Shown one piece after another: positions 1-64,000 of a stretch of 64,000 nt of DNA (position 1 is the stretch's first letter; each line of letters begins with the position of its first letter). Under the pieces are notes generated by a model. The model searched no databases. It worked only from the letters and a program-made list of their open reading frames with translations, and was not told the origin of the DNA. The stretch covers positions 1-64,000 of the forward strand of contig DVDT01000007.1 in assembly GCA_015296085.1 (NCBI GenBank), written 5' to 3'. The translations under genes and the position numbers were made by a program. This stretch comes from Trichormus sp. M33_DOE_039. GTDB taxonomy: Bacteria; Cyanobacteriota; Cyanobacteriia; Cyanobacteriales; Nostocaceae.

Positions 1-107
1 TCTTCTGTTTCTGTAATACTACAGAGGCTAAGTTATATTTGTAACTAACTATACTTGTCCGTTTTGATTTGACGGTTGTTATAGTTTTGGACTGATTATT
101 GGTTTTT

Positions 108-1055
108 TTACGGGTATCTACGCTTGGTGCAAGAAATGAGTTGAGTGATATCTTGTATGGCACAGAGTGCATATACTATCTGCCCCTGATTGTTGTAAAT
201 CGGAGTACTAACAACTTCCAGGGCGATCGCATGATCACCCCGATGCAGCACCATATCATCAATTTTGAGAGTCTCGCCTGCTAAAGCACGGACAATGGGT
301 AGTTCGGCAGTGGGATAAGGTTCTTCAGTTCCGGCTCGATAAAGTTGATAAACTTGGGAAATTTCCGCAATTGTCGCTTCTCCAGCCCTCTCATCACCAG
401 CTAATTGTAGTGCTACTGGATTAGCGTAGACAATTTTGCCACTTGTATCGTGCATAGCCAAGCCGACGGGGAGGACATTGAATAATTGAGCTAGTTGGCT
501 TTCCCGTTCTTTAGTTTGGGCGTAGAGTTGGGCATGAGTGAGAGCGATCGCGGTTTGTCCAGATAAAATTTCTACCAGAGCTAAATGGTATGTAGTGAAA
601 TGCCCAGACTGATGCTGATGTGCTAGATAAAGTATGCCTTTGAGTTGTCCTTGATTTAGCAGTGGTACACATAAAATGGATTGCGGCTGATCAGCTTCAA
701 TGCAGGCAGTACCAGTAAATTTATTGATCTGTTCTGCATCGTTTAAAACCACATTTGTCTGAGTATCAGCTACATGGTGAATAATACTCTGCTGTAGGCA
801 ATTAGCAATTGGTATTGATTGCAATAAGCTCGTAGTACTAATTTCTTGCAACTGCCATTGACCAGAAACTTCTATCACCCATTCCCCAGCTTTCTCCATA
901 ACTAGAAAGCCAATCTCCGCCTTAGTATTCTCAATAAATATGTGAATTAAAGTAGGGAGTAACTCAGACAACACTAATTTACCCGCAATTGCTTGCGATA
1001 GTTGTACTACGGTAGTGATATCTAAGGCTGATTCTTGGGGACTATTTAGATTCAT
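108..1055 (-). CDS. GAF-PAS sensor fragment, truncated
   Basis: The 315-residue product has an N-terminal GAF-type domain (about 15-180) and a PAS domain (about 190-305, with the phrase AMHDTSGKIVYANP). The opening segment, LDITTVVQLSQAIAGKLVL, resembles the region that in large Nostoc multi-sensor Ser/Thr-His kinases lies between the AAA-like domain and the GAF domain. The protein stops directly after the usual PAS end (AIQDIT) in a short unrelated tail, with no HisKA or HATPase domain. It therefore looks like the middle piece of a decayed multi-kinase, or a stand-alone sensor. No kinase-like sequence was seen upstream to about 1.47 kb. A nine-codon reading frame with a good Shine-Dalgarno ends three bases before the start. 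Domain assignment is fairly sure; functionality is not. Confidence 0.6.
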   Translation of the reverse strand: MNLNSPQESALDITTVVQLSQAIAGKLVLSELLPTLIHIFIENTKAEIGFLVMEKAGEWVIEVSGQWQLQEISTTSLLQSIPIANCLQQSIIHHVADTQTNVVLNDAEQINKFTGTACIEADQPQSILCVPLLNQGQLKGILYLAHQHQSGHFTTYHLALVEILSGQTAIALTHAQLYAQTKERESQLAQLFNVLPVGLAMHDTSGKIVYANPVALQLAGDERAGEATIAEISQVYQLYRAGTEEPYPTAELPIVRALAGETLKIDDMVLHRGDHAIALEVVSTPIYNNQGQIVYALCAIQDITQLISCTKRRYP

Positions 1056-1467
1056 AGCTATATTGGGGAGAGCATCTGCTTTGGCATACTCCTCCGAATT
1101 CTTTTCAGGAGATGATCAGATCAAATAGCGATCGCAGGTACAGGTTAGAATTTGCCTCACTTCATTATGGATGATTTTTTACCCTTATGAGTCAAATAAC
1201 AAGTATGTAACTTTTGTCTTGTCTGTTCTTGTGATTGGCTATGATATTAACAAAAACTAAGAATTTCTAATTTTAATTACTGCCGAAATAAAGCTCTCTG
1301 ATCTCTACCTTTCTTTGCTCATCATCAACGATCATAATTTTTTATACTAACTAAAAATTTAGTCATTTAAATTTATAAATAAGTAGACAGAAGGCAGAAG
1401 GGAATACGGTTTCAATTTTGGTTATCCTTCTTAATATAGTTATGTTTTTGTCACCGACTGACTTAAA
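1056..1467. other. intergenic region, AT-rich
   Basis: A 412-base gap between two minus-strand genes. A nine-codon frame (MPKQMLSPI, positions 1058-1087 minus) preceded by GGAGGA sits directly upstream of the GAF-PAS start. Otherwise I see AT-rich sequence and one HIP1-like site, with no further gene. Confidence 0.5.
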
Positions 1468-2334
1468 TTAATATAGTAATTCTAATAAGATTTTAGTTTT
1501 ATATGTTTGTTTGTCAGCTTTGCGTAAAGCTAGCCAAATTTGGTTAGTCACAGATTGTTCTGGTTGTAAAATCAGCGTTAACTGGTTATTAGCGATCAAA
1601 TCTTTACATAGATAATCAGGTAGTACACTAAAACCAAAACCGAGTGCGATCGCTTGTCGAATTCCTCTCAAGTCGGGAATTATCAATTTAGGGTTGACAT
1701 CAATTCTTCGACCAAATACTAACCGCCAAAAACGTCTAAGAATTGGTAATTCCTCACTGTAGGCAATCCAAGATTGGTTTTTCAGCCAAATATCTAAAGA
1801 CACTAAATCTATCTGTAAAGCTGAAATGTTAATATTAGGCGGCCCTACTAACCAGAAACTTTCCTCAAATAACAACTGATATTCAATATCTGGATGCAGA
1901 ATTTTTTGTGTTGCTACTACCGCATCTAAATTTCCTGCTTGCAGTTGTGTGATTAAATCCTTGGTTAATCCTAATTGGATCACATAACAGTTTTGATCTG
2001 ATGCTGATAATTTTTCTAAAATTCGCTCATGAAAAAACTCTTGGGACGTACCCAGTCGGATGATTGGTGACGTTTCTACAAATGAACCGTAAGTGGTAAT
2101 TGACTCTAAAGTTTCCATTGCCGCCGCAATTTGATTATACAGTCGCTTTCCTGCTTCTGTAGGCAACATTTTGCGGGAAGTTCTTTCAAATAAAGCTGTT
2201 CCCAATGCTAATTCTAAAGCTGCAAGATGCTGACTAACAGCAGGCTGTGTGATGTGTAACACCTGTGCTGCGCCTGATGCTGTCCCGACTTGATAAACTG
2301 CGATAAAGCTACGATACCATTCCAAATTAACCAT
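1468..2334 (-). CDS. LysR-family transcriptional regulator
   Basis: This is a typical LysR regulator of 288 residues counted from the ATG at 2334. The N-terminal winged HTH is clear (MVNLEWYRSFIAVYQVGTAS, then TQPAVSQHLAALE, residues 1-60). The rest is a periplasmic-binding-like effector domain. An in-frame TTG at 2358 would add eight residues (MYFSIKKF), but the LysR family normally starts where the ATG lies, so I chose the ATG. Its target cannot be told: the neighbouring plus-strand gene is a TetR regulator more than 450 bases away, not a metabolic gene. Effector unknown. Confidence 0.85.
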   Translation of the reverse strand: MVNLEWYRSFIAVYQVGTASGAAQVLHITQPAVSQHLAALELALGTALFERTSRKMLPTEAGKRLYNQIAAAMETLESITTYGSFVETSPIIRLGTSQEFFHERILEKLSASDQNCYVIQLGLTKDLITQLQAGNLDAVVATQKILHPDIEYQLLFEESFWLVGPPNINISALQIDLVSLDIWLKNQSWIAYSEELPILRRFWRLVFGRRIDVNPKLIIPDLRGIRQAIALGFGFSVLPDYLCKDLIANNQLTLILQPEQSVTNQIWLALRKADKQTYKTKILLELLY

Positions 2335-2627
2335 AAATTTTTTTATAGAAAAGTACAATTTTTATAATTTGTGTTTTAGTAAAGTTCCTATTAGGATGAG
2401 GGCATGAGGTATAAATCGCTGGAATTGAAACATACAACGCCATTTTTTTGCAATTACATAGACACGATTGGTCTGTCTCTCCACGCTTGAGACTCCACAG
2501 AGATTTTTGGTTGTCATTCACAAATCATTCTTAGATGATTCCCAAAAAGTGGCACAAGTAGAAAACACCCCCCCACCCCGGTCCTTAAAATGGCTGGGGA
2601 TTGGGGAAGAAAAATCCAATGCCCAAT

Positions 2628-2735
2628 GACGGCAGTTGCTACAACGGAGGAGACCTCCCTCTGGGTTCATCAGTCGCCCACGGAGAGAAACCCAACTACA
2701 GGGCTGGATTTAGCGCAACGCACTGCCTCTGCAAT
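2628..2735. repeat. Nostoc-type dispersed repeat
   Basis: The stretch containing GCAGTTGCTACAACGGAGGA, GAGACCTCCCTC and GCAACGCACTGCCTCT matches the style of the short GC-rich interspersed elements scattered through Nostoc/Anabaena genomes. It contains the inverted pair GGAGGAGACCTCC. Assigned from recall of the family's appearance, not by alignment. Confidence 0.5.
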
Positions 2736-2775
2736 TCCCATTGACTATCCTATATATATAGTGTTAATCTTAATC

Positions 2776-2789
2776 AGACCAATCGGTCT
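2776..2789. promoter_or_regulatory. TetR operator, copy 1
   Basis: The sequence AGACCAATCGGTCT is a near-perfect palindrome ending 12 bases before the TetR start codon. The identical 14-mer recurs at 3869-3882 and a decayed form at 4359-4372. Position and symmetry suggest autorepression by the adjacent TetR protein, because accAATcggt-type sites are common for this family. Binding is inferred. Confidence 0.7.
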
Positions 2790-2801
2790 TAAAAACCTGC
2801 A

Positions 2802-3389
2802 ATGTCTAAAGGCGAAGAAACAAAAACTCGGATTATTCAACAAGCGGCCGAATTGTTTAACCAACAAGGATACGCTGGCGCGTCTATTTCCGACATTATG
2901 CGGGTAACAGGACTAAAAAAAGGAGGAATTTACAATCACTTTCAAAGTAAGGATGAGTTAGCATTACAGGCTTTCGATTATGCGATCGCTTGTGTAAGTA
3001 AACATTACAGATTAGCATTACGCCATGAACGTCATGCGATCGCCCGTTTAAAGGCGATGATTAATGTATTTAGCAGTTTTGTAGACAATCCACCCATCCC
3101 CGGAGGATGTCCTCTACTCAATACCGCTGTGGAAAGTGATGATGCTCACCCTGTTTTAAAAGCACGCACACAACAAGCTATGACTGCTTGGCTAAATCTT
3201 ATTATTCGAGTGATTGAAACCGGAATTACCAAAGGTGAAATTAAACGTGGAGTGAATGCAGATGAAATAGCTAGTGTCATCACTGCAACTTTAGAAGGTG
3301 CAATTATGATGACTAAGTTATATGAAGATAAAATCTATATGCAAAGAGCAGTCAATCATCTTCATCAATACATAGAAACTCATCTGTAA
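2802..3389 (+). CDS. TetR/AcrR-family transcriptional regulator
   Basis: A 195-residue TetR-family repressor. The N-terminal HTH is canonical: TKTRIIQQAAELFNQQGYAG, then SISDIMRVTGLKKGGIYNHF, residues 6-50. The C-terminal part (about 80-190) is a ligand-binding domain of the TetR_C type with the phrase PGGCPLLNTAVESDD, as seen in regulators of the AcrR/NemR sort. A 14-bp palindrome overlaps its promoter region and recurs before the thioesterase gene and, decayed, before the GST gene. The protein probably controls itself and those two genes. The ligand is unknown; the GST and thioesterase suggest an electrophile or lipid-derived signal. Confidence 0.9.
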   Translation: MSKGEETKTRIIQQAAELFNQQGYAGASISDIMRVTGLKKGGIYNHFQSKDELALQAFDYAIACVSKHYRLALRHERHAIARLKAMINVFSSFVDNPPIPGGCPLLNTAVESDDAHPVLKARTQQAMTAWLNLIIRVIETGITKGEIKRGVNADEIASVITATLEGAIMMTKLYEDKIYMQRAVNHLHQYIETHL

Positions 3390-3458
3390 ATTTAGGCAAA
3401 AATTATCTTGAATAATTGAATTTTTTAACCATGCAAACAACGAATAAAACAAAATAAT

Positions 3459-3842
3459 ATGGTGGAGAAACAAATTATTAATTTTATTAGTGGACACCTC
3501 GATTTAACTCAGGCTGAATTTGATCAAAACTACCGTCTTCTGATTGATCAAGCCCTGGCAAACAATCAGGGTTTTGTTGTTGGAGATGCTAGGGGTGCTG
3601 ATCTACGCGTACAGCAGTATCTCTGGGGAAAAACTGAGGCAGTTATTGTCTATCATATGTTCACAAAACCTCGTAATAATGTCGGGTTTCCAACTCGTGG
3701 TGGATTTCAAAGTGATACAGAACGAGATGAACAAATGACAAGTGATTCTCATCAAGATATTGCTTGGGTACGTCCTGGTAGAGAACATTCTGGTACACAA
3801 GCCAACATTGACAGACGATTGAAAATCATCAGTCAAAAGTAG
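3459..3842 (+). CDS. SLOG-like Rossmann-fold protein
   Basis: A 127-residue protein with the pattern FISGHLDLTQAEFDQNY, then QGFVVGDARGADLRVQQYL (residues 9-56). This resembles the nucleotide-binding SLOG/YspA-type Rossmann fold (beta strand, helix, then GDARGAD in place of the usual GxxxGAD). The C-terminal part is rich in charged residues (SDTERDEQMTSDSHQDIAWV). SLOG proteins bind or process nucleotides or their derivatives, but the substrate here cannot be read. It lies between the TetR gene and the second operator, so it may be co-transcribed with tetR. No strong ribosome-binding site precedes the ATG. The fold is likely; the function is unknown. Confidence 0.65.
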   Translation: MVEKQIINFISGHLDLTQAEFDQNYRLLIDQALANNQGFVVGDARGADLRVQQYLWGKTEAVIVYHMFTKPRNNVGFPTRGGFQSDTERDEQMTSDSHQDIAWVRPGREHSGTQANIDRRLKIISQK

Positions 3843-3868
3843 AAAGCTAAATTTTTTTGTTAAATTAA

Positions 3869-3882
3869 AGACCAATCGGTCT
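3869..3882. promoter_or_regulatory. TetR operator, copy 2
   Basis: An exact second copy of AGACCAATCGGTCT, 20 bases before the start of the thioesterase gene. It probably lets the TetR protein encoded at 2802 control the thioesterase and perhaps the GST gene. Confidence 0.7.
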
Positions 3883-3902
3883 TAAAATAATTAGGATTAA
3901 TT

Positions 3903-4334
3903 ATGTTAGTCAAAAATCAATCATCTAGAGCATTAGAAATAGTAATGAATATACCTATAAAAACCTATGATATAGACTTTATGGGTATTGTCAGTAACAT
4001 AGTTTATATCAGATGGCTGGAAGATTTACGTCTCAAGTTTTTAGAAGAACACTGGCAACTTGAGCAACAATTACAGCAAGGATATGCTCCAATTCTTGCA
4101 GGTACAGAAATCGAATATAAACGACCAATTAAGCTTAATTCTCAAGTGCTTGGTCGTTTATGGTTGAGTAATTTAGGTCGATTAAAATGGACTATACAAG
4201 CGGAAATTTTAGCTAATGATGAATTAGCAGCATTCGCTACACAAAAAGGTGCTTTTATAAACTTAGATGATAGTCGTCCAATTCCCATTCCAGAAGAGTT
4301 AAAGCAGAAATATTGCCAGTCTCAGCAAATTTAA
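3903..4334 (+). CDS. acyl-CoA thioesterase, 4HBT (hot-dog) family
   Basis: A 143-residue hot-dog-fold protein of the 4-hydroxybenzoyl-CoA thioesterase/YbgC type. The family signature is visible near the N-terminus: YDIDFMGIVSNIVYIRWLED (residues 22-41), with the conserved Asp before the G-x-V-x-N-x-x-Y motif, followed by the beta-sheet segment AGTEIEYKRPI. Members hydrolyse acyl- or aryl-CoA thioesters; the chain specificity cannot be read. An AGGA ribosome-binding site precedes the ATG. The gene sits directly behind TetR operator copy 2 and before a GST gene, which suggests a detoxification or lipid-turnover role under TetR control. Confidence 0.8.
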   Translation: MLVKNQSSRALEIVMNIPIKTYDIDFMGIVSNIVYIRWLEDLRLKFLEEHWQLEQQLQQGYAPILAGTEIEYKRPIKLNSQVLGRLWLSNLGRLKWTIQAEILANDELAAFATQKGAFINLDDSRPIPIPEELKQKYCQSQQI

Positions 4335-4358
4335 TCAGCAAATTTTTTGCTTAATAAC

Positions 4359-4372
4359 AAATCATTCGGTCT
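4359..4372. promoter_or_regulatory. degenerate TetR operator, copy 3
   Basis: AAATCATTCGGTCT matches 11 of 14 positions of the operator found at 2776 and 3869 and keeps the right half-site TCGGTCT. It lies 25 bases before the GST start. It may be a weak or decayed site. Confidence 0.4.
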
Positions 4373-4397
4373 TTTAAATCAAAAATAGGTGTTTTCG

Positions 4398-5063
4398 ATG
4401 CTGAAATTTTACTATGCTCCTCTTTCGCCTAACGCTCGGCGTGTATGGATAACTTTATTAGAGAAGGGAATTGATTTTGAACCAATCTTACTAAAATTAA
4501 ATGGAGATCAATTACAGCCAGAATTTTTGCAGATTAACCCATTTCATCATATTCCAGTCATATCAGATGATGGTTTTAGAGTTATAGAATCCTTGGCGAT
4601 TTTAGACTATTTAGAAAGTAAATATCCCTCGCCTGCATTATTACCTAATGACTCGCAGACATTGGCACAAGTCAGGATGGTGCAAACTGTGACAGCGAAT
4701 GAACTATTCCCAAAAACTATTTCGCTAATTTGCGATAGTCCTGACTCGCCACAGTTTTTACAAGCAGTACAACATATAAATATAGTACTGCAATTTTTTA
4801 TGGAAATTATAGGCGATCGCCCTTTCTTTAGCGGTGATCAATTAACTCTAGCAGACATTGTTGCAGGAACAGTTGTACCTTTTTTACCCAAATTGGGTGT
4901 AAGTTTGAATAATTATCCCCAACTACAAAACTGGTGTGAACAAATTAACCAGCGTCCAGCATGGCAAAAAACTCAACTCAGCGATGCAGACTTGGAGGAA
5001 TTCAAACGGCGAGTGAAATTTTTAGTGAAGCTTCGTAGAAGTCAGATGAATCCAGGCAATTAA
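4398..5063 (+). CDS. glutathione S-transferase family protein
   Basis: A GST-like protein of 221 residues from the ATG at 4398. A GTG at 4389 would add three residues, but an AGG ribosome-binding site fits the ATG better. The N-terminal thioredoxin-fold domain (1-80) has LKFYYAPLSPNARRVWITLL, where the position usually holding the catalytic Ser/Tyr/Cys reads PLSPNARR, and the glutathione-binding phrase HIPVISDDGFRVIESLAILD. The C-terminal helical domain carries the usual LTLADI motif (about residue 155). It conjugates or reduces electrophilic compounds with glutathione. It follows the thioesterase gene behind a decayed TetR operator. Confidence 0.85.
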   Translation: MLKFYYAPLSPNARRVWITLLEKGIDFEPILLKLNGDQLQPEFLQINPFHHIPVISDDGFRVIESLAILDYLESKYPSPALLPNDSQTLAQVRMVQTVTANELFPKTISLICDSPDSPQFLQAVQHINIVLQFFMEIIGDRPFFSGDQLTLADIVAGTVVPFLPKLGVSLNNYPQLQNWCEQINQRPAWQKTQLSDADLEEFKRRVKFLVKLRRSQMNPGN

Positions 5064-5264
5064 ATACATGAAAATAAATCAAAAATTGTTAGCAATTGCC
5101 TGTGCATCAGGTAGCTTTAGTTTTGGCTTCACTTTCAAACAACAGCAAAATTGTTGCTGTTTTGTTAGTAAATTCCAATTATAGATAGATATTTTTTGTC
5201 CAAAAGTAATTTATGATTTTATGTAACTAATAAAGTTTCTAACTTAAAGTTTAAAAAAATAATT

Positions 5265-6581
5265 ATGACTCAACAACCGATACAAGTAATTGGAGGTGGA
5301 CTAGCTGGGACAGAAGCTGCATGGCAAATAGCTCAAGCTGGAGTACCAGTAATTTTACATGAGATGCGTCCCCAACGCTTCAGCCCTGCCCATCATACAG
5401 AACATTTAGCCGAGTTAGTCTGTAGTAATTCCTTTGGCGCAATGGCTAGCGATCGCGCGGCGGGTTTACTGCATGAAGAATTACGCCAACTGGGTTCTAT
5501 AGTCATATCTAAAGCTGATGAACACGCTGTCCCAGCTGGTGGTGCGTTGGCTGTAGATCGTGGACAATTTGGTCAAGATTTAACGCAAACGCTAGCGAGT
5601 CATCCTTTAGTTGAATTCCGGCGTGGGGAAGTTCCAGCCATCCCTGAAGGAATCGTAGTGTTGGCAAGTGGCCCATTAACAAGTCCCGATTTAGCCGCAG
5701 ACTTGCACCGCTTCACTGGGATGGAATACATGAGTTTCTTTGATGCGGCTAGTCCCATTATTGTGGGAGATTCCATCAACCGCGATATTGCATTTATGGC
5801 ATCACGCTATGACAAAGGTGAAGCCGCTTATCTCAACTGTCCTATGAATAAGGAACAGTATCTGCGGTTTTGGGAAGCACTTTGTAAGGCTGAACAAACA
5901 GAACTCAAGGACTTTGAGCGAGAAACAGCGAAATTTTTTGAAGCTTGTCTCCCCATTGAAGAACTCGCACAACGGGGAGAAGACACCATGCGCTACGGGC
6001 CTTTAAAGCCAGTAGGTTTGTCTGATAGCCGCACTGGGGAACGTCCCTATGCGGTGGTGCAATTGCGACAAGAAGATAAAGCCGGTCAGTTGTGGAATAT
6101 GGTGGGCTTTCAAACAAATCTGCGTTGGGGTGAACAAAAACGAGTCTTCCAAATGATTCCCGGTTTGGAAAAGGCGGAATTTGTGCGGTTGGGAGTCATG
6201 CACCGCAACACGTTTATTAATGCACCTCAGTTAATGCTACCAACTTTGCAATTTAAACAGCGTCCGACATTGTTGGCGGCTGGACAATTAATTGGGACGG
6301 AAGGTTACACAGCCGCCGCCGCAGGAGGTTGTTTGGCGGGAATTAATGCAGCACGGTTAGCTTTGGGTAAAGAACCGTTGAGCCTTCCCAACACAACTAT
6401 GATGGGGGCATTATTTGAGTTTATCAGCTCCGCCTCACCTAAACATTTCCAACCAATGCCGCCGAATTTCGGAATTTTCCCGGATTTAGGCATGAAAATC
6501 AAAAATAAACAGGAACGTTACGGACGTTATCGCGATCGCTCCTTGGCTGATTTGGCTAGTTGGAAAGTAGCTCTAGTATAG
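5265..6581 (+). CDS. trmFO: methylenetetrahydrofolate--tRNA-(uracil-5-)-methyltransferase TrmFO
   Basis: A folate- and FAD-dependent enzyme that makes 5-methyluridine at position 54 of the tRNA T-loop. The 438-residue length is normal for the family. The FAD-binding motif is at the start ([18 protein letters not shown]), followed by the TrmFO-specific stretch [20 protein letters not shown] with VCSNSFGA, where Cys is the conserved catalytic region residue. [20 protein letters not shown] near residue 350 is the second family hallmark. The gene stands alone; a dispersed repeat follows it. Confidence 0.95.
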
Positions 6582-6596
6582 GGCGAATATAATTCC

Positions 6597-6800
6597 CTAC
6601 TACACAAACAAAGCCCCTTCGGGTTCGCCAGTTCCCTAAGGCGGGAGACTCGCCTACAGGACTGGTCTCACCGCCTGCGCGAACTAATGAAAAATCAAGG
6701 GTTTTGAACCCACGCAGGTGGCTTTGGTCTGTATAGTCGCGACTTCCAGTCGCTAAGGCAAGTAATAAATTAATGCGAGTCTCCAACGGAGGCACACGTT
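6597..6800. repeat. Nostoc-type dispersed repeat cluster
   Basis: Between trmFO and the GNAT gene lies a GC-richer patch with GCCCCTTCGGGTTCGCCAGT, CGCCTGCGCGAACTAATG, GAACCCACGCAGGTGG and the imperfect pair CGCGACTTCCAGTCGC. These are recognisable modules of short interspersed elements common in heterocystous cyanobacteria. A 79-residue reading frame crosses it but has repeat-derived composition and is not credible as a gene. Confidence 0.6.
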
Positions 6801-6835
6801 AAATTAGACTTTTCAAACAACCTCTTAAGCAAAAT

Positions 6836-7348
6836 TTAGAAAAATAATCTTTTCAACCAAAGACACCACTTCTCAATTTCTGTTAGGGGGCTTAACTGTT
6901 TCTCTAAATCTACACAATCTATCCAAACATTATTTTGACAATAAAAGCCAGATTCACCAATTATCTGATAGCCATTTTCTTGATAAAATTTGACTGCTGA
7001 TAAAGAAGATACTACATCAATAATTTTAAATTTATTTTGTATAGCTAGCTTTTCTAGGGCAATCAGTATTTGTGTACCTATACCTTGGCGGGCAAAATTT
7101 GGGTGAACATATATACCGCTGATCCTAGACTGGCGATAGAGCATGGATGCAAACCCTATTATTTCATGCTTATATTCTGCTACGACTATAATTTCATTCA
7201 TATATAATCTTACTGATCTTTGACTGTTTACCAATGCTTCAATCTGAGTCAAGCTATAACTTGGTGACAATCTTCTCAGTGAGTCAGCTTGTATTTTTAA
7301 AATATGCTCTAAATCTTCAGGTTTGAATAAACGGATTTGCACATCCAT
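6836..7348 (-). CDS. GNAT-family N-acetyltransferase
   Basis: A 170-residue acetyltransferase with a standard GNAT layout. Residues 1-60 form the N-terminal beta-alpha part (IRLFKPEDLEHILKIQ). IIVVAEYKHEIIGFASMLY gives beta strands 2-3. ISGIYVHPNFARQGIGTQIL holds the acetyl-CoA binding motif (R/Q-x-x-G-x-G/A). VKFYQENGYQIIGE is the usual C-terminal signature. It should transfer an acetyl group from acetyl-CoA; the acceptor is not evident. Monocistronic, convergent with trmFO. Confidence 0.85.
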   Translation of the reverse strand: MDVQIRLFKPEDLEHILKIQADSLRRLSPSYSLTQIEALVNSQRSVRLYMNEIIVVAEYKHEIIGFASMLYRQSRISGIYVHPNFARQGIGTQILIALEKLAIQNKFKIIDVVSSLSAVKFYQENGYQIIGESGFYCQNNVWIDCVDLEKQLSPLTEIEKWCLWLKRLFF

Positions 7349-7582
7349 AAAAATTTGCAGTGCGTTATGTTTAGAAAAAAATAATTTCTTTGTACATATT
7401 TTTCCCAGAATAATTTAGCGAATAACACTTTAAATCATGGACTCTAATTTAGAGGTCTTTAATTACTACAAGGTATCTTCAACTAATGTATTCTGACCTC
7501 TGACGCTGTTTCCTGTTAGATGTGATTTAGTTTTGGGAACAATGCTATCTATGCTTGCAATCCCTTGGCTGAAGATAACGGC

Positions 7583-8773
7583 ATGACAACGCCATTGATT
7601 CGACACTGGAAATTTTGCTGGTGTTTGCTCATACTTTGCTGGATTCTCATTTGGCTACCGGTATCTGCAACACCCGCACCAACAGTTAACAACCTCCGAC
7701 AACAACAGCAACAAATTAATCAAGAACGCCAGAACGTGATTCAGGAACGCGATCGCTTAACTAGAATCCAACAAGCGGCGCAAAATCACCTGACTGGGAT
7801 AGCCAATAACCTGCAAACTACAAACGGCCAGATTCAAGAAACTGAGGCGCGATTACAAGCTGCTACTCAACGTCTCCAGCAACTAGAAGCTGATTTAGCC
7901 GTAGCAGAAAAGACCTATGCAGAACGCCAATTAGCAACAATGGCTAGGTTAAGGTATCTTCAGCGATCGCCAATTAGCCAAGGATGGGCAGTATTATTAC
8001 AAAGCCGAGATATCAGCGACTTTATCAGCCGTCGGCATCAATTAAAGTTGGTATATCGAGCAGATCAACAAATTTTGACGAAATTAGCAACGCAAACCAG
8101 CCTCATTAATCAGCAAAAAGCAGAAGTAGAAGGACAAAAAAACGCAGTTGCTTTGATTCGTGAGCAACTATTGGCACAAAAAGCTGATTATCAAGCTCAA
8201 GCACAGTCTCAATCAGAATTAGTTCAAAGATTGAATAGCGATCGCCTAGCTTTGGAAGCTGCACAAAATCAACTAGAAAAAGATTCCAAAAGTTTAGAAA
8301 CTCTCATTCAACAAAAAATAGCTGAAGCTAGAGCCAGAGAAGAAGCACAAGCTAAAGCTAATAACCGCAAAAATGTCCTAGTTCACGGTACTGGATTATT
8401 TGCCTTTCCTAGTGATGCACCAACCAGCAGTCCCTTTGGTTGGCGTGTACACCCGATTTTAGGTTATCGTCGCTTTCATGGTGGTTTAGATTTTGCCGCC
8501 AGCTACGGTAGTACAATTCGCGCCGCCGATTCTGGGACAGTGATTTTTGCTGGTTGGTATGGAGGTTATGGCAAAGCCGTAATTATCAACCACGGCAATG
8601 GCATTACCACACTGTATGGACATAGTAGTGAATTATACGTGAGAGAAGGGCAAACAGTGCAACGTGGACAGGCGATCGCTGCTGTTGGTTCAACAGGTTT
8701 ATCTACTGGGCCACACCTGCACTTTGAAGTCCGCCGTAACGGTACACCAGTCAACCCAGCAAATTATCTGTAA
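7583..8773 (+). CDS. murein hydrolase activator / M23 peptidase with coiled coil
   Basis: An EnvC/NlpD-like envelope protein of 396 residues from the ATG at 7583. A TTG at 7565 would add six residues before the signal peptide, so the ATG is preferred. The N-terminus is a signal sequence (CWCLLILCWILIWLPVSATP). A long Gln-rich coiled coil follows (about 40-270). A C-terminal LytM/M23 domain then has HPILGYRRFHGGLDFA, YGHSSEL and GPHLHFEVRRNG, which keeps the Zn-ligand pattern H...D...HxH. It probably cleaves or activates cleavage of peptidoglycan during cell separation. The tRNA-Arg gene follows 41 bases downstream. Confidence 0.88.
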   Translation: MTTPLIRHWKFCWCLLILCWILIWLPVSATPAPTVNNLRQQQQQINQERQNVIQERDRLTRIQQAAQNHLTGIANNLQTTNGQIQETEARLQAATQRLQQLEADLAVAEKTYAERQLATMARLRYLQRSPISQGWAVLLQSRDISDFISRRHQLKLVYRADQQILTKLATQTSLINQQKAEVEGQKNAVALIREQLLAQKADYQAQAQSQSELVQRLNSDRLALEAAQNQLEKDSKSLETLIQQKIAEARAREEAQAKANNRKNVLVHGTGLFAFPSDAPTSSPFGWRVHPILGYRRFHGGLDFAASYGSTIRAADSGTVIFAGWYGGYGKAVIINHGNGITTLYGHSSELYVREGQTVQRGQAIAAVGSTGLSTGPHLHFEVRRNGTPVNPANYL

Positions 8774-8814
8774 CGCCAAATGTTTGATATCGTGATATAA
8801 TTAGTTCGGTACGA

Positions 8815-8887
8815 GGGCGCGTAGCTCAGTGGATAGAGCAACAGATTCCGGTTCTGTTGGCCGGGGGTTCAAATCCCTCCGCGCTCG
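8815..8887 (+). tRNA. tRNA-Arg (anticodon CCG)
   Basis: The full cloverleaf can be drawn. The acceptor GGGCGCG pairs with CGCGCTC (one G-T), followed by a G discriminator. The D-arm is GCTC...GAGC, the anticodon stem ACAGA/TCTGT has loop TTCCGGT, and the T-arm has GGTTCAAAT. The anticodon CCG reads CGG arginine codons. CCA is not encoded. Confidence 0.93.
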
Positions 8888-9003
8888 TTAATTGAAATGT
8901 AGGTTAATTAGAAATAGCTCAATACTTCATAAATCTTGGCAGGCTTGTTTTTGCCAACAGTATAATCATCTAAAAAACTATAAACTATTTCTCAATATAA
9001 AGG

Positions 9004-9031
9004 CTGGTTACTAGGTATCTCTAGTAACCAG
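9004..9031. terminator. hairpin between tRNA-Arg and carbonic anhydrase
   Basis: A perfect 11-bp inverted repeat (CTGGTTACTAG ... CTAGTAACCAG) with a six-base loop, placed between convergent transcripts. There is no clear T-run on either side, so it is a stem-loop with a probable, not proven, end-of-transcript role. Confidence 0.45.
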
Positions 9032-9088
9032 AAATAATGAGTTCAGCGTTCATCAAAAATGGTTTAATTTGTCAATTGAATGAAATTA

Positions 9089-9766
9089 TTAAGACTGTAC
9101 ACCTACTAAGGGTGTTGGTACGGGGAATGGGCGATTTTCTATGATTTTAAATTGCACATTTTCTGCGTCATAAGCAAAGACTTCTCCACTTTCAATTTCA
9201 TAAATCCAAGCATGGAGAGTAAGTTGACCACTATGAAGTCTAGAACGGATGATCGGATAAGTTTCTATGTTTTCTATTTGAGTGAGAACGTTCTGCTCAA
9301 TGGCAATTTTTAACAGTTTTTCGACAGGATAATTTTTATCTTTATAATTGTCTATCATCAAGCGACGAGTAGGTTCTGCATAACGTTTTAACCAATCATA
9401 GACTAAAGGCATTTGTTGTGCGAGACTTCCTATTTGTAGTAGTCCTTTCATCGCACCGCAATGAGAATGACCACAGATAACAATATCTTTAATTCCCAAT
9501 GCTTGAACAGCATATTCTATTGCAGCACCTTCAGAACCATGAAGTGTTCCATAAGGCGGAACGATATTGCCAACATTACGGATAACAAATAAATCTCCTG
9601 GCTGACTTTGAGTAATTAAAAATGGATCAATTCTGGAGTCAGAACAGGTGATAAATAAGACTTCTGGACTTTGCCCATGAGATAAATTCTCGAACAATTC
9701 ACGATGTGCAGCAAAATAGTTATCATGAAATTCGTTGAGTCCTGCGATTATACGCTTGGTTGGCAC
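9089..9766 (-). CDS. beta-class carbonic anhydrase
   Basis: This zinc enzyme interconverts CO2 and bicarbonate. The 225-residue protein carries all beta-class hallmarks: CSDSRIDP with Cys41, Asp43 and Arg45, and CGHSHCGAMKG with ligands His100 and Cys103. The dimer-type loop PGDLFVIRNVGNIVPPYGT lies between them. There is no signal peptide, so it should be cytosolic or carboxysomal. It could be the IcfA-type enzyme of the carbon-concentrating mechanism, but no ccm genes are adjacent, so no symbol is given. Confidence 0.93.
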   Translation of the reverse strand: MPTKRIIAGLNEFHDNYFAAHRELFENLSHGQSPEVLFITCSDSRIDPFLITQSQPGDLFVIRNVGNIVPPYGTLHGSEGAAIEYAVQALGIKDIVICGHSHCGAMKGLLQIGSLAQQMPLVYDWLKRYAEPTRRLMIDNYKDKNYPVEKLLKIAIEQNVLTQIENIETYPIIRSRLHSGQLTLHAWIYEIESGEVFAYDAENVQFKIIENRPFPVPTPLVGVQS

Positions 9767-10207
9767 AGCTTAATTTTCCTCACCAAAATCTAGTGTTAAT
9801 TTTATTCTTCACATTCCTGAATCAATTTTCCGCAGCAATTCTTGATTAAATGAATTAAAATTCAGAGACATTATGCGATCATATACGGCTCTTAAATACA
9901 CAGTTTAAGTAATATGCAATCCATTTGGCATCGGAGACAATACAGACACCTCAATATTTCTAGAGAATTGGTTTAATCGCTTCTCATATTTCTTATATTT
10001 GTTTGTGTGTGCAAATACTCAAAAAATCATTACTTGTAAATTTCTATGCTTCTCAGTCGTTAATTACCCTATCTCTCTGGCAGTTACTTGTTACACCTGC
10101 AATTACTGTGTACCCAAAAGCCTCTAACAATATTATCAATGAAATGAGATGATAGTGCTGTTTTTACCTGGCAGATGGCAGCATCTTTGATGAGTATTAT
10201 CGTTAAA
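9767..10207. other. intergenic region, no gene seen
   Basis: 441 AT-rich bases upstream of the carbonic anhydrase gene. I see no credible reading frame, strong hairpin or repeat. It should hold the carbonic anhydrase promoter. Confidence 0.4.
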
Positions 10208-11134
10208 TTATTTTTTATAAATTAAAAAGACTGAACCAATAAACCCAGGGTTTTCTACATAGATTTTACTGTTATAGTAAAGTCCTGGTGACATACCACC
10301 ATCAAATAAAATTCCTTCTTGAATTTTACCTAGACAATTATGACGGGCAATTCCTTCTAAAACATCATCAAATTTATCTGGGGTTAACTCTTGATTAATT
10401 GATGAGACTTCAATATTAGAATTAGCCTTGAAGTCATTCACTAACAAAATCACATACTTTTTATTTGTAATCGCTGCCATAGAACGATTAGTAGCTTGTC
10501 TACAAGCGAATTCACCTAAATCTCGGCAAATATCTTTAAATTTACCTTGACGATAAAATCTACCGTTACCACCTACTAAATTGTAATTCAGAATATTACT
10601 AGCTCTTCTGCCAGCTTGAATTGTCGCTTGTCTTTGTTGAGGTTTACCGCCAGAAATGCCAAAGGAAGAACGCTTATTTTTAAAATCTCCTGCATACTCA
10701 ATGCCACGAGAAATATTTAAGCCTTGGGGTTGATGATTAGGATCTATATAATCAGCGTTAATTGCGGCGATCGGTCTTTTGCCATTTAGCTGAGAATTAG
10801 CATCGAAAATAATTTCCCGAAACTGTTTTGGTATGTATTCTCTACGAATTTTACCTCTACTGTCTTTAGCATAAATTGGATGAGATAAACCCACATTTAC
10901 TTTAAAGTCTAGTGCTTCAGACCTAGGATTAAAAATAATTACATGATTGATCCCTTTAGCAAATTTCTCACCACGGTTATTAGTTTTAAAAAATTCGATA
11001 CTAAATTGAGTATCTTCCCCAAGACAAGTTTTTGCCGCTTTCGCTGCTGAACTAGCATCAATTTGTTCACAGCCTGATAGTAAACCAACAATAATAGCGA
11101 ATATAGATAAAGCAACTATTTTTTGGTAAGACAT
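10208..11134 (-). CDS. phosphodiester glycosidase (NAGPA) domain lipoprotein
   Basis: A 308-residue exported protein. The N-terminus is a lipoprotein signal (VALSIFAIIVGLLSGCEQ) with lipobox LSGC, so lipid attachment at Cys22 is expected. The body has the NAGPA/DUF2233 pattern: AAINADYIDP with the typical Asn-Ala/Gly-Asp/Asn-Tyr/Phe active-site region, QGLNISRG, and ILFDGGMSPGLYYN near the end in place of the family's DGGxS motif. Family members cleave sugar phosphodiesters, and some act on envelope glycans. The substrate here is unknown. The gene follows the terminator of the upstream DUF4912 gene, so it has its own promoter. Confidence 0.75.
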   Translation of the reverse strand: MSYQKIVALSIFAIIVGLLSGCEQIDASSAAKAAKTCLGEDTQFSIEFFKTNNRGEKFAKGINHVIIFNPRSEALDFKVNVGLSHPIYAKDSRGKIRREYIPKQFREIIFDANSQLNGKRPIAAINADYIDPNHQPQGLNISRGIEYAGDFKNKRSSFGISGGKPQQRQATIQAGRRASNILNYNLVGGNGRFYRQGKFKDICRDLGEFACRQATNRSMAAITNKKYVILLVNDFKANSNIEVSSINQELTPDKFDDVLEGIARHNCLGKIQEGILFDGGMSPGLYYNSKIYVENPGFIGSVFLIYKK

Positions 11135-11141
11135 ACAACAT

Positions 11142-11172
11142 AAAAACCCGTTACAGCATGACTATAACGGGT
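11142..11172 (-). terminator. rho-independent terminator of the DUF4912 gene
   Basis: Read on the minus strand, ACCCGTTA and TAACGGGT form a stem followed by TTTTT. It lies 87 bases after the stop of the 11259-12500 gene and just before the next gene. Confidence 0.75.
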
Positions 11173-11258
11173 AATAATTCAGAATTTCAATGAAGGTAAA
11201 AGATTAGTTAGGAAGCGAGGAGATGAAAATCACTCTTTCCTTTCACTTTATTACCTTC

Positions 11259-12500
11259 TTAAGAGAGCCATTCTAAAACCGCTTCATCTTTGGTATTGGT
11301 GTTCCGAGATGGGGTTTCACGCTCAAACTTCATGTGGATAGAGCGTGTTTGCTCACCATCAGCCGCAACCGCCAAAATGGGATAGTCAATTAAGCCATCT
11401 TGGAAGGACATCTGGAAGCGGAATGTACCATCGGGATTCAGCTTGATAGGACGACCGCCAATTGTCACAGTCGCATCTGGTTCAGTTGCACCGTAGACAA
11501 TTAACTCAGCGTCAGCAATTAACCAGAACTTGCGAGGACGTACTGGAACTGCGGAAGCAGAGAAGCCTACACCAGACATTCCCACACCGGACATATTGAT
11601 ACCGGAAGCTGTGGGAACTGCCCACATACCTACACCAGAGGGGAATACATAGGAGCTGATAGCTTGTTCAGGACGTACAGAACCAGGAACATGCTGCATA
11701 GAACCGAACAGAGAACCAGCTACCCGTTGTGCTTCGGCGGACTCTGCCATGCCAAAGATTTGATCGTAGATGGGGTTGCCATTTGCGCCCACTGCTGCAA
11801 CTTTCTTGGCAGGGGGAACGAGTTCATAAAGGGTTTTGCCGCGTAAATCTTCCTCAAAGTTGACGGTGATGAAGACATCTTCAATCCAGTCAGAGGGATA
11901 AACGGGTGGAATGTGAACGCGAGCTGAACGAGCTAGCACCAACCAACGTCCATCAAAGGCACGATAACCGATATCAATCACATAATCGCGATCGCTCACG
12001 GGGATAGGAATGTACCATTCCCTTGCTAGCTCATCAGATGGATACTCTTGGATACTGTGGGGGCTTTGGTATTCAAGATCGATGTCGGTCACATCATAAA
12101 TCCGCAGTGCCAGTTGTTGTCCCCCTTGACGACGCAAATCTTCTTTATGCTCGTTAGGAACATCCCAGTAAGCATAAGCCCACTGAGGATCACGCGGTAA
12201 AAGCACAATTCGACTTTCACCGTAACCACCTGGTAAATCAGCTAATCCTTCGTCAACATCAGCTAGAGAACCACCAGTCCGGTCTTCTTGACCAAGTTCA
12301 AATTTTGCTGCTTCCACGGTTTCCTGTGCCTCCAGTGAACGAGATGGGTTAAGCGATGCTTTCTGACGCTGAACTTCTTGAATTGATGCTAGTAACTGAG
12401 ATTTACGCATCCGGCTATAACGAGAGATGTTAAATTCGCTGGCAACTTTGCGTAATTGCCGTAGTGTCATCTCTTCTAGCGGTGGGCGTTCTTTTGCCAT
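11259..12500 (-). CDS. DUF4912 protein with Rho-N/SAP-like N-terminus
   Basis: 413 residues from the ATG at 12500, which has a GGAGG site upstream; an earlier in-frame ATG at 12551 lacks one. Residues 10-45 (MTLRQLRKVASEFNISRYSR, then KSQLLASI) look like a Rho_N/SAP helix-loop-helix that binds nucleic acid. A DUF4912 domain (about 85-210) follows with LLPRDPQWAYAYWDVPNEH, a pattern also seen in Ig-like beta-sandwich proteins. A Gly/Ser/Val-rich linker with GMSGVGMSGVGF precedes a C-terminal beta-sandwich (about 310-395). The protein is common in cyanobacteria but its role is unknown. A long regulatory-looking region precedes it. Confidence 0.75.
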   Translation of the reverse strand: MAKERPPLEEMTLRQLRKVASEFNISRYSRMRKSQLLASIQEVQRQKASLNPSRSLEAQETVEAAKFELGQEDRTGGSLADVDEGLADLPGGYGESRIVLLPRDPQWAYAYWDVPNEHKEDLRRQGGQQLALRIYDVTDIDLEYQSPHSIQEYPSDELAREWYIPIPVSDRDYVIDIGYRAFDGRWLVLARSARVHIPPVYPSDWIEDVFITVNFEEDLRGKTLYELVPPAKKVAAVGANGNPIYDQIFGMAESAEAQRVAGSLFGSMQHVPGSVRPEQAISSYVFPSGVGMWAVPTASGINMSGVGMSGVGFSASAVPVRPRKFWLIADAELIVYGATEPDATVTIGGRPIKLNPDGTFRFQMSFQDGLIDYPILAVAADGEQTRSIHMKFERETPSRNTNTKDEAVLEWLS

Positions 12501-12855
12501 GAATTTTGGCCTCCAGTAGTTTGAAAGGTAAATGATTTCCCTGGGTAACAAAATGCTTTAAATAAATATCCCAGATGAATTTCTTATGCCTGACTCCTGG
12601 TTTTGCCCAGTGTGTTTTTTAGTCTTTTGTTAAATCAAAGGTTTTATCCTTTCAATTTCTTACTCATGCCAAAATCAGCACTTTGGGATTGTGAGAAGTC
12701 ACTTATTAAGTTTGTTAAATGAATATTAACAAGTCAACCTGACTTGGGATCAAGGGGTGTCAACAGGCTTTTTTGCCTATTTGACGAACTTATTAGCTCT
12801 TGTGGGATCATTCTGTTATGATCCCCTGACATTTGTGCTTATCTTTATGTGATTT

Positions 12856-12875
12856 ATGTCAAATTACCATGACAT
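12856..12875. promoter_or_regulatory. candidate operator, ATGTCA-N8-TGACAT
   Basis: A perfect 6+6 inverted repeat with an eight-base spacer, with an extra TGACAT half-site at 12826-12831, about 350 bases upstream of the DUF4912 start codon. The symmetry fits a dimeric regulator. The factor is unknown. Confidence 0.3.
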
Positions 12876-13036
12876 TTGGACAAAAATAAAGCGAGATTAA
12901 GCGTATTAATACGGGTTAATTAATAATTTCTTGCTCCCAAGAAAGCTAATCACGGGAAACAACCACAACCAAAAATAAAAATACATCACCCTCTAATACA
13001 ACGAGGTTTAAATAAAGTAACCATTTAAAATAGGCG

Positions 13037-13066
13037 GAAAGCTGACAAACAAAGCTTTCTTTTTTT
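13037..13066 (+). terminator. terminator-like hairpin facing the plus strand
   Basis: GAAAGCT and AGCTTTC form a stem followed directly by seven T on the plus strand. No plus-strand gene precedes it for more than 5 kb, so it either ends an unannotated small RNA or blocks antisense transcription into ftn2/zipN. Confidence 0.5.
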
Positions 13067-13069
13067 GCC

Positions 13070-15337
13070 TTAATTCACCGCTGCCGACATACTTTGAATT
13101 CGCCAAATGCCTTCTTGTCTGACTAATTCATAACGTACACGGAGATTGTCATCATTAGAATTGGTTTGTTGACCATTTTCGTAGAATTGGGTGATTTCTT
13201 TGACATTAGCTCGGACGATCGCTCGATTGGGATCTTGCTCCGATGAACTGACATCGTTGACTGTGACGGTGTGGCTATAGAGACGATAATTACCTGTTGC
13301 TCTGACTTGCTGGGCAGTAAATCGCCACTGTGAAAGGGCTGAACCTGTTAAAATCTCCGCTAAACTTTCAATTTCGTGGTTAGGCCCAAGAGCTGAGGCT
13401 TTAGTCGATAGCCAAGTTTTAATCACCCCTTCGGCGATCGCTTCTGTGATCACTCCATCCTGCTGGAATGCACCGTTGCTCTCAAGGGTAACTACCACCG
13501 GCTCATTGATCTGAGTCAAGAATTGTTCTGCTGGCAAAGCAGGTGTGGGAGAAAACAGATTTCTAACCGCACCAAAAATAGTAGAGACCACCAACCAAAA
13601 AACTAAGATACCTGCCATAGAGAGAAATACAGTCCACACTAAGCGTGTTTTGGCATCTAACTTGCTAATCAAGTGACGTTGGGACTGAGGACGATGATGC
13701 TCTCGACTGGCTGGTTGAGTTGCCTTGCGTCGCCTACGTTGGGTAGTGGGACGCGCGGGAGAACTTTGAGGAGGATGATGATTAGCCCTAGCGGTGCGCT
13801 CTACACCAGACATCTGTGCGGTTGCTGGTGTTTCTGGATGTGGTACACCAGTGTATGTTGGTATGGGCGATGTTTGTTCTCTAAATACTTGAGAATTTAC
13901 CGTTTCTGGGACTTTATAGTTTTGGGTTGCGGGTAACTCTGGATCGGTTGTTCTGTGGTTATTGGAATCAGAGCGAGCATTGCCATTTTGATGGCTACGA
14001 TTATGAGGACGGTTAATTACCTTCCATTCATTCGTGATTTCTGCATCCGTTGGTAAAGCCTCTAGATAGGCTTGTACTTGGGGGTTAGCAAAATAATCTT
14101 TCAGGGATGCAGGCTGCTTGGCTAAGTCCCGAAAATGGGGAAATACTTCGTTTTGTAGCCATTGTTCGGCGTAAAGGCACAAACCAGGCAGCAAATCTGG
14201 TGAATCTTGAGATTTTTCGCGGATAAAAGCGAGAGATTCGTATTCCTGGCTTAGTTCTAAAACGCGGGTGGCTTCTTCTGTTTGTCCTAGTAGCAGCGCA
14301 CAAAGTGACTGTTCTAAATGTACATCTTGTCGTTTAGCCAACCGCATCAGCATTTGCTTGGCGTGACGAATCAAAGCGGGTTGGCGGTTGGTAAATCCCC
14401 GTGCGATGGCGGCATAAACAGCCAAGTAGCTGGCTACAGCCGAGGGGCGTTTGCTTTCCGCGTCAAATAGCTTGTGTTGTTCGGCAACCGTTAAGTAGTG
14501 GCGTAGTTGCTGAATAAATCGGAGAAAGTCATCTATACTCAGACCTGATTCATCATTGCCATTGCCATCAATACCGCCGCGATCGTCCAAAATGCTTTGC
14601 AATAATTCCAGACCTTGATGGCGTTCTATAGTCTGCTCTGGAGGTAGGGCAAGTAATTCAAGAATCCGATAGGGGCGTAATTTATACAAATCAGCTTGAA
14701 TTTCTGCTTGGACATTGGGAAACAGCCCTTCACGAGCTAACATTTCTTGCCCAGTTTCTAGAGAAATCGCGGCATTTTCATAATGACCCTGCTGCCATTG
14801 CTCACGGCCTAACTCTAAACAAGCCAAAGCCACAGTCAAGATAATATCTGGACGTTCAGCATTTTGCAGAAAGTCCTCAGCCGCAAACTGAACGCCCTTT
14901 TTCGGCACGACACCGTTGTTTTGATTTCCTAGATAAGTACGGCCTAGTTTCAGCACTAGCTCGTATTCTCCTAGCTCTTGCAGGATTAATAAAGCACCAA
15001 CTAGTTCCTCTGAGGCAACTTCGATGCCGAGATTGTGAGCGTCAAACCTACCCTGATGGTCGTGAGGACGATTTTCAAGGGCGACTTTGGCAGTACCAGG
15101 GCTATCTGGGTCATAGGCATGAGCAAGATATAGCTGGTCGTAACTACTACGTTCCTTGGGATCAGATAAAACCACGTAAGCTTCTTCTATAAGTTGTTTA
15201 CGGGAAGCAATAGCTGCTTGAGAATACTCCCTTCGCGGTAATTGGACAATGCGATCGCTGTAAGCTTGCCGCAACTGTTCCTCACTTGCCGCTAACGGTA
15301 GTCCTAAAATTCGGTAGTAATCAAGCGGAATTCGCAC
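13070..15337 (-). CDS. zipN: cell division protein Ftn2/ZipN (ARC6-like)
   Basis: A 755-residue relative of the plastid division protein ARC6, which tethers the FtsZ ring to the membrane. Residues 5-68 are a J-like domain (LDYYRILGLPLAASEEQLRQ) without the HPD tripeptide. A long alpha-helical region follows, then a Pro/Ser/Arg-rich linker (about 455-560). One transmembrane helix lies at about 566-588 (WTVFLSMAGILVFWLVVS). The C-terminal IMS domain (about 640-755) ends ELVRQEGIWRIQSM. The layout and length match cyanobacterial Ftn2/ZipN. The gene is monocistronic, with a 760-base upstream gap. Confidence 0.92.
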   Translation of the reverse strand: MRIPLDYYRILGLPLAASEEQLRQAYSDRIVQLPRREYSQAAIASRKQLIEEAYVVLSDPKERSSYDQLYLAHAYDPDSPGTAKVALENRPHDHQGRFDAHNLGIEVASEELVGALLILQELGEYELVLKLGRTYLGNQNNGVVPKKGVQFAAEDFLQNAERPDIILTVALACLELGREQWQQGHYENAAISLETGQEMLAREGLFPNVQAEIQADLYKLRPYRILELLALPPEQTIERHQGLELLQSILDDRGGIDGNGNDESGLSIDDFLRFIQQLRHYLTVAEQHKLFDAESKRPSAVASYLAVYAAIARGFTNRQPALIRHAKQMLMRLAKRQDVHLEQSLCALLLGQTEEATRVLELSQEYESLAFIREKSQDSPDLLPGLCLYAEQWLQNEVFPHFRDLAKQPASLKDYFANPQVQAYLEALPTDAEITNEWKVINRPHNRSHQNGNARSDSNNHRTTDPELPATQNYKVPETVNSQVFREQTSPIPTYTGVPHPETPATAQMSGVERTARANHHPPQSSPARPTTQRRRRKATQPASREHHRPQSQRHLISKLDAKTRLVWTVFLSMAGILVFWLVVSTIFGAVRNLFSPTPALPAEQFLTQINEPVVVTLESNGAFQQDGVITEAIAEGVIKTWLSTKASALGPNHEIESLAEILTGSALSQWRFTAQQVRATGNYRLYSHTVTVNDVSSSEQDPNRAIVRANVKEITQFYENGQQTNSNDDNLRVRYELVRQEGIWRIQSMSAAVN

Positions 15338-16100
15338 AGCCTACTTCCCCTGCACCGTGATCAACATAATTCACCTAGAGCATTCCAGGCATGTAAAACC
15401 GTGCCATAATCATACGGTGAATAATACCGTGCCGGACTTACACTATAAGTGTATATTGCAACAAAGAATTTTGTTGCTTCCCAAAATTTGTGTCATATTC
15501 TAGTACCAACATTTTGCCTTCGCCTAGGAAGTGCTGATATTTTGTCTTAATTCTTAGTATTTTTCCTGACCATAAATGTTATCAGTTTTTGAGCATATAA
15601 AACTGAACTACCATCCTTAGTTGTAAAAGTTTTACTGACACAACCAAGTATGATTTATTTTTATTCAGAGATTTATCTACATAGGTAAGTAAATCTCAAG
15701 ATGCACCACTTGACGTTGATAAACGTAAAGGATGCGATTATATCATTAGTATTTTAATTCCGCTACTATATAAATATATACTTAAGATTTTGACAGTGAT
15801 TTTCTCGAAACTGTTCATAGATATGCAGAAACCAAGCTATCCTGAGTGATAGCCTATGAATGGGACTGGGGAATAGTCAAGTTCAAAGATAAACAGGCTG
15901 AGGGTGAGATATTCCGCGATATATGCGTGAAAAACAGTAGATTCACCCTATATTTTCCGAATATTCCCTATAACGATTTTTGGTGCATAAAAATTGGTTG
16001 TTAACTCTAGCAAAACCTCTGTAAAGACAGCAAATTTGTTAAGAGAATAACCTATTGAAAATGGTAAATTTCGACTTTAGGACAGGAATACTAAAAGATA
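15338..16100. other. divergent intergenic region zipN-pdhA
   Basis: 763 AT-rich bases between divergent genes. The motif CCGTGCC occurs twice near 15400-15430 around an ACGGT/ACCGT pair. No credible gene, tRNA or strong terminator was found. It should hold the promoters of both neighbours. Confidence 0.4.
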
Positions 16101-17135
16101 ATGATTCAAGAACGCGCATTACCTAAATTTGATACTGCCACAGTCCAGATCACCAAAGAGACAGGATTACTCTTATATGAAGACATGATTCTAGGGCGTT
16201 TCTTTGAAGATAAGTGCGCCGAAATGTACTATAGAGGCAAAATGTTTGGTTTTGTCCATTTATATAACGGACAAGAGGCTGTTTCCTCAGGCGTAATTAA
16301 AGCTATGCGCCCTGGAGAAGATTTTGTTTCTAGTACCTACCGCGACCACGTTCATGCTTTGAGCGCGGGAGTACCAGCTAGAGAAGTCATGGCCGAGTTA
16401 TTCGGCAAAGCCACAGGTTGCAGTAAAGGCCGCGGTGGTTCGATGCACATGTTTTCTGCCGAGCATCGGTTGCTGGGTGGTTATGCTTTTGTAGCTGAAG
16501 GGATTCCCGTAGCTGCTGGTGCAGCTTTTCAAAGCAAATACCGCCGTGAAGTTTTAGGTGATCCCAACGCCGACCAAGTCACAGCTTGTTTCTTTGGTGA
16601 TGGTGCTGCTAACAATGGGCAATTCTTTGAAACCCTGAATATGGCAGCTTTGTGGAAATTGCCGATTATTTTCGTAGTCGAGAATAATAAATGGGCAATT
16701 GGTATGGCTCACGATCGCGCCACCTCCGATCCTGAGATTTACAAAAAAGCTAGCGTGTTTAACATGGTGGGTGTAGAAGTAGATGGTATGGATGTACTAG
16801 CAGTACACTCCGTAGCGCAAGAAGCAGTTGCTCGCGCCCGTGCAGGTGAAGGGCCAACCCTGATTGAAGCCTTAACTTATCGCTTCCGTGGTCACTCCTT
16901 AGCAGATCCAGACGAACTACGGAGCAAAGCCGAAAAAGAATTCTGGTTTTCTCGTGATCCCATCAAGAAGCTAGCTGCTTATCTGATAGAACAGAAATTA
17001 GCAGATGAAGCAGAATTGAAAGCGATCGAGAACAAAATTCAAGCATTGATCGACGATGCCGTCAAGTTCGCAGAAAGCAGCCCTGAGCCAGACCCCAGCG
17101 AACTGTATCGCTTTATCTTTGCTGAAGACGAATAA
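16101..17135 (+). CDS. pdhA: pyruvate dehydrogenase E1 component, alpha subunit
   Basis: The alpha subunit of the thiamine-pyrophosphate-dependent E1 enzyme, which decarboxylates pyruvate for acetyl-CoA synthesis. At 344 residues it has normal length. Hallmarks are [17 protein letters not shown], the TPP-binding motif [29 protein letters not shown] and the phosphorylation-loop-like [20 protein letters not shown]. The beta subunit and E2/E3 genes are not adjacent, which is usual in cyanobacteria. It is followed by an aldose epimerase gene after an inverted repeat. Confidence 0.95.
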
Positions 17136-17159
17136 ATAAACAGTCAAAAGGTAAAAGTT

Positions 17160-17205
17160 AAAAGGCAAAAGGCAAGAATTTTTTTACTTTTTACTTTTGC
17201 CTTTT
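17160..17205 (+). terminator. AT-rich inverted repeat after pdhA
   Basis: A perfect 12-bp pair, AAAAGGCAAAAG and CTTTTGCCTTTT, with a T-rich loop. It probably ends pdhA transcription. The AAAAGGCAAAAG wording also recurs as a dispersed Nostoc repeat (compare 37150-37225). Confidence 0.55.
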
Positions 17206-17240
17206 CTCTGGCCCATGCCCCATGAGCGAGGACTAATCTT

Positions 17241-18110
17241 GTGTTTAGTATTGCGATTCAACAACAACAGTACAAAACTTATATCCTGGCTGATGAAACT
17301 GCTGGTTCTTATTTAGAAGTAGTACCAGAACGCGGTGGTATCATTACCCGTTGGCAAGTCAAGGGCGAAGAAATTCTCTACCTCGACACTGAACGCTTTG
17401 CCAATCCAGAATTGAGTGTCAGAGGTGGAAACCCGATTTTGTTTCCCATCTGTGGTAACTTACCCGATAACACCTACACTCTCAACAGTAAGCATTACAC
17501 CCTCAAGCAACATGGCTTTGCTCGTGACTTACCTTGGGAAGTAACTGAGCAAACTACTACAGATAAAGCTGCAATTACAATTGTTCTCAACAGCAATGAA
17601 CAAACCAAAGCAGTTTATCCTTTTGATTTTCAACTAGTGTTCACTTACGCACTCCAAGGAAACACTTTAGAAATTCAGCAGCATTATCAAAATCTCTCTT
17701 CTGTAGAGTTACCCTTTTCGGCTGGGTTTCATCCTTACTTCCTGACTGGGGATAAAAATCAACTAGAGTTTGCCATTCCCTCCCAGGAGTATCAAGACCA
17801 GCAAAGCAAAGAAATTCATCCCTTTCATGGCAATTTTGACTTTGACCGTGATGAAATTGATTTTGCTTTCGGACAAATTACCACTCAATCTGCTAGTGTG
17901 ACAGACCATAGCCGCAAGTTGAAACTAACTCTAGACTACGACGATATTTTTTCCATGCTGGTATTTTGGACACTCAAAGGTAAAGAGTTTTATTGTCTCG
18001 AACCTTGGAGCGCACCTCGGAACGCTCTCAATACTGGTGAAAAGCTGACTGTTCTCGCCCCAGAAGCTAGTCACACAGCGATGATTAGACTAACGGCAAA
18101 TTTTTTCTAG
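17241..18110 (+). CDS. aldose 1-epimerase family protein
   Basis: A 289-residue galactose-mutarotase-like protein that starts at a GTG. The beta-sandwich family features are visible: VVPERGGIITRWQVKGEEIL, GGNPILFPICGNLPDN, KQHGFARDLPWEV with the conserved His, and SAGFHPYF with the second catalytic His. CLEPWSAPRNALNTGE is near the C-terminus. It interconverts the alpha and beta anomers of a sugar or sugar phosphate. The RGGNPILFP wording is closer to the glucose-6-phosphate epimerase side of the family, but the substrate is uncertain. tRNA-Lys follows. Confidence 0.88.
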   Translation: MFSIAIQQQQYKTYILADETAGSYLEVVPERGGIITRWQVKGEEILYLDTERFANPELSVRGGNPILFPICGNLPDNTYTLNSKHYTLKQHGFARDLPWEVTEQTTTDKAAITIVLNSNEQTKAVYPFDFQLVFTYALQGNTLEIQQHYQNLSSVELPFSAGFHPYFLTGDKNQLEFAIPSQEYQDQQSKEIHPFHGNFDFDRDEIDFAFGQITTQSASVTDHSRKLKLTLDYDDIFSMLVFWTLKGKEFYCLEPWSAPRNALNTGEKLTVLAPEASHTAMIRLTANFF

Positions 18111-18171
18111 CCACCCCTTTACAAATCTACAGACATTAGTGCTATAATAGATAAGTTGCGAAATGCAACGC

Positions 18172-18243
18172 GGGTCGCTAACTCAACGGTAGAGTACTCG
18201 GCTTTTAACCGATTAGTTCCGGGTTCGAATCCCGGGCGACCCA
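18172..18243 (+). tRNA. tRNA-Lys (anticodon TTT)
   Basis: The acceptor GGGTCGC pairs with GCGACCC, discriminator A. The D-arm has CTCAACGGTAGAG, the anticodon stem CTCGG/CCGAT has loop CTTTTAA, and the T-loop has GGTTCGAAT. Anticodon TTT. A good -10 box (TATAAT, 18143-18148) precedes it, with TTTACA at 18118-18123 as a poorly spaced -35. CCA is not encoded. Confidence 0.95.
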
Positions 18244-18568
18244 TTCAAGAAATATAAAAAAATATCGTGTTTCTATGGAGACAGATGGGGAAGGGAATAC
18301 CATCATCCTACCTCATACTGGAATTTTAGTAACTACTTTATGAAGAAGAAATAGTGCTAACTTTTGGATAGTGTTGCATCTATTTATTTAGATACAGTAT
18401 GTAATATGAAATTTTTGATTAAAGCTGCTCCTGAGTCTTTTCGTAATCGCTATAGGAGTAGTTTAAAGATTAAAAATTACCATGAATGGCCAAGAATATC
18501 CTTTAAGTCTGAATATTGAAGCTGTAAAGTAAAGGTAGTCAGTAGGTAGACTATGATTTTTAAATACT
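18244..18568. other. intergenic region, no gene seen
   Basis: AT-rich sequence after tRNA-Lys with no credible frame or strong hairpin. Confidence 0.4.
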
Positions 18569-18733
18569 CTATTCTTGGGCAGCACATCCCCAACAAACAT
18601 GAAAACGACAAGACTGACAAGTCAAAATAAACTGTCGCCCATCTAAACTTGCACATTTTTTGTGTTGGCTACAAAATTGGATATTGTTGAATCGACGGAT
18701 GATTACAACTGGATAAAATTTCTGCCGTAGCAT
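18569..18733 (-). CDS. small Cys-rich protein, putative zinc-binding (54 aa)
   Basis: A short minus-strand frame of 54 codons from the ATG at 18731-18733 to a TAG at 18569. Its sequence holds CSQHKKC (residues 21-27), then TCQSCRFHVCWGCAAQE at the end. Together these give a C-x2-H-x3-C...C-x2-C-x4-C-x2-C pattern that could bind one or two zinc ions. AAGGAGG lies just before the start, though only one base away, and GGAGG lies 11 bases away. The start codon sits at the edge of a dispersed repeat, so the true N-terminus may have been altered by it. It could also be the C-terminal remnant of a longer zinc-ribbon protein. I do not recognise the family. Confidence 0.45.
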   Translation of the reverse strand: MLRQKFYPVVIIRRFNNIQFCSQHKKCASLDGRQFILTCQSCRFHVCWGCAAQE

Positions 18734-18800
18734 CCCTCCTTACGCCTCCGGCGAAGCAAGCTACGCGTAGCTTCTCATTGGCACAGCCTATCGTAGAGAA
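18731..18800. repeat. Nostoc-type dispersed repeat
   Basis: The modules CTCCGGCGAAGCAAGC, GCTACGCGTAGC (palindromic) and GGCACAGCCTATCGTAGAGAA are typical of short interspersed Nostoc elements. Two overlapping frames on opposite strands downstream (18778-19065 and 18878-19099) are not credible genes. Confidence 0.6.
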
Positions 18801-19208
18801 TGGGAGTTTTGGTCGGAGGAAACATCCACTCAGACTTCTCTTTGCTTATCTCAAGCTAGCTCACTGTTATGCAAAGCTCAAAATTGATGTTGTAGCTGTA
18901 GCGTCCGATGTAGATAGAGCGATCGCCACGAAATTATTCTCTGTCTGCACTGATAAACTGCGATCGCAGATATTCTTGATAGGTCTTGAGTATCAGAATA
19001 CCAAAGCCTTTCCCCTAGACGTAACGGACTGTACAGTAGTCTGGGTGAAGTATAGGGCATCTTGATGAGTAACAGCGTAAACTTTTTCAACATAAACACC
19101 CCACACTAGTTATAATTTCCTATAAGTTGAAAAAACTCTTAAGATTAGCGTAAAGATTACGCTTGTCTGACACCGACTAGCTAAAAATCATTATTAGGAG
19201 GACTACCT

Positions 19209-20288
19209 ATGGCGCTGGTACCAATGCGGCTGTTGTTGGATCACGCGGCTGAGAACGGTTACGGCATCCCAGCTTTTAACGTTAACAACCTGGAGCAGAT
19301 TCAAGCAATTATGAAGGCGGCTGAAGAGACAGATAGCCCCGTCATTTTGCAAGCTTCCCGTGGCGCGCGTAACTATGCAGGTGAGAACTTCCTGCGCCAC
19401 CTGATTTTGGCTGCGGTAGAAACCTATCCTCACATTCCCATTGTCATGCACCAAGATCATGGCAATGCTCCTTCTACCTGCTATTCAGCTATCAAGAACA
19501 ACTTCACCAGCGTAATGATGGACGGTTCTTTGGAAGCTGATGCTAAAACCCCTGCTAGCTTCGAGTACAACGTTAACGTTACTCGCGAAGTTGTCAATGT
19601 AGCTCATGCTTTGGGCGTAAGTGTAGAAGGCGAACTCGGTTGTTTGGGTTCTCTGGAAACCGGTGCGGGTGAAGCTGAAGATGGACACGGTTTTGAAGGT
19701 ACTCTTGACCATTCTCAATTGTTAACTGACCCCGATGAAGCTGTAAGCTTTGTAGAAGCAACCCAAGTAGATGCTTTGGCTGTAGCTATCGGTACAAGCC
19801 ACGGTGCTTACAAGTTTACCCGCAAACCTACTGGCGAAATTTTGGCTATTAGCCGCATTGAAGAAATTCACCGTCGTCTACCTAACACCCACTTGGTAAT
19901 GCACGGTTCTTCCTCAGTTCCTGAAGATTTAATCGCTTTGATTAACGAATACGGCGGTGCGATTCCTGAAACCTACGGTGTACCTGTAGAAGAAATCCAA
20001 AAAGGTATCAAGAGCGGTGTACGTAAAGTTAACATCGACACCGACAACCGTTTGGCTATCACTGCGGCTGTGCGTGAAGCTTTAGCAAAAGCTCCCAAGG
20101 AATTTGACCCCCGTCACTTCCTCAAGCCTTCTATTAAATATATGCAGAAGGTTTGTGCTGAACGCTATGTACAATTCGGTACTGCTGGTAACGCTAGCAA
20201 GATTAAGCAAGTTACTTTAGAAGATTTTGCTGCTAAGTATGCTAAAGGTGAACTGAACGCTGTCACCAAAGCTGCTGCTAAAGTTTAA
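19209..20288 (+). CDS. fbaA: class II fructose-1,6-bisphosphate aldolase
   Basis: A zinc-dependent aldolase used in the Calvin cycle, gluconeogenesis and glycolysis. It also forms sedoheptulose-1,7-bisphosphate in cyanobacteria. The 359-residue protein starts with [20 protein letters not shown]. It has [13 protein letters not shown] with the metal-binding His and catalytic Asp, [23 protein letters not shown] and [10 protein letters not shown] strong AGGAGG lies six bases before the ATG, and a strong terminator follows, so it is a highly expressed single gene. Also called fda or cfxA. Confidence 0.96.
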
Positions 20289-20352
20289 TTTAGTCAAAGA
20301 TAAATAGGAGCAATAGTTTCCTCCTACAAAATTTTTGATATTGAGATAAATC

Positions 20353-20384
20353 AACCGGGTAACATTATAGTTGCCCGGTTTTTT
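20353..20384 (+). terminator. rho-independent terminator of fbaA
   Basis: AACCGGGTAAC and GTTGCCCGGTT form a GC-rich stem followed by TTTT, 65 bases after the fbaA stop. Confidence 0.88.
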
Positions 20385-20418
20385 GCGCAAAAATGCAAAT
20401 ACATATCCATACAGTCTT

Positions 20419-20709
20419 TTAGCAATAGAGAGTCACATCTTCATTACACTCATCTGCTAAATAAGTTAAAGCTTTGAAACGTAGTTCTACTAACTGTTCA
20501 TAAAAAGGATTGAGCTTACATAAAGGTGGAATGTAAATAATAGTCCGATGAAGAAATTTAATTTCTCTCTCAAAAGGACAACTGGCCGGGATAATTGTAC
20601 AGAGCCATCGTGCTAATCGGTAATTTTCGATTTTTAAAGATTCCAGCCATTGACGTATAGGCTGTAGAAGATTGACGCAAGAGGCGAAAGTGTATGTATT
20701 GGTAGTCAT
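20419..20709 (-). CDS. Mo-dependent nitrogenase C-terminal domain protein
   Basis: A 96-residue protein made almost entirely of the Mo-nitro_C domain, recognisable by IRQWLESLKIENYRLARWLC, IIPASCPFERE and LCKLNPFYEQLVELRFKAL. The domain is typical of N2-fixing cyanobacteria and carries conserved Cys residues. Its name reflects association with Mo-nitrogenase, but the biochemical role is not established. It overlaps the stop of the upstream gene at 20706 by four bases, so the two are translationally coupled. Confidence 0.8.
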   Translation of the reverse strand: MTTNTYTFASCVNLLQPIRQWLESLKIENYRLARWLCTIIPASCPFEREIKFLHRTIIYIPPLCKLNPFYEQLVELRFKALTYLADECNEDVTLYC

Positions 20710-21146
20710 GATTTTGTTAAGAAATGAACTTCAGGGGAGATTAACAAAATTTTTTTAATGAACAGATTGTCAGACTCAGAAACATCTGACATGATTACTT
20801 GTCTAACATTTTCATGAATCAGGATTTTTCCTTCAGCATTAGCACTAAAATCTTGACCAGGAATAAATCCTTTTTTAATGAGCTTTTGGATAACAAATTT
20901 AGTTATTTGTTGAAGTAAATTAGCATAGGGTTGCCAATCAGATAAATTGTCTATAACCCAATGAAAAGTATCGATGTCTGTTACAGATAGCTCCAATATT
21001 GCTGCTGTTAAACAAGATTCTATATATTCTGGTTTTAGGTTGGTAGTTAGCTGAATAACCCAAGATTCCGCGAGATTTTTGTCTCGAAATTTGAGGATAT
21101 ATATAACTCTTCTGAGATCTGAATGGAATCGTTCTAATTCGTTCAT
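20706..21146 (-). CDS. conserved hypothetical protein coupled to Mo-nitro_C gene
   Basis: A 146-residue, probably alpha-helical, soluble protein without recognised motif (MNELERFHSDLRRVIYILKF at the start, several Trp in the middle). It has no signal or membrane segment. The ATGA-type overlap with the following Mo-nitro_C gene makes an operon very likely, so its role may be linked to the diazotrophic state. The function is unknown. Confidence 0.65.
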   Translation of the reverse strand: MNELERFHSDLRRVIYILKFRDKNLAESWVIQLTTNLKPEYIESCLTAAILELSVTDIDTFHWVIDNLSDWQPYANLLQQITKFVIQKLIKKGFIPGQDFSANAEGKILIHENVRQVIMSDVSESDNLFIKKILLISPEVHFLTKS

Positions 21147-21496
21147 TTTAGGACAAAGAATTAATTTGAATAATGGCTAATTAATAAACTTCTTTCTGAA
21201 TAGATAAACTACTTTAATTACTCTTCTCTTGAAAGAAAGTAGGGTAGAGGTTAGTTGATACTCCACCCTCGGCAAAGGTTTTATCGAGTAGGTAGTTTCC
21301 TAACTGCTTTTAACTGTAAAACTGAAAAATGCAGAAATTGTGGAGATGGGAAAAAGTTATAAAATTTTTTTATAGCAGTGTTCGTTTGCATAAAGCACAA
21401 AGTCACTGGTTTTGAAGCAGAAGACTGGAGGGACAAGAAGAATCTCTGTTCTAATTCTTCATTGTTGTACCTTATTTAGTTGTCAACTGCTGTCAG
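21147..21496. other. intergenic region
   Basis: 350 bases between the Mo-nitro_C pair and the lone receiver gene. No gene or clear terminator seen. It should contain the promoter of the pair, read leftward. Confidence 0.4.
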
Positions 21497-21871
21497 TCAC
21501 CAGTTTAGAGCTGCGGCAATTTGTGTGTGTAATTTCATTGCTTTGAAAGGCTTAGTAATAATTGCTTGCACTCCTAGTTCGGCAAAACGTCGTTGTTCAG
21601 CTGCTTGTGTCTTTGCTGTCAACAAAATAACCGGAATGGATTGTGTGGCAGGATTCGCTTGTAATGCTTGAAATGTAGTGATTCCGTCCATATCAGGCAT
21701 CATTACGTCTAGAAGGATAACATCTGGTGGTTCGGCGATCGCCTTAGCTATTCCTTCACTACCGGAAGCGGCCGTTGAGACTTGCCAAGCACCCACTGCT
21801 TTTAAGGAGAGTTCAGCCACGGCTCGAATGTCATATTCATCATCAATGATGAGAATGTGTTTCTGAGTCAT
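21497..21871 (-). CDS. single-domain response regulator (CheY-like receiver)
   Basis: A 124-residue stand-alone REC domain. The acid pocket (IIDDEYD), the phospho-acceptor Asp in VILLDVMMPDMDG, the switch Thr in VILLTAK and the Lys in ITKPFKAMKL are all present. It should accept a phosphoryl group and signal by protein interaction. It is the last of four co-directional two-component genes and lies 115 bases after the ethylene-receptor-like kinase, its most likely partner. Confidence 0.92.
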   Translation of the reverse strand: MTQKHILIIDDEYDIRAVAELSLKAVGAWQVSTAASGSEGIAKAIAEPPDVILLDVMMPDMDGITTFQALQANPATQSIPVILLTAKTQAAEQRRFAELGVQAIITKPFKAMKLHTQIAAALNW

Positions 21872-21986
21872 ACTAATTTTGGATTTTAGATGTCAAATTT
21901 TGGATTAAAAACCTTTAACGCCAAGCTTTTCCATGACTATCAAACAATATCACCTGTATTCTGATTGCTGCGCTAATAACTCTTAA

Positions 21987-24900
21987 TCACTGATCATTGG
22001 GGCAAATCATCCGGTTGAGCAAGTTAACTACACGTTTTTCAAATTCTTGTGCAGTAATGCGTCCTTTAGTGAGGAATAGTGTTTGTCCTAACTTTAACTT
22101 TTCGCGATCGCTCTCATCTAAATCGCGCGCTGTATATACAACTAACGGCACTTGACACAAACGCTGATGTTGTCGCAGCCAATCCACTACAGCAAAACCA
22201 TCGTATTCTGGCAACCCTAGATCTAGCACCAACAAATCAGGGATGATTGTCTGGCTAATCTGTATAGCTTCCCGTCCTGTTTGGGCATAAAAACTAGTAA
22301 CACCATAGCGGTTAAACATGGCAATCAGTACCTGTGCCAAATCTAAATCGTCTTCTATGATTAGCACTTTAATTGATTGATTTTGTTTGGCAGTTGCTTT
22401 TTCCAATGCTTGGCACAATAACTGAAGATTTGGCGGTTTGACAATCCAGTCACTGATATGGTCTGGAAAAGCTTGATGGGCATCAGGTAACAATCCACTC
22501 AGGATGATGACTGGAATATTCTGGGTTTGTGGCTGCTGTTTTAAAACCGCAAGGGTTTCCCAACCATCCATCTCAGGCATCATGAGGTTGAGGATAACTA
22601 CATCAGGATGGTGTACTTTAGCTTGTTCTACTGCTTCTTGTCCTGATGCTACTGCCATGACTCGGTAGCCTTGACGTTCTAGCATAGTTTGCAAGACAAC
22701 CCGAATACTGGGGTCATCATCGCACGCTAGTACGAGTGGGGGATGGGGAGATAAACAGGGAATATGGAGAGATGTAGCATCTGTTTCCCACGGTGTAGAG
22801 GTGACAGGCAGTGAAGATGTCCTGGTGTCTGCTTCTGTGATCATTGGTAAAGTAAAAAAGAAAGTGCTGCCTTCGCCCAAACTACTTTCAACCCAAATGT
22901 TTCCTCCATGATGTTGCAAAATTGTGCGACAAATCGCTAAACCTAAACCTGTTCCTCCTTTTTGGCGGGAGTCGGAAGCATCAACTTGTCCAAAACGCTC
23001 AAAGATAGATTCTAGTTTTTCCGCTGGGATACCCCGACCTTGGTCTTTAACTTGGAACAGAATGTAGGGAAATGTAGCATCAGCTGCTTGCAGAGTGGGG
23101 AATGTTGCTTTTTGATTTTCTTCTCCAGTTACTAACTCAGCACTTAACCAAACAGTAGAATCTGGAGGCGAAAATTTAATCGCATTGCTGAGTAAGTTGG
23201 TGAACACTTGGATGATGCGATCTGAGTCAGCCCAAATTTGGGCTGATATGGGGGCAATCGATAATGTCACCCTGGCTTGAGTTGCCATTTCCTCCATGAC
23301 TTCTACTGACTGGTTCATTAAGTCAGCAGCATTGCAGATTTCTCGGTTCATTTCTACTTTGCCTGATGCGATGCGTTCGATATCCAGGATGTCGTTAATC
23401 AAACGCACCAACCGCTCTGTATTACTAGCTGCAATATTTAACATCCTTTGAGCATCTTCAGGCTGAGTTTGCAGAACTCCACTAGCTAGCAAATCTAAAG
23501 CCCCAGAAATCGAAGTTAAGGGGGTTCGTAATTCATGACTGACTACCGAGACAAATTCATCCTTGAGACGTTCGACTTCCCGGCGATCGCTAATATCCTT
23601 CATAAAGCAATAATGGCCAATAAATCGCTCCTGTTGGTCATAGGCTTTGACCATGACTACTTGCTTATCAAAAAGCGATTTATCTTTTCGTATTGCTCTA
23701 CCTTCTGCTTCTACCTTGCCATGAGTAAGCATCTGTTCGTAAGCGGCCTTGAGTTTTACTAAATCTTCTGGATGAACTGTTAATTGCCAATCCATACCAA
23801 TCAGTTCTTCTGGCTGATAACCCACGGCGTTGGCATAAGCGGGATTGACTTTGATATAACGTCCCTGCGTGTCTAACTGCGATATACCCTCTACTGCACT
23901 TTCTAATGCTCGACTGAGATGGCTTAGTTCTTCTTCGGCTCGCTTACGCGCAGTAATATCATTGTTAATTTCTAAAGTTATTTCTGCTCTACCTTGTTCA
24001 TCGCGCTGCAATGTCCAACGACTGTCTACTACAATGGGTGTGCCATCGCGTTTAGTGTGTACAAGTTCACCTACCCACCGCCCATGTTGCCAAAGTTCCG
24101 CAGCGATTTCTGCCATTGGCTGAGGAAACTTAGTTTTTAGGAGTGTATGAGAAATTTGCCCGATCGCTTCGGCCTTTGTCCAGCCATACATCTCTTCTGC
24201 ACCGCGATTCCAGAAATCAATCCTACCGTTTAAATCGCGAACGATGATGCTATCTTGAGTCAAATCAAGCAGTAATGCTTGTTTTTGTAGTTCTGCTTCG
24301 ACTCGTTGGCGTTCGAGTATTTCCTCCTGCAATGCTTGATTAGTAGCTAATAACTCTATCGTTCGTTCTTGAACTCGGATTTCTAACTCATGGTGCGCCC
24401 GGTGCAATGCTGTCTCTGCTTGTTTGCGTTCGCAAATGTCACGACCTTCGGCAATCAGTAGCACTACTTTTCCCGTGTCATCAAATACAGGTTTGAGAGA
24501 AAAGTCAACCGTTGTTTGTGTATTTTCCGCACCCCGGACATCAAATTCAGCACGGAAAAACTGACCAGATGTGGCTTGAGCGATCGCCGCTTTTAAGCGA
24601 TTTTGAGTGGTTTCCCCAACTGTCCACCATTCTGTTTCCCAAAATGGGCGATTGATGACATCTGCATACATCAGTCCCCCAAAGTTGAGGGCAGTTTGAT
24701 TGGCTTCTAAGAGTGTGCCATCAGGATGGAGCAGCCCCATAAACTGAAAAGTCTGGTCAAAGATAGCCCGGAATCGCCTTTCGCTGTCGCGCAGCGCATC
24801 TTCTACCCTTTGACGTTCGATGATTTCCTGTTGGAGTTTTTGGTTAGCTGATTCCAACTGATTTGTACTTGGAATTTCTAATGCTTTAGGCAGTAATTCT

Positions 24901-25238
24901 ACTGCGACAACAGCAGTGTAGACAGATATTATAGCCGTCAGAGCTTTGACAAGACCAAATGACCAGTATGTTGGATACCAAAGTGTCCAAACTGCCATGA
25001 AATGGGTTGTTGCACAAGCAATAATCAAACCTCCAAACAATAGGAAAAGACCTTTAAAGGGAATATCTTTCCGCTTGTGGATGAAATAAAGCAATGTTAT
25101 GGGAATTGAATAAAATGACAAGCTAATTAGACCATCAGACAACAAATGTAGCCACATCAACCCAGGATTCCAAAGATAGCAATGGCCATGAGGAATCAAG
25201 GAGATAGAGGCGAATAAGGTGTGTAATGATTCCAGCAT
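21987..25238 (-). CDS. hybrid histidine kinase with ethylene-receptor-type membrane domain
   Basis: A 1083-residue hybrid sensor kinase. Residues 27-125 form three membrane helices that match the ethylene-binding domain of plant ETR1. The aligned residues are Asp35, Ile45-Pro46, Cys75 and His79, spaced exactly as Asp25, Ile35-Pro36, Cys65 and His69 in ETR1; these include the Cu(I) ligands (CATTH). PAS domains follow at about 150-270, 325-440 and 445-560, then HisKA ([15 protein letters not shown]), an HATPase with [13 protein letters not shown], and two receivers. In receiver 1 the phospho-acceptor is Asn884 (VILNLMMPEMDG), so it is probably not phosphorylated. Receiver 2 keeps its Asp (LVLDLGLPEYDG). 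It may sense ethylene or another small ligand. Unlike Synechocystis Slr1212, no bilin-type GAF domain is visible. Confidence 0.88.
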   Translation of the reverse strand: MLESLHTLFASISLIPHGHCYLWNPGLMWLHLLSDGLISLSFYSIPITLLYFIHKRKDIPFKGLFLLFGGLIIACATTHFMAVWTLWYPTYWSFGLVKALTAIISVYTAVVAVELLPKALEIPSTNQLESANQKLQQEIIERQRVEDALRDSERRFRAIFDQTFQFMGLLHPDGTLLEANQTALNFGGLMYADVINRPFWETEWWTVGETTQNRLKAAIAQATSGQFFRAEFDVRGAENTQTTVDFSLKPVFDDTGKVVLLIAEGRDICERKQAETALHRAHHELEIRVQERTIELLATNQALQEEILERQRVEAELQKQALLLDLTQDSIIVRDLNGRIDFWNRGAEEMYGWTKAEAIGQISHTLLKTKFPQPMAEIAAELWQHGRWVGELVHTKRDGTPIVVDSRWTLQRDEQGRAEITLEINNDITARKRAEEELSHLSRALESAVEGISQLDTQGRYIKVNPAYANAVGYQPEELIGMDWQLTVHPEDLVKLKAAYEQMLTHGKVEAEGRAIRKDKSLFDKQVVMVKAYDQQERFIGHYCFMKDISDRREVERLKDEFVSVVSHELRTPLTSISGALDLLASGVLQTQPEDAQRMLNIAASNTERLVRLINDILDIERIASGKVEMNREICNAADLMNQSVEVMEEMATQARVTLSIAPISAQIWADSDRIIQVFTNLLSNAIKFSPPDSTVWLSAELVTGEENQKATFPTLQAADATFPYILFQVKDQGRGIPAEKLESIFERFGQVDASDSRQKGGTGLGLAICRTILQHHGGNIWVESSLGEGSTFFFTLPMITEADTRTSSLPVTSTPWETDATSLHIPCLSPHPPLVLACDDDPSIRVVLQTMLERQGYRVMAVASGQEAVEQAKVHHPDVVILNLMMPEMDGWETLAVLKQQPQTQNIPVIILSGLLPDAHQAFPDHISDWIVKPPNLQLLCQALEKATAKQNQSIKVLIIEDDLDLAQVLIAMFNRYGVTSFYAQTGREAIQISQTIIPDLLVLDLGLPEYDGFAVVDWLRQHQRLCQVPLVVYTARDLDESDREKLKLGQTLFLTKGRITAQEFEKRVVNLLNRMICPNDQ

Positions 25239-25390
25239 ATGGCTTCCTATTGGTGGGCATGGACTGTAAAAGGCAGGGGCAGAGGCGAGAAAAAAGGTTG
25301 AATTTATGCTTTTTTGCCTTGACCAATTGGGTTTAAGAACCCCAATAAATCTGTGATTTAGTGGTCTACAGTTACAGGTGGTCAGAATCT

Positions 25391-27910
25391 CTATGTAATT
25401 GAGCCATCTGCCTTCTTCAACTTTTCCAGAATGGAATCGGCTGCTTGGTAAAGTGCTTGGAGATTAGTTCCATCTTGGGGATACGCAACTACTGCTGTAC
25501 TAAAGGTAACGTGGAATTTATCACCATTGGGGGGAGTAAACTCAAGTTGTTGCCAACTTTCGAGAATTTCTGCTAGTCGTCGTACTCCTTGAGCTTTTGT
25601 GATTCCTGCCATACCAATTACAAATTCTGTACCGCCCCAGCGTCCGACAGTATCCTGGGTGTGGAATTTCTGCCGCAAAAGTTCTCCTAGTTGGGATAAG
25701 ATGCGATCGCCAAACTCATGGCCGTATTTGTGATTAATTTCCTTCAGTTGGTCTAGTTCCAAAATCACGAAGCAGAAAGGCTGTTGGTGCTGATCGCTCC
25801 ATTGAAGATATTGATTGATCTCTTGGGTAGACTTACGGCGATTGGCAACTAATGTTAAGGCATCGATTTCTGCTAAATTTCGTAACCAGCGCGATCGCTC
25901 TAGGCGATTAAGTATGCGAGTAATCAGTTCTGGTTCGACAATCGGTTTGCTAATGTAGTCGTCAGCACCGGCTATAAATACCTGCTGCCTAGTTGTAGTA
26001 TCGCTGTGAGCGGTAAGAAACAAAATCGGCACTCCGCTCCATCGAGGATCATTCCGAGCAACTTGGCATAACTCTATACCAGTTACTGCTGGCATTTCTA
26101 CATCTAAAATCACCAAATCTGGCTCACTTGCTACCATAGCGTCCAAAAATCGGAGGGGGTTATCTAGTGTGTAAACCTGAAGTCCCCAAGGTACGAGTAA
26201 AGTCTGCAAAGCAGCCAATATCTGCGGATCATCATCCACAATCATGACCGTCGCTTCATGAGAACGAGTACGCCGGAGAATTTGAGTTACCGTTTCTAAA
26301 ACTTGGTTTGGGGACACAGGCTTTTGTAAGAAACCGCTTGCACCCAAACGAGCAACTTTTACTCGGTCAAGTAAAGAGTTCTTGTGGGTGAGAACTACAA
26401 TCGGTACAGATAACTGATGGGTGTGAAGTTCTGCTAGTAAAGCTAAAGTATCTTCTTGAGTCTCGCTAGCACTAAAGTCAAGCAGCACAACATCAGGAGA
26501 ATTTTTAGCGATCAACTCTCTAGCAGTGATTTTATCTGAGGCAGTTGACGATGGTGTAGCGTGCGCGAACCGCACTTGTATTCCCCAACTACTCGTCTGT
26601 TTTGCCAACGCCTCGGCTAATTCCTGATCCTGGTTAACAATTAACAGCAAAGGACGCTCATCCACCGATTGATGATGGGAAGGCAGTTCTGGCTGATACT
26701 CTAAATTCAACAGTTGTAGTTCTTGGCGCAATCCCCCAACCAATTGTGAGATTTGCTGTTTTGTGGCTGGCTCTAGCTTAGTATTGACTTCCAACAGAGT
26801 TTCTATTTCTTGAGCTAGATGAGAACCTGTATCAGATCCAAACATCCCCAGAGAACCCGCCAGTTTATGGGCTTCTGACTTAGCTTTTAATCGCATTTCC
26901 TGAGTGAGCTTATCCTGTAACAACATGGCAGAGGCTTGCTCAATCGTCACAATTCGCTCTTCCAATTGCGGTGCTGCTCTCTCCCAGACTTGAGCTACTC
27001 CCGTCACCACCTGATTTTTAATTCTGCTGTTCCTGTCTTGCTCAAAAATGTCTGTCTCAAAAGTTGCTCCCAAGTTGGGTGATTTGATCGTTACTGTGTT
27101 GAGAGCGTTGCTGCCATTGTCATCACTGTTATGCTGAGGTGCATAGGTTTTAGATTGGGGTTGTTGTTTGCGTCCTCGCTGTCCATTGTCTCTAATGCTT
27201 GGAGACTCTAAGTTTCCCTTGTGTACCCCTTGTCTTTCTGCTGGCTTGAGTTTATATCCGATACCGTAAACTGTCTCAATGGGATCTTCTGCGACTCCCA
27301 CTGCTTTGAGTTTTTGCCTTAACCCTTTCATGTGGGATCTAACTGTATAGTCTGTAGGTGGTTCTTCAAAAGACCACAGATGGTCTATCAGCGCACTACA
27401 GCTAAATATCCGGTGACTGTTACGCAGAAATAGCTCCAACAGGCCATATTCTTTAGGAGTTAAATGTAGTAGTTTCCCATTACAAGTAACTTCACAAGTG
27501 CTGGGGTCTAGTTGGAGGTTTTTCCACTCTAATAAAGGTGGCAAAGTCGAACCACCCCGACGTAATAAAGCCCGAATCCGCGCCAACAATTCTTGAGAAT
27601 CAAAAGGTTTGGCCAGATAGTCATCAGCACCAGCATCTAAGCCCGATACCTTATTTATGCTGGTATCTTGAGCGGTCAATAAGATCACAGGTGTTTGATT
27701 ACCTTGCGATCGCAACCGTTGACAAAAGCTAATGCCGTCAAGCTTGGGTAGCAAAACATCTAGCAAAATCAAGTCATAAGTAAATAACTCCGCTAAATCC
27801 CAACCTTCTTGCCCATCCTTGGCCACGTCAAGAGCATAGTGCTGGTTGAGCAAGGATTTGGTAAGTAATTGAACAATGACTTTATCATCTTCAACTAATA
27901 GAATTCTCAT
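25391..27910 (-). CDS. multidomain response regulator REC-wHTH-HPt-REC-REC-GGDEF-like
   Basis: An 839-residue protein that joins an OmpR-type DNA-binding response regulator to phosphorelay and GGDEF-like parts. The order is REC1 (1-115, LILLDVLLPKLDG), winged HTH (about 130-230, ending TVYGIGYKLKP), a low-complexity linker, HPt (about 300-400, SEAHKLAGSLGMFG with the phospho-His), REC2 (about 420-540, acid pocket changed to VNQDQ), REC3 (548-665, LVILDVEMPAVTG) and GGDEF-like (675-839). The GGDEF signature reads GGTEF (759-763), so the catalytic Asp/Glu position is Thr and cyclase activity is doubtful. It sits between two hybrid kinases in the same direction and could pass phosphate through its HPt. 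Confidence 0.88.
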   Translation of the reverse strand: MRILLVEDDKVIVQLLTKSLLNQHYALDVAKDGQEGWDLAELFTYDLILLDVLLPKLDGISFCQRLRSQGNQTPVILLTAQDTSINKVSGLDAGADDYLAKPFDSQELLARIRALLRRGGSTLPPLLEWKNLQLDPSTCEVTCNGKLLHLTPKEYGLLELFLRNSHRIFSCSALIDHLWSFEEPPTDYTVRSHMKGLRQKLKAVGVAEDPIETVYGIGYKLKPAERQGVHKGNLESPSIRDNGQRGRKQQPQSKTYAPQHNSDDNGSNALNTVTIKSPNLGATFETDIFEQDRNSRIKNQVVTGVAQVWERAAPQLEERIVTIEQASAMLLQDKLTQEMRLKAKSEAHKLAGSLGMFGSDTGSHLAQEIETLLEVNTKLEPATKQQISQLVGGLRQELQLLNLEYQPELPSHHQSVDERPLLLIVNQDQELAEALAKQTSSWGIQVRFAHATPSSTASDKITARELIAKNSPDVVLLDFSASETQEDTLALLAELHTHQLSVPIVVLTHKNSLLDRVKVARLGASGFLQKPVSPNQVLETVTQILRRTRSHEATVMIVDDDPQILAALQTLLVPWGLQVYTLDNPLRFLDAMVASEPDLVILDVEMPAVTGIELCQVARNDPRWSGVPILFLTAHSDTTTRQQVFIAGADDYISKPIVEPELITRILNRLERSRWLRNLAEIDALTLVANRRKSTQEINQYLQWSDQHQQPFCFVILELDQLKEINHKYGHEFGDRILSQLGELLRQKFHTQDTVGRWGGTEFVIGMAGITKAQGVRRLAEILESWQQLEFTPPNGDKFHVTFSTAVVAYPQDGTNLQALYQAADSILEKLKKADGSIT

Positions 27911-28188
27911 GGCGGCTCACAACCGCAACTTGTTACTTATGTAATAACAGCCCAAAATGTGAGTAAACGATTTTTGCAACTGATAAATCAAGCCTAGCTT
28001 AAATCAAGTGGTTGTTTCACTTAGATTTATAAATGTCAATATTTCCACTTTGATAGTTGAGTAATTACCGTGAAAAATGGTAACTCTGTAAACTATCCGA
28101 TGACTCAAAAAAAATATTTCTTACGATAGATTTATAATGAAAATTTTTGATAATTGTTAGCTCTATTTTGCTGGGAAAAGATGACTGT

Positions 28189-30975
28189 TTATAGCTTTTG
28201 GTATTTGATGAGATTAGCGATCGCCTGCAACAAAATCTCTGGTTCTAAAGGTTTAGAGATATGCTTTTGGAATCCTGCTTGCAGAGCTTGTTGCTGATTA
28301 AAATCACCCGCATAGGCAGTGAGGGCGAGTGCAGGAATTTGACCACCTTGCTCTGGTGGCAACGCTCTCACTTGTCGTATCAGCATATAACCATCCATAT
28401 CGGGCATCCCAATATCACTAACAAGCACATCTGGCTGCGATCGCCTTAAAATTGCCAATGCTTCAGTTGCATTTGCGGCGGCTGTCACCACTGCCCCAGC
28501 CTGCTCTAACAGAAAAGCCACAAACTCCCGTGTATCGATATCATCATCGACAAGAAGAACTTGAACACTGCTTAAATCAACGGATAATTCTGATGATTGC
28601 TGATTTTGTCTTTCCTGATTTGGGTTGGATGGCAGTGGCAGTTTGACTGTAAATATTGCCCCCTGCCCTTCCCCTGGACTCTCTGCCTGAATCATACCGC
28701 CATGTAGTTCTACTAAGTGGCGCACAATTGCTAGCCCTAAACCCAATCCCCCAAACTTCCGAGTGGTTGTGGCATCGGCTTGACGAAAGTAGTCAAATAT
28801 ATGCGGCAGAAAATCAGCTTTGATACCTTTGCCTGTGTCGCTGACCGTAATTTGGGCGTGAGTGCTATCTTGCTCTAGTCGCACATCAACTCGCCCCCCT
28901 TCTGGTGTGAACTTGACTGCATTGGAGAGCAGATTCCATACTACCTGCTGTAAGCGAGCAGGATCTCCAGAAATTTGCGGAATATTTGCATCTAGGGTGT
29001 GGTGAATTTGAATCGACTTGGCTTGGGCTGCGAGTCGTACCGTTTCCATTGCCGATACAACGGTTGTAGCCAGATCAACGGTTACAATATTCAGACTGAG
29101 TTTGCCCCGTAAAATCCGGGAGACATCCAGTAAGTCTTCAATCAGTTCAGACTGCAACTTGGCATTGCGTTCGATTACGCTCAGAGCTTGAGCGGTTTTG
29201 TTTTCGTCTAGCTTGCCAGTCCGCATGAGGTGTGACCAACCTAAAATGGGGTTCAGGGGCGATCGCAGTTCATGAGACAGCACTGCCAAAAACTCATCTT
29301 TAATCCGATTCGCTGCCTCAGCCTCAGCCCGAGCTGCTTGCTCAGATGCCAAGCTGCGCGCCAATTCAGCCTGAGCTTGTCGTTGCTCAGTGATATCAAC
29401 CGCCATTCCTGCCAGTAATTGCTGTCCAGCAGCATCTTTGATGGGGAATTTAAAGGACAGGAAATGGTGTTCGCCATCTTCTAGAGGATTCGTCTCAGCA
29501 ATTTGCATTGCCTGACCTGTTCGCAGCACAGCTACATCATTGTCTCGAATGGGTTGGGCCACTTCTGCTGCAAAGAAATCAAAATCTGTTTTACCCAACC
29601 ACTCTGCCAGAGGACGATGGAAAGAATGCTCCACTTGCGGATTAACGTATAGGTAATGCCCTGACTCATCTTTGATAAAGGCATTGACGGGACTGTAATT
29701 CATGAAGCTTTGAAATAAGGCTTGGCTGGCTTGTAATTCTTCCTCAGCTTGCTGCCGTTCCATAAATTGCCCAATCTGGCTGCCGAGTGCGCTCATCAGG
29801 TGGAGTAAATCGTCATCAGGTTCTTGATAACGGTTACTAAAGCATTCAATCACGCCTAAAATTTCTTGACCTAATGAAACTGGAAACCCAAAGACACTGT
29901 GCAGTCGCAAATTACAGGCGATCGCAGCTCTAGGAAAATTAGGGTCTTGAGCTAAGTTGCTAATCCACGCAGGTTGACCGCTTTTCCAGATCCGACCCGG
30001 TAAGCCAACACCAGAGGTAAAAGTTATTTCTTGATTTGTCCTCATTAGATCTGCCACATTCATTTCTGGAACAGACCAACTACTGAGATAGCGCATCATA
30101 TTAGCCTGGGGATCAACCCGCCACAGAAATCCCAGTTGCCAACCTAAACCTTCGCACAGGGACTGCAACACCAATGGCATCACATCCGCCAAAGTGCTGG
30201 CTTCAGCCAACACCTTTGCTACTGCATACTGAACTGCAAGGCGTTGCTCGGCTTGTTTGCGATCGCTCAAATCAAGGACAAAACTGATCAAACTTTCAGA
30301 ATGACTGTGCAGTAAAGCTGCTCCCACAATCACAGGTATTCGCTGTCCATTTTTGCCAATAAATGCTTTTTCGTAGGCTGTATTTTTTCCTTTAGTCAGC
30401 AGTTCTTCTATTGCAGGTACATCGCGATCGCGTAAATCTGGCGGTGTCATCTGATCCCAACGCACTCGTCCTGCTAAAACATCCTCTTGGCTAAAGCCTG
30501 TCATGCGCAAAAATTCATTATTGGCTTCATGGATAGTTCCATAGATATCGCAAGAAATCACCCCAATGATGTTGGAATCGACTAGACGGCGCAGGCGTGC
30601 TTCTGTTTGCTGGAGTTGTTCTAAATTCTGTCGGCTTTGCTGTTGAGCGATGCGTAATGACCCTACTAAAACACTGATCAAACATCCCTGGAACACAAAT
30701 AGTCCCATCCTAGCCCCACTAGCCACTGTTAGATTCAGGCTCAAGACTGGCTCAAGGAAAAAGTATTTGGCACATAATGTTGAGAAAAATGTGGCTAACA
30801 AACCTGGATCTCGTCCTCCATACCAAGCACTAATTGTCACCGCTCCAAAGAAGAGCAGAAACGATGCTTGGGTTAACTGAATGTAAGGATCTAGTGCCAG
30901 CATCAATAATGTAGCGATGACCACTAATGCGATCGCCACTCCGTAATTCCAAATTTTCTGCTTGAACTTGAACAT
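28189..30975 (-). CDS. hybrid histidine kinase, DUF4118-PAS-GAF-PAS
   Basis: A 928-residue membrane sensor kinase. Residues 1-115 hold a KdpD-like DUF4118 region with several helices (GAVTISAWYGGRDPGLLATF is diagnostic). Then come PAS (about 125-240), GAF (about 245-405), PAS (about 415-535), HisKA (VLSHELRSPLNPILG), HATPase (GGLGLGLAIVRHLVELHGG) and a C-terminal receiver with an intact acceptor (VLVSDIGMPDMDGYMLI). The signal is unknown. It is the first gene of the leftward cluster that continues with the multidomain regulator at 25391 after a 278-base gap, so separate promoters are possible. Confidence 0.9.
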   Translation of the reverse strand: MFKFKQKIWNYGVAIALVVIATLLMLALDPYIQLTQASFLLFFGAVTISAWYGGRDPGLLATFFSTLCAKYFFLEPVLSLNLTVASGARMGLFVFQGCLISVLVGSLRIAQQQSRQNLEQLQQTEARLRRLVDSNIIGVISCDIYGTIHEANNEFLRMTGFSQEDVLAGRVRWDQMTPPDLRDRDVPAIEELLTKGKNTAYEKAFIGKNGQRIPVIVGAALLHSHSESLISFVLDLSDRKQAEQRLAVQYAVAKVLAEASTLADVMPLVLQSLCEGLGWQLGFLWRVDPQANMMRYLSSWSVPEMNVADLMRTNQEITFTSGVGLPGRIWKSGQPAWISNLAQDPNFPRAAIACNLRLHSVFGFPVSLGQEILGVIECFSNRYQEPDDDLLHLMSALGSQIGQFMERQQAEEELQASQALFQSFMNYSPVNAFIKDESGHYLYVNPQVEHSFHRPLAEWLGKTDFDFFAAEVAQPIRDNDVAVLRTGQAMQIAETNPLEDGEHHFLSFKFPIKDAAGQQLLAGMAVDITEQRQAQAELARSLASEQAARAEAEAANRIKDEFLAVLSHELRSPLNPILGWSHLMRTGKLDENKTAQALSVIERNAKLQSELIEDLLDVSRILRGKLSLNIVTVDLATTVVSAMETVRLAAQAKSIQIHHTLDANIPQISGDPARLQQVVWNLLSNAVKFTPEGGRVDVRLEQDSTHAQITVSDTGKGIKADFLPHIFDYFRQADATTTRKFGGLGLGLAIVRHLVELHGGMIQAESPGEGQGAIFTVKLPLPSNPNQERQNQQSSELSVDLSSVQVLLVDDDIDTREFVAFLLEQAGAVVTAAANATEALAILRRSQPDVLVSDIGMPDMDGYMLIRQVRALPPEQGGQIPALALTAYAGDFNQQQALQAGFQKHISKPLEPEILLQAIANLIKYQKL

Positions 30976-31110
30976 CAGGACACGCAGATAGAATCGAGGA
31001 AAAGTTCTGATACAGTAATTATGTCAATAAATGCAAATCTAATAAATTACATTAATAAATGTGTCCGAAATATCAGTTTTGGAGTCTCTAATATTTCTTT
31101 AAGGTGCTAG

Positions 31111-31245
31111 TTAAGTAGAGTAAATCAACATACCATTCACTTTATTTGCTGCATCTTGATAGTAATTAACCAATTGTTCAAAATATTCCTGCATAAATTC
31201 CAATTCTGTTGCTGCATCTTCCCAATCAACTTTGTAAATGTTGGG
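31111..31245 (-). pseudogene. short gene remnant
   Basis: A minus-strand open stretch encodes a protein-like, acidic-amphipathic sequence (KVDWEDAATELEFMQEYFEQ, then LVNYYQDAANKVNG) that ends at a TAA at 31111. Upstream it runs into a stop after CCC-AAC with no start except an internal ATG at 31194. It looks like the C-terminus of a lost gene. The family was not recognised. Confidence 0.35.
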
Positions 31246-31356
31246 TTAGGTTAAGATTGCTCGATCAAATCTCGTTTTAATATTAGCTATGGAAAATTTT
31301 GATAACGCTGCTGATATAACTCTTAGAGGATGGTTTAAAAGTCGAAAAGTATACCA

Positions 31357-31459
31357 ATAACCCCTCTCCCAACTTCTCCCCCACAACTGTAGAGACGTTG
31401 CATGCAACGTCTCTACATATTCCCCATTCCCTTGTAGGGAATGGGGCTAGGGGGGTTAG
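31357..31459. repeat. MITE-like element with 30-bp perfect palindrome
   Basis: The outer ends AACCCCTCTCCC and GGGGCTAGGGGGGTT are roughly inverted. In the centre, 31388-31417 is a perfect 30-bp palindrome whose left arm is TGTAGAGACGTTGCA. Elements of this form are spread through Nostoc genomes. The frame at 31283-31483 (minus) only reads through it. Confidence 0.6.
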
Positions 31460-31560
31460 GTTTTTAGATTTTGATGTTAGCAATAATACTTTTTAAACAT
31501 CCACTTACTTTTTCAGGAAGTAAGTAACGCAAATGTCCATCAATTGAATATTCGGATTCC

Positions 31561-33900
31561 TTAGTTTATTTTATCTATCTGCCAAATTTTGATGGTTTGA
31601 TCAGAACTGCCACTAGCAAGAATCTTACCATCAAGACTCAAAGAAATAGAGTTAACGGTTTCTGAATGTCCAATTAAAGTTTGTATGGCTTCGCAGGTAG
31701 AAATACGCCAAATTTTAATAGTTGTATCTGCACTACTACTAAATAGAGTTTGTCCATCAGGACTGATGGCTAAGGATGTGATTTCTTCGGTGTGTTCAGT
31801 TAAGGTGTACAGCAGTTTACCTGTAACTAAATGCCAAATTTTGATGGTTGAGTCAGCACTACCACTAAATAATAACTGTCCATCAGGACTTATGGCGATC
31901 GCTTTGACATCACCAGCATGACCAATCAGGGTGCGTAAAGGGTCGCCTGTGCGGGGATTCCATAGTCGGATTTTGGTGTCAGAACTCCCACTAGCGAGGA
32001 TTGTACCATCGGGACTGATAGCTATGGCGTGAACAGCTGATGAGTGCCAAAGGGTGCAAATGCGATCGCCTTTGTGTAAATTCCAAAGTTTGATTTTGTT
32101 ACTACCACTGGCTAAAATCTGCCCATCTGGACTAATAACCACAACATTGACTGGTTTTTGATGTCCTAGCAGGGTATGAACAAGTTTACCTGTCTTTAAA
32201 TCCCACACTTTGACATTACTTCTGGGGTGTTCACAACTCCCCACAGCCAAAAAATCACCGTTAGGACTAACAGCGACTGATGAAACTTCTCCTAAATTCC
32301 CGGCTATGGTTTTAATGAAGTTGCCATCATTAATATTCCAGACGTTGATATTCTGGTCTGTACAACCACTGACTAACACCTCACCTTCAGGACTAATCGC
32401 TACAGATGTGACTTTACCAGAATGTCCTGTGAGGGTATAACCTAAGCTGGGAGCTTCTAAAGCTCGCTTATGCTTCAGATGTGCGATCGCTGCTAATAGT
32501 TTCTCAACATCTAGAATACTTTGTCTATCGTTGACGGTGAGAAAATATTCCTGCAATTTGTGTAAATAGTCCTCATCTTCAATTCTGATGGCTGATTGCA
32601 TAGCTTCTAGAGGACGAGCGAATTCCTGGAGTGAGACTTGATGCAAATCTAACCAAGTATTGATGGAGTATTCTACCTGTTCCTGTGACCATGTGCGATC
32701 GGGCAAATGCACTAAACTCTGAGCTAGTTGTAATGCTAATTCTGGAATCCAGTAAAGTCGCTCTTTTTCTAAAGCTTGGTAAATTTGCTGGTAACTGGTG
32801 ACAAAGGCTTGTACCGATTGGAAATCAAAATTGTCTTTGAGTAAGGTAGATAGTAACTCTGGCAGTAAAGGTGGTACATCATAATGCACCAAATGATAAA
32901 TATCCGCTATCCATGCAGCTACCAGACTATGACAAGTTATTAATACTTGGCAAAGCTGCTCGAAATCTTGATGATTAACTTGATATTTTAAATCTAACTT
33001 ACTAATATCAATTCCTTGGGCTTGCCATTTCTCTGCTTTCTCTAAAATGGCTAAATTAACGACATTATCTTTACCTAATAGGTTAATTGCTGTAATATCT
33101 TCCCCTAAAGCTAATAAATCATCGCGGATTTTTTTCCATTCTAAAGCTCGATTTTTAGCTGATTGTTGCAGAATTTCTTTATAGGGTATACGAGAAATAG
33201 TTTTATAGTAATAATTTGTTTGACCTAAACCCCAATAAGCAATGCGAAAATTTACATAATCTCCATCATTTTCTGATTCTAAAATCAAAATTGGCTCTGT
33301 TTTGAGCATCCCAAACAAAGCTTTGATACTAGATTCACTATGAAAACGTTTGCTATCCCAAGCTCCTGCTAAAAATTCTGTTGGTCTGATGGGATTGTGG
33401 AGGGAATAATATTGATTGATAAACGATCTGATTCCTTCCGCTAACATTGTTTCTATCCCAGCCGCTTCGTCTGTTTGCTGGTTAAATTCATCAAATTTGA
33501 CTTGCGGAGGTGCTAAGAAAATTTTGAGTGGTGTGCGTCCCGAATCAATATGAGATTCTAAAATTTGCGAAGGATATAGTCTTAAAGGCCAGCTATCGAG
33601 AATTTTATTGACTTCTGGTAATTTGAGAGCGGTATCCCTTTCTTGTTTAGCTACTTCTAATTGCGTTTCGCGCTGATAAACAGATAATTGCTTTTGTAAA
33701 AGCTTTTCTTGCTCAAATCCTGGTTCTCCACTTTTTTTGGGTTTGACAGTATCAGCAATTTCAATAAACGCTTGAATTGCTTGAGGGAATTGGTATTTAG
33801 TTATGTCCAGACTTTCTTCGGTTCTCTTGTTGACCAGATTAACAATTATAGGTGCAAATTCTACAACTAATTGAATTAGTAGCCTTAAGCCTTGCTCCAT
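31561..33900 (-). CDS. WD40-repeat protein with unassigned N-terminal half
   Basis: 779 residues. The C-terminal part (about 490-779) has seven WD40 blades, each with a form of GHxxxVxSxAISPDGxxLxSGSxDxxIKIW, enough for one complete propeller. The N-terminal 490 residues are alpha-helical with a hydrophobic start (LLIQLVVEFAPIIVNLV). They include a charged coiled-coil stretch (about 60-95) and a segment with WGLGQTNYYYKTISRIPYKE. I do not recognise a catalytic motif there. Such proteins in filamentous cyanobacteria are often scaffolds paired with an effector domain; this one could have an undefined effector at the front. Monocistronic. Confidence 0.8.
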   Translation of the reverse strand: MEQGLRLLIQLVVEFAPIIVNLVNKRTEESLDITKYQFPQAIQAFIEIADTVKPKKSGEPGFEQEKLLQKQLSVYQRETQLEVAKQERDTALKLPEVNKILDSWPLRLYPSQILESHIDSGRTPLKIFLAPPQVKFDEFNQQTDEAAGIETMLAEGIRSFINQYYSLHNPIRPTEFLAGAWDSKRFHSESSIKALFGMLKTEPILILESENDGDYVNFRIAYWGLGQTNYYYKTISRIPYKEILQQSAKNRALEWKKIRDDLLALGEDITAINLLGKDNVVNLAILEKAEKWQAQGIDISKLDLKYQVNHQDFEQLCQVLITCHSLVAAWIADIYHLVHYDVPPLLPELLSTLLKDNFDFQSVQAFVTSYQQIYQALEKERLYWIPELALQLAQSLVHLPDRTWSQEQVEYSINTWLDLHQVSLQEFARPLEAMQSAIRIEDEDYLHKLQEYFLTVNDRQSILDVEKLLAAIAHLKHKRALEAPSLGYTLTGHSGKVTSVAISPEGEVLVSGCTDQNINVWNINDGNFIKTIAGNLGEVSSVAVSPNGDFLAVGSCEHPRSNVKVWDLKTGKLVHTLLGHQKPVNVVVISPDGQILASGSNKIKLWNLHKGDRICTLWHSSAVHAIAISPDGTILASGSSDTKIRLWNPRTGDPLRTLIGHAGDVKAIAISPDGQLLFSGSADSTIKIWHLVTGKLLYTLTEHTEEITSLAISPDGQTLFSSSADTTIKIWRISTCEAIQTLIGHSETVNSISLSLDGKILASGSSDQTIKIWQIDKIN

Positions 33901-34289
33901 AAGGAGATTCCTGTTAAATCACTCATTTTCATGCTTCGCTTTCAACCTCAGTATTAGTTAGTCAGTAGACATAACCGATACTATCTATTACACTTGCAAT
34001 AATTTTGCCATCTATCTAAAGTTACCCCTAGATATGGCCTATCCTACTACTTGTGGGAGTCTTTGTGCCATAAGAGTTAATTCTCAAAAAATTAGATTCA
34101 CAAAAAAAAGAGAAAGATAGAGCATTTGCTTTTGATCTTTCTCTTAAGTTAATTAAAAGCTAATTTTTCCCGACTAGGAATGATTTAAATGAGATTTCGA
34201 TTAACCTTGATAATTGGAAATAGCTGGGATCAATAAAGATACTAAGGGCTTACTTTTGTCAATAACGAAGCAACATTGATAGTAGACAA
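33901..34289. other. intergenic region with terminator
   Basis: 389 bases between two minus-strand genes. It holds the terminator at 34101-34145 and the promoter region of the WD40 gene. No other gene seen. Confidence 0.45.
34101..34145 (-). terminator. terminator of the 34290-34679 gene
   Basis: On the minus strand AAGAGAAAGAT and ATCTTTCTCTT form a perfect 11-bp stem followed by a run of eight T. Confidence 0.75.
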
Positions 34290-34679
34290 TTAAAATCGAA
34301 TTCCTAACTGTCCATTGACTCCTCGTACAGAATTGTAACCAGCACCAACAAAGATGCGATCGCTCGCCTTGACCTGCACACCACCAGACAAAGCTACACC
34401 TTTATCTTCAGAATAATATCCCACGCCCACATAAGGGGAAATTACTGGCAAACTGAGAAATTTCAGGACATCTACGCCTGTCGCACCATCTTCACCTGTA
34501 CCCAACTCTACACCCAAATCTAACGCCCTCGCTCCCACAGCATAGGTTGTATCCCCATCTTTAGCACCGACCGAAACCCAAGGTTGAGGGATGATTTGCG
34601 CCGTCACTGGGCGGGGAGCAAATAAAGCTAAACATCCAATTGATGTGATGATGGATTTGATGATAATCGCTCTGTTCAT
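34290..34679 (-). CDS. small secreted, probably beta-rich protein
   Basis: 129 residues with a signal peptide (IITSIGCLALFAPRPVTAQ). The mature part is rich in Gly and alternating hydrophobic residues (PYVGVGYYSEDKGVALSGGV, then RIFVGAGYNSVRGVNGQLGI) and ends in Phe, as in small outer-membrane beta-barrel or porin-like proteins. The name and function are unknown. It has its own terminator. Confidence 0.6.
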   Translation of the reverse strand: MNRAIIIKSIITSIGCLALFAPRPVTAQIIPQPWVSVGAKDGDTTYAVGARALDLGVELGTGEDGATGVDVLKFLSLPVISPYVGVGYYSEDKGVALSGGVQVKASDRIFVGAGYNSVRGVNGQLGIRF

Positions 34680-34798
34680 GCTTCTTCCTCAACACTACTT
34701 AGCCATTTGGTACAAGGGAGTGACTAACTTGGATGTACAAAAGTTTCTCAGTTTTGCAGAACAGAATACGGTTTTTGGTAGAGTTCACTAAAGAATAA

Positions 34799-37120
34799 TT
34801 AGTCTAGTTTTTGCAACTGCGCTACCCTAGGGTCAATAATTTTTTGTCCTAAGCTGTCAAATTTAATGGCTACAGAAACTTTACTACCTGCACCGAAAAC
34901 GTGAGTTATTTCACCAATCCCAAAGGTTTTATGTAATACTCTATCTCCTACTTGCCAATTGGCTGTAGTTGTTTGTTTACCATTGGTTTGATTAGTCTTA
35001 GTGTAAGTTTGTCGAGTTGTCCCCGGATGCGCTAATAATTCTGGGGGTAATTCGTCAAGAAATTGCGATCGCAATGCGGGTTCACGTGAACCATATAAAC
35101 GGCGTTCCCGTGCGAAAGATAAATGTAGTCTTTCTTGAGCGCGGGTAATTCCCACGTAACACAGGCGACGTTCTTCTTCCAAGGAGGCTGGGTCATTCAT
35201 GGAACGATAATTGGGGAATAATCCCTGTTCTAATCCCACCAAAAAGACTACAGGAAACTCCAACCCTTTAGAAGCGTGTAAGGTCATCAAAGAAACGGCT
35301 GTCTGTCCTTCTTTTAAATTATCTAAATCAGAACTGAGGGCGGTACTTTGCAAAAATGCTGTTAAAGAAACGTCTTCATTCTCTTCTTGAAATTGCAGTA
35401 CAGCATTATAAAGTTCCTGGACGTTTTGGATTCTGTCTTCGGCTTCATCTGTACCTTGACTTTGCAAATCCTGCACGTAACTAGAATCTTCTAAAATCCC
35501 CATGACTAATTCTGAAACTGGGACATTAGCGATTTCATTTTGCCAACGACTAATCATTTGAGCAAAGTTATTTACAGATTTGGCAGAACGTCCAGCTAAA
35601 GTATTAACTGAGGTTTCATCACTCAATATTTCCCACAGAGTTGTGTTTAATTGTTGAGAAGCATTAATTAAATTATCAATTGTGGCTTTCCCAATTCCTC
35701 GCCGGGGTGTATTGATCACTCGTAATAAACTCACCGTATCTGCTGGGTTGGCTATCGCTCTTAAATAAGCTAAAACATCTTTAATTTCTTTGCGGTCATA
35801 AAACTTCATCCCTCCTACAACTGTATAGGGAATTTGATTCCTAACTAATAATTCTTCAAATGGTCGAGATTGAGCATTAGTACGATACAAAATCGCAAAA
35901 CTGCCCCAATCCAATTCAGGATTTTGGTGTTCTAAAGTGCGGATTTGTCTAATAACAAAATCAGCCTCCGCTAGTTCATCGTCTGCTTTATAACAATAAA
36001 TCTGCTCGCCTGCTCCCCTTGTTGGCTTGAGGACTTTATCAATCCGTTGGGTGTTATTTTCAATTAATTCATTAGCAGCTTGCAGAATATTTTCACAAGA
36101 GCGATAGTTCTCTTCTAACTTCACCATTGTGCGGGTGTCTTCATCTGGCAAACCATCACCAAAATCTTGCTGAAATTCTAGCAAAATTGTAAAGTCTGCC
36201 ATTCTAAAACTGTAAATTGATTGGTCGGCATCACCCACTACAAACACCGAGCGATTTTGCCAATTCCAGTCACTCTTATTATTTTCACCGTTAGTTCCGA
36301 GTAGGCGAATCAAATCATATTGTGTGCGGTTAGTATCTTGATATTCATCAACCAGAATATGGCAAAATTTGCGATGCCAATAACCTAAAATCTGCTCATT
36401 TTGTTGAAATAACCTCGTAGGCACAAGAATTAAATCATCAAAATCGAGGGCATTATTTTCTGCTAATTTATCTTGATAACGGTTATAGACATCAGCAATT
36501 ACGCGTCCACGGTAATTAGGTTGGTCTTGTTCAAACTCTTGTGGTGATAAGCCTTGGTTTTTTGCATTACTGATGGCGTAACGTACGGAACGGGGTTCAA
36601 ATTTTTTATCATCTAAATTTAATTGTTTGGTGACGATTTCTTTAATCAAACTCTGCACATCAGATTCATCAAAGATAGAAAAATTACGATCCCATTTTCT
36701 ACCTTTTTCATCTTGGTATTTATCAATATCAAAGCGCAGAATTCGCGAAAATAAACTGTGGAAAGTACCACACCACAGGTCTTTAATAATAGTTTTATAA
36801 ACGCGCGATCGCAGTTTAGTTTGTTCGTATTCTGGCAGTAAATCTAACCGTTGACCATGTTCTGTCATGGCTAACTGTTCAGCAAATAGCTTCTGAATCC
36901 GTTCTTTCATTTCCCGTGCGGCTTTATTCGTAAAAGTTACCGCTAGAATATTTTCCGGTGCAACACGGTGTTTCAGAATTAAGTTAGCAATTCGGTAAGT
37001 TAAAGCGCGCGTTTTACCAGAACCCGCACCAGCCACAACTAACAAAGGGCCGCAGTAATGTTCCACGGCTTGGCGTTGGCTGGGGTTTAAGTGGCTAATA
37101 AAGTCAATAGTTGTAGTCAT
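34799..37120 (-). CDS. pcrA: ATP-dependent DNA helicase PcrA/UvrD
   Basis: A superfamily 1A 3'-5' helicase of 773 residues from the ATG at 37120. An earlier frame start at 37174 adds a His/Ala-rich leader made from repeat DNA and is unlikely. The motifs are in order: Q motif LNPSQRQAVEHYCGP, Walker A VVAGAGSGKTRALTYR, AVTFTNKAAREMKER, Walker B ILVDEYQDTNRTQYDLI, GDADQSIYSFRMA, LEENYRS, VSLMTLHASKGLEFP and YVGITRAQERL. The C-terminal 50 residues (VLHKTFGIGEITHVFGAGSK) form the Tudor-like RNA-polymerase-interacting domain. It acts in nucleotide excision repair and in removing replication-transcription conflicts. Confidence 0.95.
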   Translation of the reverse strand: MTTTIDFISHLNPSQRQAVEHYCGPLLVVAGAGSGKTRALTYRIANLILKHRVAPENILAVTFTNKAAREMKERIQKLFAEQLAMTEHGQRLDLLPEYEQTKLRSRVYKTIIKDLWCGTFHSLFSRILRFDIDKYQDEKGRKWDRNFSIFDESDVQSLIKEIVTKQLNLDDKKFEPRSVRYAISNAKNQGLSPQEFEQDQPNYRGRVIADVYNRYQDKLAENNALDFDDLILVPTRLFQQNEQILGYWHRKFCHILVDEYQDTNRTQYDLIRLLGTNGENNKSDWNWQNRSVFVVGDADQSIYSFRMADFTILLEFQQDFGDGLPDEDTRTMVKLEENYRSCENILQAANELIENNTQRIDKVLKPTRGAGEQIYCYKADDELAEADFVIRQIRTLEHQNPELDWGSFAILYRTNAQSRPFEELLVRNQIPYTVVGGMKFYDRKEIKDVLAYLRAIANPADTVSLLRVINTPRRGIGKATIDNLINASQQLNTTLWEILSDETSVNTLAGRSAKSVNNFAQMISRWQNEIANVPVSELVMGILEDSSYVQDLQSQGTDEAEDRIQNVQELYNAVLQFQEENEDVSLTAFLQSTALSSDLDNLKEGQTAVSLMTLHASKGLEFPVVFLVGLEQGLFPNYRSMNDPASLEEERRLCYVGITRAQERLHLSFARERRLYGSREPALRSQFLDELPPELLAHPGTTRQTYTKTNQTNGKQTTTANWQVGDRVLHKTFGIGEITHVFGAGSKVSVAIKFDSLGQKIIDPRVAQLQKLD

Positions 37121-37134
37121 GGTGTGAGTATGGG

Positions 37135-37243
37135 CGTGGGCATGGGGCTTAAAAATACAAAAGTCAAAATTCAAAAGTTAAAAGATTCTTTTCTTTTGCC
37201 TTTTAACTTTTACCTTTTTACTTTTTTGTTCCCAATCCCTAGT
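37135..37243. repeat. AT-rich inverted dispersed repeat
   Basis: The block reads AAAAGTCAAAATTCAAAAG and AAAAGATTCTTTTCTTTTG, then CCTTTTAACTTTTACC, forming AT-rich complementary arms like those after pdhA. The flanking GGTGTGAGTATGGGCGTGGG is a short G/T repeat. It lies between the histidine kinase gene and pcrA. Confidence 0.5.
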
Positions 37244-38959
37244 TTACTCCTGCACTGTCAATGGTAGATGTACTGTAAACGTAGAACCAATTCCTATCTG
37301 ACTTTGCACCAAAATTTCCCCACCCATCATTTGACAAAAGTGGCGACTGATAGCTAATCCCAGTCCTGTACCACCATACTTTTTAGTGGTGGAAGTATCA
37401 CCTTGGATAAACGGTTGGAATAGCTGTTGTTGTTGTGTGGGAGACATCCCAATTCCTGTATCGCTCACAGTGAAAGTAATCATTCCCAAAGGAGCTTCCG
37501 GTGAAAAGTCTTGTCTATCATTTTTCACAGTAAGCTTGATTTTGCCGTTAGTAGTAAATTTAGCAGCGTTACTTAATAGATTTAACAATACTTGTCTCAT
37601 CCTAGTTTGATCGGCATACATTGTGCCTAAGTGCGAGTCACAATGGACTTCTAACACATTGCCATTTTTTTCTATGGCTGATTTGACTGTGAGGACAACG
37701 TTATTAATTAACGTCATAATCTCAAATGTCTCTGGGTAGAGAGTCATTTTCTCGGCTTCAATTTTTGATAAGTCGAGGATGTCGTTAATTAGTTCTAGTA
37801 AATGTCTCCCTGCCGAGTTGATGGTTTCTAAATCAGTGATAAATTCTGTTGATAAGTTGAGGTCAGTTGCATCATCTTGTAGTAGTTGGCTTAAACCTAT
37901 GACTGCATTTAAAGGTGTGCGTAACTCGTGACTGACGTTAGCCAAAAATCTACTTTTGGCTTTGCTGGCGGCTTCGGCTAGTTCTTTGGCTTGTTCTAGT
38001 TCTTTAGTTCGTTCTGAGACTCTTTCAATCAGACGATTTAAAGATTTTGCTAATAAGCCAATTTCGTCTTCGGTGGTGACAGGTGCGCGTAAATCAAAGT
38101 TGTGTTTGCGGGCGACTTGTTCGGCGACTTGGGTAACTATGATCACTGGTTCGGCGATCGCACGACTGGTGCGCCATGCGATAATGGCGGCGATCGCTAC
38201 TGACACCAGCATACTCACCATCACAATTAATCTCTCTACCCCTTTAGCCTGTTCTACATCATTTTGTCTCCTCTGTTCCTGATCTTGTGCTGTTCGTAAA
38301 ATGTTGCTTAATTTTTCTGATAGCTGGTCTAGCTGCATAGCCGTTTGACCACGCATAATTTTTAATAGCTTGTCTCTTGTTACAGACACCTGCTGTCGAT
38401 TACTTTCCCTTAAGACAGTCTCTATTTGGGTAACGTAAGATTTCAAGTAGTAGGCATAATCTTGCAACAAAGCCTGTAAGTTAGCACTAGTTGCAGCTAA
38501 CTTTTGATTAGGTCTGCTAGCAATAAATTTGTCAATTTTTAGCTCTAATTTCTTGGCTCTCTCTACGTTTTGTAAAAATTCGGCTTGTTTTTCTGGCAGT
38601 CGTTGCGGGTCTTCTAGAAAGGCCGCCAGATTAGAACTATGCAGTTGTGCATTGATCACTGCATCTTTATAATCACTTAATAGTTGCCGTTGCTCTTGAG
38701 CTTGGTTAAATTGTCTGATTTCCCTCCCACGATAGTAATTGGCAATAACTAATCCCGTGAGTGAGCCGAAAAAGCCAATGCCAATCGCCACAAAATAACC
38801 ATAGCCAATTTTTTGATGTATGCGCCAAGAACTAGCTTTGAGTTTCCCGCGTGAGGGAAATTCTATAGTTGGGAGTTCATCGTTGGTGGATGTCTCTTCT
38901 ACAGGCACTTTTTCGCTTTCTAAACTGCTTGCCATAGGGATTGGCTGTTGAGTTTGCAT
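37244..38959 (-). CDS. HAMP-containing membrane histidine kinase
   Basis: A 571-residue sensor kinase. A 50-residue cytoplasmic head precedes TM1 (about 54-76, [20 protein letters not shown]). A mostly helical extracytoplasmic sensor (about 80-240) comes next, then TM2 (about 243-262), HAMP (about 265-320), a coiled coil, HisKA ([16 protein letters not shown]) and HATPase ([13 protein letters not shown]). No receiver is attached and no response regulator gene is adjacent, so the partner is elsewhere. The signal is unknown. Confidence 0.9.
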
Positions 38960-39721
38960 CCCTCAAATCTCCTTATACCTCCCCCAACAATCATCAGGTA
39001 AGTCTTACTTATACAATCACTGCCAATATTGATCAATACTTCAAATTATCTTCTTTGATTCAGAAATACAATAAAGTGCTTCTCGATAATTGGCACGACT
39101 TCCTGACATCTAAATAGTTTTGATACGAATTTTTACACGAATATTTGCTTGTATATGCAATATTGTGTTTAATCAGTTGGCAGTTGACTAAATCTAATTT
39201 TTCTGAGAGCTAGTTGTCTTTTCCTCTATTGACGAGATTTTAAATATTGACAGAATGGTGATACTTTACTCTAACCCATTTCTTTTATCTCCTGGCTAAT
39301 GTCTGAGTAGTTCCCTCAAGCACTTTTGTTAAACCCAATTTCTATCTTAGATACTGATTATCTAAGATGCACCGAAATCCAAGTGGGCTATTTTACTTTA
39401 CGGGGACTTTTAACTAATTCAGCACAGGAAGACTTAATATCAAACACAAATAGGGAACTTTTCTCTCAACTGCTTTTACTCTAGAGTGTAAGACTAGCTT
39501 GACTCAGGAACAAGAGCAAAATTTTTTTCGATGTACAACCCGCCCTATTGATGATACAGCAAATAATATCACCATATACTCAATTTTTTTTGGAGGAATT
39601 TTACGGTTGATATCGTTGTCAAACTCAACATCATAGACTGAGAAAACCCTCTGCCCAGAACGTTACTCAGCAGAGGGTTGATTAGCAATTGTTTAAATCT
39701 TTTCTTCAGTAGTATTGTGAT
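38960..39721. other. intergenic region, includes metK terminator
   Basis: 762 AT-rich bases. Apart from the metK terminator near 39641-39679 I see no gene, repeat array or tRNA. The left end should hold the histidine kinase promoter. Confidence 0.4.
39641..39679 (-). terminator. rho-independent terminator of metK
   Basis: On the minus strand AACCCTCTGC and GCAGAGGGTT form a 10-bp stem followed by TTTTC, 43 bases after the metK stop. Confidence 0.85.
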
Positions 39722-40996
39722 CTACTTTAAAGCCTGAGCGATCGCAGCTGACATGGCGTGGCTCGCTGCTTGCTTCAAGAATTCTGCCTTATCGGTGCGT
39801 TCCCAAGGCAAGTCTAAATCGTTACGACCAAAGTGACCGTAAGCCGCGACGTCCTGATAAAAACGTCCGCCTCTTTCACTTGGTAGGTTACGTAAGTTGA
39901 AGGCATGAATAATCCCAGCTGGGCGTAGTTCAAAGTTGTGTTTCACTAATTCCAGCAGGGTTTCATCATCGACTGTACCAGTGCCGAAGGTATCCAGGAA
40001 AATACTTACAGGTCGTGCTACACCGATGGCATAACTCAACTGTACTTCGCATTTTTCTGCTAACCCAGCCGCTACGATATTTTTTGCTACATAGCGGGCT
40101 GCATAAGCGGCAGAGCGGTCTACCTTAGTAGGGTCTTTACCAGAGAAAGCACCACCACCATGTCGTGAATAGCCACCATAGGTATCGACAATAATTTTGC
40201 GTCCCGTCAGACCAGAATCCCCTTGAGGCCCACCAATCACAAATTTGCCAGTAGGGTTGACAAGAAAGCGTGTTTCTTGATCTGGTTTAATTTCCAAGTC
40301 GCCAAACACAGGTTCAACCACAGCAGTCCATAAGTCTTGTTTGATTTTGGCTTGCACTGCGGCTTCATCAGTGATATTACCGATGGTAGCTGTGTGTTGG
40401 GTGGAAATCAGAATGGTATCAATACCGACAGGACGACCGTCTTCATAAATGACGGTGACTTGGGTTTTACCATCAGGACGTAAGTAGGACAAATCACCAG
40501 TTTTACGGACTGCGGCTAGTCGGCGAGCAATGCGGTGAGCTAAACTCACAGGCAAGGGCATCAATTCTGGGGTTTCGTTACAAGCAAAACCAAACATGAT
40601 CCCTTGATCACCAGCTCCGATAGTATCAAATAGTTCATCACTATCTTGCTGGCGGGTTTCTTGGGCTGTGTTCACACCTTGAGCAATATCTGGTGATTGT
40701 TCATCTAATGCAACAATCACACTGGTGCTGTTAGCAGAAAAGCCGTTATCTGCATCAATGTAACCAATTTCCGCGATTTTTTTGCGAGCCACATTGACAT
40801 AATTGACGTTGGCTTTGGTGGTGATTTCACCAGTAATTAACACTAAGCCAGTATTCACAACTACCTCAGCCGCAACTCTGCTAGAGGGGTCTTGTGTGAG
40901 TAAGGTGTCCAAAATCGTATCAGAAATCTGATCACAGATTTTATCAGGATGACCTTCGGTGACTGACTCGGAGGTAAAGAGGTAACGTCGGGACAA
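39722..40996 (-). CDS. metK: S-adenosylmethionine synthetase
   Basis: This enzyme makes S-adenosylmethionine from ATP and methionine. The 424-residue length is normal. Motifs are [34 protein letters not shown] (ATP binding) and [19 protein letters not shown] (P-loop-like). The start codon is TTG at 40996, supported by AGGAGG nine bases before it and by the conserved N-terminus ([18 protein letters not shown]), which leaves no room for a later ATG. Single gene with its own terminator. I did not recognise a SAM riboswitch in the 370-base leader. Confidence 0.96.
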
Positions 40997-41365
40997 TAGA
41001 GTATTCCTCCTGTGAAAGTATTTTCACTGACCAAAATTTCAAACTTTAGTGCAGTTACTAATTACTGAAATCATAACAATATTGACACATTCAGTAGTTA
41101 CTTTCCGTGAACTAGTTATAAAGAAGGTAAAAACCAAGAGTTGAGGTATTTAACCACACAGACAAGCAGGCGATGGACTTTACCTCGCCCTAGGCGATCG
41201 CTCACCAGCGGTATTCTGTGAATAATCGCTCATTTTGTAAGCAAGATTACATTTTTACTAGGGAAATTACAGTAAGTTGTAGCTATATGTATAATTGCCC
41301 ATATATCTACAAAAAAAGGGGTACGTAAAAGTACCCCTTCAATTTTTGACACAAACACTGCTGTT
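40997..41365. other. intergenic region prk-metK
   Basis: 369 bases holding the metK promoter and Shine-Dalgarno plus the prk terminator at 41311-41340. No gene seen. Confidence 0.45.
41311..41340 (-). terminator. rho-independent terminator of prk
   Basis: On the minus strand AAGGGGTAC and GTACCCCTT form a GC-rich stem followed by seven T, 26 bases after the prk stop. Confidence 0.9.
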
Positions 41366-42370
41366 TTAAACTTGAACTGCTAACTGGGCTTCTTTCGATG
41401 TTAAACGCTCGTAGGCAGCACGCATTTTCAAACCTGTTAACACTTGGAATAAGCCAGTACCGTTATTAGAACCGGGATATTCACGGTGTTGTAATAACAG
41501 ATGGGTCATTTCACCTTGGTATTTGGTGGATGTATTACTGAGGTGGTTTTCGATGTAGATAACTTCTTCTAGGTTATCAAATTGTCCATCGACTTCCAAC
41601 ACGGAGACATAACGACCGTAGTAGACATCAGATCCATAGTATAATTGCATACCTGGGTAAGAACAGGTTAACTTACGTCCACAAGGAGTCCACTGAATTG
41701 TTGAACCTTCATCAAAGAGGTATGTTGGCTCAAAACCTTCTTTGCCTTCCCGTTGTAGCATCCGCACTCGTAACACTTTACGCTCTGTGTCGTTTTTAAT
41801 CAGGTTGGTAGGCAATACTTGGAGAACTACATCCGCAAATTCTCTTTGGGGTTCGATGTATTTTTGGAAATCAGGTTTGCGAGAGTTGATGGCGGCTAAG
41901 ACATCTTCGTAGCGATGGCCTCTTTCTGCCATATCTCGTTGAATTTTCCAGGCGATTTTTACTTCATCGCTGATGTCGAAGTAAACGCTAAAATCAAGCA
42001 GCGATCGCACCCGTTCATCATACAAGGGGTGTAGACCCTCAACCACAACAATGTGATTTGGTTCTACGATTTCAGGTGGATCGATCATGCCGGTTTCGTG
42101 GTTATAAATCGGCTTATTAATTGATTGACCTTCTTTCAGAGCTTTGATTTGCTCATACATGAGGTCAAAGTTGTTAGCTCTGGGGTCAAGTGCTGTGATG
42201 CCAGTTTCTTTACGTTGTTTGCGATCCAAGCAGTGATAGTCATCTAAACAGATAACTGTCATAAACTCTTCGCCAAACAAGTCTATCAACCGACGCAAAA
42301 ACGTAGATTTACCGCACCCAGAGTCTCCGGCTACTCCAATCAGTACCACGCGTTCCGGCTTACTTGTCAT
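41366..42370 (-). CDS. prk: phosphoribulokinase
   Basis: This Calvin-cycle enzyme phosphorylates ribulose-5-phosphate to the RuBisCO substrate RuBP. The 334-residue protein has the P-loop GVAGDSGCGKSTFLRRL near the N-terminus. Cys19 in that loop and Cys41 (VICLDDYHC) are at the places of the redox-regulated pair of cyanobacterial and plant PRK. PIYNHETGMIDPPE and VVVEGLHPLYD are also typical. An AGAGGAG site precedes the ATG. petH lies divergently after a 960-base gap. Confidence 0.97.
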   Translation of the reverse strand: MTSKPERVVLIGVAGDSGCGKSTFLRRLIDLFGEEFMTVICLDDYHCLDRKQRKETGITALDPRANNFDLMYEQIKALKEGQSINKPIYNHETGMIDPPEIVEPNHIVVVEGLHPLYDERVRSLLDFSVYFDISDEVKIAWKIQRDMAERGHRYEDVLAAINSRKPDFQKYIEPQREFADVVLQVLPTNLIKNDTERKVLRVRMLQREGKEGFEPTYLFDEGSTIQWTPCGRKLTCSYPGMQLYYGSDVYYGRYVSVLEVDGQFDNLEEVIYIENHLSNTSTKYQGEMTHLLLQHREYPGSNNGTGLFQVLTGLKMRAAYERLTSKEAQLAVQV

Positions 42371-44596
<2,226 letters not shown>

Positions 44597-44600
44597 TTTG

Positions 44601-44628
44601 GTCATTAGTCATTAGTCATTAGTTGATT
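44601..44628 (+). repeat. heptamer tandem repeat (GTCATTA)
   Basis: Three exact GTCATTA copies and a partial fourth lie directly after the petH stop. Short heptameric tandem repeats are a known feature of heterocystous cyanobacteria. Confidence 0.7.
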
Positions 44629-44656
44629 AGACTAAGGTAATTGACACAAGATAATC

Positions 44657-44692
44657 TGTAGGGTGGGTAAATAATCCACCCTACAATTTTTT
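44657..44692 (+). terminator. rho-independent terminator of petH
   Basis: TGTAGGGTGG and CCACCCTACA form a perfect 10-bp stem with a nine-base loop and are followed by ATTTTTT. Confidence 0.85.
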
Positions 44693-44858
44693 GTATAAAT
44701 AAATAGCTGAGACTAGAGCAGTCATATCAATTCAAAATTCAAAATTCAGAAAGCCAGATGTGGCAAGGGTTTTTAAGTTTATATCTGTTGCCGAATTTTA
44801 GGAAATTGATATAAGCACTCTGTACTTAGCAATTCATATAGAGTTTGGGGATAATTTT

Positions 44859-46148
44859 GTGGGTGTAAAGCTGGGAATTTTAGGATTAGGTACGGTTGGA
44901 ACAGGGACGGTGAAGTTGCTACAAGATGCAGCTGGTCGTCACCCATTGTTACAAGAGATTGAAATTTATCGTGTGGGAGTCCGATCGCTCGATAAACTTC
45001 GTGAAGTACAATTACCTGCACAGATCATCACTACAGATTTAGAGTCGATTGTCAATGACCCGGCAGTAGATATTGTAGTCGAGGTGATGGGGGGATTAGA
45101 ACCGGCGCGATCGCTAATTCTACAAGCCTTAAAAAACGGTAAACATGTTGTTACCGCCAATAAAGCCGCAATTTCTCGCTTTGGGGCAGAAATTTTCACC
45201 ACTGCCAATCAAGCGGGTTTATACGTCATGCTAGAGGCGGCTGTGGGCGGAGGGATTCCTGTAATTCAACCCTTGAAGCAGGCTTTAAGCGTTAACCGGA
45301 TTCATACCGTTACTGGCATTGTTAACGGTACAACTAACTACATCCTGACACGGATGCAAACTGAGGGCAGTGACTTTGCTGATGTGTTGGCGGATGCTCA
45401 ACGCTTAGGTTATGCGGAAGCTGACCCTACGGCGGACGTTGATGGTTTGGATGCGGGGGATAAAATTGCGATTTTGGCATCCTTAGCTTTTGATGGCCGG
45501 ATTCATTTAAAAGATGTCCATTGTGAGGGGATTAGGCAAGTTAGTAAAACAGATATTGCCTATGCCGAAAAATTGGGATTTGTGATTAAATTACTAGCGA
45601 TCGCGACTAATCACGTTAGCGATGCTACCCAATTATCCATCAGAGTGCATCCTACCTTTGTACCCAAAGCGCATCCTTTAGCAAGCATTAACGGTGTATA
45701 CAACGCCATTCTTGTAGAAGGAGAACCCATCGGACAAGTGATGTTCTTTGGCCCTGGTGCGGGTGCGGGAGCTACTGCTAGTGCTGTGACTTCCGATATT
45801 TTGAGTTTAGTAGCAGCCTTGAAAAGTAATACTGCCACACCGAATCCCCTGTTAACTTGTAGACATGAGGATTACTGCCCAATTGCTCCTATTACAGACC
45901 TCGTAACTAGATTTTATGCGCGATTCCTCACCAAAGACCAATCGGGAGTGATTGGTAAATTAGGGACTTGCTTTGGTGATCATGGCGTAAGTATAGAGTC
46001 AATTGTGCAGACAGGCTTTCAAGGAGAACTAGCAGAGATTGTAGTTGTTACCCATGATGTGAGGGAAGGTGATTTTCGCCAAGCTGTGGCAGAAATTCAG
46101 AGTTTAGCAGCAGTGGATAGCGTTCCCAGCATCTTGCGAGTGTTGTAG
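44859..46148 (+). CDS. hom: homoserine dehydrogenase
   Basis: This enzyme reduces aspartate semialdehyde to homoserine for threonine, methionine and isoleucine synthesis. 429 residues from a GTG start. The N-terminal NAD(P)-binding motif is LGILGLGTVGTGTVKLLQDA. VTANKAAISR, the signature GIVNGTTNYILTRMQTEGSD and EADPTADVDGLDAGDKIAIL follow. The C-terminal ACT domain (about 350-429, SGVIGKLGTCFGDHGVSIES) suggests feedback control by threonine. Single gene. Confidence 0.95.
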   Translation: MGVKLGILGLGTVGTGTVKLLQDAAGRHPLLQEIEIYRVGVRSLDKLREVQLPAQIITTDLESIVNDPAVDIVVEVMGGLEPARSLILQALKNGKHVVTANKAAISRFGAEIFTTANQAGLYVMLEAAVGGGIPVIQPLKQALSVNRIHTVTGIVNGTTNYILTRMQTEGSDFADVLADAQRLGYAEADPTADVDGLDAGDKIAILASLAFDGRIHLKDVHCEGIRQVSKTDIAYAEKLGFVIKLLAIATNHVSDATQLSIRVHPTFVPKAHPLASINGVYNAILVEGEPIGQVMFFGPGAGAGATASAVTSDILSLVAALKSNTATPNPLLTCRHEDYCPIAPITDLVTRFYARFLTKDQSGVIGKLGTCFGDHGVSIESIVQTGFQGELAEIVVVTHDVREGDFRQAVAEIQSLAAVDSVPSILRVL

Positions 46149-46535
46149 GTGGGAATTGGGAATTGGGCATAGGGGAAGCAGTGACGGGTAAGCAGGGGTT
46201 TCCTCACAGGTGGTTTTTATGCTTTGCCTATAAGACACTGTTTTAGGGTGTAAGGGTATAGGGGAGGCAGTTGCGTGGGCGGGTTTCCCGACTTGAGCAA
46301 ACTGCCGTGTGTAGGGGTGGATGAAAATATGATTCTGTCGTTGGTTTGATAGTCATCACTCACTGCTCTATCAACAACCTACATCTGTCAGGCAGGGGTC
46401 TTCCCCGAAGTTCAGAGCGGAGGTTTCCTCCGCTCTGACTTCTTCCCAAGTGGAGCAAATGCTGTCATTGGAGTAAAATCTTCCCTGCTTCCTCTGCTTC
46501 CCATTCCCCGAAATCACTTTTATTTTGAATTAACT
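46149..46535. other. intergenic region with repeat DNA
   Basis: 387 bases with GGGAATTGGGAATTGGG near its start, a long hairpin at 46407-46442 and C/T-rich sequence (CTTCCTCTGCTTCCC). It appears to be dispersed repeat material; no gene was seen. Confidence 0.45.
46407..46442. repeat. long perfect hairpin repeat
   Basis: CAGAGCGGAGG, TTT and CCTCCGCTCTG form an 11-bp GC-rich stem, extended by GAAGT/ACTTC with one bulge. No T-run follows, so it resembles a repeat-element hairpin more than a terminator. Confidence 0.55.
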
Positions 46536-47585
46536 ATGACAAAACCTCCTGCTGATCAAGATTCATCTCCATCAACAGCCCTGGGCTTTGATGAATTTAT
46601 TGGGATTTTTGTGGCTTTCCTCACTGTTGGAGGAATTTTGTTTTGGTCATTTTCTCGGCAGGAATCTGGCTGGAACTTAAACGGTATATTGTCTTTAGAC
46701 ACAGCTGTGCCTGGTGTGGCAACTAATCCTCCTTCACCGTTATTGACTCCACAGTTACGACCGGATGCAGGAGATAAATTGAATGACGTACCATTTTCTC
46801 CAGAGGCGGATTTAGTTGAGCCTCCGGTTACTTCCTCTCCTAGTTTGGAGGAAACACCAACGCCACAATCGCCTGTGAAGTTACCGCCAGCGGCTTTATC
46901 TTTATCGGTAGAGTTAGATTCTGCTCAAGAGTCGCCATCTTTACCTTTGGTGACTCCTTCAGAACAGAAATCTACGATTCCACCACCAATAGCTTTTAAT
47001 GATGTACCTGCTAATTTTTGGGCGGGAGATTTCATTGATGTTCTGTCTGCCCGCAAAATTATCAAAGGCTTTCCCGACTATACTTTTAGACCAAATCTAC
47101 CGGTGAGCCGTGCAGAATTTGCTGCTATTTTACAACAAGCTTTTAACCAAGAAGCCAAGGCGACTGCTACGTCTTTTCAAGATGTCCCGCCAAAATTCTG
47201 GGCCAAGCCAGCCATTAATCACGCCATTAGCACTCAATTTTTAAAAGGTTATCCAGGTAAAACCTTTCAACCACAACAAAAAATTTCGCGATCGCAAGTT
47301 CTAGTCGCCTTAGCCAGTGGGTTAAATCTCCAACCACCAGCTAATCCCACTCAAGCTTTAAGCATTTACCAAGATGCTCAGGATATCCCGAAATATGCTG
47401 TTGCTAAGGTAGCGGCAGCTACAGTTAATGGTTTGGTTGTCAATTACCCTGATGCCAAAGTTTTAAGCCCTAATCAAGCTGCTACCCGCGCCGAAGTAAC
47501 GGCGATGATTCACCAAGCTTTGGTATTAACTGGAAAAGTAGAGAAAATTCACAATGCCAAGTTTCAGATAAAGTCAAGCCCTTAG
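46536..47585 (+). CDS. SLH-domain membrane-anchored protein
   Basis: 349 residues with one N-terminal membrane helix (about 24-42, IGIFVAFLTVGGILFWSFS). A long Pro/Ser/Thr-rich stretch (65-145) is followed by three S-layer-homology repeats. Their starts are FNDVPANFWAGDFIDVLSAR, FQDVPPKFWAKPAINHAIS and YQDAQDIPKYAVAKVAAATV, each followed by a P-x-x-x-x-R-A/S-E/Q element. SLH repeats bind cell-wall polymers, so this protein probably spans from inner membrane to peptidoglycan. There is no porin domain. A hairpin terminator follows. Confidence 0.85.
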   Translation: MTKPPADQDSSPSTALGFDEFIGIFVAFLTVGGILFWSFSRQESGWNLNGILSLDTAVPGVATNPPSPLLTPQLRPDAGDKLNDVPFSPEADLVEPPVTSSPSLEETPTPQSPVKLPPAALSLSVELDSAQESPSLPLVTPSEQKSTIPPPIAFNDVPANFWAGDFIDVLSARKIIKGFPDYTFRPNLPVSRAEFAAILQQAFNQEAKATATSFQDVPPKFWAKPAINHAISTQFLKGYPGKTFQPQQKISRSQVLVALASGLNLQPPANPTQALSIYQDAQDIPKYAVAKVAAATVNGLVVNYPDAKVLSPNQAATRAEVTAMIHQALVLTGKVEKIHNAKFQIKSSP

Positions 47586-47627
47586 TTCATAGCTTGGGTA
47601 AAACACACTGAAACTCAACACATAAAA

Positions 47628-47653
47628 ATGGTCAAGCTTTTTGGCTTGACCAT
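47628..47653. terminator. bidirectional terminator between convergent genes
   Basis: ATGGTCAAGC and GCTTGACCAT form a 10-bp stem. A run of five T follows on the minus strand. It serves the CAAD gene and probably the SLH gene. Confidence 0.75.
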
Positions 47654-47716
47654 CCATATTTTAGTATTTCTACCCTGTAGTAGCTGTCAGTAGGTGATAT
47701 CTAATCGAATCAGATA

Positions 47717-48166
47717 TCAGTTTTCTGAACCATCTTGACCCACTACTTGGGACTTCAGGGTTGTGATTTCATTGTTTAACTCTTGTCTGGTTGAAGCTTT
47801 CAGTAAGTAGCGGTAAACAAACCAAGCAGAGTATCCAATTCCAATCAACTCAAAAGTGGGTGCTACTAAAGGAATATCATTCAAAGCGTCTAATACAGCC
47901 AACAGTACTCTGACTGCAACCAATGATCCGACAATTAAGCCTACGCTTACTAAGGGTTGTTTGTATTGATTAAAGAAATTGCCTACATAATCAGGCAAGC
48001 TTGCTAAAAATTGAGAAACTTGTTCTCCGTATTTTACCCATTGCTCTTGAGACTGTACAGGAGGCTGGAGTTTAGTAATAGTTCCTGTTTGGTTGTTGAT
48101 ATCTGGCATTGTTGTCTCTTTGGATTGGGTTTGGGCGAATTCCGGTTCTTGCATTTTCACTTCCAT
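47717..48166 (-). CDS. CAAD-domain thylakoid membrane protein (CURT1-like)
   Basis: A 149-residue protein with a disordered N-terminus, then a CAAD domain (about 55-140). The domain is an amphipathic helix (PDYVGNFFNQYKQPLVSVGL), two membrane helices (VGLIVGSLVAVRVLLAVLDA and PTFELIGIGYSAWFVYRYLL) and a charged C-terminal helix. Such domains are appended to some cyanobacterial aminoacyl-tRNA synthetases and also occur alone, where they relate to CURT1 proteins that bend thylakoid membranes. The start could be M1, M5 or M20. Confidence 0.85.
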   Translation of the reverse strand: MEVKMQEPEFAQTQSKETTMPDINNQTGTITKLQPPVQSQEQWVKYGEQVSQFLASLPDYVGNFFNQYKQPLVSVGLIVGSLVAVRVLLAVLDALNDIPLVAPTFELIGIGYSAWFVYRYLLKASTRQELNNEITTLKSQVVGQDGSEN

Positions 48167-48994
48167 AAATTTGACAGTTGAGATTCTCTAATCCGGACAA
48201 TTACAACCAAAAGGCTGTTGATTAGGTAATGCACTCTTGCATCCCACTGAGTTGGGAAATAGGTTTTTATGTCCTATCACCATAGTTGCCCCATAGCATC
48301 TACTGCATCAACTACAAGGTAGACAGTCAGTAGGTGGATAGAAACCAGAAGGCTACAGGATGTCATAAAATCAGCGGCTTTCTGAGTTCTGCTGTCGTGA
48401 ATCAACTGGAATCCTCAGGTTGTCATTATCCTAGGCTGTGTCAGTTGCTCATCATCGTACTTAAAAATAAAGTACAGATCATGCAAAAATCACTCCACCT
48501 CTCATTTATATAAGCACAAACGCTGATTTTATCTGAATATTAAAGCTATCTTAAGCCGTGTTCGTCAATCAAAGTATTGATTCTTGATGGCAACACTTCA
48601 TAAAAATTAGAACTTTTAGGCGAGAAGCGGTAGAATCTTGGCAGATATTATCCAAGCATTTGAAATACTCACTGGGCTATATCCCCTACGCACTAAATCA
48701 ATTGACTGCCTGATAGTATTTAAGTACTATATCCACCGCTAATATTAAAACTGGTCAGTAAGTGTATAGTAATAACTTTACTCCTCATGCTTGTATGCAC
48801 TGAAGTGCTGACTACAAACACCTTAGTCGTAATGCGATCGCCATTTGAAGCGGACACATTTAATATGTTGGCTGATCACTGATTGAAATCTGAAGTTTGA
48901 ATACTTTGAGAGATATGTGAGAGATTAGATTGGCTAACACCCAACTCTCTCACTTCATCTTTTGTTTCTTAAAATTTAGCTGACTCGGTTCACC
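48167..48994. other. intergenic region, no gene seen
   Basis: 828 AT-rich bases between two minus-strand genes. A small inverted pair GTACTT/AAGTAC occurs near 48457-48475. No credible frame, tRNA or terminator. It should hold the promoter of the CAAD gene. Confidence 0.35.
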
Positions 48995-49453
48995 CTAATC
49001 CCAATCAGGAATTACTTGTCCTGCTTCGCCACCTACACCGATCGCAGTGTTATATATTTCTGCATCAGTGATTGTCAGATTTTCCATTGATGCTTGATAC
49101 ACATTGGAATCGAAAACATGAGCGCGAGTCATGTTGGCGTTGTTGAGGTTGGCTTTTTTGAAGTTGACGTTGGTGAGAAAGGAGGCTGTGAGATTCGCTC
49201 CTTTCAAGTTGGCGTTAGTCAAATCAGCACCTTCGAGGTTAGCTCCCGACAGGTTAGCACCAGTTAGATTTGCTCCTCGTAAATCTGCACCGATTAAGTG
49301 CTGTCCGCTGAGGTTCATGCCTGATAGATTACACCCTACGCATTCCCCAGTCGATAATAGTTTTTGCAAGTCTTGTGGATTCCCAGCCTTGACTGAATTT
49401 ACAAAAAACAGGGGAGTGGCTAAGGCTACAGCTGCTAATAGCTTGAGTTTCAT
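48995..49453 (-). CDS. secreted pentapeptide-repeat protein
   Basis: 152 residues from the ATG at 49453, where a GGGGG Shine-Dalgarno lies upstream; an in-frame start 15 codons earlier would spoil the signal peptide. The signal peptide is LLAAVALATPLFFVNSVKA. About 12-14 tandem A(D/N)LXX pentapeptides follow (GADLRGANLTGANLSGANLE), forming a quadrilateral beta-helix. Two Cys (ECVGC) precede it. Proteins of this kind are common in cyanobacterial periplasm or lumen, and their function is mostly unknown. Confidence 0.85.
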   Translation of the reverse strand: MKLKLLAAVALATPLFFVNSVKAGNPQDLQKLLSTGECVGCNLSGMNLSGQHLIGADLRGANLTGANLSGANLEGADLTNANLKGANLTASFLTNVNFKKANLNNANMTRAHVFDSNVYQASMENLTITDAEIYNTAIGVGGEAGQVIPDWD

Positions 49454-49766
49454 AATTTTCCCCCTTTCTCCTTCATTAACGTCCGTTCTTTTCCTCACAT
49501 TTCTATTATCTCACTAACTTTCTAAACAATGTTGATTTAAATCACAATTTGCTTGTCTAGATTAAAGGTAGATTAGTAAGACTAGAATGTTGACTATCTA
49601 AGGTTTTTAGCTATTTTGTATCTATGAATTAGGCATAAATACTTGATTTAATTTAATATTAATTCTTTTGAAGAGAATGTATCAATAGATATATTTTCAT
49701 AGGGAAAATTATTCAGCATTTACCTATGTAAAAATAGCACTCATACTTTAGACAGATATAAGTATA
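49454..49766. other. intergenic region, AT-rich
   Basis: 313 strongly AT-rich bases with the promoter of the pentapeptide gene. Nothing else recognised. Confidence 0.35.
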
Positions 49767-50630
49767 TCAAAAAACTAAGTATTCTCGCATATACTGATTA
49801 ACTAGCTCCGGTTTTTCTTGTTGAACCCAATGTCCACAAGCGGGAATATACTTAATTTGGAGATTATTCACATAGTCGTTGGTGTTGTAAGTGAGTTCCT
49901 TCCCTAATGCAGTATCATTTTCACCCCAGATTATCAGTGTAGGAATTTCTAAAATACCCCAATTTTGCGAGGATATCAGACCAGAAAAAATATTACGGTA
50001 ATAGTTCAACATAGCTGTGAGTGCGCCAGTTTTAGCAGCCGATTGTTGATAAGCAGCAATATCATCTGGAGTGAATGCTATTTTATTAACTGCTGTGTCT
50101 GGAATGATTTTAGCGATCGCCAAACAATTATTAGCTTTGAACAGCAATTCTGGTAGCCAAGGTAGCTGAAATAAGAAGATATACCAACTACGAAGTAACT
50201 GTTGGGGAGTGAATAAACCTTGGGTAAATTTAGCAGGGTGAGGCAAATTGAGAATAATTAAACGCTCTACCATTTCAGGATGGGCGTAGGCAAAATTCCA
50301 GGCGATCGCACCACCCCAATCATGCCCAACTAAAATACAACTATCGTGTCCTAATCCCTTAATTACTCCTTCAATATCTTGAATAAATTCATCCATGACA
50401 TAGGCTGATTTACCTTTTGGCTTATCACTATCGTTATAGCCACGCAAATCCAGCGCAACCACCTGAAAATCCTGGGCAAATTCGGGGATTTGATGCCGCC
50501 AAGAATACCAAAACTCAGGAAATCCATGTAACATCAGCATCAAGCGTCCTGTTCCTTGGGTGACATAGTGCAGTTTCACCCCATTAGTATTGATATATGC
50601 GTGCTGCCAAGAATTCTGAACCACAGACAT
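49767..50630 (-). CDS. alpha/beta hydrolase, epoxide hydrolase-like
   Basis: A 287-residue alpha/beta hydrolase. HGFPEFWYSWRHQIP holds the oxyanion HG-x-P motif typical of soluble epoxide hydrolases and haloacetate dehalogenases. LVGHDWGGAIAW gives the nucleophile Asp, and PTLIIWGENDTALG and ACGHWVQQEKPE give the charge-relay Asp and His. The Asp nucleophile excludes ordinary Ser esterases. The substrate is unknown. Divergent from the GHL10 gene. Confidence 0.88.
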   Translation of the reverse strand: MSVVQNSWQHAYINTNGVKLHYVTQGTGRLMLMLHGFPEFWYSWRHQIPEFAQDFQVVALDLRGYNDSDKPKGKSAYVMDEFIQDIEGVIKGLGHDSCILVGHDWGGAIAWNFAYAHPEMVERLIILNLPHPAKFTQGLFTPQQLLRSWYIFLFQLPWLPELLFKANNCLAIAKIIPDTAVNKIAFTPDDIAAYQQSAAKTGALTAMLNYYRNIFSGLISSQNWGILEIPTLIIWGENDTALGKELTYNTNDYVNNLQIKYIPACGHWVQQEKPELVNQYMREYLVF

Positions 50631-50755
50631 AGGTTTTATGTTGGCAAGAATGTTAATTAATTATCTAACAAGGTACTAGTTCAAACATCTACTCAAAGGA
50701 TTGGGAATGGGGCATTGGGTTTCCCTACTCCCCCTGCCCTCTTATCTGCAACACT

Positions 50756-51901
50756 ATGGAAATACGCGGTGTCTGGTTAACTACTACTGATAGTCAAGTT
50801 CTGCGTTCACAGCACAACATTGCTGAAGCGATGGATTTTCTGGCTACCACAGGGTTTAATGTTGTCTTTCCTGTGGTGTGGAACAAAGGTGTGACGTTAT
50901 ACCCCAGTCAAACAATGCGACAAACTTTTGGAATAGAAATTGATCCTTTGTCTGTTGGGCGTGACCCTTTAGCAGAGATAGTGAAAGAGGCGAGGCAAGT
51001 TGGGTTAAAAATCATCCCTTGGTTTGAATATGGTTTTGCCAGTTCCTACAATTTAAACGGGGGCTTACTTTTACAGCAAAAACCAGAATGGGCAGCCCGT
51101 GACTCTCAAGGTAATCTATTAAAGAAAAATGGTTTTGAGTGGTTGAATGCTCTTGACCCTGAAGTCCAAGCATTTTTGATGAATTTGGTGCTGGAGGTGG
51201 TCAATAATTATGATGTAGATGGCATTCAAGGAGACGATCGCTTTCCCGCTTTACCCAGTGAAGGCGGTTATGATGCCTACACTATCGGCCGTTATCAGCA
51301 AGAATTTCATCGCCAACCACCACAAAACCCTAAAGATAGACAATGGCTACAATGGCGCGCTGATATTTTGACAGAATTTTGGGCGCGACTATACCAGCAA
51401 GTCAAAGCGGTTAACCCTAACTTGTTGGTGTCCGTTGCTCCTAATATCTATGATTGGGCTTTTCAAGAATACCTGCAAGATTCCCCCACCTGGTTAAACC
51501 GGGGAATAGTGGATATGATTCACCCACAAATTTATCGGCGGGATTTTTCCAGCTATCGCGCGATCGCCGATAAACTAGTGAAAGAACAATTTACAGATGC
51601 GACTTTACCAAAGTTAGCCCCAGGAATTTTGCTGAAGTTGGGGTCTTATTGCATCAGTCCAGAATATTTGGTGCAGATCATTGAGTATAATCGCCGTTTG
51701 GGTATTCCAGGCGAAGTATGCTTTTTTTATGAAGGCTTGCGAGAAAATAATCATGCCTTAGCTAAAGTCTTACGAAATCACCCCTATGCTCAATCAGCTT
51801 CATTTCCCTCTCTCAGTGATTTAAATACAGCTAGTAGTGTCAGCAAACAACAGCAGAATCATCAGGGTTGGCGGAACTTTTGGCAAAATTTGTGGCATTA
51901 G
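50756..51901 (+). CDS. glycoside hydrolase-like family 10 (GHL10) protein
   Basis: A 381-residue TIM-barrel protein of the GHL10/DUF187 type. It starts MEIRGVWLTTTDSQVL, followed by ATTGFNVVFPVVWNKGVTLY, PWFEYGFASSY, GIQGDDRFPALPSEGGYDAY with acidic residues at the barrel mouth, and VDMIHPQIYRRDF. No signal peptide is visible, so a cytoplasmic location or unusual export is likely; most relatives are secreted. It probably acts on a glycan, but the substrate is unknown. Confidence 0.82.
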   Translation: MEIRGVWLTTTDSQVLRSQHNIAEAMDFLATTGFNVVFPVVWNKGVTLYPSQTMRQTFGIEIDPLSVGRDPLAEIVKEARQVGLKIIPWFEYGFASSYNLNGGLLLQQKPEWAARDSQGNLLKKNGFEWLNALDPEVQAFLMNLVLEVVNNYDVDGIQGDDRFPALPSEGGYDAYTIGRYQQEFHRQPPQNPKDRQWLQWRADILTEFWARLYQQVKAVNPNLLVSVAPNIYDWAFQEYLQDSPTWLNRGIVDMIHPQIYRRDFSSYRAIADKLVKEQFTDATLPKLAPGILLKLGSYCISPEYLVQIIEYNRRLGIPGEVCFFYEGLRENNHALAKVLRNHPYAQSASFPSLSDLNTASSVSKQQQNHQGWRNFWQNLWH

Positions 51902-52005
51902 GATGACTTTTGCATAACTTTTCAACATTACATTGATAAGTTTACAAAGCAAAAGACGAGTGAGAGTGGTATATACACTATCACAACTAAAACAATTATT
52001 GAGCC

Positions 52006-52704
52006 ATGCAAGCTATTCAAGATTATCTGGTAGAAAAGCAAAATCAATTCGCACAACATTCTCTCTTTAAAAGACTGCTAAAAGAGCAATCTTTGCAAGA
52101 ATTTGCCTCCTTATCTGCTCATTTGAGCTTTTGGGTAATGTCATTTCAGGATTTACTGCGACTGAATGAAGAGCGAATCACTAATATTGAAATTCGCAGT
52201 ATTGTGCGTCAGCATCGATTAGAAGATATCGGTCATGAACAGTGGTTCTTGAAAGATATGAACCAAATGAAGTGTCCAGTCATAAATCTGCGATCGCTTT
52301 ACAGCCATAATCATGCTACTACCCGTGAGGCGACATACGCACTGATGTCAGAAGTTTTTCAAGCACATAACGATTATGAACGCATTGCTCTATTGTTAGC
52401 TTTAGAATCTGCAGGTCATGTATTCTTCGGATTCACCGTCGATTTTGTAGAAAATCTTGGTTACTCTACTAGCCTAGTATATTTTTCTCATCACCATCTT
52501 GAGTGTGAGCAAGACCACGAAATATTTGAGCAAAAGATTGCAGAATATATTGCAAATATTCAACTTAGTCACAAAGAGACGCAGGACATATTAAATATAA
52601 TTGATCGTGTTTATAATGCTTTCACTCTTATGTTTGATGGCTTGCAAATTGTCATAGACTCAAATATTAAATCTAGAAAATTACCTAGATTAGCACTGGT
52701 ATGA
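52006..52704 (+). CDS. heme-oxygenase-like fold protein, putative metal oxidase/oxygenase
   Basis: A 232-residue helical protein resembling the TenA/PqqC/HDO (heme-oxygenase-like diiron oxidase) superfamily. Candidate metal ligands are spaced along the helices: RLEDIGHEQWFLKD (Glu73, His77, Glu78, Asp84), ALESAGHVFFGF (Glu134, His138) and SHHHLECEQDHEIFE (His164, Glu168, Asp170, His171). Such proteins use O2 with iron to cut or oxidise small molecules or fatty acids, but some members are non-catalytic. A DUF2358 gene follows 52 bases downstream, probably in the same operon. The fold is likely; the chemistry is open. Confidence 0.65.
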   Translation: MQAIQDYLVEKQNQFAQHSLFKRLLKEQSLQEFASLSAHLSFWVMSFQDLLRLNEERITNIEIRSIVRQHRLEDIGHEQWFLKDMNQMKCPVINLRSLYSHNHATTREATYALMSEVFQAHNDYERIALLLALESAGHVFFGFTVDFVENLGYSTSLVYFSHHHLECEQDHEIFEQKIAEYIANIQLSHKETQDILNIIDRVYNAFTLMFDGLQIVIDSNIKSRKLPRLALV

Positions 52705-52756
52705 TGTATGATTTTCCTGTTGTTGGTGTTTGAGTAAACAATCAAGGAAAATATTT

Positions 52757-53188
52757 GTGAAATCTCGCTTACCTATAGAACAAATCATCAAAATTCTACA
52801 ACAGGATCTACCCACACTGTTTGAGCAAGATATTTCTTATGACATATACACTGCAGATATCTACTTTCAAGACCCAGTAAATAAATTTAAATATAAATTC
52901 AATTATCGCATTATCTTTTGGACGTTGCGATTTCATGCTCGGCTATTCTTTACAGAAATCTACTTTGACTTACATGAAGTGTATCAGTCAGACCCAGATA
53001 CAATTATAGCCAAATGGACTGTCAGAGGCGTGTTGCGTGTTCCCTGGAAAGCACGAATTTTCTTCAATGGCTATTCAACCTATAAACTCAACCAAGATAA
53101 TTTAATTTACGAACACATCGATACTTGGGATCGTTCTCCTAGAGAAATTCTTCAACAGTTTTGGCAAAAAGGGGAAGACGAAATTTAG
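52757..53188 (+). CDS. DUF2358 (NTF2/SnoaL-like) protein
   Basis: A protein of 143 residues from the GTG at 52757, supported by AAGGA eight bases upstream; a TTG at 52730 would add nine residues. The DUF2358 pattern is clear: LPTLFEQDISYDIYTADIYF, then RFHARLFFTEIYFDLHEVYQ, VRGVLRVPWKARIFFNGYST and YEHIDTWDRSPREIL. The fold is NTF2/SnoaL-like, a cone with a pocket. Relatives are common in cyanobacteria and plastids without known function. It is probably co-expressed with the heme-oxygenase-fold gene before it. Confidence 0.8.
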   Translation: MKSRLPIEQIIKILQQDLPTLFEQDISYDIYTADIYFQDPVNKFKYKFNYRIIFWTLRFHARLFFTEIYFDLHEVYQSDPDTIIAKWTVRGVLRVPWKARIFFNGYSTYKLNQDNLIYEHIDTWDRSPREILQQFWQKGEDEI

Positions 53189-53654
53189 TAATTATTCCAT
53201 ACAAGTTACAGACGATAGTGAATAGGTAAGGAAAGTAATTCTCTTATTTTTTACTAATGCGTCGCTGTACTAGCTCACAATTTATAGACAATCGCCTATA
53301 GAGCTTAAGATGTCAATATACAGCCGTAAAGTTTAATACTATTTTAAGCAAGTTTAAAAAAACCTGAATTACTTCTTTTAGCTAGTGAGGTCAATGTAAC
53401 GGTTAATTTAGGAAGCTGTTATGTATAATTTATAGCGTTATAATAACAACTGGCTACTAGTCAAAAATACGAGTAAAGCAATAAACATGGTTGAGTGGCA
53501 TTGACTGTGGAAATATTGGCAATAATATGACTCAAAAATCTAGTCAAATAAGAAATCGACAGCAGGAATACTGTTGTTTATAGTGTTACTCGTCAATAGG
53601 CTAGGAAATCACTAAGAAATCAAATCAATAACCAAAGGAGAAGGAGACGCATCT
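53189..53654. other. intergenic region
   Basis: 466 AT-rich bases, no credible frame. The right end has an excellent ribosome-binding site (AAAGGAGAAGGAGA) for the M15 peptidase gene. Confidence 0.4.
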
Positions 53655-54422
53655 ATGCCAGATACTGCTGTAGAATTTCCTAATTTAGAAAAATTTCAAT
53701 CTACTAATAGCACTGTAAAATTTACTGAAGCTGATCCTGAAATTATTAAAGAAATTCAAACCTTACTCAATACCAAAGGTTTGTATAAAGGTAAAATTGA
53801 TGGTGTCGTAGGCGAACTAAGTCAAAAAGCGTTTGCAGAATTTAAAGAAAGTGTTTGGCTAGACTCTCCCGATATGTTGGGGCCGACTACTGCATCCACT
53901 TTATTGGAGATTGCTGAAAACCATCAAACTAATGAAGAACAAACTCAACAATTAAAACCATTACCACCATCAACTTTAGGTAGTAAAACTGGACGTTCTT
54001 TAAAGTTGGTAACAGGAGAATTAGTTTATGAAAATGAACTGATAGTGACTGGAATTCCTCTCACTTGGGGGGAAATTACAAAAGGATGTGATCCAGAACG
54101 CAACCCAGAATCCAAAACAGTAATTAACAACATTATCAAAGCAGCTAAAGGCTTTGGCAAAATTCGTGATAAATATGATAGTCCAATTTCTATCAATTCC
54201 GCCTATCGTCCGCCATCCGTGAATCGTCGCATAGGCGGCGCACGCTATTCTCAACATATTAATGGTTTAGCCCTTGATATTTGTCCTGTAGATGGTAACT
54301 TTAGCAGGCTGTTACAAATTTGCCGTGCTTCTGATTGCACAGGACTAGGTAGAGGAATGCACAAAGGTTTTATTCATTGCGATTGGCGGCCAGGTGGTCG
54401 TGTGGTTTTTGATTATCCTTAA
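53655..54422 (+). CDS. peptidoglycan-binding / M15-type peptidase
   Basis: 255 residues. Residues 28-88 are a peptidoglycan-binding domain (IKEIQTLLNTKGLYKGKIDG, then VGELSQKAFAEFKES). Residues about 125-250 are an M15 peptidase domain with SINSAYRPPSVNRRIGG, SQHINGLALDI (the H-x-x-G-x-A-x-D zinc motif) and FIHCDWRPGG with the third ligand His. It should cut D-Ala-containing bonds in peptidoglycan. There is no signal peptide, which is odd for a wall enzyme. A strong terminator follows. Confidence 0.87.
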   Translation: MPDTAVEFPNLEKFQSTNSTVKFTEADPEIIKEIQTLLNTKGLYKGKIDGVVGELSQKAFAEFKESVWLDSPDMLGPTTASTLLEIAENHQTNEEQTQQLKPLPPSTLGSKTGRSLKLVTGELVYENELIVTGIPLTWGEITKGCDPERNPESKTVINNIIKAAKGFGKIRDKYDSPISINSAYRPPSVNRRIGGARYSQHINGLALDICPVDGNFSRLLQICRASDCTGLGRGMHKGFIHCDWRPGGRVVFDYP

Positions 54423-54435
54423 TTAGTCAGAGTAT

Positions 54436-54475
54436 GGGGGTGTAAGTGTTGAAAACGCTTACACCCCTATATATT
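54436..54475 (+). terminator. terminator of the M15 peptidase gene
   Basis: GGGGTGTAAG and CTTACACCCC form a long GC-rich stem with GTTGAAAACG between them, 15 bases after the stop, followed by TATATATTT. Confidence 0.78.
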
Positions 54476-54476
54476 T

Positions 54477-54715
54477 GGCGATCGCTAAAATAAATTTACT
54501 GCACGAAGAACTAACCAATATAAAATACCTAACTGCGATCGCCTTCGGTGGGGTATAGCCCATCGCACCTGTTGGCATTTTTCAGGCGATGTCTAGGTTA
54601 GTTATGAACAACTTGCAACTCAAATGAATCTATTGAGTTCCTCAGTGCTTATTTAAGAGAATAAATTGGCTCAAGTAGAGAGCGATCGCACTTATTGGTA
54701 TTTTGCAGGTGATCT
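54477..54715. repeat. two diverged copies of a HIP1-containing repeat
   Basis: CATCGCACCTGTTGGCATTT followed by TTCAGGCGATGTC (about 54561-54593), and GATCGCACTTATTGGTATTT followed by TGCAGGTGATCTC (about 54683-54715), share most positions. GCGATCGC octamers accompany them. This gap separates the M15 gene from the nuclease-like gene. Confidence 0.55.
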
Positions 54716-54817
54716 CTTTTAACACATACTATTAAATATAGCTGGCTGTAATGGGGAAAGTGATTACAGTTTCCAATTTGTCAAAATGAAATTACATTAG
54801 CTTGTTAGGTTTTAAAA

Positions 54818-55798
54818 ATGTATCTTGACTTCAGCGCAATAAAAACAGGTGAGGATTTTGAATTATTATGTGAAGATTTACTCGAATGTATCGGGTTTGA
54901 AATAGAGTCTAAACCTGCTCGTGGGCCTGACCGTGGAAGAGATATTATTGCATCTCAAACCTTGATTGATGGGCTTGGAATCAAGGATAAGCATAGATAT
55001 TTAATTGAATGTAAGCATTATGCTGTGAGTGGGAAATCTGTTCGAGAAACTGATATTGGTAATCCTATCCCAAAAATGAGTACTCATTCTTGTGATCGAT
55101 ACCTACTAATTACTAGCACGGTACCTAGCGAAAACGTCCAGGCTCAGTTAAGTGCAATTAGTAATGCAGTACCTACATACAAAGCAACCATTTGGTCAAA
55201 AGGAGACTTGAGAAAGTATTTAAACAAATACCCAGAAGTTATAAAACGCTACTTTAAGCCGGAAAGTAATTTTATCAATACTCATCTAGAAGAAGTTGTA
55301 AAAACTTTTAAGGAGTATATGAGATTGCCTGATAAGTTGAGTAATATTAAAAAACTATTACTGCAAAATCCTCAGATTCTTCCAATAGAAGCATATATGT
55401 CTTCCCATTACGAGTACCGTAATGAAATTCAATTTCCAGATGGTAGAATGATAGATTGTTTTGCAGTTCGTCCAGATAGTGGTGGTATTAGAGGTTATAT
55501 GTATTATCTGGGTTCACCCTATGAAGACCCATTTACAGATTCAGGACAGCCTAAAAAAGAGCTAAAGTTCCTACTTGATTCAGCATATAATCATACTAGT
55601 TTAGCTATTCAAATATTATCTCAGGAACACATACTTCATCCTGCAATCATTATGGGACAAGATTCAGCAGGTATGAAAAGAAAGTATTTTGCCCAGCGAA
55701 GAATGAGGGGGTTTGGCCCATATGCTGAACTTAATATTTATATAATTGTTGGACAGCGTGCTTATTATAATGAAATGTATGAAATAAATAGGCTTTAG
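54818..55798 (+). CDS. Mrr-like restriction endonuclease-fold protein
   Basis: 326 residues. The N-terminal domain (about 8-150) is of the Mrr_cat/PD-(D/E)xK type: GEDFELLCEDLLECIGFEIE (helix 1), GPDRGRDIIA with Asp42, and YLIECKHYAVSGKSV with Glu64-Cys-Lys66, so all core catalytic residues are present. The C-terminal half (about 160-326) has no motif I can name; its end (HPAIIMGQDSAGMKRKYF, then LNIYIIVGQRAYYNE) is faintly like the nuclease core of Shedu SduA proteins. It stands alone, flanked by repeats, and is AT-rich. It may be a Type IV restriction or anti-phage effector, but this is inference from fold and isolation. Confidence 0.72.
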   Translation: MYLDFSAIKTGEDFELLCEDLLECIGFEIESKPARGPDRGRDIIASQTLIDGLGIKDKHRYLIECKHYAVSGKSVRETDIGNPIPKMSTHSCDRYLLITSTVPSENVQAQLSAISNAVPTYKATIWSKGDLRKYLNKYPEVIKRYFKPESNFINTHLEEVVKTFKEYMRLPDKLSNIKKLLLQNPQILPIEAYMSSHYEYRNEIQFPDGRMIDCFAVRPDSGGIRGYMYYLGSPYEDPFTDSGQPKKELKFLLDSAYNHTSLAIQILSQEHILHPAIIMGQDSAGMKRKYFAQRRMRGFGPYAELNIYIIVGQRAYYNEMYEINRL

Positions 55799-55974
55799 TG
55801 CCTCATTGAATGGAAGGAAAAACTTTCAAAGTATTACGAATTTGCTATGCGAGGTTGTAATATAAAAATTGATATTTTAAGTTATAGTCGCCTTCTTCAA
55901 AAATCTATCTGAATGAAATTTTCAATTTGATCCCTACTTTCAGCCTAGTATCATCACTAAATGGAATAATCAAG

Positions 55975-56024
55975 TATCAGTTATCAGTAATGATAAAACT
56001 GATAACTGATAACTGATAACTGAT
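55975..56024. repeat. heptamer repeat and hairpin after hupL
   Basis: TATCAGTTATCAGT on the left and several ACTGATA units on the right (about 55998-56024) form both a tandem heptamer repeat and a long hairpin. It lies directly downstream of the hupL stop and may act as transcript end or stabiliser. Confidence 0.65.
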
Positions 56025-57620
56025 TTAAGCAGTACGAAAACGTGCAAGTTCTTCGCCTGTCTTCGCATCATGGGCATGAACAGTACACACCAGACAAGAA
56101 TCAAATGATCGCGCAACGTGTCCCACTTCCACAGGATCGGTAGGATCTTCAATCGGTGTCCCAATTAAAGCTTCCTCAATGGGGCCGCGGATACCATTAC
56201 TATCACGGGGGCCGACGTTCCAAGTAGTAGCAGCGATGACTTGGTAATTCTTAATCTTGCCATCTTCTATGTCTACCCAGTGACACAAAGAACCCCGTGA
56301 AGCTTCCGTTGCACCCCAACCGCGCCCATCTTTTTCCTTGGGTTTGATATACCAGGGATCGTTTAAGACAAACTCACGCAAACATCTTTCCGCTTGGCGG
56401 TATAATTTGACAATTTCGTGGACACGTGCAAGCTGACGCACATGAATACTAGCACCACCCATTTCTTTGAAGACATCCAGGATGAACCCGTCGTAGTGTT
56501 GCCAAGATTCACCATGCTGACCACCTGCGACTAACTGACGCGCCAGGGGGCCGACTTCCAAGCGGCCGAAATCTTCATGTAATACCGCAGTTGCCCAAGA
56601 GTAGGCGTTGTTGAAGTCTTTATGATTTTTCTGGGTGGGTTTGGTGGTACGGTCAAAGGGGTGAACGTTAGCTGTACCTTCGTCATACCAGGAATGAGTT
56701 GTATTCTCACGGGCAAAGGTATGATCCATCAAAGTATGGGTGTCGCTGAAGCTGTTGTACACACCACTTTTCATAATTACTGCCGCGTTGCGTCCGGCGA
56801 TAGTCGGCTTCTGGTATCTATCTTCGTGAGGTAAATATCCCCAAGAAACGTATTTACCCACACCTGCGCCGTATCTATCTAAACCGATATCTAGACCCAT
56901 GCGCCAATAGAAACCTAAGTCTGACTCACGATGTTTGATGTCTTCATCTAACCAGTCCATGAAGTCATCGTAAGTTTGGATTTCTTCATAGCGTTCTAAA
57001 GAACAACCCAACCATACAGGTTCTAACCAGTTGGTGCGGAAATATTCTAAAATTGCCCAAGCACGGGTGATGTCTGTTAAGGTAGGGGCGCACATCACAC
57101 CACCGGGAACCATATAACTAGAGTGTGGCCATTGTCCACCAAACAAGGCATAAATCTCTACAGGTTTGCTAGAAATAGTCACACCGAGTTCATAAGATTT
57201 GCCTGTGAAAGCGGTAAAGCGGCGGACGGCTTCATCATAAAAGCGGCTACTACGGTATTTTTTATTAGTCAAGTCGATGGCGAATAATCCATAAAAGTAA
57301 CGGGGAATACTTTGGATGGTTTCGACAATTTGACCAAGGTTTTTAGCTAAGATGGCATTGCGAGGAACTTCTGTACCCCAAGCAGTATCTAATGCCCAGG
57401 ATGCGGAGGTTAAGTGAGAAGCACCGCAGATACCGCAAATTCGGGGTGTAACAATTAATCCCGCTTGTGGGTCTTTACCCCGGAGGATAATTTCAAATCC
57501 GCGAAATAGTTCGGCGTGTGTCCAGGCGTTTACTACCTGGCCATCGGCAATTTCAACGCGAACGTCTAAATCGCCCTCGACTCTACCGACGGGCGATATA
57601 TCTAATGTTTGTTTTCCCAT
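56025..57620 (-). CDS. hupL: uptake [NiFe]-hydrogenase large subunit HupL
   Basis: The 531-residue catalytic subunit oxidises H2 released by nitrogenase. The NiFe ligands are complete: RICGICGASHL (Cys62, Cys65) and SFDSCLVCTVH (Cys509, Cys512). The C-terminal 16 residues after His515 (AHDAKTGEELARFRTA) are the extension removed by the maturation protease HupW. The reading frame is continuous; in Nostoc PCC 7120 vegetative DNA this gene is split by a developmental excision element, which is absent here. It follows hupS after 77 bases that hold heptameric repeats, and both are on the minus strand. Confidence 0.97.
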   Translation of the reverse strand: MGKQTLDISPVGRVEGDLDVRVEIADGQVVNAWTHAELFRGFEIILRGKDPQAGLIVTPRICGICGASHLTSASWALDTAWGTEVPRNAILAKNLGQIVETIQSIPRYFYGLFAIDLTNKKYRSSRFYDEAVRRFTAFTGKSYELGVTISSKPVEIYALFGGQWPHSSYMVPGGVMCAPTLTDITRAWAILEYFRTNWLEPVWLGCSLERYEEIQTYDDFMDWLDEDIKHRESDLGFYWRMGLDIGLDRYGAGVGKYVSWGYLPHEDRYQKPTIAGRNAAVIMKSGVYNSFSDTHTLMDHTFARENTTHSWYDEGTANVHPFDRTTKPTQKNHKDFNNAYSWATAVLHEDFGRLEVGPLARQLVAGGQHGESWQHYDGFILDVFKEMGGASIHVRQLARVHEIVKLYRQAERCLREFVLNDPWYIKPKEKDGRGWGATEASRGSLCHWVDIEDGKIKNYQVIAATTWNVGPRDSNGIRGPIEEALIGTPIEDPTDPVEVGHVARSFDSCLVCTVHAHDAKTGEELARFRTA

Positions 57621-57633
57621 TCTCCTCTCCTAG

Positions 57634-57666
57634 TTGGGGATTGGGGATTGGGGATTGGGGATTGGG
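57634..57666. repeat. heptamer tandem repeat in the hupS-hupL gap
   Basis: Four exact TTGGGGA copies plus TTGGG lie between hupS and hupL. Short tandem repeats of this wording are scattered in Nostoc genomes. Intergenic repeats and hairpins at this same place have been described for other filamentous strains and may balance the subunit messages. Confidence 0.75.
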
Positions 57667-57697
57667 TCAGAATTTTCCCAGTCGCCAGCCCCAGTCC

Positions 57698-58660
57698 CTA
57701 AACTGTAAAAAAGTCTTCATCTGCCCAATCTGGGGCTGTATTTTTAGCGACCATTGTAAGTAAGGCGTAGTCTTTGGTTTTGACTCCTGGGGGTAATTCT
57801 TTGGGAACTCCCATAACAGTTTGAGTCTTAAAGACTGTTCCGGGTTGGAGGTCAAAGAAAGGAAATTCGGGTTCTGTACAACCTAAACAGGGCATTCCGG
57901 CGCGTGTTTTGGAGGAAACGCGATTCCACAAGATGCGGTTGCAGGAGGAATGGGTCATGGGGCCGCGACAACCTAGGTCGTAGAATAAGCAGCCCTTGCG
58001 TTGACCGAATTCGGCAGTGGTGGCTTTGTAGGCAAAGTGGACGTTACGAGTACAACCTGTTTGGGTGTAGGTGTTGAAGAAGGTTTGGGGACGATGTAGT
58101 TCATCGAGGGCGATGTCTGCTATACGTCCAGTAGCGATCGCTACTAATATCTGTGTAATCCAATCGGGGTGTGACGGACATCCAGGAATATTAATTACTG
58201 GTAATCCTGATTTAGCAACGAAATCCTTACCTAAAAAGCCACCTTCTTGACGTTTGAGAAATTGCAAACCTTGGGATTCGCTGGGGTTGGGGGACATGGC
58301 TGGGATTCCTCCCCAAGTGGCGCAGTCGCCTACCGCAACGACAAAGCTAGCAACTTTCGCTAGGTCAGTTAGCCAATCCTTCATGGGGCGATCGGCAAAC
58401 CGATTCCATTCGCCTGTTCCGTTGGGGGCATTAACTACACTACCTTCAAATACCAAAATATCGAGTGGTATTTTGCCGAGAATGCAGTCCCATAGTAAGG
58501 TTTGTACGTTGTTGCCTAGTTCCAATCCCAAAGAAGGATGCCAAAGTACCTTAATGCCAAAATCAGCAATTAAATCGCAGACTGTCGGTTCTTCGGCATT
58601 AAGAAAAGACATGGTATTGCCCGAACAAGCACCACCTTGCAGCCAGAGTACATTAGTCAT
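57698..58660 (-). CDS. hupS: uptake [NiFe]-hydrogenase small subunit HupS
   Basis: The 320-residue electron-transfer subunit. Cys residues for three Fe-S clusters are visible: WLQGGACSGNTMSF, VGDCATWGGIP, IPGCPSHPDWI, GCTRNVHF, GCRGPMTHSSC and PCLGCTEPEFPFFD. There is no twin-arginine signal at the N-terminus, as is normal for cyanobacterial HupS, so the enzyme sits on the cytoplasmic side. It is co-transcribed with hupL. The ATG at 58660 is followed by the conserved MTNVLWLQGGACSGN; the ribosome-binding site is weak. It is divergent from the accessory/hyp genes. Confidence 0.97.
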   Translation of the reverse strand: MTNVLWLQGGACSGNTMSFLNAEEPTVCDLIADFGIKVLWHPSLGLELGNNVQTLLWDCILGKIPLDILVFEGSVVNAPNGTGEWNRFADRPMKDWLTDLAKVASFVVAVGDCATWGGIPAMSPNPSESQGLQFLKRQEGGFLGKDFVAKSGLPVINIPGCPSHPDWITQILVAIATGRIADIALDELHRPQTFFNTYTQTGCTRNVHFAYKATTAEFGQRKGCLFYDLGCRGPMTHSSCNRILWNRVSSKTRAGMPCLGCTEPEFPFFDLQPGTVFKTQTVMGVPKELPPGVKTKDYALLTMVAKNTAPDWADEDFFTV

Positions 58661-59236
58661 TGGCTATTTACTTGTCTGTTGTTTACTATTTATGACGCAG
58701 GTGTGTACGCTTGTAGAGTTTCACCTGGTGATAAATTTGAAGTTTTAATTATTAAAATAAGCTACTTTTTGAGTAAATTTGCTTTTATTAAAGAAAAATT
58801 AATATTTAATTTTAAATTAAATATAAAAAATGTTCAGGACAAAAGGTAATTCGTGAGACAGATTTTCCGGAGAAATTATGAATAATAGAGGCGAATATAT
58901 TTTGTCAATATAAATACTTCATAACTAGATGCTCAACTTATTATAGAAGTCAGATAGCTGAAATTATGAATGTTTAAAATAGACACTTAGAATCGCAATT
59001 ACCCCCTAGAATTTCATAGTTAGAATGTTTTATATTAAAAAATTGATGCTTGCAATTTCGGTGAATGTTCATCAACAGAACTTTTAGCGAGTCATCATTC
59101 ACCAAATATTAGGGGAATTACGCTTCATATATATCTGTGTAAATAAAGACATTTCGTGAATAGTTAAGAGTCTAGAGACTAGAGATTAAAAATTTCATGC
59201 CCCACGCCTAGCTACTAACACGGAGAATCAGGAAAT
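58661..59236. other. divergent control region hupS / hyp operon
   Basis: 576 AT-rich bases between divergent operons. A one-mismatch NtcA-like site, GTA-N8-GAC, lies at 58846-58859, about 186 bases upstream of the hupS start. No gene or terminator was seen. Confidence 0.45.
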
Positions 59237-59503
59237 ATGAGTGAATTTTTCAATCATCCTAGTGTGGAAGAATTTCTCACAAATATGGTAACAAGTGATT
59301 TAACTTTAGTTACAGGATTATTGTGGCTAGTTATTGCCACTATTATCTCAATGATTGGTGGCGCAATTGGCGGAATGATACTAGCTGGTAAAGAAATAGG
59401 CTATATATTTTCTGCAACGCTAGGAGCATTATTTGCACCGGCTGGAACAATTCCTACCATAATTATTGGGTTTGCTGTTCTAAATTTTTTGAGTAATTTT
59501 TAG
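59237..59503 (+). CDS. small membrane protein, extended hyp operon
   Basis: An 88-residue protein with two or three hydrophobic segments (LTLVTGLLWLVIATIISMIG, GAIGGMILAGKEIGYIF and TIPTIIIGFAVLNFLSNF) and Gly-rich turns. It corresponds in position to asr0689, the first gene of the extended hyp operon in Nostoc PCC 7120. The function is unknown. The next gene starts ten bases after it, so co-translation is likely. Confidence 0.7.
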   Translation: MSEFFNHPSVEEFLTNMVTSDLTLVTGLLWLVIATIISMIGGAIGGMILAGKEIGYIFSATLGALFAPAGTIPTIIIGFAVLNFLSNF

Positions 59504-59512
59504 GAGATAACT

Positions 59513-59737
59513 ATGTTTGAATTAGGTTGGTTTTCTGCGAAATTGTTTTTTCAAGGTAAACTAATACGTGAACCACTGTATTTTGTTCGACAAACCAGCA
59601 TTGGTATTAGCCTTGGTTTACTAGTGCTGATTTTACTCGCTCAATTAGAAATTCCGTTGTGTTTACCCATTACTTTATCTAGCTTGTCAACTGGCTTAAT
59701 GATGCCTTTTCTCCTCAAAGATTTCAAAATGAAGTAG
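59513..59737 (+). CDS. small membrane protein, extended hyp operon
   Basis: A 74-residue protein with one or two hydrophobic segments (IGISLGLLVLILLAQLEIPL, then CLPITLSSLSTGLMMPFLL). It corresponds in position to asr0690 of Nostoc PCC 7120. The function is unknown. AGGAG precedes its ATG. Confidence 0.65.
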   Translation: MFELGWFSAKLFFQGKLIREPLYFVRQTSIGISLGLLVLILLAQLEIPLCLPITLSSLSTGLMMPFLLKDFKMK

Positions 59738-60104
59738 GTAATACATCAGTTACTTATTTACTGAATACCTACTAATGGATAAGGATAATTTTAGGTTGGG
59801 TAGAGCAGCAGCAAAACCCAACACCTAGATCAATAGAATAAAAGTAAAGAGGGAAAATTTTCGTGTTTGGTTATATAATTTTAGACCATCAATCAATATT
59901 TAAGTAACGCAAAGAGTAATTAAATAACGAAAATTTTGGTTATAATCGCCTCTTTTTTCCCGTAAATATTGAATTAAACTATTTACAATTCAATTGATTA
60001 TGAATCATAGCAACTACTCTCTCTAATTGAAATATTCTACAAGTAGTTGTTTGCATCTAAGTGTATCGACCTTTGATAATTTAACTACTCATAATTAAGC
60101 TTTG
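59738..60104. other. intergenic region with inverted repeat
   Basis: 367 AT-rich bases. AGGTTGGGT and ACCCAAC-ACCT (59793-59826) form a hairpin of a type that recurs in Nostoc. It may reduce read-through between the membrane-protein pair and the TPR gene. Confidence 0.5.
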
Positions 60105-61085
60105 ATGACTCCTAGCATTACAGATTCAACAGTTAAAGCTGCACTTGCAGCGATCACATCAGAATCAGCAACAACAGCAGAAAAAATTCAAATGCTGATT
60201 GAATTGGCACAAAGTTTACAGAAAAAACCGAAAACTCCGCAAGATTTATGGAATGCTGTGGAGTTATATCAACAAGCAAATAAACTCTGTGATGTTGATT
60301 ATCCTCTGTGGAAAGCGCGATCGCAAGCTGGGATGGCAGGGGCGTTAAAGTCAATTCCTGATGTGGGGGCGGAATTGTTATTAAGGGCGAAGGCCTGTTA
60401 TGAGGAAGCCTTACCTATTTTAAAGCAACTAGCTACACCGATAGAAGTTGCAGAATTACAGATGAATTTGGGGCTGGTATTGCAGTCTTTAGTGCCTTTT
60501 AATTTGGCTAGGATAGCAGATAGTATCGCTATGTATCAGGAGGCTTTGAGGGTATTTACTAGCCAGGATTATCCCCAAGAATACGCGATTTTGTCGAATA
60601 ATATTGCGATCGCTTATCTTTCCATGTCTGGGAATCCCGAACAGCAAAATCTCTGTGAAGGCTTGGCGGTGCAGACCTTTGAGTCAGCCTTAAAACAGAT
60701 TAACTTGATTGATCATCCCAGAGAATATGCAATGTTACAGAACAACTTGGGTAATGCTTTACAATATTTACAAAGTTCTCATCCTGTAGAGAATAATTTA
60801 CGAGCGATCGCAGCTTATAATGAGGCTCTAAAAGTGCGTAATGCTCAAGATACACCTTTAGAGTATGCTAACACAATTGCGAATAAAGCTAACGCCTTAT
60901 TTAACTTACCAGACGACCCAGAAAAACCAGAGTTAGGTAATCCCAGAAATCTTTTGCAAGCCCGTAATTACTATCAAGAAGCGTGGGAATTATTCAGCCA
61001 ATATCAGCAAACAGAACAGGCGACGGCAGTTTCCCAAGCTTTGCAAGATGTAAACGCAGAAATTCGGGTGAGTATGAATAATTAA
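60105..61085 (+). CDS. TPR-repeat protein, extended hyp operon
   Basis: 326 residues from the ATG at 60105; an in-frame TTG one codon earlier is unlikely. The protein is a solenoid of tetratricopeptide-like helices. Visible repeats are ARSQAGMAGALKSIPDVG, AELQMNLGLVLQSL, YAILSNNIAIAYLSMSG, YAMLQNNLGNALQYLQSS and YANTIANKANALFNLPDD, separated by about 45-65 residues. TPR proteins bind partners. It corresponds in position to alr0691 of Nostoc PCC 7120. A role as scaffold in hydrogenase small-subunit assembly has been proposed for this gene set, but not proven. Confidence 0.78.
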   Translation: MTPSITDSTVKAALAAITSESATTAEKIQMLIELAQSLQKKPKTPQDLWNAVELYQQANKLCDVDYPLWKARSQAGMAGALKSIPDVGAELLLRAKACYEEALPILKQLATPIEVAELQMNLGLVLQSLVPFNLARIADSIAMYQEALRVFTSQDYPQEYAILSNNIAIAYLSMSGNPEQQNLCEGLAVQTFESALKQINLIDHPREYAMLQNNLGNALQYLQSSHPVENNLRAIAAYNEALKVRNAQDTPLEYANTIANKANALFNLPDDPEKPELGNPRNLLQARNYYQEAWELFSQYQQTEQATAVSQALQDVNAEIRVSMNN

Positions 61086-61127
61086 TTCATTGAGAGATTG
61101 CAGAGAGTAACTGTTGATGGTTGAATA

Positions 61128-61604
61128 ATGACTAACTTAGAAGAATTAGTAACTGAAATTAATCGCTTTGAAGCAATTATCTCAAATTGGGATGAAAGCC
61201 AGCGTAGTGTAGCTGTTGGCTTTAAAAGGGCAATAGAGGATTTACATAAAGAGGCTTTGATGCGGTTAATTAAAAGTGTGAAGCAGCAATCTTTACCAGC
61301 ACTACAAAATGCGGTACAAGATGAAATTGTTTATGGAGTACTGCTTTATCATGAGTTAGTTAAACCGCCTAAATCGCCACTTTTACAACGTGTGCAAGCA
61401 GCCCTTGAGGAAATTCGTCCGGGATTGCAAAATCACAATGGCGATGTGGAATTAGTAGCCATCAAACCGCCTGATACAGTAGAAGTTAAGTTAATTGGTA
61501 CTTGTAGTAATTGTCCATCTTCTACTTTGACTTTATCTCAAGGAGTAGAGCAGGCAATTAAAGAATATTGTCCAGAAATTACAAAAGTAATTGCTGTACG
61601 GTAG
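61128..61604 (+). CDS. NifU C-terminal-domain Fe-S scaffold protein
   Basis: 158 residues. The N-terminal half is a helical region without known domain. The C-terminal half (about 85-158) is the NifU_C/Nfu domain: RVQAALEEIRPGLQNHNGD, VEVKLIGTCSNCPSSTLTLS with the C-x2-C motif, and GVEQAIKEYCPEI. It probably binds a [4Fe-4S] cluster for delivery. It corresponds in position to alr0692 of Nostoc PCC 7120. In this operon it could supply clusters to HupS. Start ATG, 42 bases after the TPR gene. Confidence 0.85.
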   Translation: MTNLEELVTEINRFEAIISNWDESQRSVAVGFKRAIEDLHKEALMRLIKSVKQQSLPALQNAVQDEIVYGVLLYHELVKPPKSPLLQRVQAALEEIRPGLQNHNGDVELVAIKPPDTVEVKLIGTCSNCPSSTLTLSQGVEQAIKEYCPEITKVIAVR

Positions 61605-61706
61605 GAGATATTTATTTACTACAAAAAAATTGCGATCGCTGCTACACAATACAATTAAGGAATACCTTTCAATATAAGTTAATAACATATCTTTCATACC
61701 ACAACC

Positions 61707-62888
61707 TTGCACATAGATTTAATACAAATCCCCTCACCTTTACCCTTATCACCCCAAGGTGCAGAAGTAATTTTAGGTGATCTTCTTAACCCAGAATTAT
61801 TGGCAATTCCCTTAGCACCAACTCCTAGTACAATGTTTGGCCCCCGTGGTGCTTGCTTGGTATCCGAAAATGGTATTTTATGGGTATCAGATACAGGACA
61901 TCATCGCTTATTAGGATGGCGTAATTTACCAACAAAAGATAGTCAACCGGCTGACTGGGTAATTGGACAGCCAGACTTTTATCATGAGGGACAAAATGCT
62001 AAGGGTACGCCGGGAAGAAATACCTTCAGTGTACCAACGGGAATTTGTGTATGTGGCGAAGGTTTAGCAGTTGCAGATGCTTGGAATCATCGGGTTTTAA
62101 TTTGGCATAAATTACCGGAAGATAGTCATGTACCAGCAGATTTAGTATTAGGGCAAGCTAATTTTACTGATAATGAACCCAACCGGGGTAATCAACAACC
62201 TGCGGCTCATACTATGCACTGGCCTTATGGTATTTTCTATTATCAAGGTCAGCTATTTGTAGCCGATACAGGTAATCGCAGATTATTAATTTGGCAGCAA
62301 TTGCCTACAGAAAATGGTCAACCTGCTGATATCGTTCTGGGACAGCCTGATATGACATCCCGAAATGAGAATGGCGGTGGTTCTCCAACGGCGGCTAGTA
62401 TGCGTTGGTGTCATGATATTGCGATTTGGAATGATAATTTAGTTGTCACCGATGCGGGTAATAATCGGGTGATGATTTGGCAAGGGATACCAACGGAAAA
62501 TAATGCCCCTTGTGCGGTGGTTTTAGGACAGAAAAGTTTTGAATTTGTAGAGATGAATCAAGGGGTTTATTTCCCTAGTGGGAGTAGTTTGAGTATGCCT
62601 TATGGCGTGGCTTTAGCTGGGGAATGGTTGTTAGTAGCGGATACTGCTAATTCTCGGTTGCTAGGATGGAAGCAGCCAGAGTCAATACTATCATTGCAGG
62701 GTGCAGTAGCAGATGGGATGGTTGGGCAAGACAACTTTCAAAGTAAAAGCGAAAATCGTAACTTTGGAACGCCTACACGCCACAGCTTAAATTGGTGTTA
62801 TGGAATCAAAGTTTGTGGCAAAACGGCGGTAATCTCGGATTCTGGCAATAACCGAATTTTGCTATGGCGGTTGAACTATGGCGACTGA
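61707..62888 (+). CDS. NHL-repeat beta-propeller protein, extended hyp operon
   Basis: 393 residues with a six-bladed NHL-like propeller. The repeated units are WVSDTGHHRLLGWRNLP, AVADAWNHRVLIWHKLP, FVADTGNRRLLIWQQLP, VVTDAGNNRVMIWQGIP, LVADTANSRLLGWKQP and VISDSGNNRILLW, spaced about 60 residues with P-x-D-x-V-x-GQ between. The start is a TTG at 61707 without a clear ribosome-binding site, and the first 20 residues look repeat-derived (IQIPSPLPLSPQGAE). The real start may differ. It corresponds in position to alr0693 of Nostoc PCC 7120. It overlaps hypF by 11 bases. It probably binds a partner; function unknown. Confidence 0.75.
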   Translation: MHIDLIQIPSPLPLSPQGAEVILGDLLNPELLAIPLAPTPSTMFGPRGACLVSENGILWVSDTGHHRLLGWRNLPTKDSQPADWVIGQPDFYHEGQNAKGTPGRNTFSVPTGICVCGEGLAVADAWNHRVLIWHKLPEDSHVPADLVLGQANFTDNEPNRGNQQPAAHTMHWPYGIFYYQGQLFVADTGNRRLLIWQQLPTENGQPADIVLGQPDMTSRNENGGGSPTAASMRWCHDIAIWNDNLVVTDAGNNRVMIWQGIPTENNAPCAVVLGQKSFEFVEMNQGVYFPSGSSLSMPYGVALAGEWLLVADTANSRLLGWKQPESILSLQGAVADGMVGQDNFQSKSENRNFGTPTRHSLNWCYGIKVCGKTAVISDSGNNRILLWRLNYGD

Positions 62889-64000
62889 AAAAATCAGAGT
62901 TCGCGGTACTGTACAGGGGGTAGGATTTCGCCCAACAGTTTACCGTCTGGCTAAAGCCTGCGGTTTGCGAGGAGATGTTTGTAATGACGGGGAAGGTGTG
63001 TTAATTCGGGTTGCTGGGAGTGAAACCGATTTAACAGAATTTGTCACCAGATTACAAGCAGAATGTCCACCATTGGCAAAAATCACAGAACTTGTTAGAA
63101 CTGCTTACGAAGAAGAGTTGAAGTTTGATGATTTTGTCATCTCTGGGAGTGTTAGCGGCGTATCTAAAACTCAAATTTCCCCCGATGCGGCGACTTGTCC
63201 CCAATGTCAGCAAGAGATTTTTGACCCTTTTAGCCGCTTTTATCGTTATTCCTTTACCAACTGTACCCACTGCGGCCCCCGTTTGAGTATTATTCGCACT
63301 ATCCCTTACGACAGATGCAACACCAGTATGTCTGCGTTTGTGATGTGTCCCAACTGCGAGGACGAATATCACGATGTCGAAAATCGTCGTTTTCACGCCC
63401 AACCTGTAGCCTGTCATGTATGTGGCCCTCAAGCTTGGTTAGAACGGGCTGATGGTAAGCCTGTGACAGCTTCCATGTTCTCGATGTTGGATGATGTTGA
63501 TGCGGTTTGTACCTTGCTGCAAAAGGGTGAAATTGTCGCTATTAAGGGTATAGGCGGTATTCATCTGGCTTGTGATGCGACACAAGAGGTGGCTGTACAG
63601 AAATTACGTCAGCGTAAAAAACGCTATGACAAACCTTTCGCTTTGATGGCGCGCGATATTGCAATTATTGAAGAATATTGTCTGGTTAATGATAAGGAAA
63701 GAGAGTTATTAACAAGTTCAGCCGCACCTATTGTATTGTTACAAAAAAAGGGACTGGGAACACATCAATTCAAAATACCCTTCTCCTGTCGGAGACGCTA
63801 CGCGAACGGGAACGCCAAAGGCGAACAAAATTCAAAATTCAAAATTAAAGACAAACTTATAAATCAAGACTCAGCACTTACAACTCAGCACTTTATAGCC
63901 CCTTCAGTAGCACCAGGCCAAAATACTCTGGGTTTCATGCTACCTTATACGCCCTTGCATCATTTAATTCTGCGGCGGATGAATCGCCCGATTGTGTTAA
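62878..64000 (+). CDS. hypF: carbamoyltransferase HypF, N-terminal part (runs off window)
   Basis: HypF makes the CN ligands of the NiFe centre from carbamoyl phosphate. The frame is open from the ATG at 62878 to the window end (374 codons seen of the usual ~750). The acylphosphatase domain is first (IRVRGTVQGVGFRPTVYRLA). Two zinc-finger halves follow (TCPQCQQEIFDP, TNCTHCGPR, MCPNCEDEYHD and ACHVCGPQAW), then the YrdC-like domain (GEIVAIKGIGGIHLACDA). Between VLLQK and SVAPGQNTLGFMLPYTPLHH lies an unusual insertion of about 50 residues made from repeat DNA (63745-63894) that stays in frame. Translationally coupled to the NHL gene. Confidence 0.95.
   Translation, partial: MATEKIRVRGTVQGVGFRPTVYRLAKACGLRGDVCNDGEGVLIRVAGSETDLTEFVTRLQAECPPLAKITELVRTAYEEELKFDDFVISGSVSGVSKTQISPDAATCPQCQQEIFDPFSRFYRYSFTNCTHCGPRLSIIRTIPYDRCNTSMSAFVMCPNCEDEYHDVENRRFHAQPVACHVCGPQAWLERADGKPVTASMFSMLDDVDAVCTLLQKGEIVAIKGIGGIHLACDATQEVAVQKLRQRKKRYDKPFALMARDIAIIEEYCLVNDKERELLTSSAAPIVLLQKKGLGTHQFKIPFSCRRRYANGNAKGEQNSKFKIKDKLINQDSALTTQHFIAPSVAPGQNTLGFMLPYTPLHHLILRRMNRPIVL
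63745..63894 (+). repeat. Nostoc repeat inserted in frame within hypF
   Basis: The 150-base block contains GTCGGAGACGCTACGCGAAC, GGGAACGCCAAAGGCGAAC and the short direct repeat AATTCAAAATTCAAAATT, all recognisable modules of dispersed Nostoc elements. Its length is a multiple of three and it has no stop in the hypF frame. Confidence 0.75.

Follow-up and report, generated by a model that had tools for sequence, protein, structure and literature searches.

The copper site of ETR1 is made up of Cys65, His69 and Asp25 (PMC12643061), and seven residues are called necessary in this receptor on the basis of alanine scanning (PMC11819568). Ethylene binding is described for SynEtr1 (PMC6682694) and AzoEtr1 (PMC11819568), and two Agaricus receptors, described as having two of the three essential residues, still bound ethylene, at a lower level than AtETR1 (PMC9603746). 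GeiEtr2 is presented as a hybrid kinase with PAS, and a gene with a diguanylate cyclase domain is its neighbour (PMC6682694).

The stretch analysed here, 64,000 nucleotides from Trichormus sp. M33_DOE_039 (the window), contained an open frame with an ATG start at 21987..25238, which encoded a hybrid histidine kinase of 1083 aa; this and all the features below lie on the minus strand, which the sequence-only reading had left unstated. The Pfam domain order was ETR1_N membrane domain, PAS domains, HisKA, HATPase_c (residues 671–799) and two receiver domains (REC). The ethylene-binding-type ETR1_N domain (residues 27–122; 24873..25160) matched PF25487 with 124.1 bits against a curated cut-off of 27 (E = 2.9e-36), which placed it in this family; a chance match was ruled out by the same score. 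The phospho-accepting His568 of HisKA (23535..23537) and the phospho-acceptor Asp1006 of receiver 2 (22221..22223) were conserved in all 41 cassette kinases compared, including that of the window, and together with the HATPase they identified a hybrid kinase. Receiver 1 was a pseudo-receiver, with Asn884 (22587..22589) at the phospho-acceptor position, and Asn was found there in 41 of 41. Three membrane helices were predicted in the ETR1_N domain (residues 25–55, 62–87 and 91–121; AlphaFold2, mean pLDDT 81.9, pTM 0.57). Among solved structures, phmmer gave four weak matches to the membrane domain (best E 0.033), all of them light-harvesting proteins, and none of 73 Foldseek matches reached E ≤ 0.001, so no template comparison was available for this domain.

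The alignment bore out the sequence-only reading in that Asp35 (25134..25136), Ile45-Pro46 (25101..25106), Cys75 (25014..25016) and His79 (25002..25004) stand at a constant offset of +10 from Asp25, Ile35, Pro36, Cys65 and His69 of ETR1, and Asp35 was also placed by its spacing. The three copper-ligand positions are thus occupied by Cys75, His79 and Asp35. Ile72 (25023..25025; ETR1 Ile62) was also kept, although it had not been listed before. Lys98 (24945..24947) aligned with a lysine conserved in 224 of 251 domains, which we take to be Lys91 of ETR1 (offset +7). Cys75 and His79 were one turn apart on the predicted helix 62–87, so that a helix topology which keeps them apart, named in the sequence-only reading as a refutation, makes a weak test.

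The copper site had been called complete, yet the window domain carried only six of the seven ETR1 binding residues; the full seven were found in 205 of the 251 domains. Phe42 (codon TTT; 25113..25115) replaced Tyr32, and to call this change conservative, as had been done, is misleading: in 251 distinct cyanobacterial domains the position was Tyr in 246, Cys in three, Asn in one and Phe in one, the single Phe being that of the window. In L250 and L251, the closest relatives, the codon is TAT, and the single-base difference that gives TTT might stem from an error in sequencing or assembly. Leu71 (25026..25028) replaced a second near-invariant residue, Phe61 of ETR1 by offset; of the 236 other domains in which both copper ligands are present, 234 have Phe there. 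Wang et al. in 2006 reportedly placed Tyr32 among the seven ETR1 binding residues. A literature search on Tyr32, ETR1 and ethylene binding found no paper on the need for the Tyr32 hydroxyl.

No GAF domain was detected by Pfam in the window kinase at E values up to 1, as the sequence-only reading had it, and the kinase therefore lacks the bilin GAF of the UirS/SynEtr1 type. This absence does not set it apart, since receptors without GAF, and multiple receptors, are ordinary among these cyanobacteria. In the 59 relatives scanned, out of 64 complete relatives listed, GAF_2 was found in 17, GAF in 14 and GAF_3 in seven, with overlap, and at least 21 had none. The source genome gave five ethylene-domain matches, of which L006 and L007 were canonical, L008 had Pro36 changed to Ser and L009 was divergent. 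L006 and L007 likewise lacked GAF, and in L007 the ethylene domain was coupled straight to HisKA; the proposal that the window kinase is a purer ethylene sensor fits L007 better than this PAS-bearing protein.

A PHGHCYLW motif (residues 16–23, with His17, His19 and Cys20; 25170..25193) lay before helix 1, and was recognised by the conservation of HGxC. Of 227 domains that had both copper ligands, 215 carried HGxC ahead of helix 1, compared with none of the 11 that lacked this pair (13 of the 251 rows left out). The association between loss of a copper ligand and loss of PHGxC had a Fisher p of 5e-13, uncorrected for kinship. On a tree of the 238 of 251 rows with at least 30 residues upstream, there were eight changes and five independent supported pairs, which on average went the same way in 4.5, the opposite way in 0 and showed no difference in 0.5. 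The median p of the sign test was 0.0625, so the tie between ligand loss and PHGxC loss is suggestive only. Further N-terminal columns (Pro16, Leu22 and Trp23) varied together with the motif. In some rows the gap may be an alignment end, and plain N-terminal decay may lie behind the link. If the tie holds, it suggests that in bacterial receptors the motif takes part in supplying or binding copper.

What is new here is the conserved cassette of the kinase with two regulator genes. Upstream, RR839 (25391..27910) encoded a regulator of 839 aa with the Pfam order REC, winged helix (Trans_reg_C), Hpt, REC, REC and a GGDEF-like domain (GGTEF); downstream, RR124 (21497..21871) encoded a single receiver domain of 124 aa. 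We compared 40 related cassettes from 34 genomes. A whole or partial RR839 homologue was present in 35 of the 40 stretches (on the opposite strand in one, L274), and an RR124 homologue with 55–93% identity in 37. An ORF of 146 aa without a Pfam match (20706..21146) adjoined the cassette in some relatives and was found in 16 of the 40. The kinase part was retained across these cassettes and the sensor part was variable. In 16 the sensor was an ethylene domain that had all seven residues, in four an altered ethylene domain, in three an ethylene domain without a copper ligand and in two a remnant; CHASE took its place in 12 and an AhpD-like domain in two, and one had no sensor. The cassettes form a graded series before one conserved kinase, from all seven residues through Phe32, Ser36, a lost copper ligand and a remnant to absence. 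With such a series the ethylene signal could be told apart from the remainder of the receptor.

These observations support placing the window protein in the bacterial ethylene-receptor-like family, with putative Asp/Cys/His copper ligands and no GAF. Our main reading, with a probability of about 0.55, is that it is an ethylene-receptor-type hybrid kinase of cyanobacteria (the family of Nostoc, Fischerella and Calothrix) with a phosphorelay via receiver 2. Ethylene sensing is likely but not assured, and affinity or ligand range may perhaps be altered. In the proposed mechanism, Cu(I) would most likely be held by Cys75, His79 and Asp35 in the three-helix membrane domain and would bind ethylene or a similar small alkene. 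Affinity or kinetics might be shifted by the Phe and Leu that stand where the canonical pocket has Tyr32 and Phe61. Once ligand is bound, the helical linker and the PAS domains would change, and with them the autokinase at His568. Since receiver 1 lacks the acceptor Asp, the phosphate would pass to Asp1006 of receiver 2, then presumably to the Hpt of RR839 and on to its receivers and DNA-binding domain, and RR124 could serve as a second phosphate acceptor. The ETR1_N match, six of seven residues, the conserved Lys, the retained PHGxC, the invariant His568 and Asp1006, the Hpt in RR839, a domain dN/dS of ~0.17 and the seven-residue relatives L250 and L251 all speak for this reading, as does ethylene binding by SynEtr1, AzoEtr1 and the two Agaricus receptors. 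Against it stand the missing Tyr32, one of the residues called necessary in ETR1, the change at two near-invariant pocket positions, the faster amino-acid change of the domain and the loss of copper ligands elsewhere in this kinase lineage. Copper ATPases lend it weak support only: four frames exceeded the family cut-off in the source genome, and all 14 control genomes had matches, 13 of them over the cut-off.

The changed pocket positions also fit a first step of sensor decay, in which useful ethylene binding is gone and the kinase is PAS-driven or constitutive, as perhaps in eroded kinases of the same genus; we regard this as unlikely but by no means negligible. Among the genus-mates, L261 (C65T) and L262 and L265 (H69Y) had lost a copper ligand and kept the kinase. 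Fold and kinase can therefore persist in this lineage when the ethylene site is gone, and having the fold does not by itself prove that ethylene is sensed. In L264 and L266 the ethylene domain was reduced to its last helix, and in L263 the sensor was lost through fusion to the regulator. A second lineage (L252, L255 and L256) showed P36S and I62L. However, the window kinase grouped with L250 and L251, which have all seven residues, at 100/100 support in a clade separate from the eroded genus-mates, and it retained Cys, His, Asp, Lys and PHGxC, the last being missing from the ligand-losing and P36S copies. Rates were compared by the Nei-Gojobori method on triplets, with dS near saturation in the wider ones and some PAS values unreliable because PAS domains were inserted in relatives. 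The domain dN of the window was two- to threefold above that of its sister (0.075 vs. 0.025 with L250 and L251; 0.065 vs. 0.034 with L250 and L259), which favours decay, and the C-terminal part was not clearly faster (0.028 vs. 0.019 and 0.023 vs. 0.024, respectively). Yet the domain dN/dS computed from pairwise values was ~0.17 on both the window and L250 branches. As dS rose in the same proportion as dN in the closest triplet, the rates neither demonstrate nor rule out relaxed selection on the window domain.

The same two substitutions could instead have retuned the pocket: loss of the Tyr hydroxyl together with Phe61-to-Leu would make the cavity near the copper larger and more hydrophobic, so that another small alkene or a CO-like gas is preferred or ethylene is bound more weakly. 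The pocket changed at both near-invariant positions while every metal ligand was kept, and dN/dS was not raised, which agrees with this, and specialisation is plausible given the canonical, Ser36 and divergent copies in one genome. The two changes are not necessarily linked, however, and they come from a single genome, so we give the idea only a slim chance; framed more broadly, as a receptor for another small alkene or one whose affinity for ethylene has shifted, in a group of cassettes that treat the sensor as exchangeable (ethylene domain, CHASE, AhpD-like or none), it is still rather improbable. A role of the domain in sensing copper or the redox state instead of ethylene appeared very improbable. 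The window protein does retain its metal ligands and its N-terminal Cys/His motif, and copper ligands and motif tend to be lost together, but characterised relatives with an ETR1-type domain bind ethylene, and the neighbouring genes scanned with Pfam showed nothing that pointed to copper handling. For the ethylene-receptor reading, the window protein and a close Tyr-bearing relative form a natural pair for testing the Tyr32 hydroxyl.

Like Arabidopsis ETR1 and the plant receptors, the window protein has the three-helix domain with Asp25, Ile35, Pro36, Ile62, Cys65, His69 and the conserved Lys, followed by kinase and receiver. It differs from ETR1 in Phe for Tyr32, Leu for Phe61, PAS domains in place of GAF, and two receivers, the first without the acceptor Asp; it also has one N-terminal Cys before helix 1, whereas plants have two. 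SynEtr1 (UirS, Synechocystis) and GeiEtr1 and GeiEtr2 (Geitlerinema) are likewise kinases of cyanobacteria that carry an ethylene domain and have only one N-terminal Cys. However, GeiEtr1 and GeiEtr2 have GAF and all seven residues, and the regulator of the window, a REC-wHTH-Hpt-REC-REC-GGTEF protein, distinguishes it from the Synechocystis and Geitlerinema receptors. AzoEtr1 (Azospirillum brasilense), compared here apart from its gene context, is a bacterial receptor with the same domain but with all seven residues. The cassette kinases L274–L285 share a related C-terminal kinase with receivers and mostly related neighbouring regulators, but they sense through an extracytoplasmic CHASE domain (matched by Pfam in three of three scanned). 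In the tree, 11 of these 12 formed their own clade, which indicated that the CHASE cassettes are largely paralogous.

At the coordinates given by the sequence-only reading (21987–25238), the kinase is encoded by a single open reading frame on the minus strand, which runs from ATG through the stop codon and specifies 1083 aa. Pfam placed ETR1_N at residues 27–122, HisKA at 559–626 and HATPase_c at 671–799, together with the PAS folds PAS_4, PAS_9 and PAS (three stretches each) and two response-regulator receivers. No GAF family was matched in this protein by Pfam at E up to 1, which agrees with the earlier remark that none was visible. In a scan of 59 relatives, ETR1_N was matched in 58, and GAF_2 (17), GAF (14) and GAF_3 (7) were found with overlap, so GAF-less receptors are ordinary among the relatives.

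At an offset of ten residues, ETR1 positions 25, 35, 36, 62, 65 and 69 were matched by Asp, Ile, Pro, Ile, Cys and His. The offset had been noticed for all of these except the Ile at 62. ETR1 Tyr32 is replaced by Phe42. The copper site had been called complete, and the metal ligands are indeed intact, but the ethylene-binding set stands at six of seven. Tyr32 is reportedly among the seven required ETR1 residues, a result credited to Wang and co-workers in 2006. In the AlphaFold2 model, run on 45 aligned domains (mean pLDDT 81.9, pTM 0.57), the predicted helix 1 (residues 25–55) carries Asp35, Phe42, Ile45 and Pro46, helix 2 (62–87) carries Ile72, Cys75 and His79, and helix 3 (91–121), which is followed by a helical linker, carries Lys98. 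The copper site is described in one passage of PMC12643061 as Asp25, Cys65 and His69; a passage of PMC13012798 states that this Asp bridges to a conserved Lys and that its change to Asn lowers the affinity ~100-fold.

The frequency of Phe at position 32 was assessed with domains from the genome itself (five ETR1_N-type domains), the nearest relatives (family present in 35 of 40 genomes searched, own included; all 99 listed non-own matches taken), 80 named contigs (top-ranked among 578 confirmed), the cassette relatives, and a draw across the class, in which 59 of 116 genomes, counting this one, were positive and from which its loci and a further 40 stretches picked down the list were used. After duplicates and pieces with fewer than 70 of the 88 core columns were dropped, 340 aligned pieces yielded 251 distinct, fairly complete domains, all cyanobacterial, with plant and proteobacterial domains outside the count. 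Position 32 was Y in 246, C in three, F in one and N in one; among the 237 domains with both copper ligands it was Y in 235, F in one and C in one. The sole Phe belonged to the window domain, whose codon is TTT, and the two closest cassette relatives (L250 and L251) have TAT. Compared with the other 236 both-ligand domains, the window departed from four columns conserved at ≥90%, namely V28M, Y42F, F71L and G76A, the last of which is also seen in L250 and L251.

The window branch shows faster amino-acid change in this domain: dN was 0.075 against 0.025 for L250 (triplet window/L250/L251) and 0.065 against 0.034 in a triplet with L259. The corresponding C-terminal values were 0.028 and 0.019, and 0.023 and 0.024. 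Domain dS was also raised in the first triplet (0.435 against 0.145, by arithmetic from pairwise values), and hence dN/dS was about 0.17 on both the window and L250 branches; over the 112 codons, these values fit relaxed and unrelaxed selection alike.

The genome (7.02 Mb) contained five ETR1_N matches, including the window domain. Two others (L006 and L007) possessed all seven residues, a third (L008) had Ser in place of Pro36, and L009 was a divergent one, joined in a single protein to PAS, GAF-like and GGDEF domains. Its frame lies at 4543–6294 of L009 (own genome, G000:C89, about 40.5 kb), and L127–L131 likewise join an ETR1_N-like domain to a GGDEF protein. In these proteins the Asp25 position is His and the conserved Lys is replaced by Leu or Ile, and Cys65 and His69 are kept; a Cys-His-His site is possible from these residues. 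His at 25 occurred in seven of the 251 domains, six of which had GG[DE]EF in frame.

An HGxC motif was sought within 45 residues before Asp25, leaving out the 13 of 251 rows with fewer than 30 residues upstream. The motif was present in 215 of the 227 domains that keep both copper ligands and in none of the 11 that do not. Three copies with Pro36 changed to Ser (L252, L255, and L256) lacked the motif and retained Cys and His. A tree yielded five independent supported pairs, too few for significance; on average 4.5 of them had motif and copper ligands changing together, and none had them changing in opposite directions. A single N-terminal Cys may make a dimer disulphide, according to part of PMC6682694. 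Because His residues adjoin this Cys, a copper-entry or second metal site could also be hypothesized.

The whole-protein search of 217 genomes of the family gave 42 positives at E ≤ 1e-180, own included. The cassette set comprised the best 40 of 57 non-own match rows, from 34 genomes; outside it were G126:C77 and G055:C23 (about 60% identity) and 15 lower rows, one a piece of L251. The single receiver RR124 (21497–21871, minus strand) was found in 37 of the 40 stretches and was not found in L249, L252, and L263. The upstream regulator RR839 (25391–27910, minus strand) had a whole or partial homologue in 35, on the opposite strand in L274, and none was found in L261, L262, and L265; L253 starts too near the kinase for its presence to be judged. 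L263 has lost its sensor, and there the N-terminal part of the RR839 homologue continues in frame into the kinase.

The kinase part of the cassette is conserved; the sensor part is not. His568 and the receiver-2 Asp1006 were conserved in all 41 kinases, window included, and the receiver-1 acceptor position was Asn in all 41 (22587–22589 in the window), so receiver 1 is a conserved pseudo-receiver. Among the 40 sensors, 16 had all seven ethylene residues; one (L272, marked EBD_intact in the C-terminal tree) had Ile62 to Leu alone; L252, L255, and L256 combined Pro36 to Ser with Ile62 to Leu; three had lost a copper ligand (L261, C65T; L262 and L265, H69Y); two (L264 and L266) kept the last helix only, in an open frame; and L263 had none. 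Twelve (L274–L285) carried CHASE, Pfam-positive in the three run (L274, L275, and L284) and assigned by sequence likeness in the rest. In L286 and L287, about 250 N-terminal residues, read from sequence as AhpD-like, replace the membrane sensor; the L286 N-terminus matched no Pfam family.

The CHASE and AhpD-like forms could be swaps of sensor within the same gene or sister cassettes. Six genomes (G095, G097, G098, G099, G101, and G202) had two of the 40 cassettes each, one with an ethylene domain and the other with a CHASE or AhpD-like one. In a tree built from the C-terminal parts of 41 kinases, the ethylene clade contained neither of the AhpD-like forms and, of the 12 with CHASE, just L274, on a long branch (80/57); the other 11 fell outside. 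On both counts these forms are largely sister cassettes. The erosion series, unlike those forms, fell within the ethylene clade. The seven genus-mates fetched formed a separate clade (100/99), in which L249 is intact, three copies have lost a copper ligand, two are remnants and one is the fusion, and the P36S copies made a further clade of their own. The ethylene site has thus been eroded in two lineages or more. The window grouped with L250 and L251, from other genera, at 100/100, apart from its genus-mates, and its C-terminal identity was 91 and 89% to these two vs. 71–73% to the genus-mates. The cassette is thus closer to that of other genera, and transfer between genera is one reading.

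RR839 comprises REC, winged helix, Hpt, two further REC and a GGTEF domain. With its OmpR-type winged helix and Hpt, it would be the natural relay partner of the kinase. The last GGxxF of the 35 homologues was GG[TSA]EF in 26 and another or no motif in nine, and GG[DE]EF occurred in none. Ordinary cyclase activity is not expected of such GGTEF-type motifs, so no c-di-GMP output is claimed for RR839. A 146-aa ORF without a Pfam family (20706–21146) is found beside the cassette in 16 of the 40 stretches, five of them from the seven genus-mates, and is itself adjoined by a 96-aa Mo-nitro_C protein (20419–20709). Upstream of the cassette lies a second hybrid kinase (28189–30975; DUF4118, PAS, GAF, PAS, HisKA, REC). 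Its best match in the 40 stretches was the cassette kinase itself (25–35% identity), and thus it does not seem part of the cassette.

Ethylene binding by the window domain is plausible, with a probability of roughly 0.55. The kinase is most likely a bacterial ethylene receptor of a kind already known, in which one pocket residue carries a very rare substitution, and it sits in an interesting cassette. AtETR1 needs seven residues, which both Geitlerinema receptors keep, as stated in part of PMC6682694, and which are likewise conserved in AzoEtr1 according to a passage of PMC11819568.
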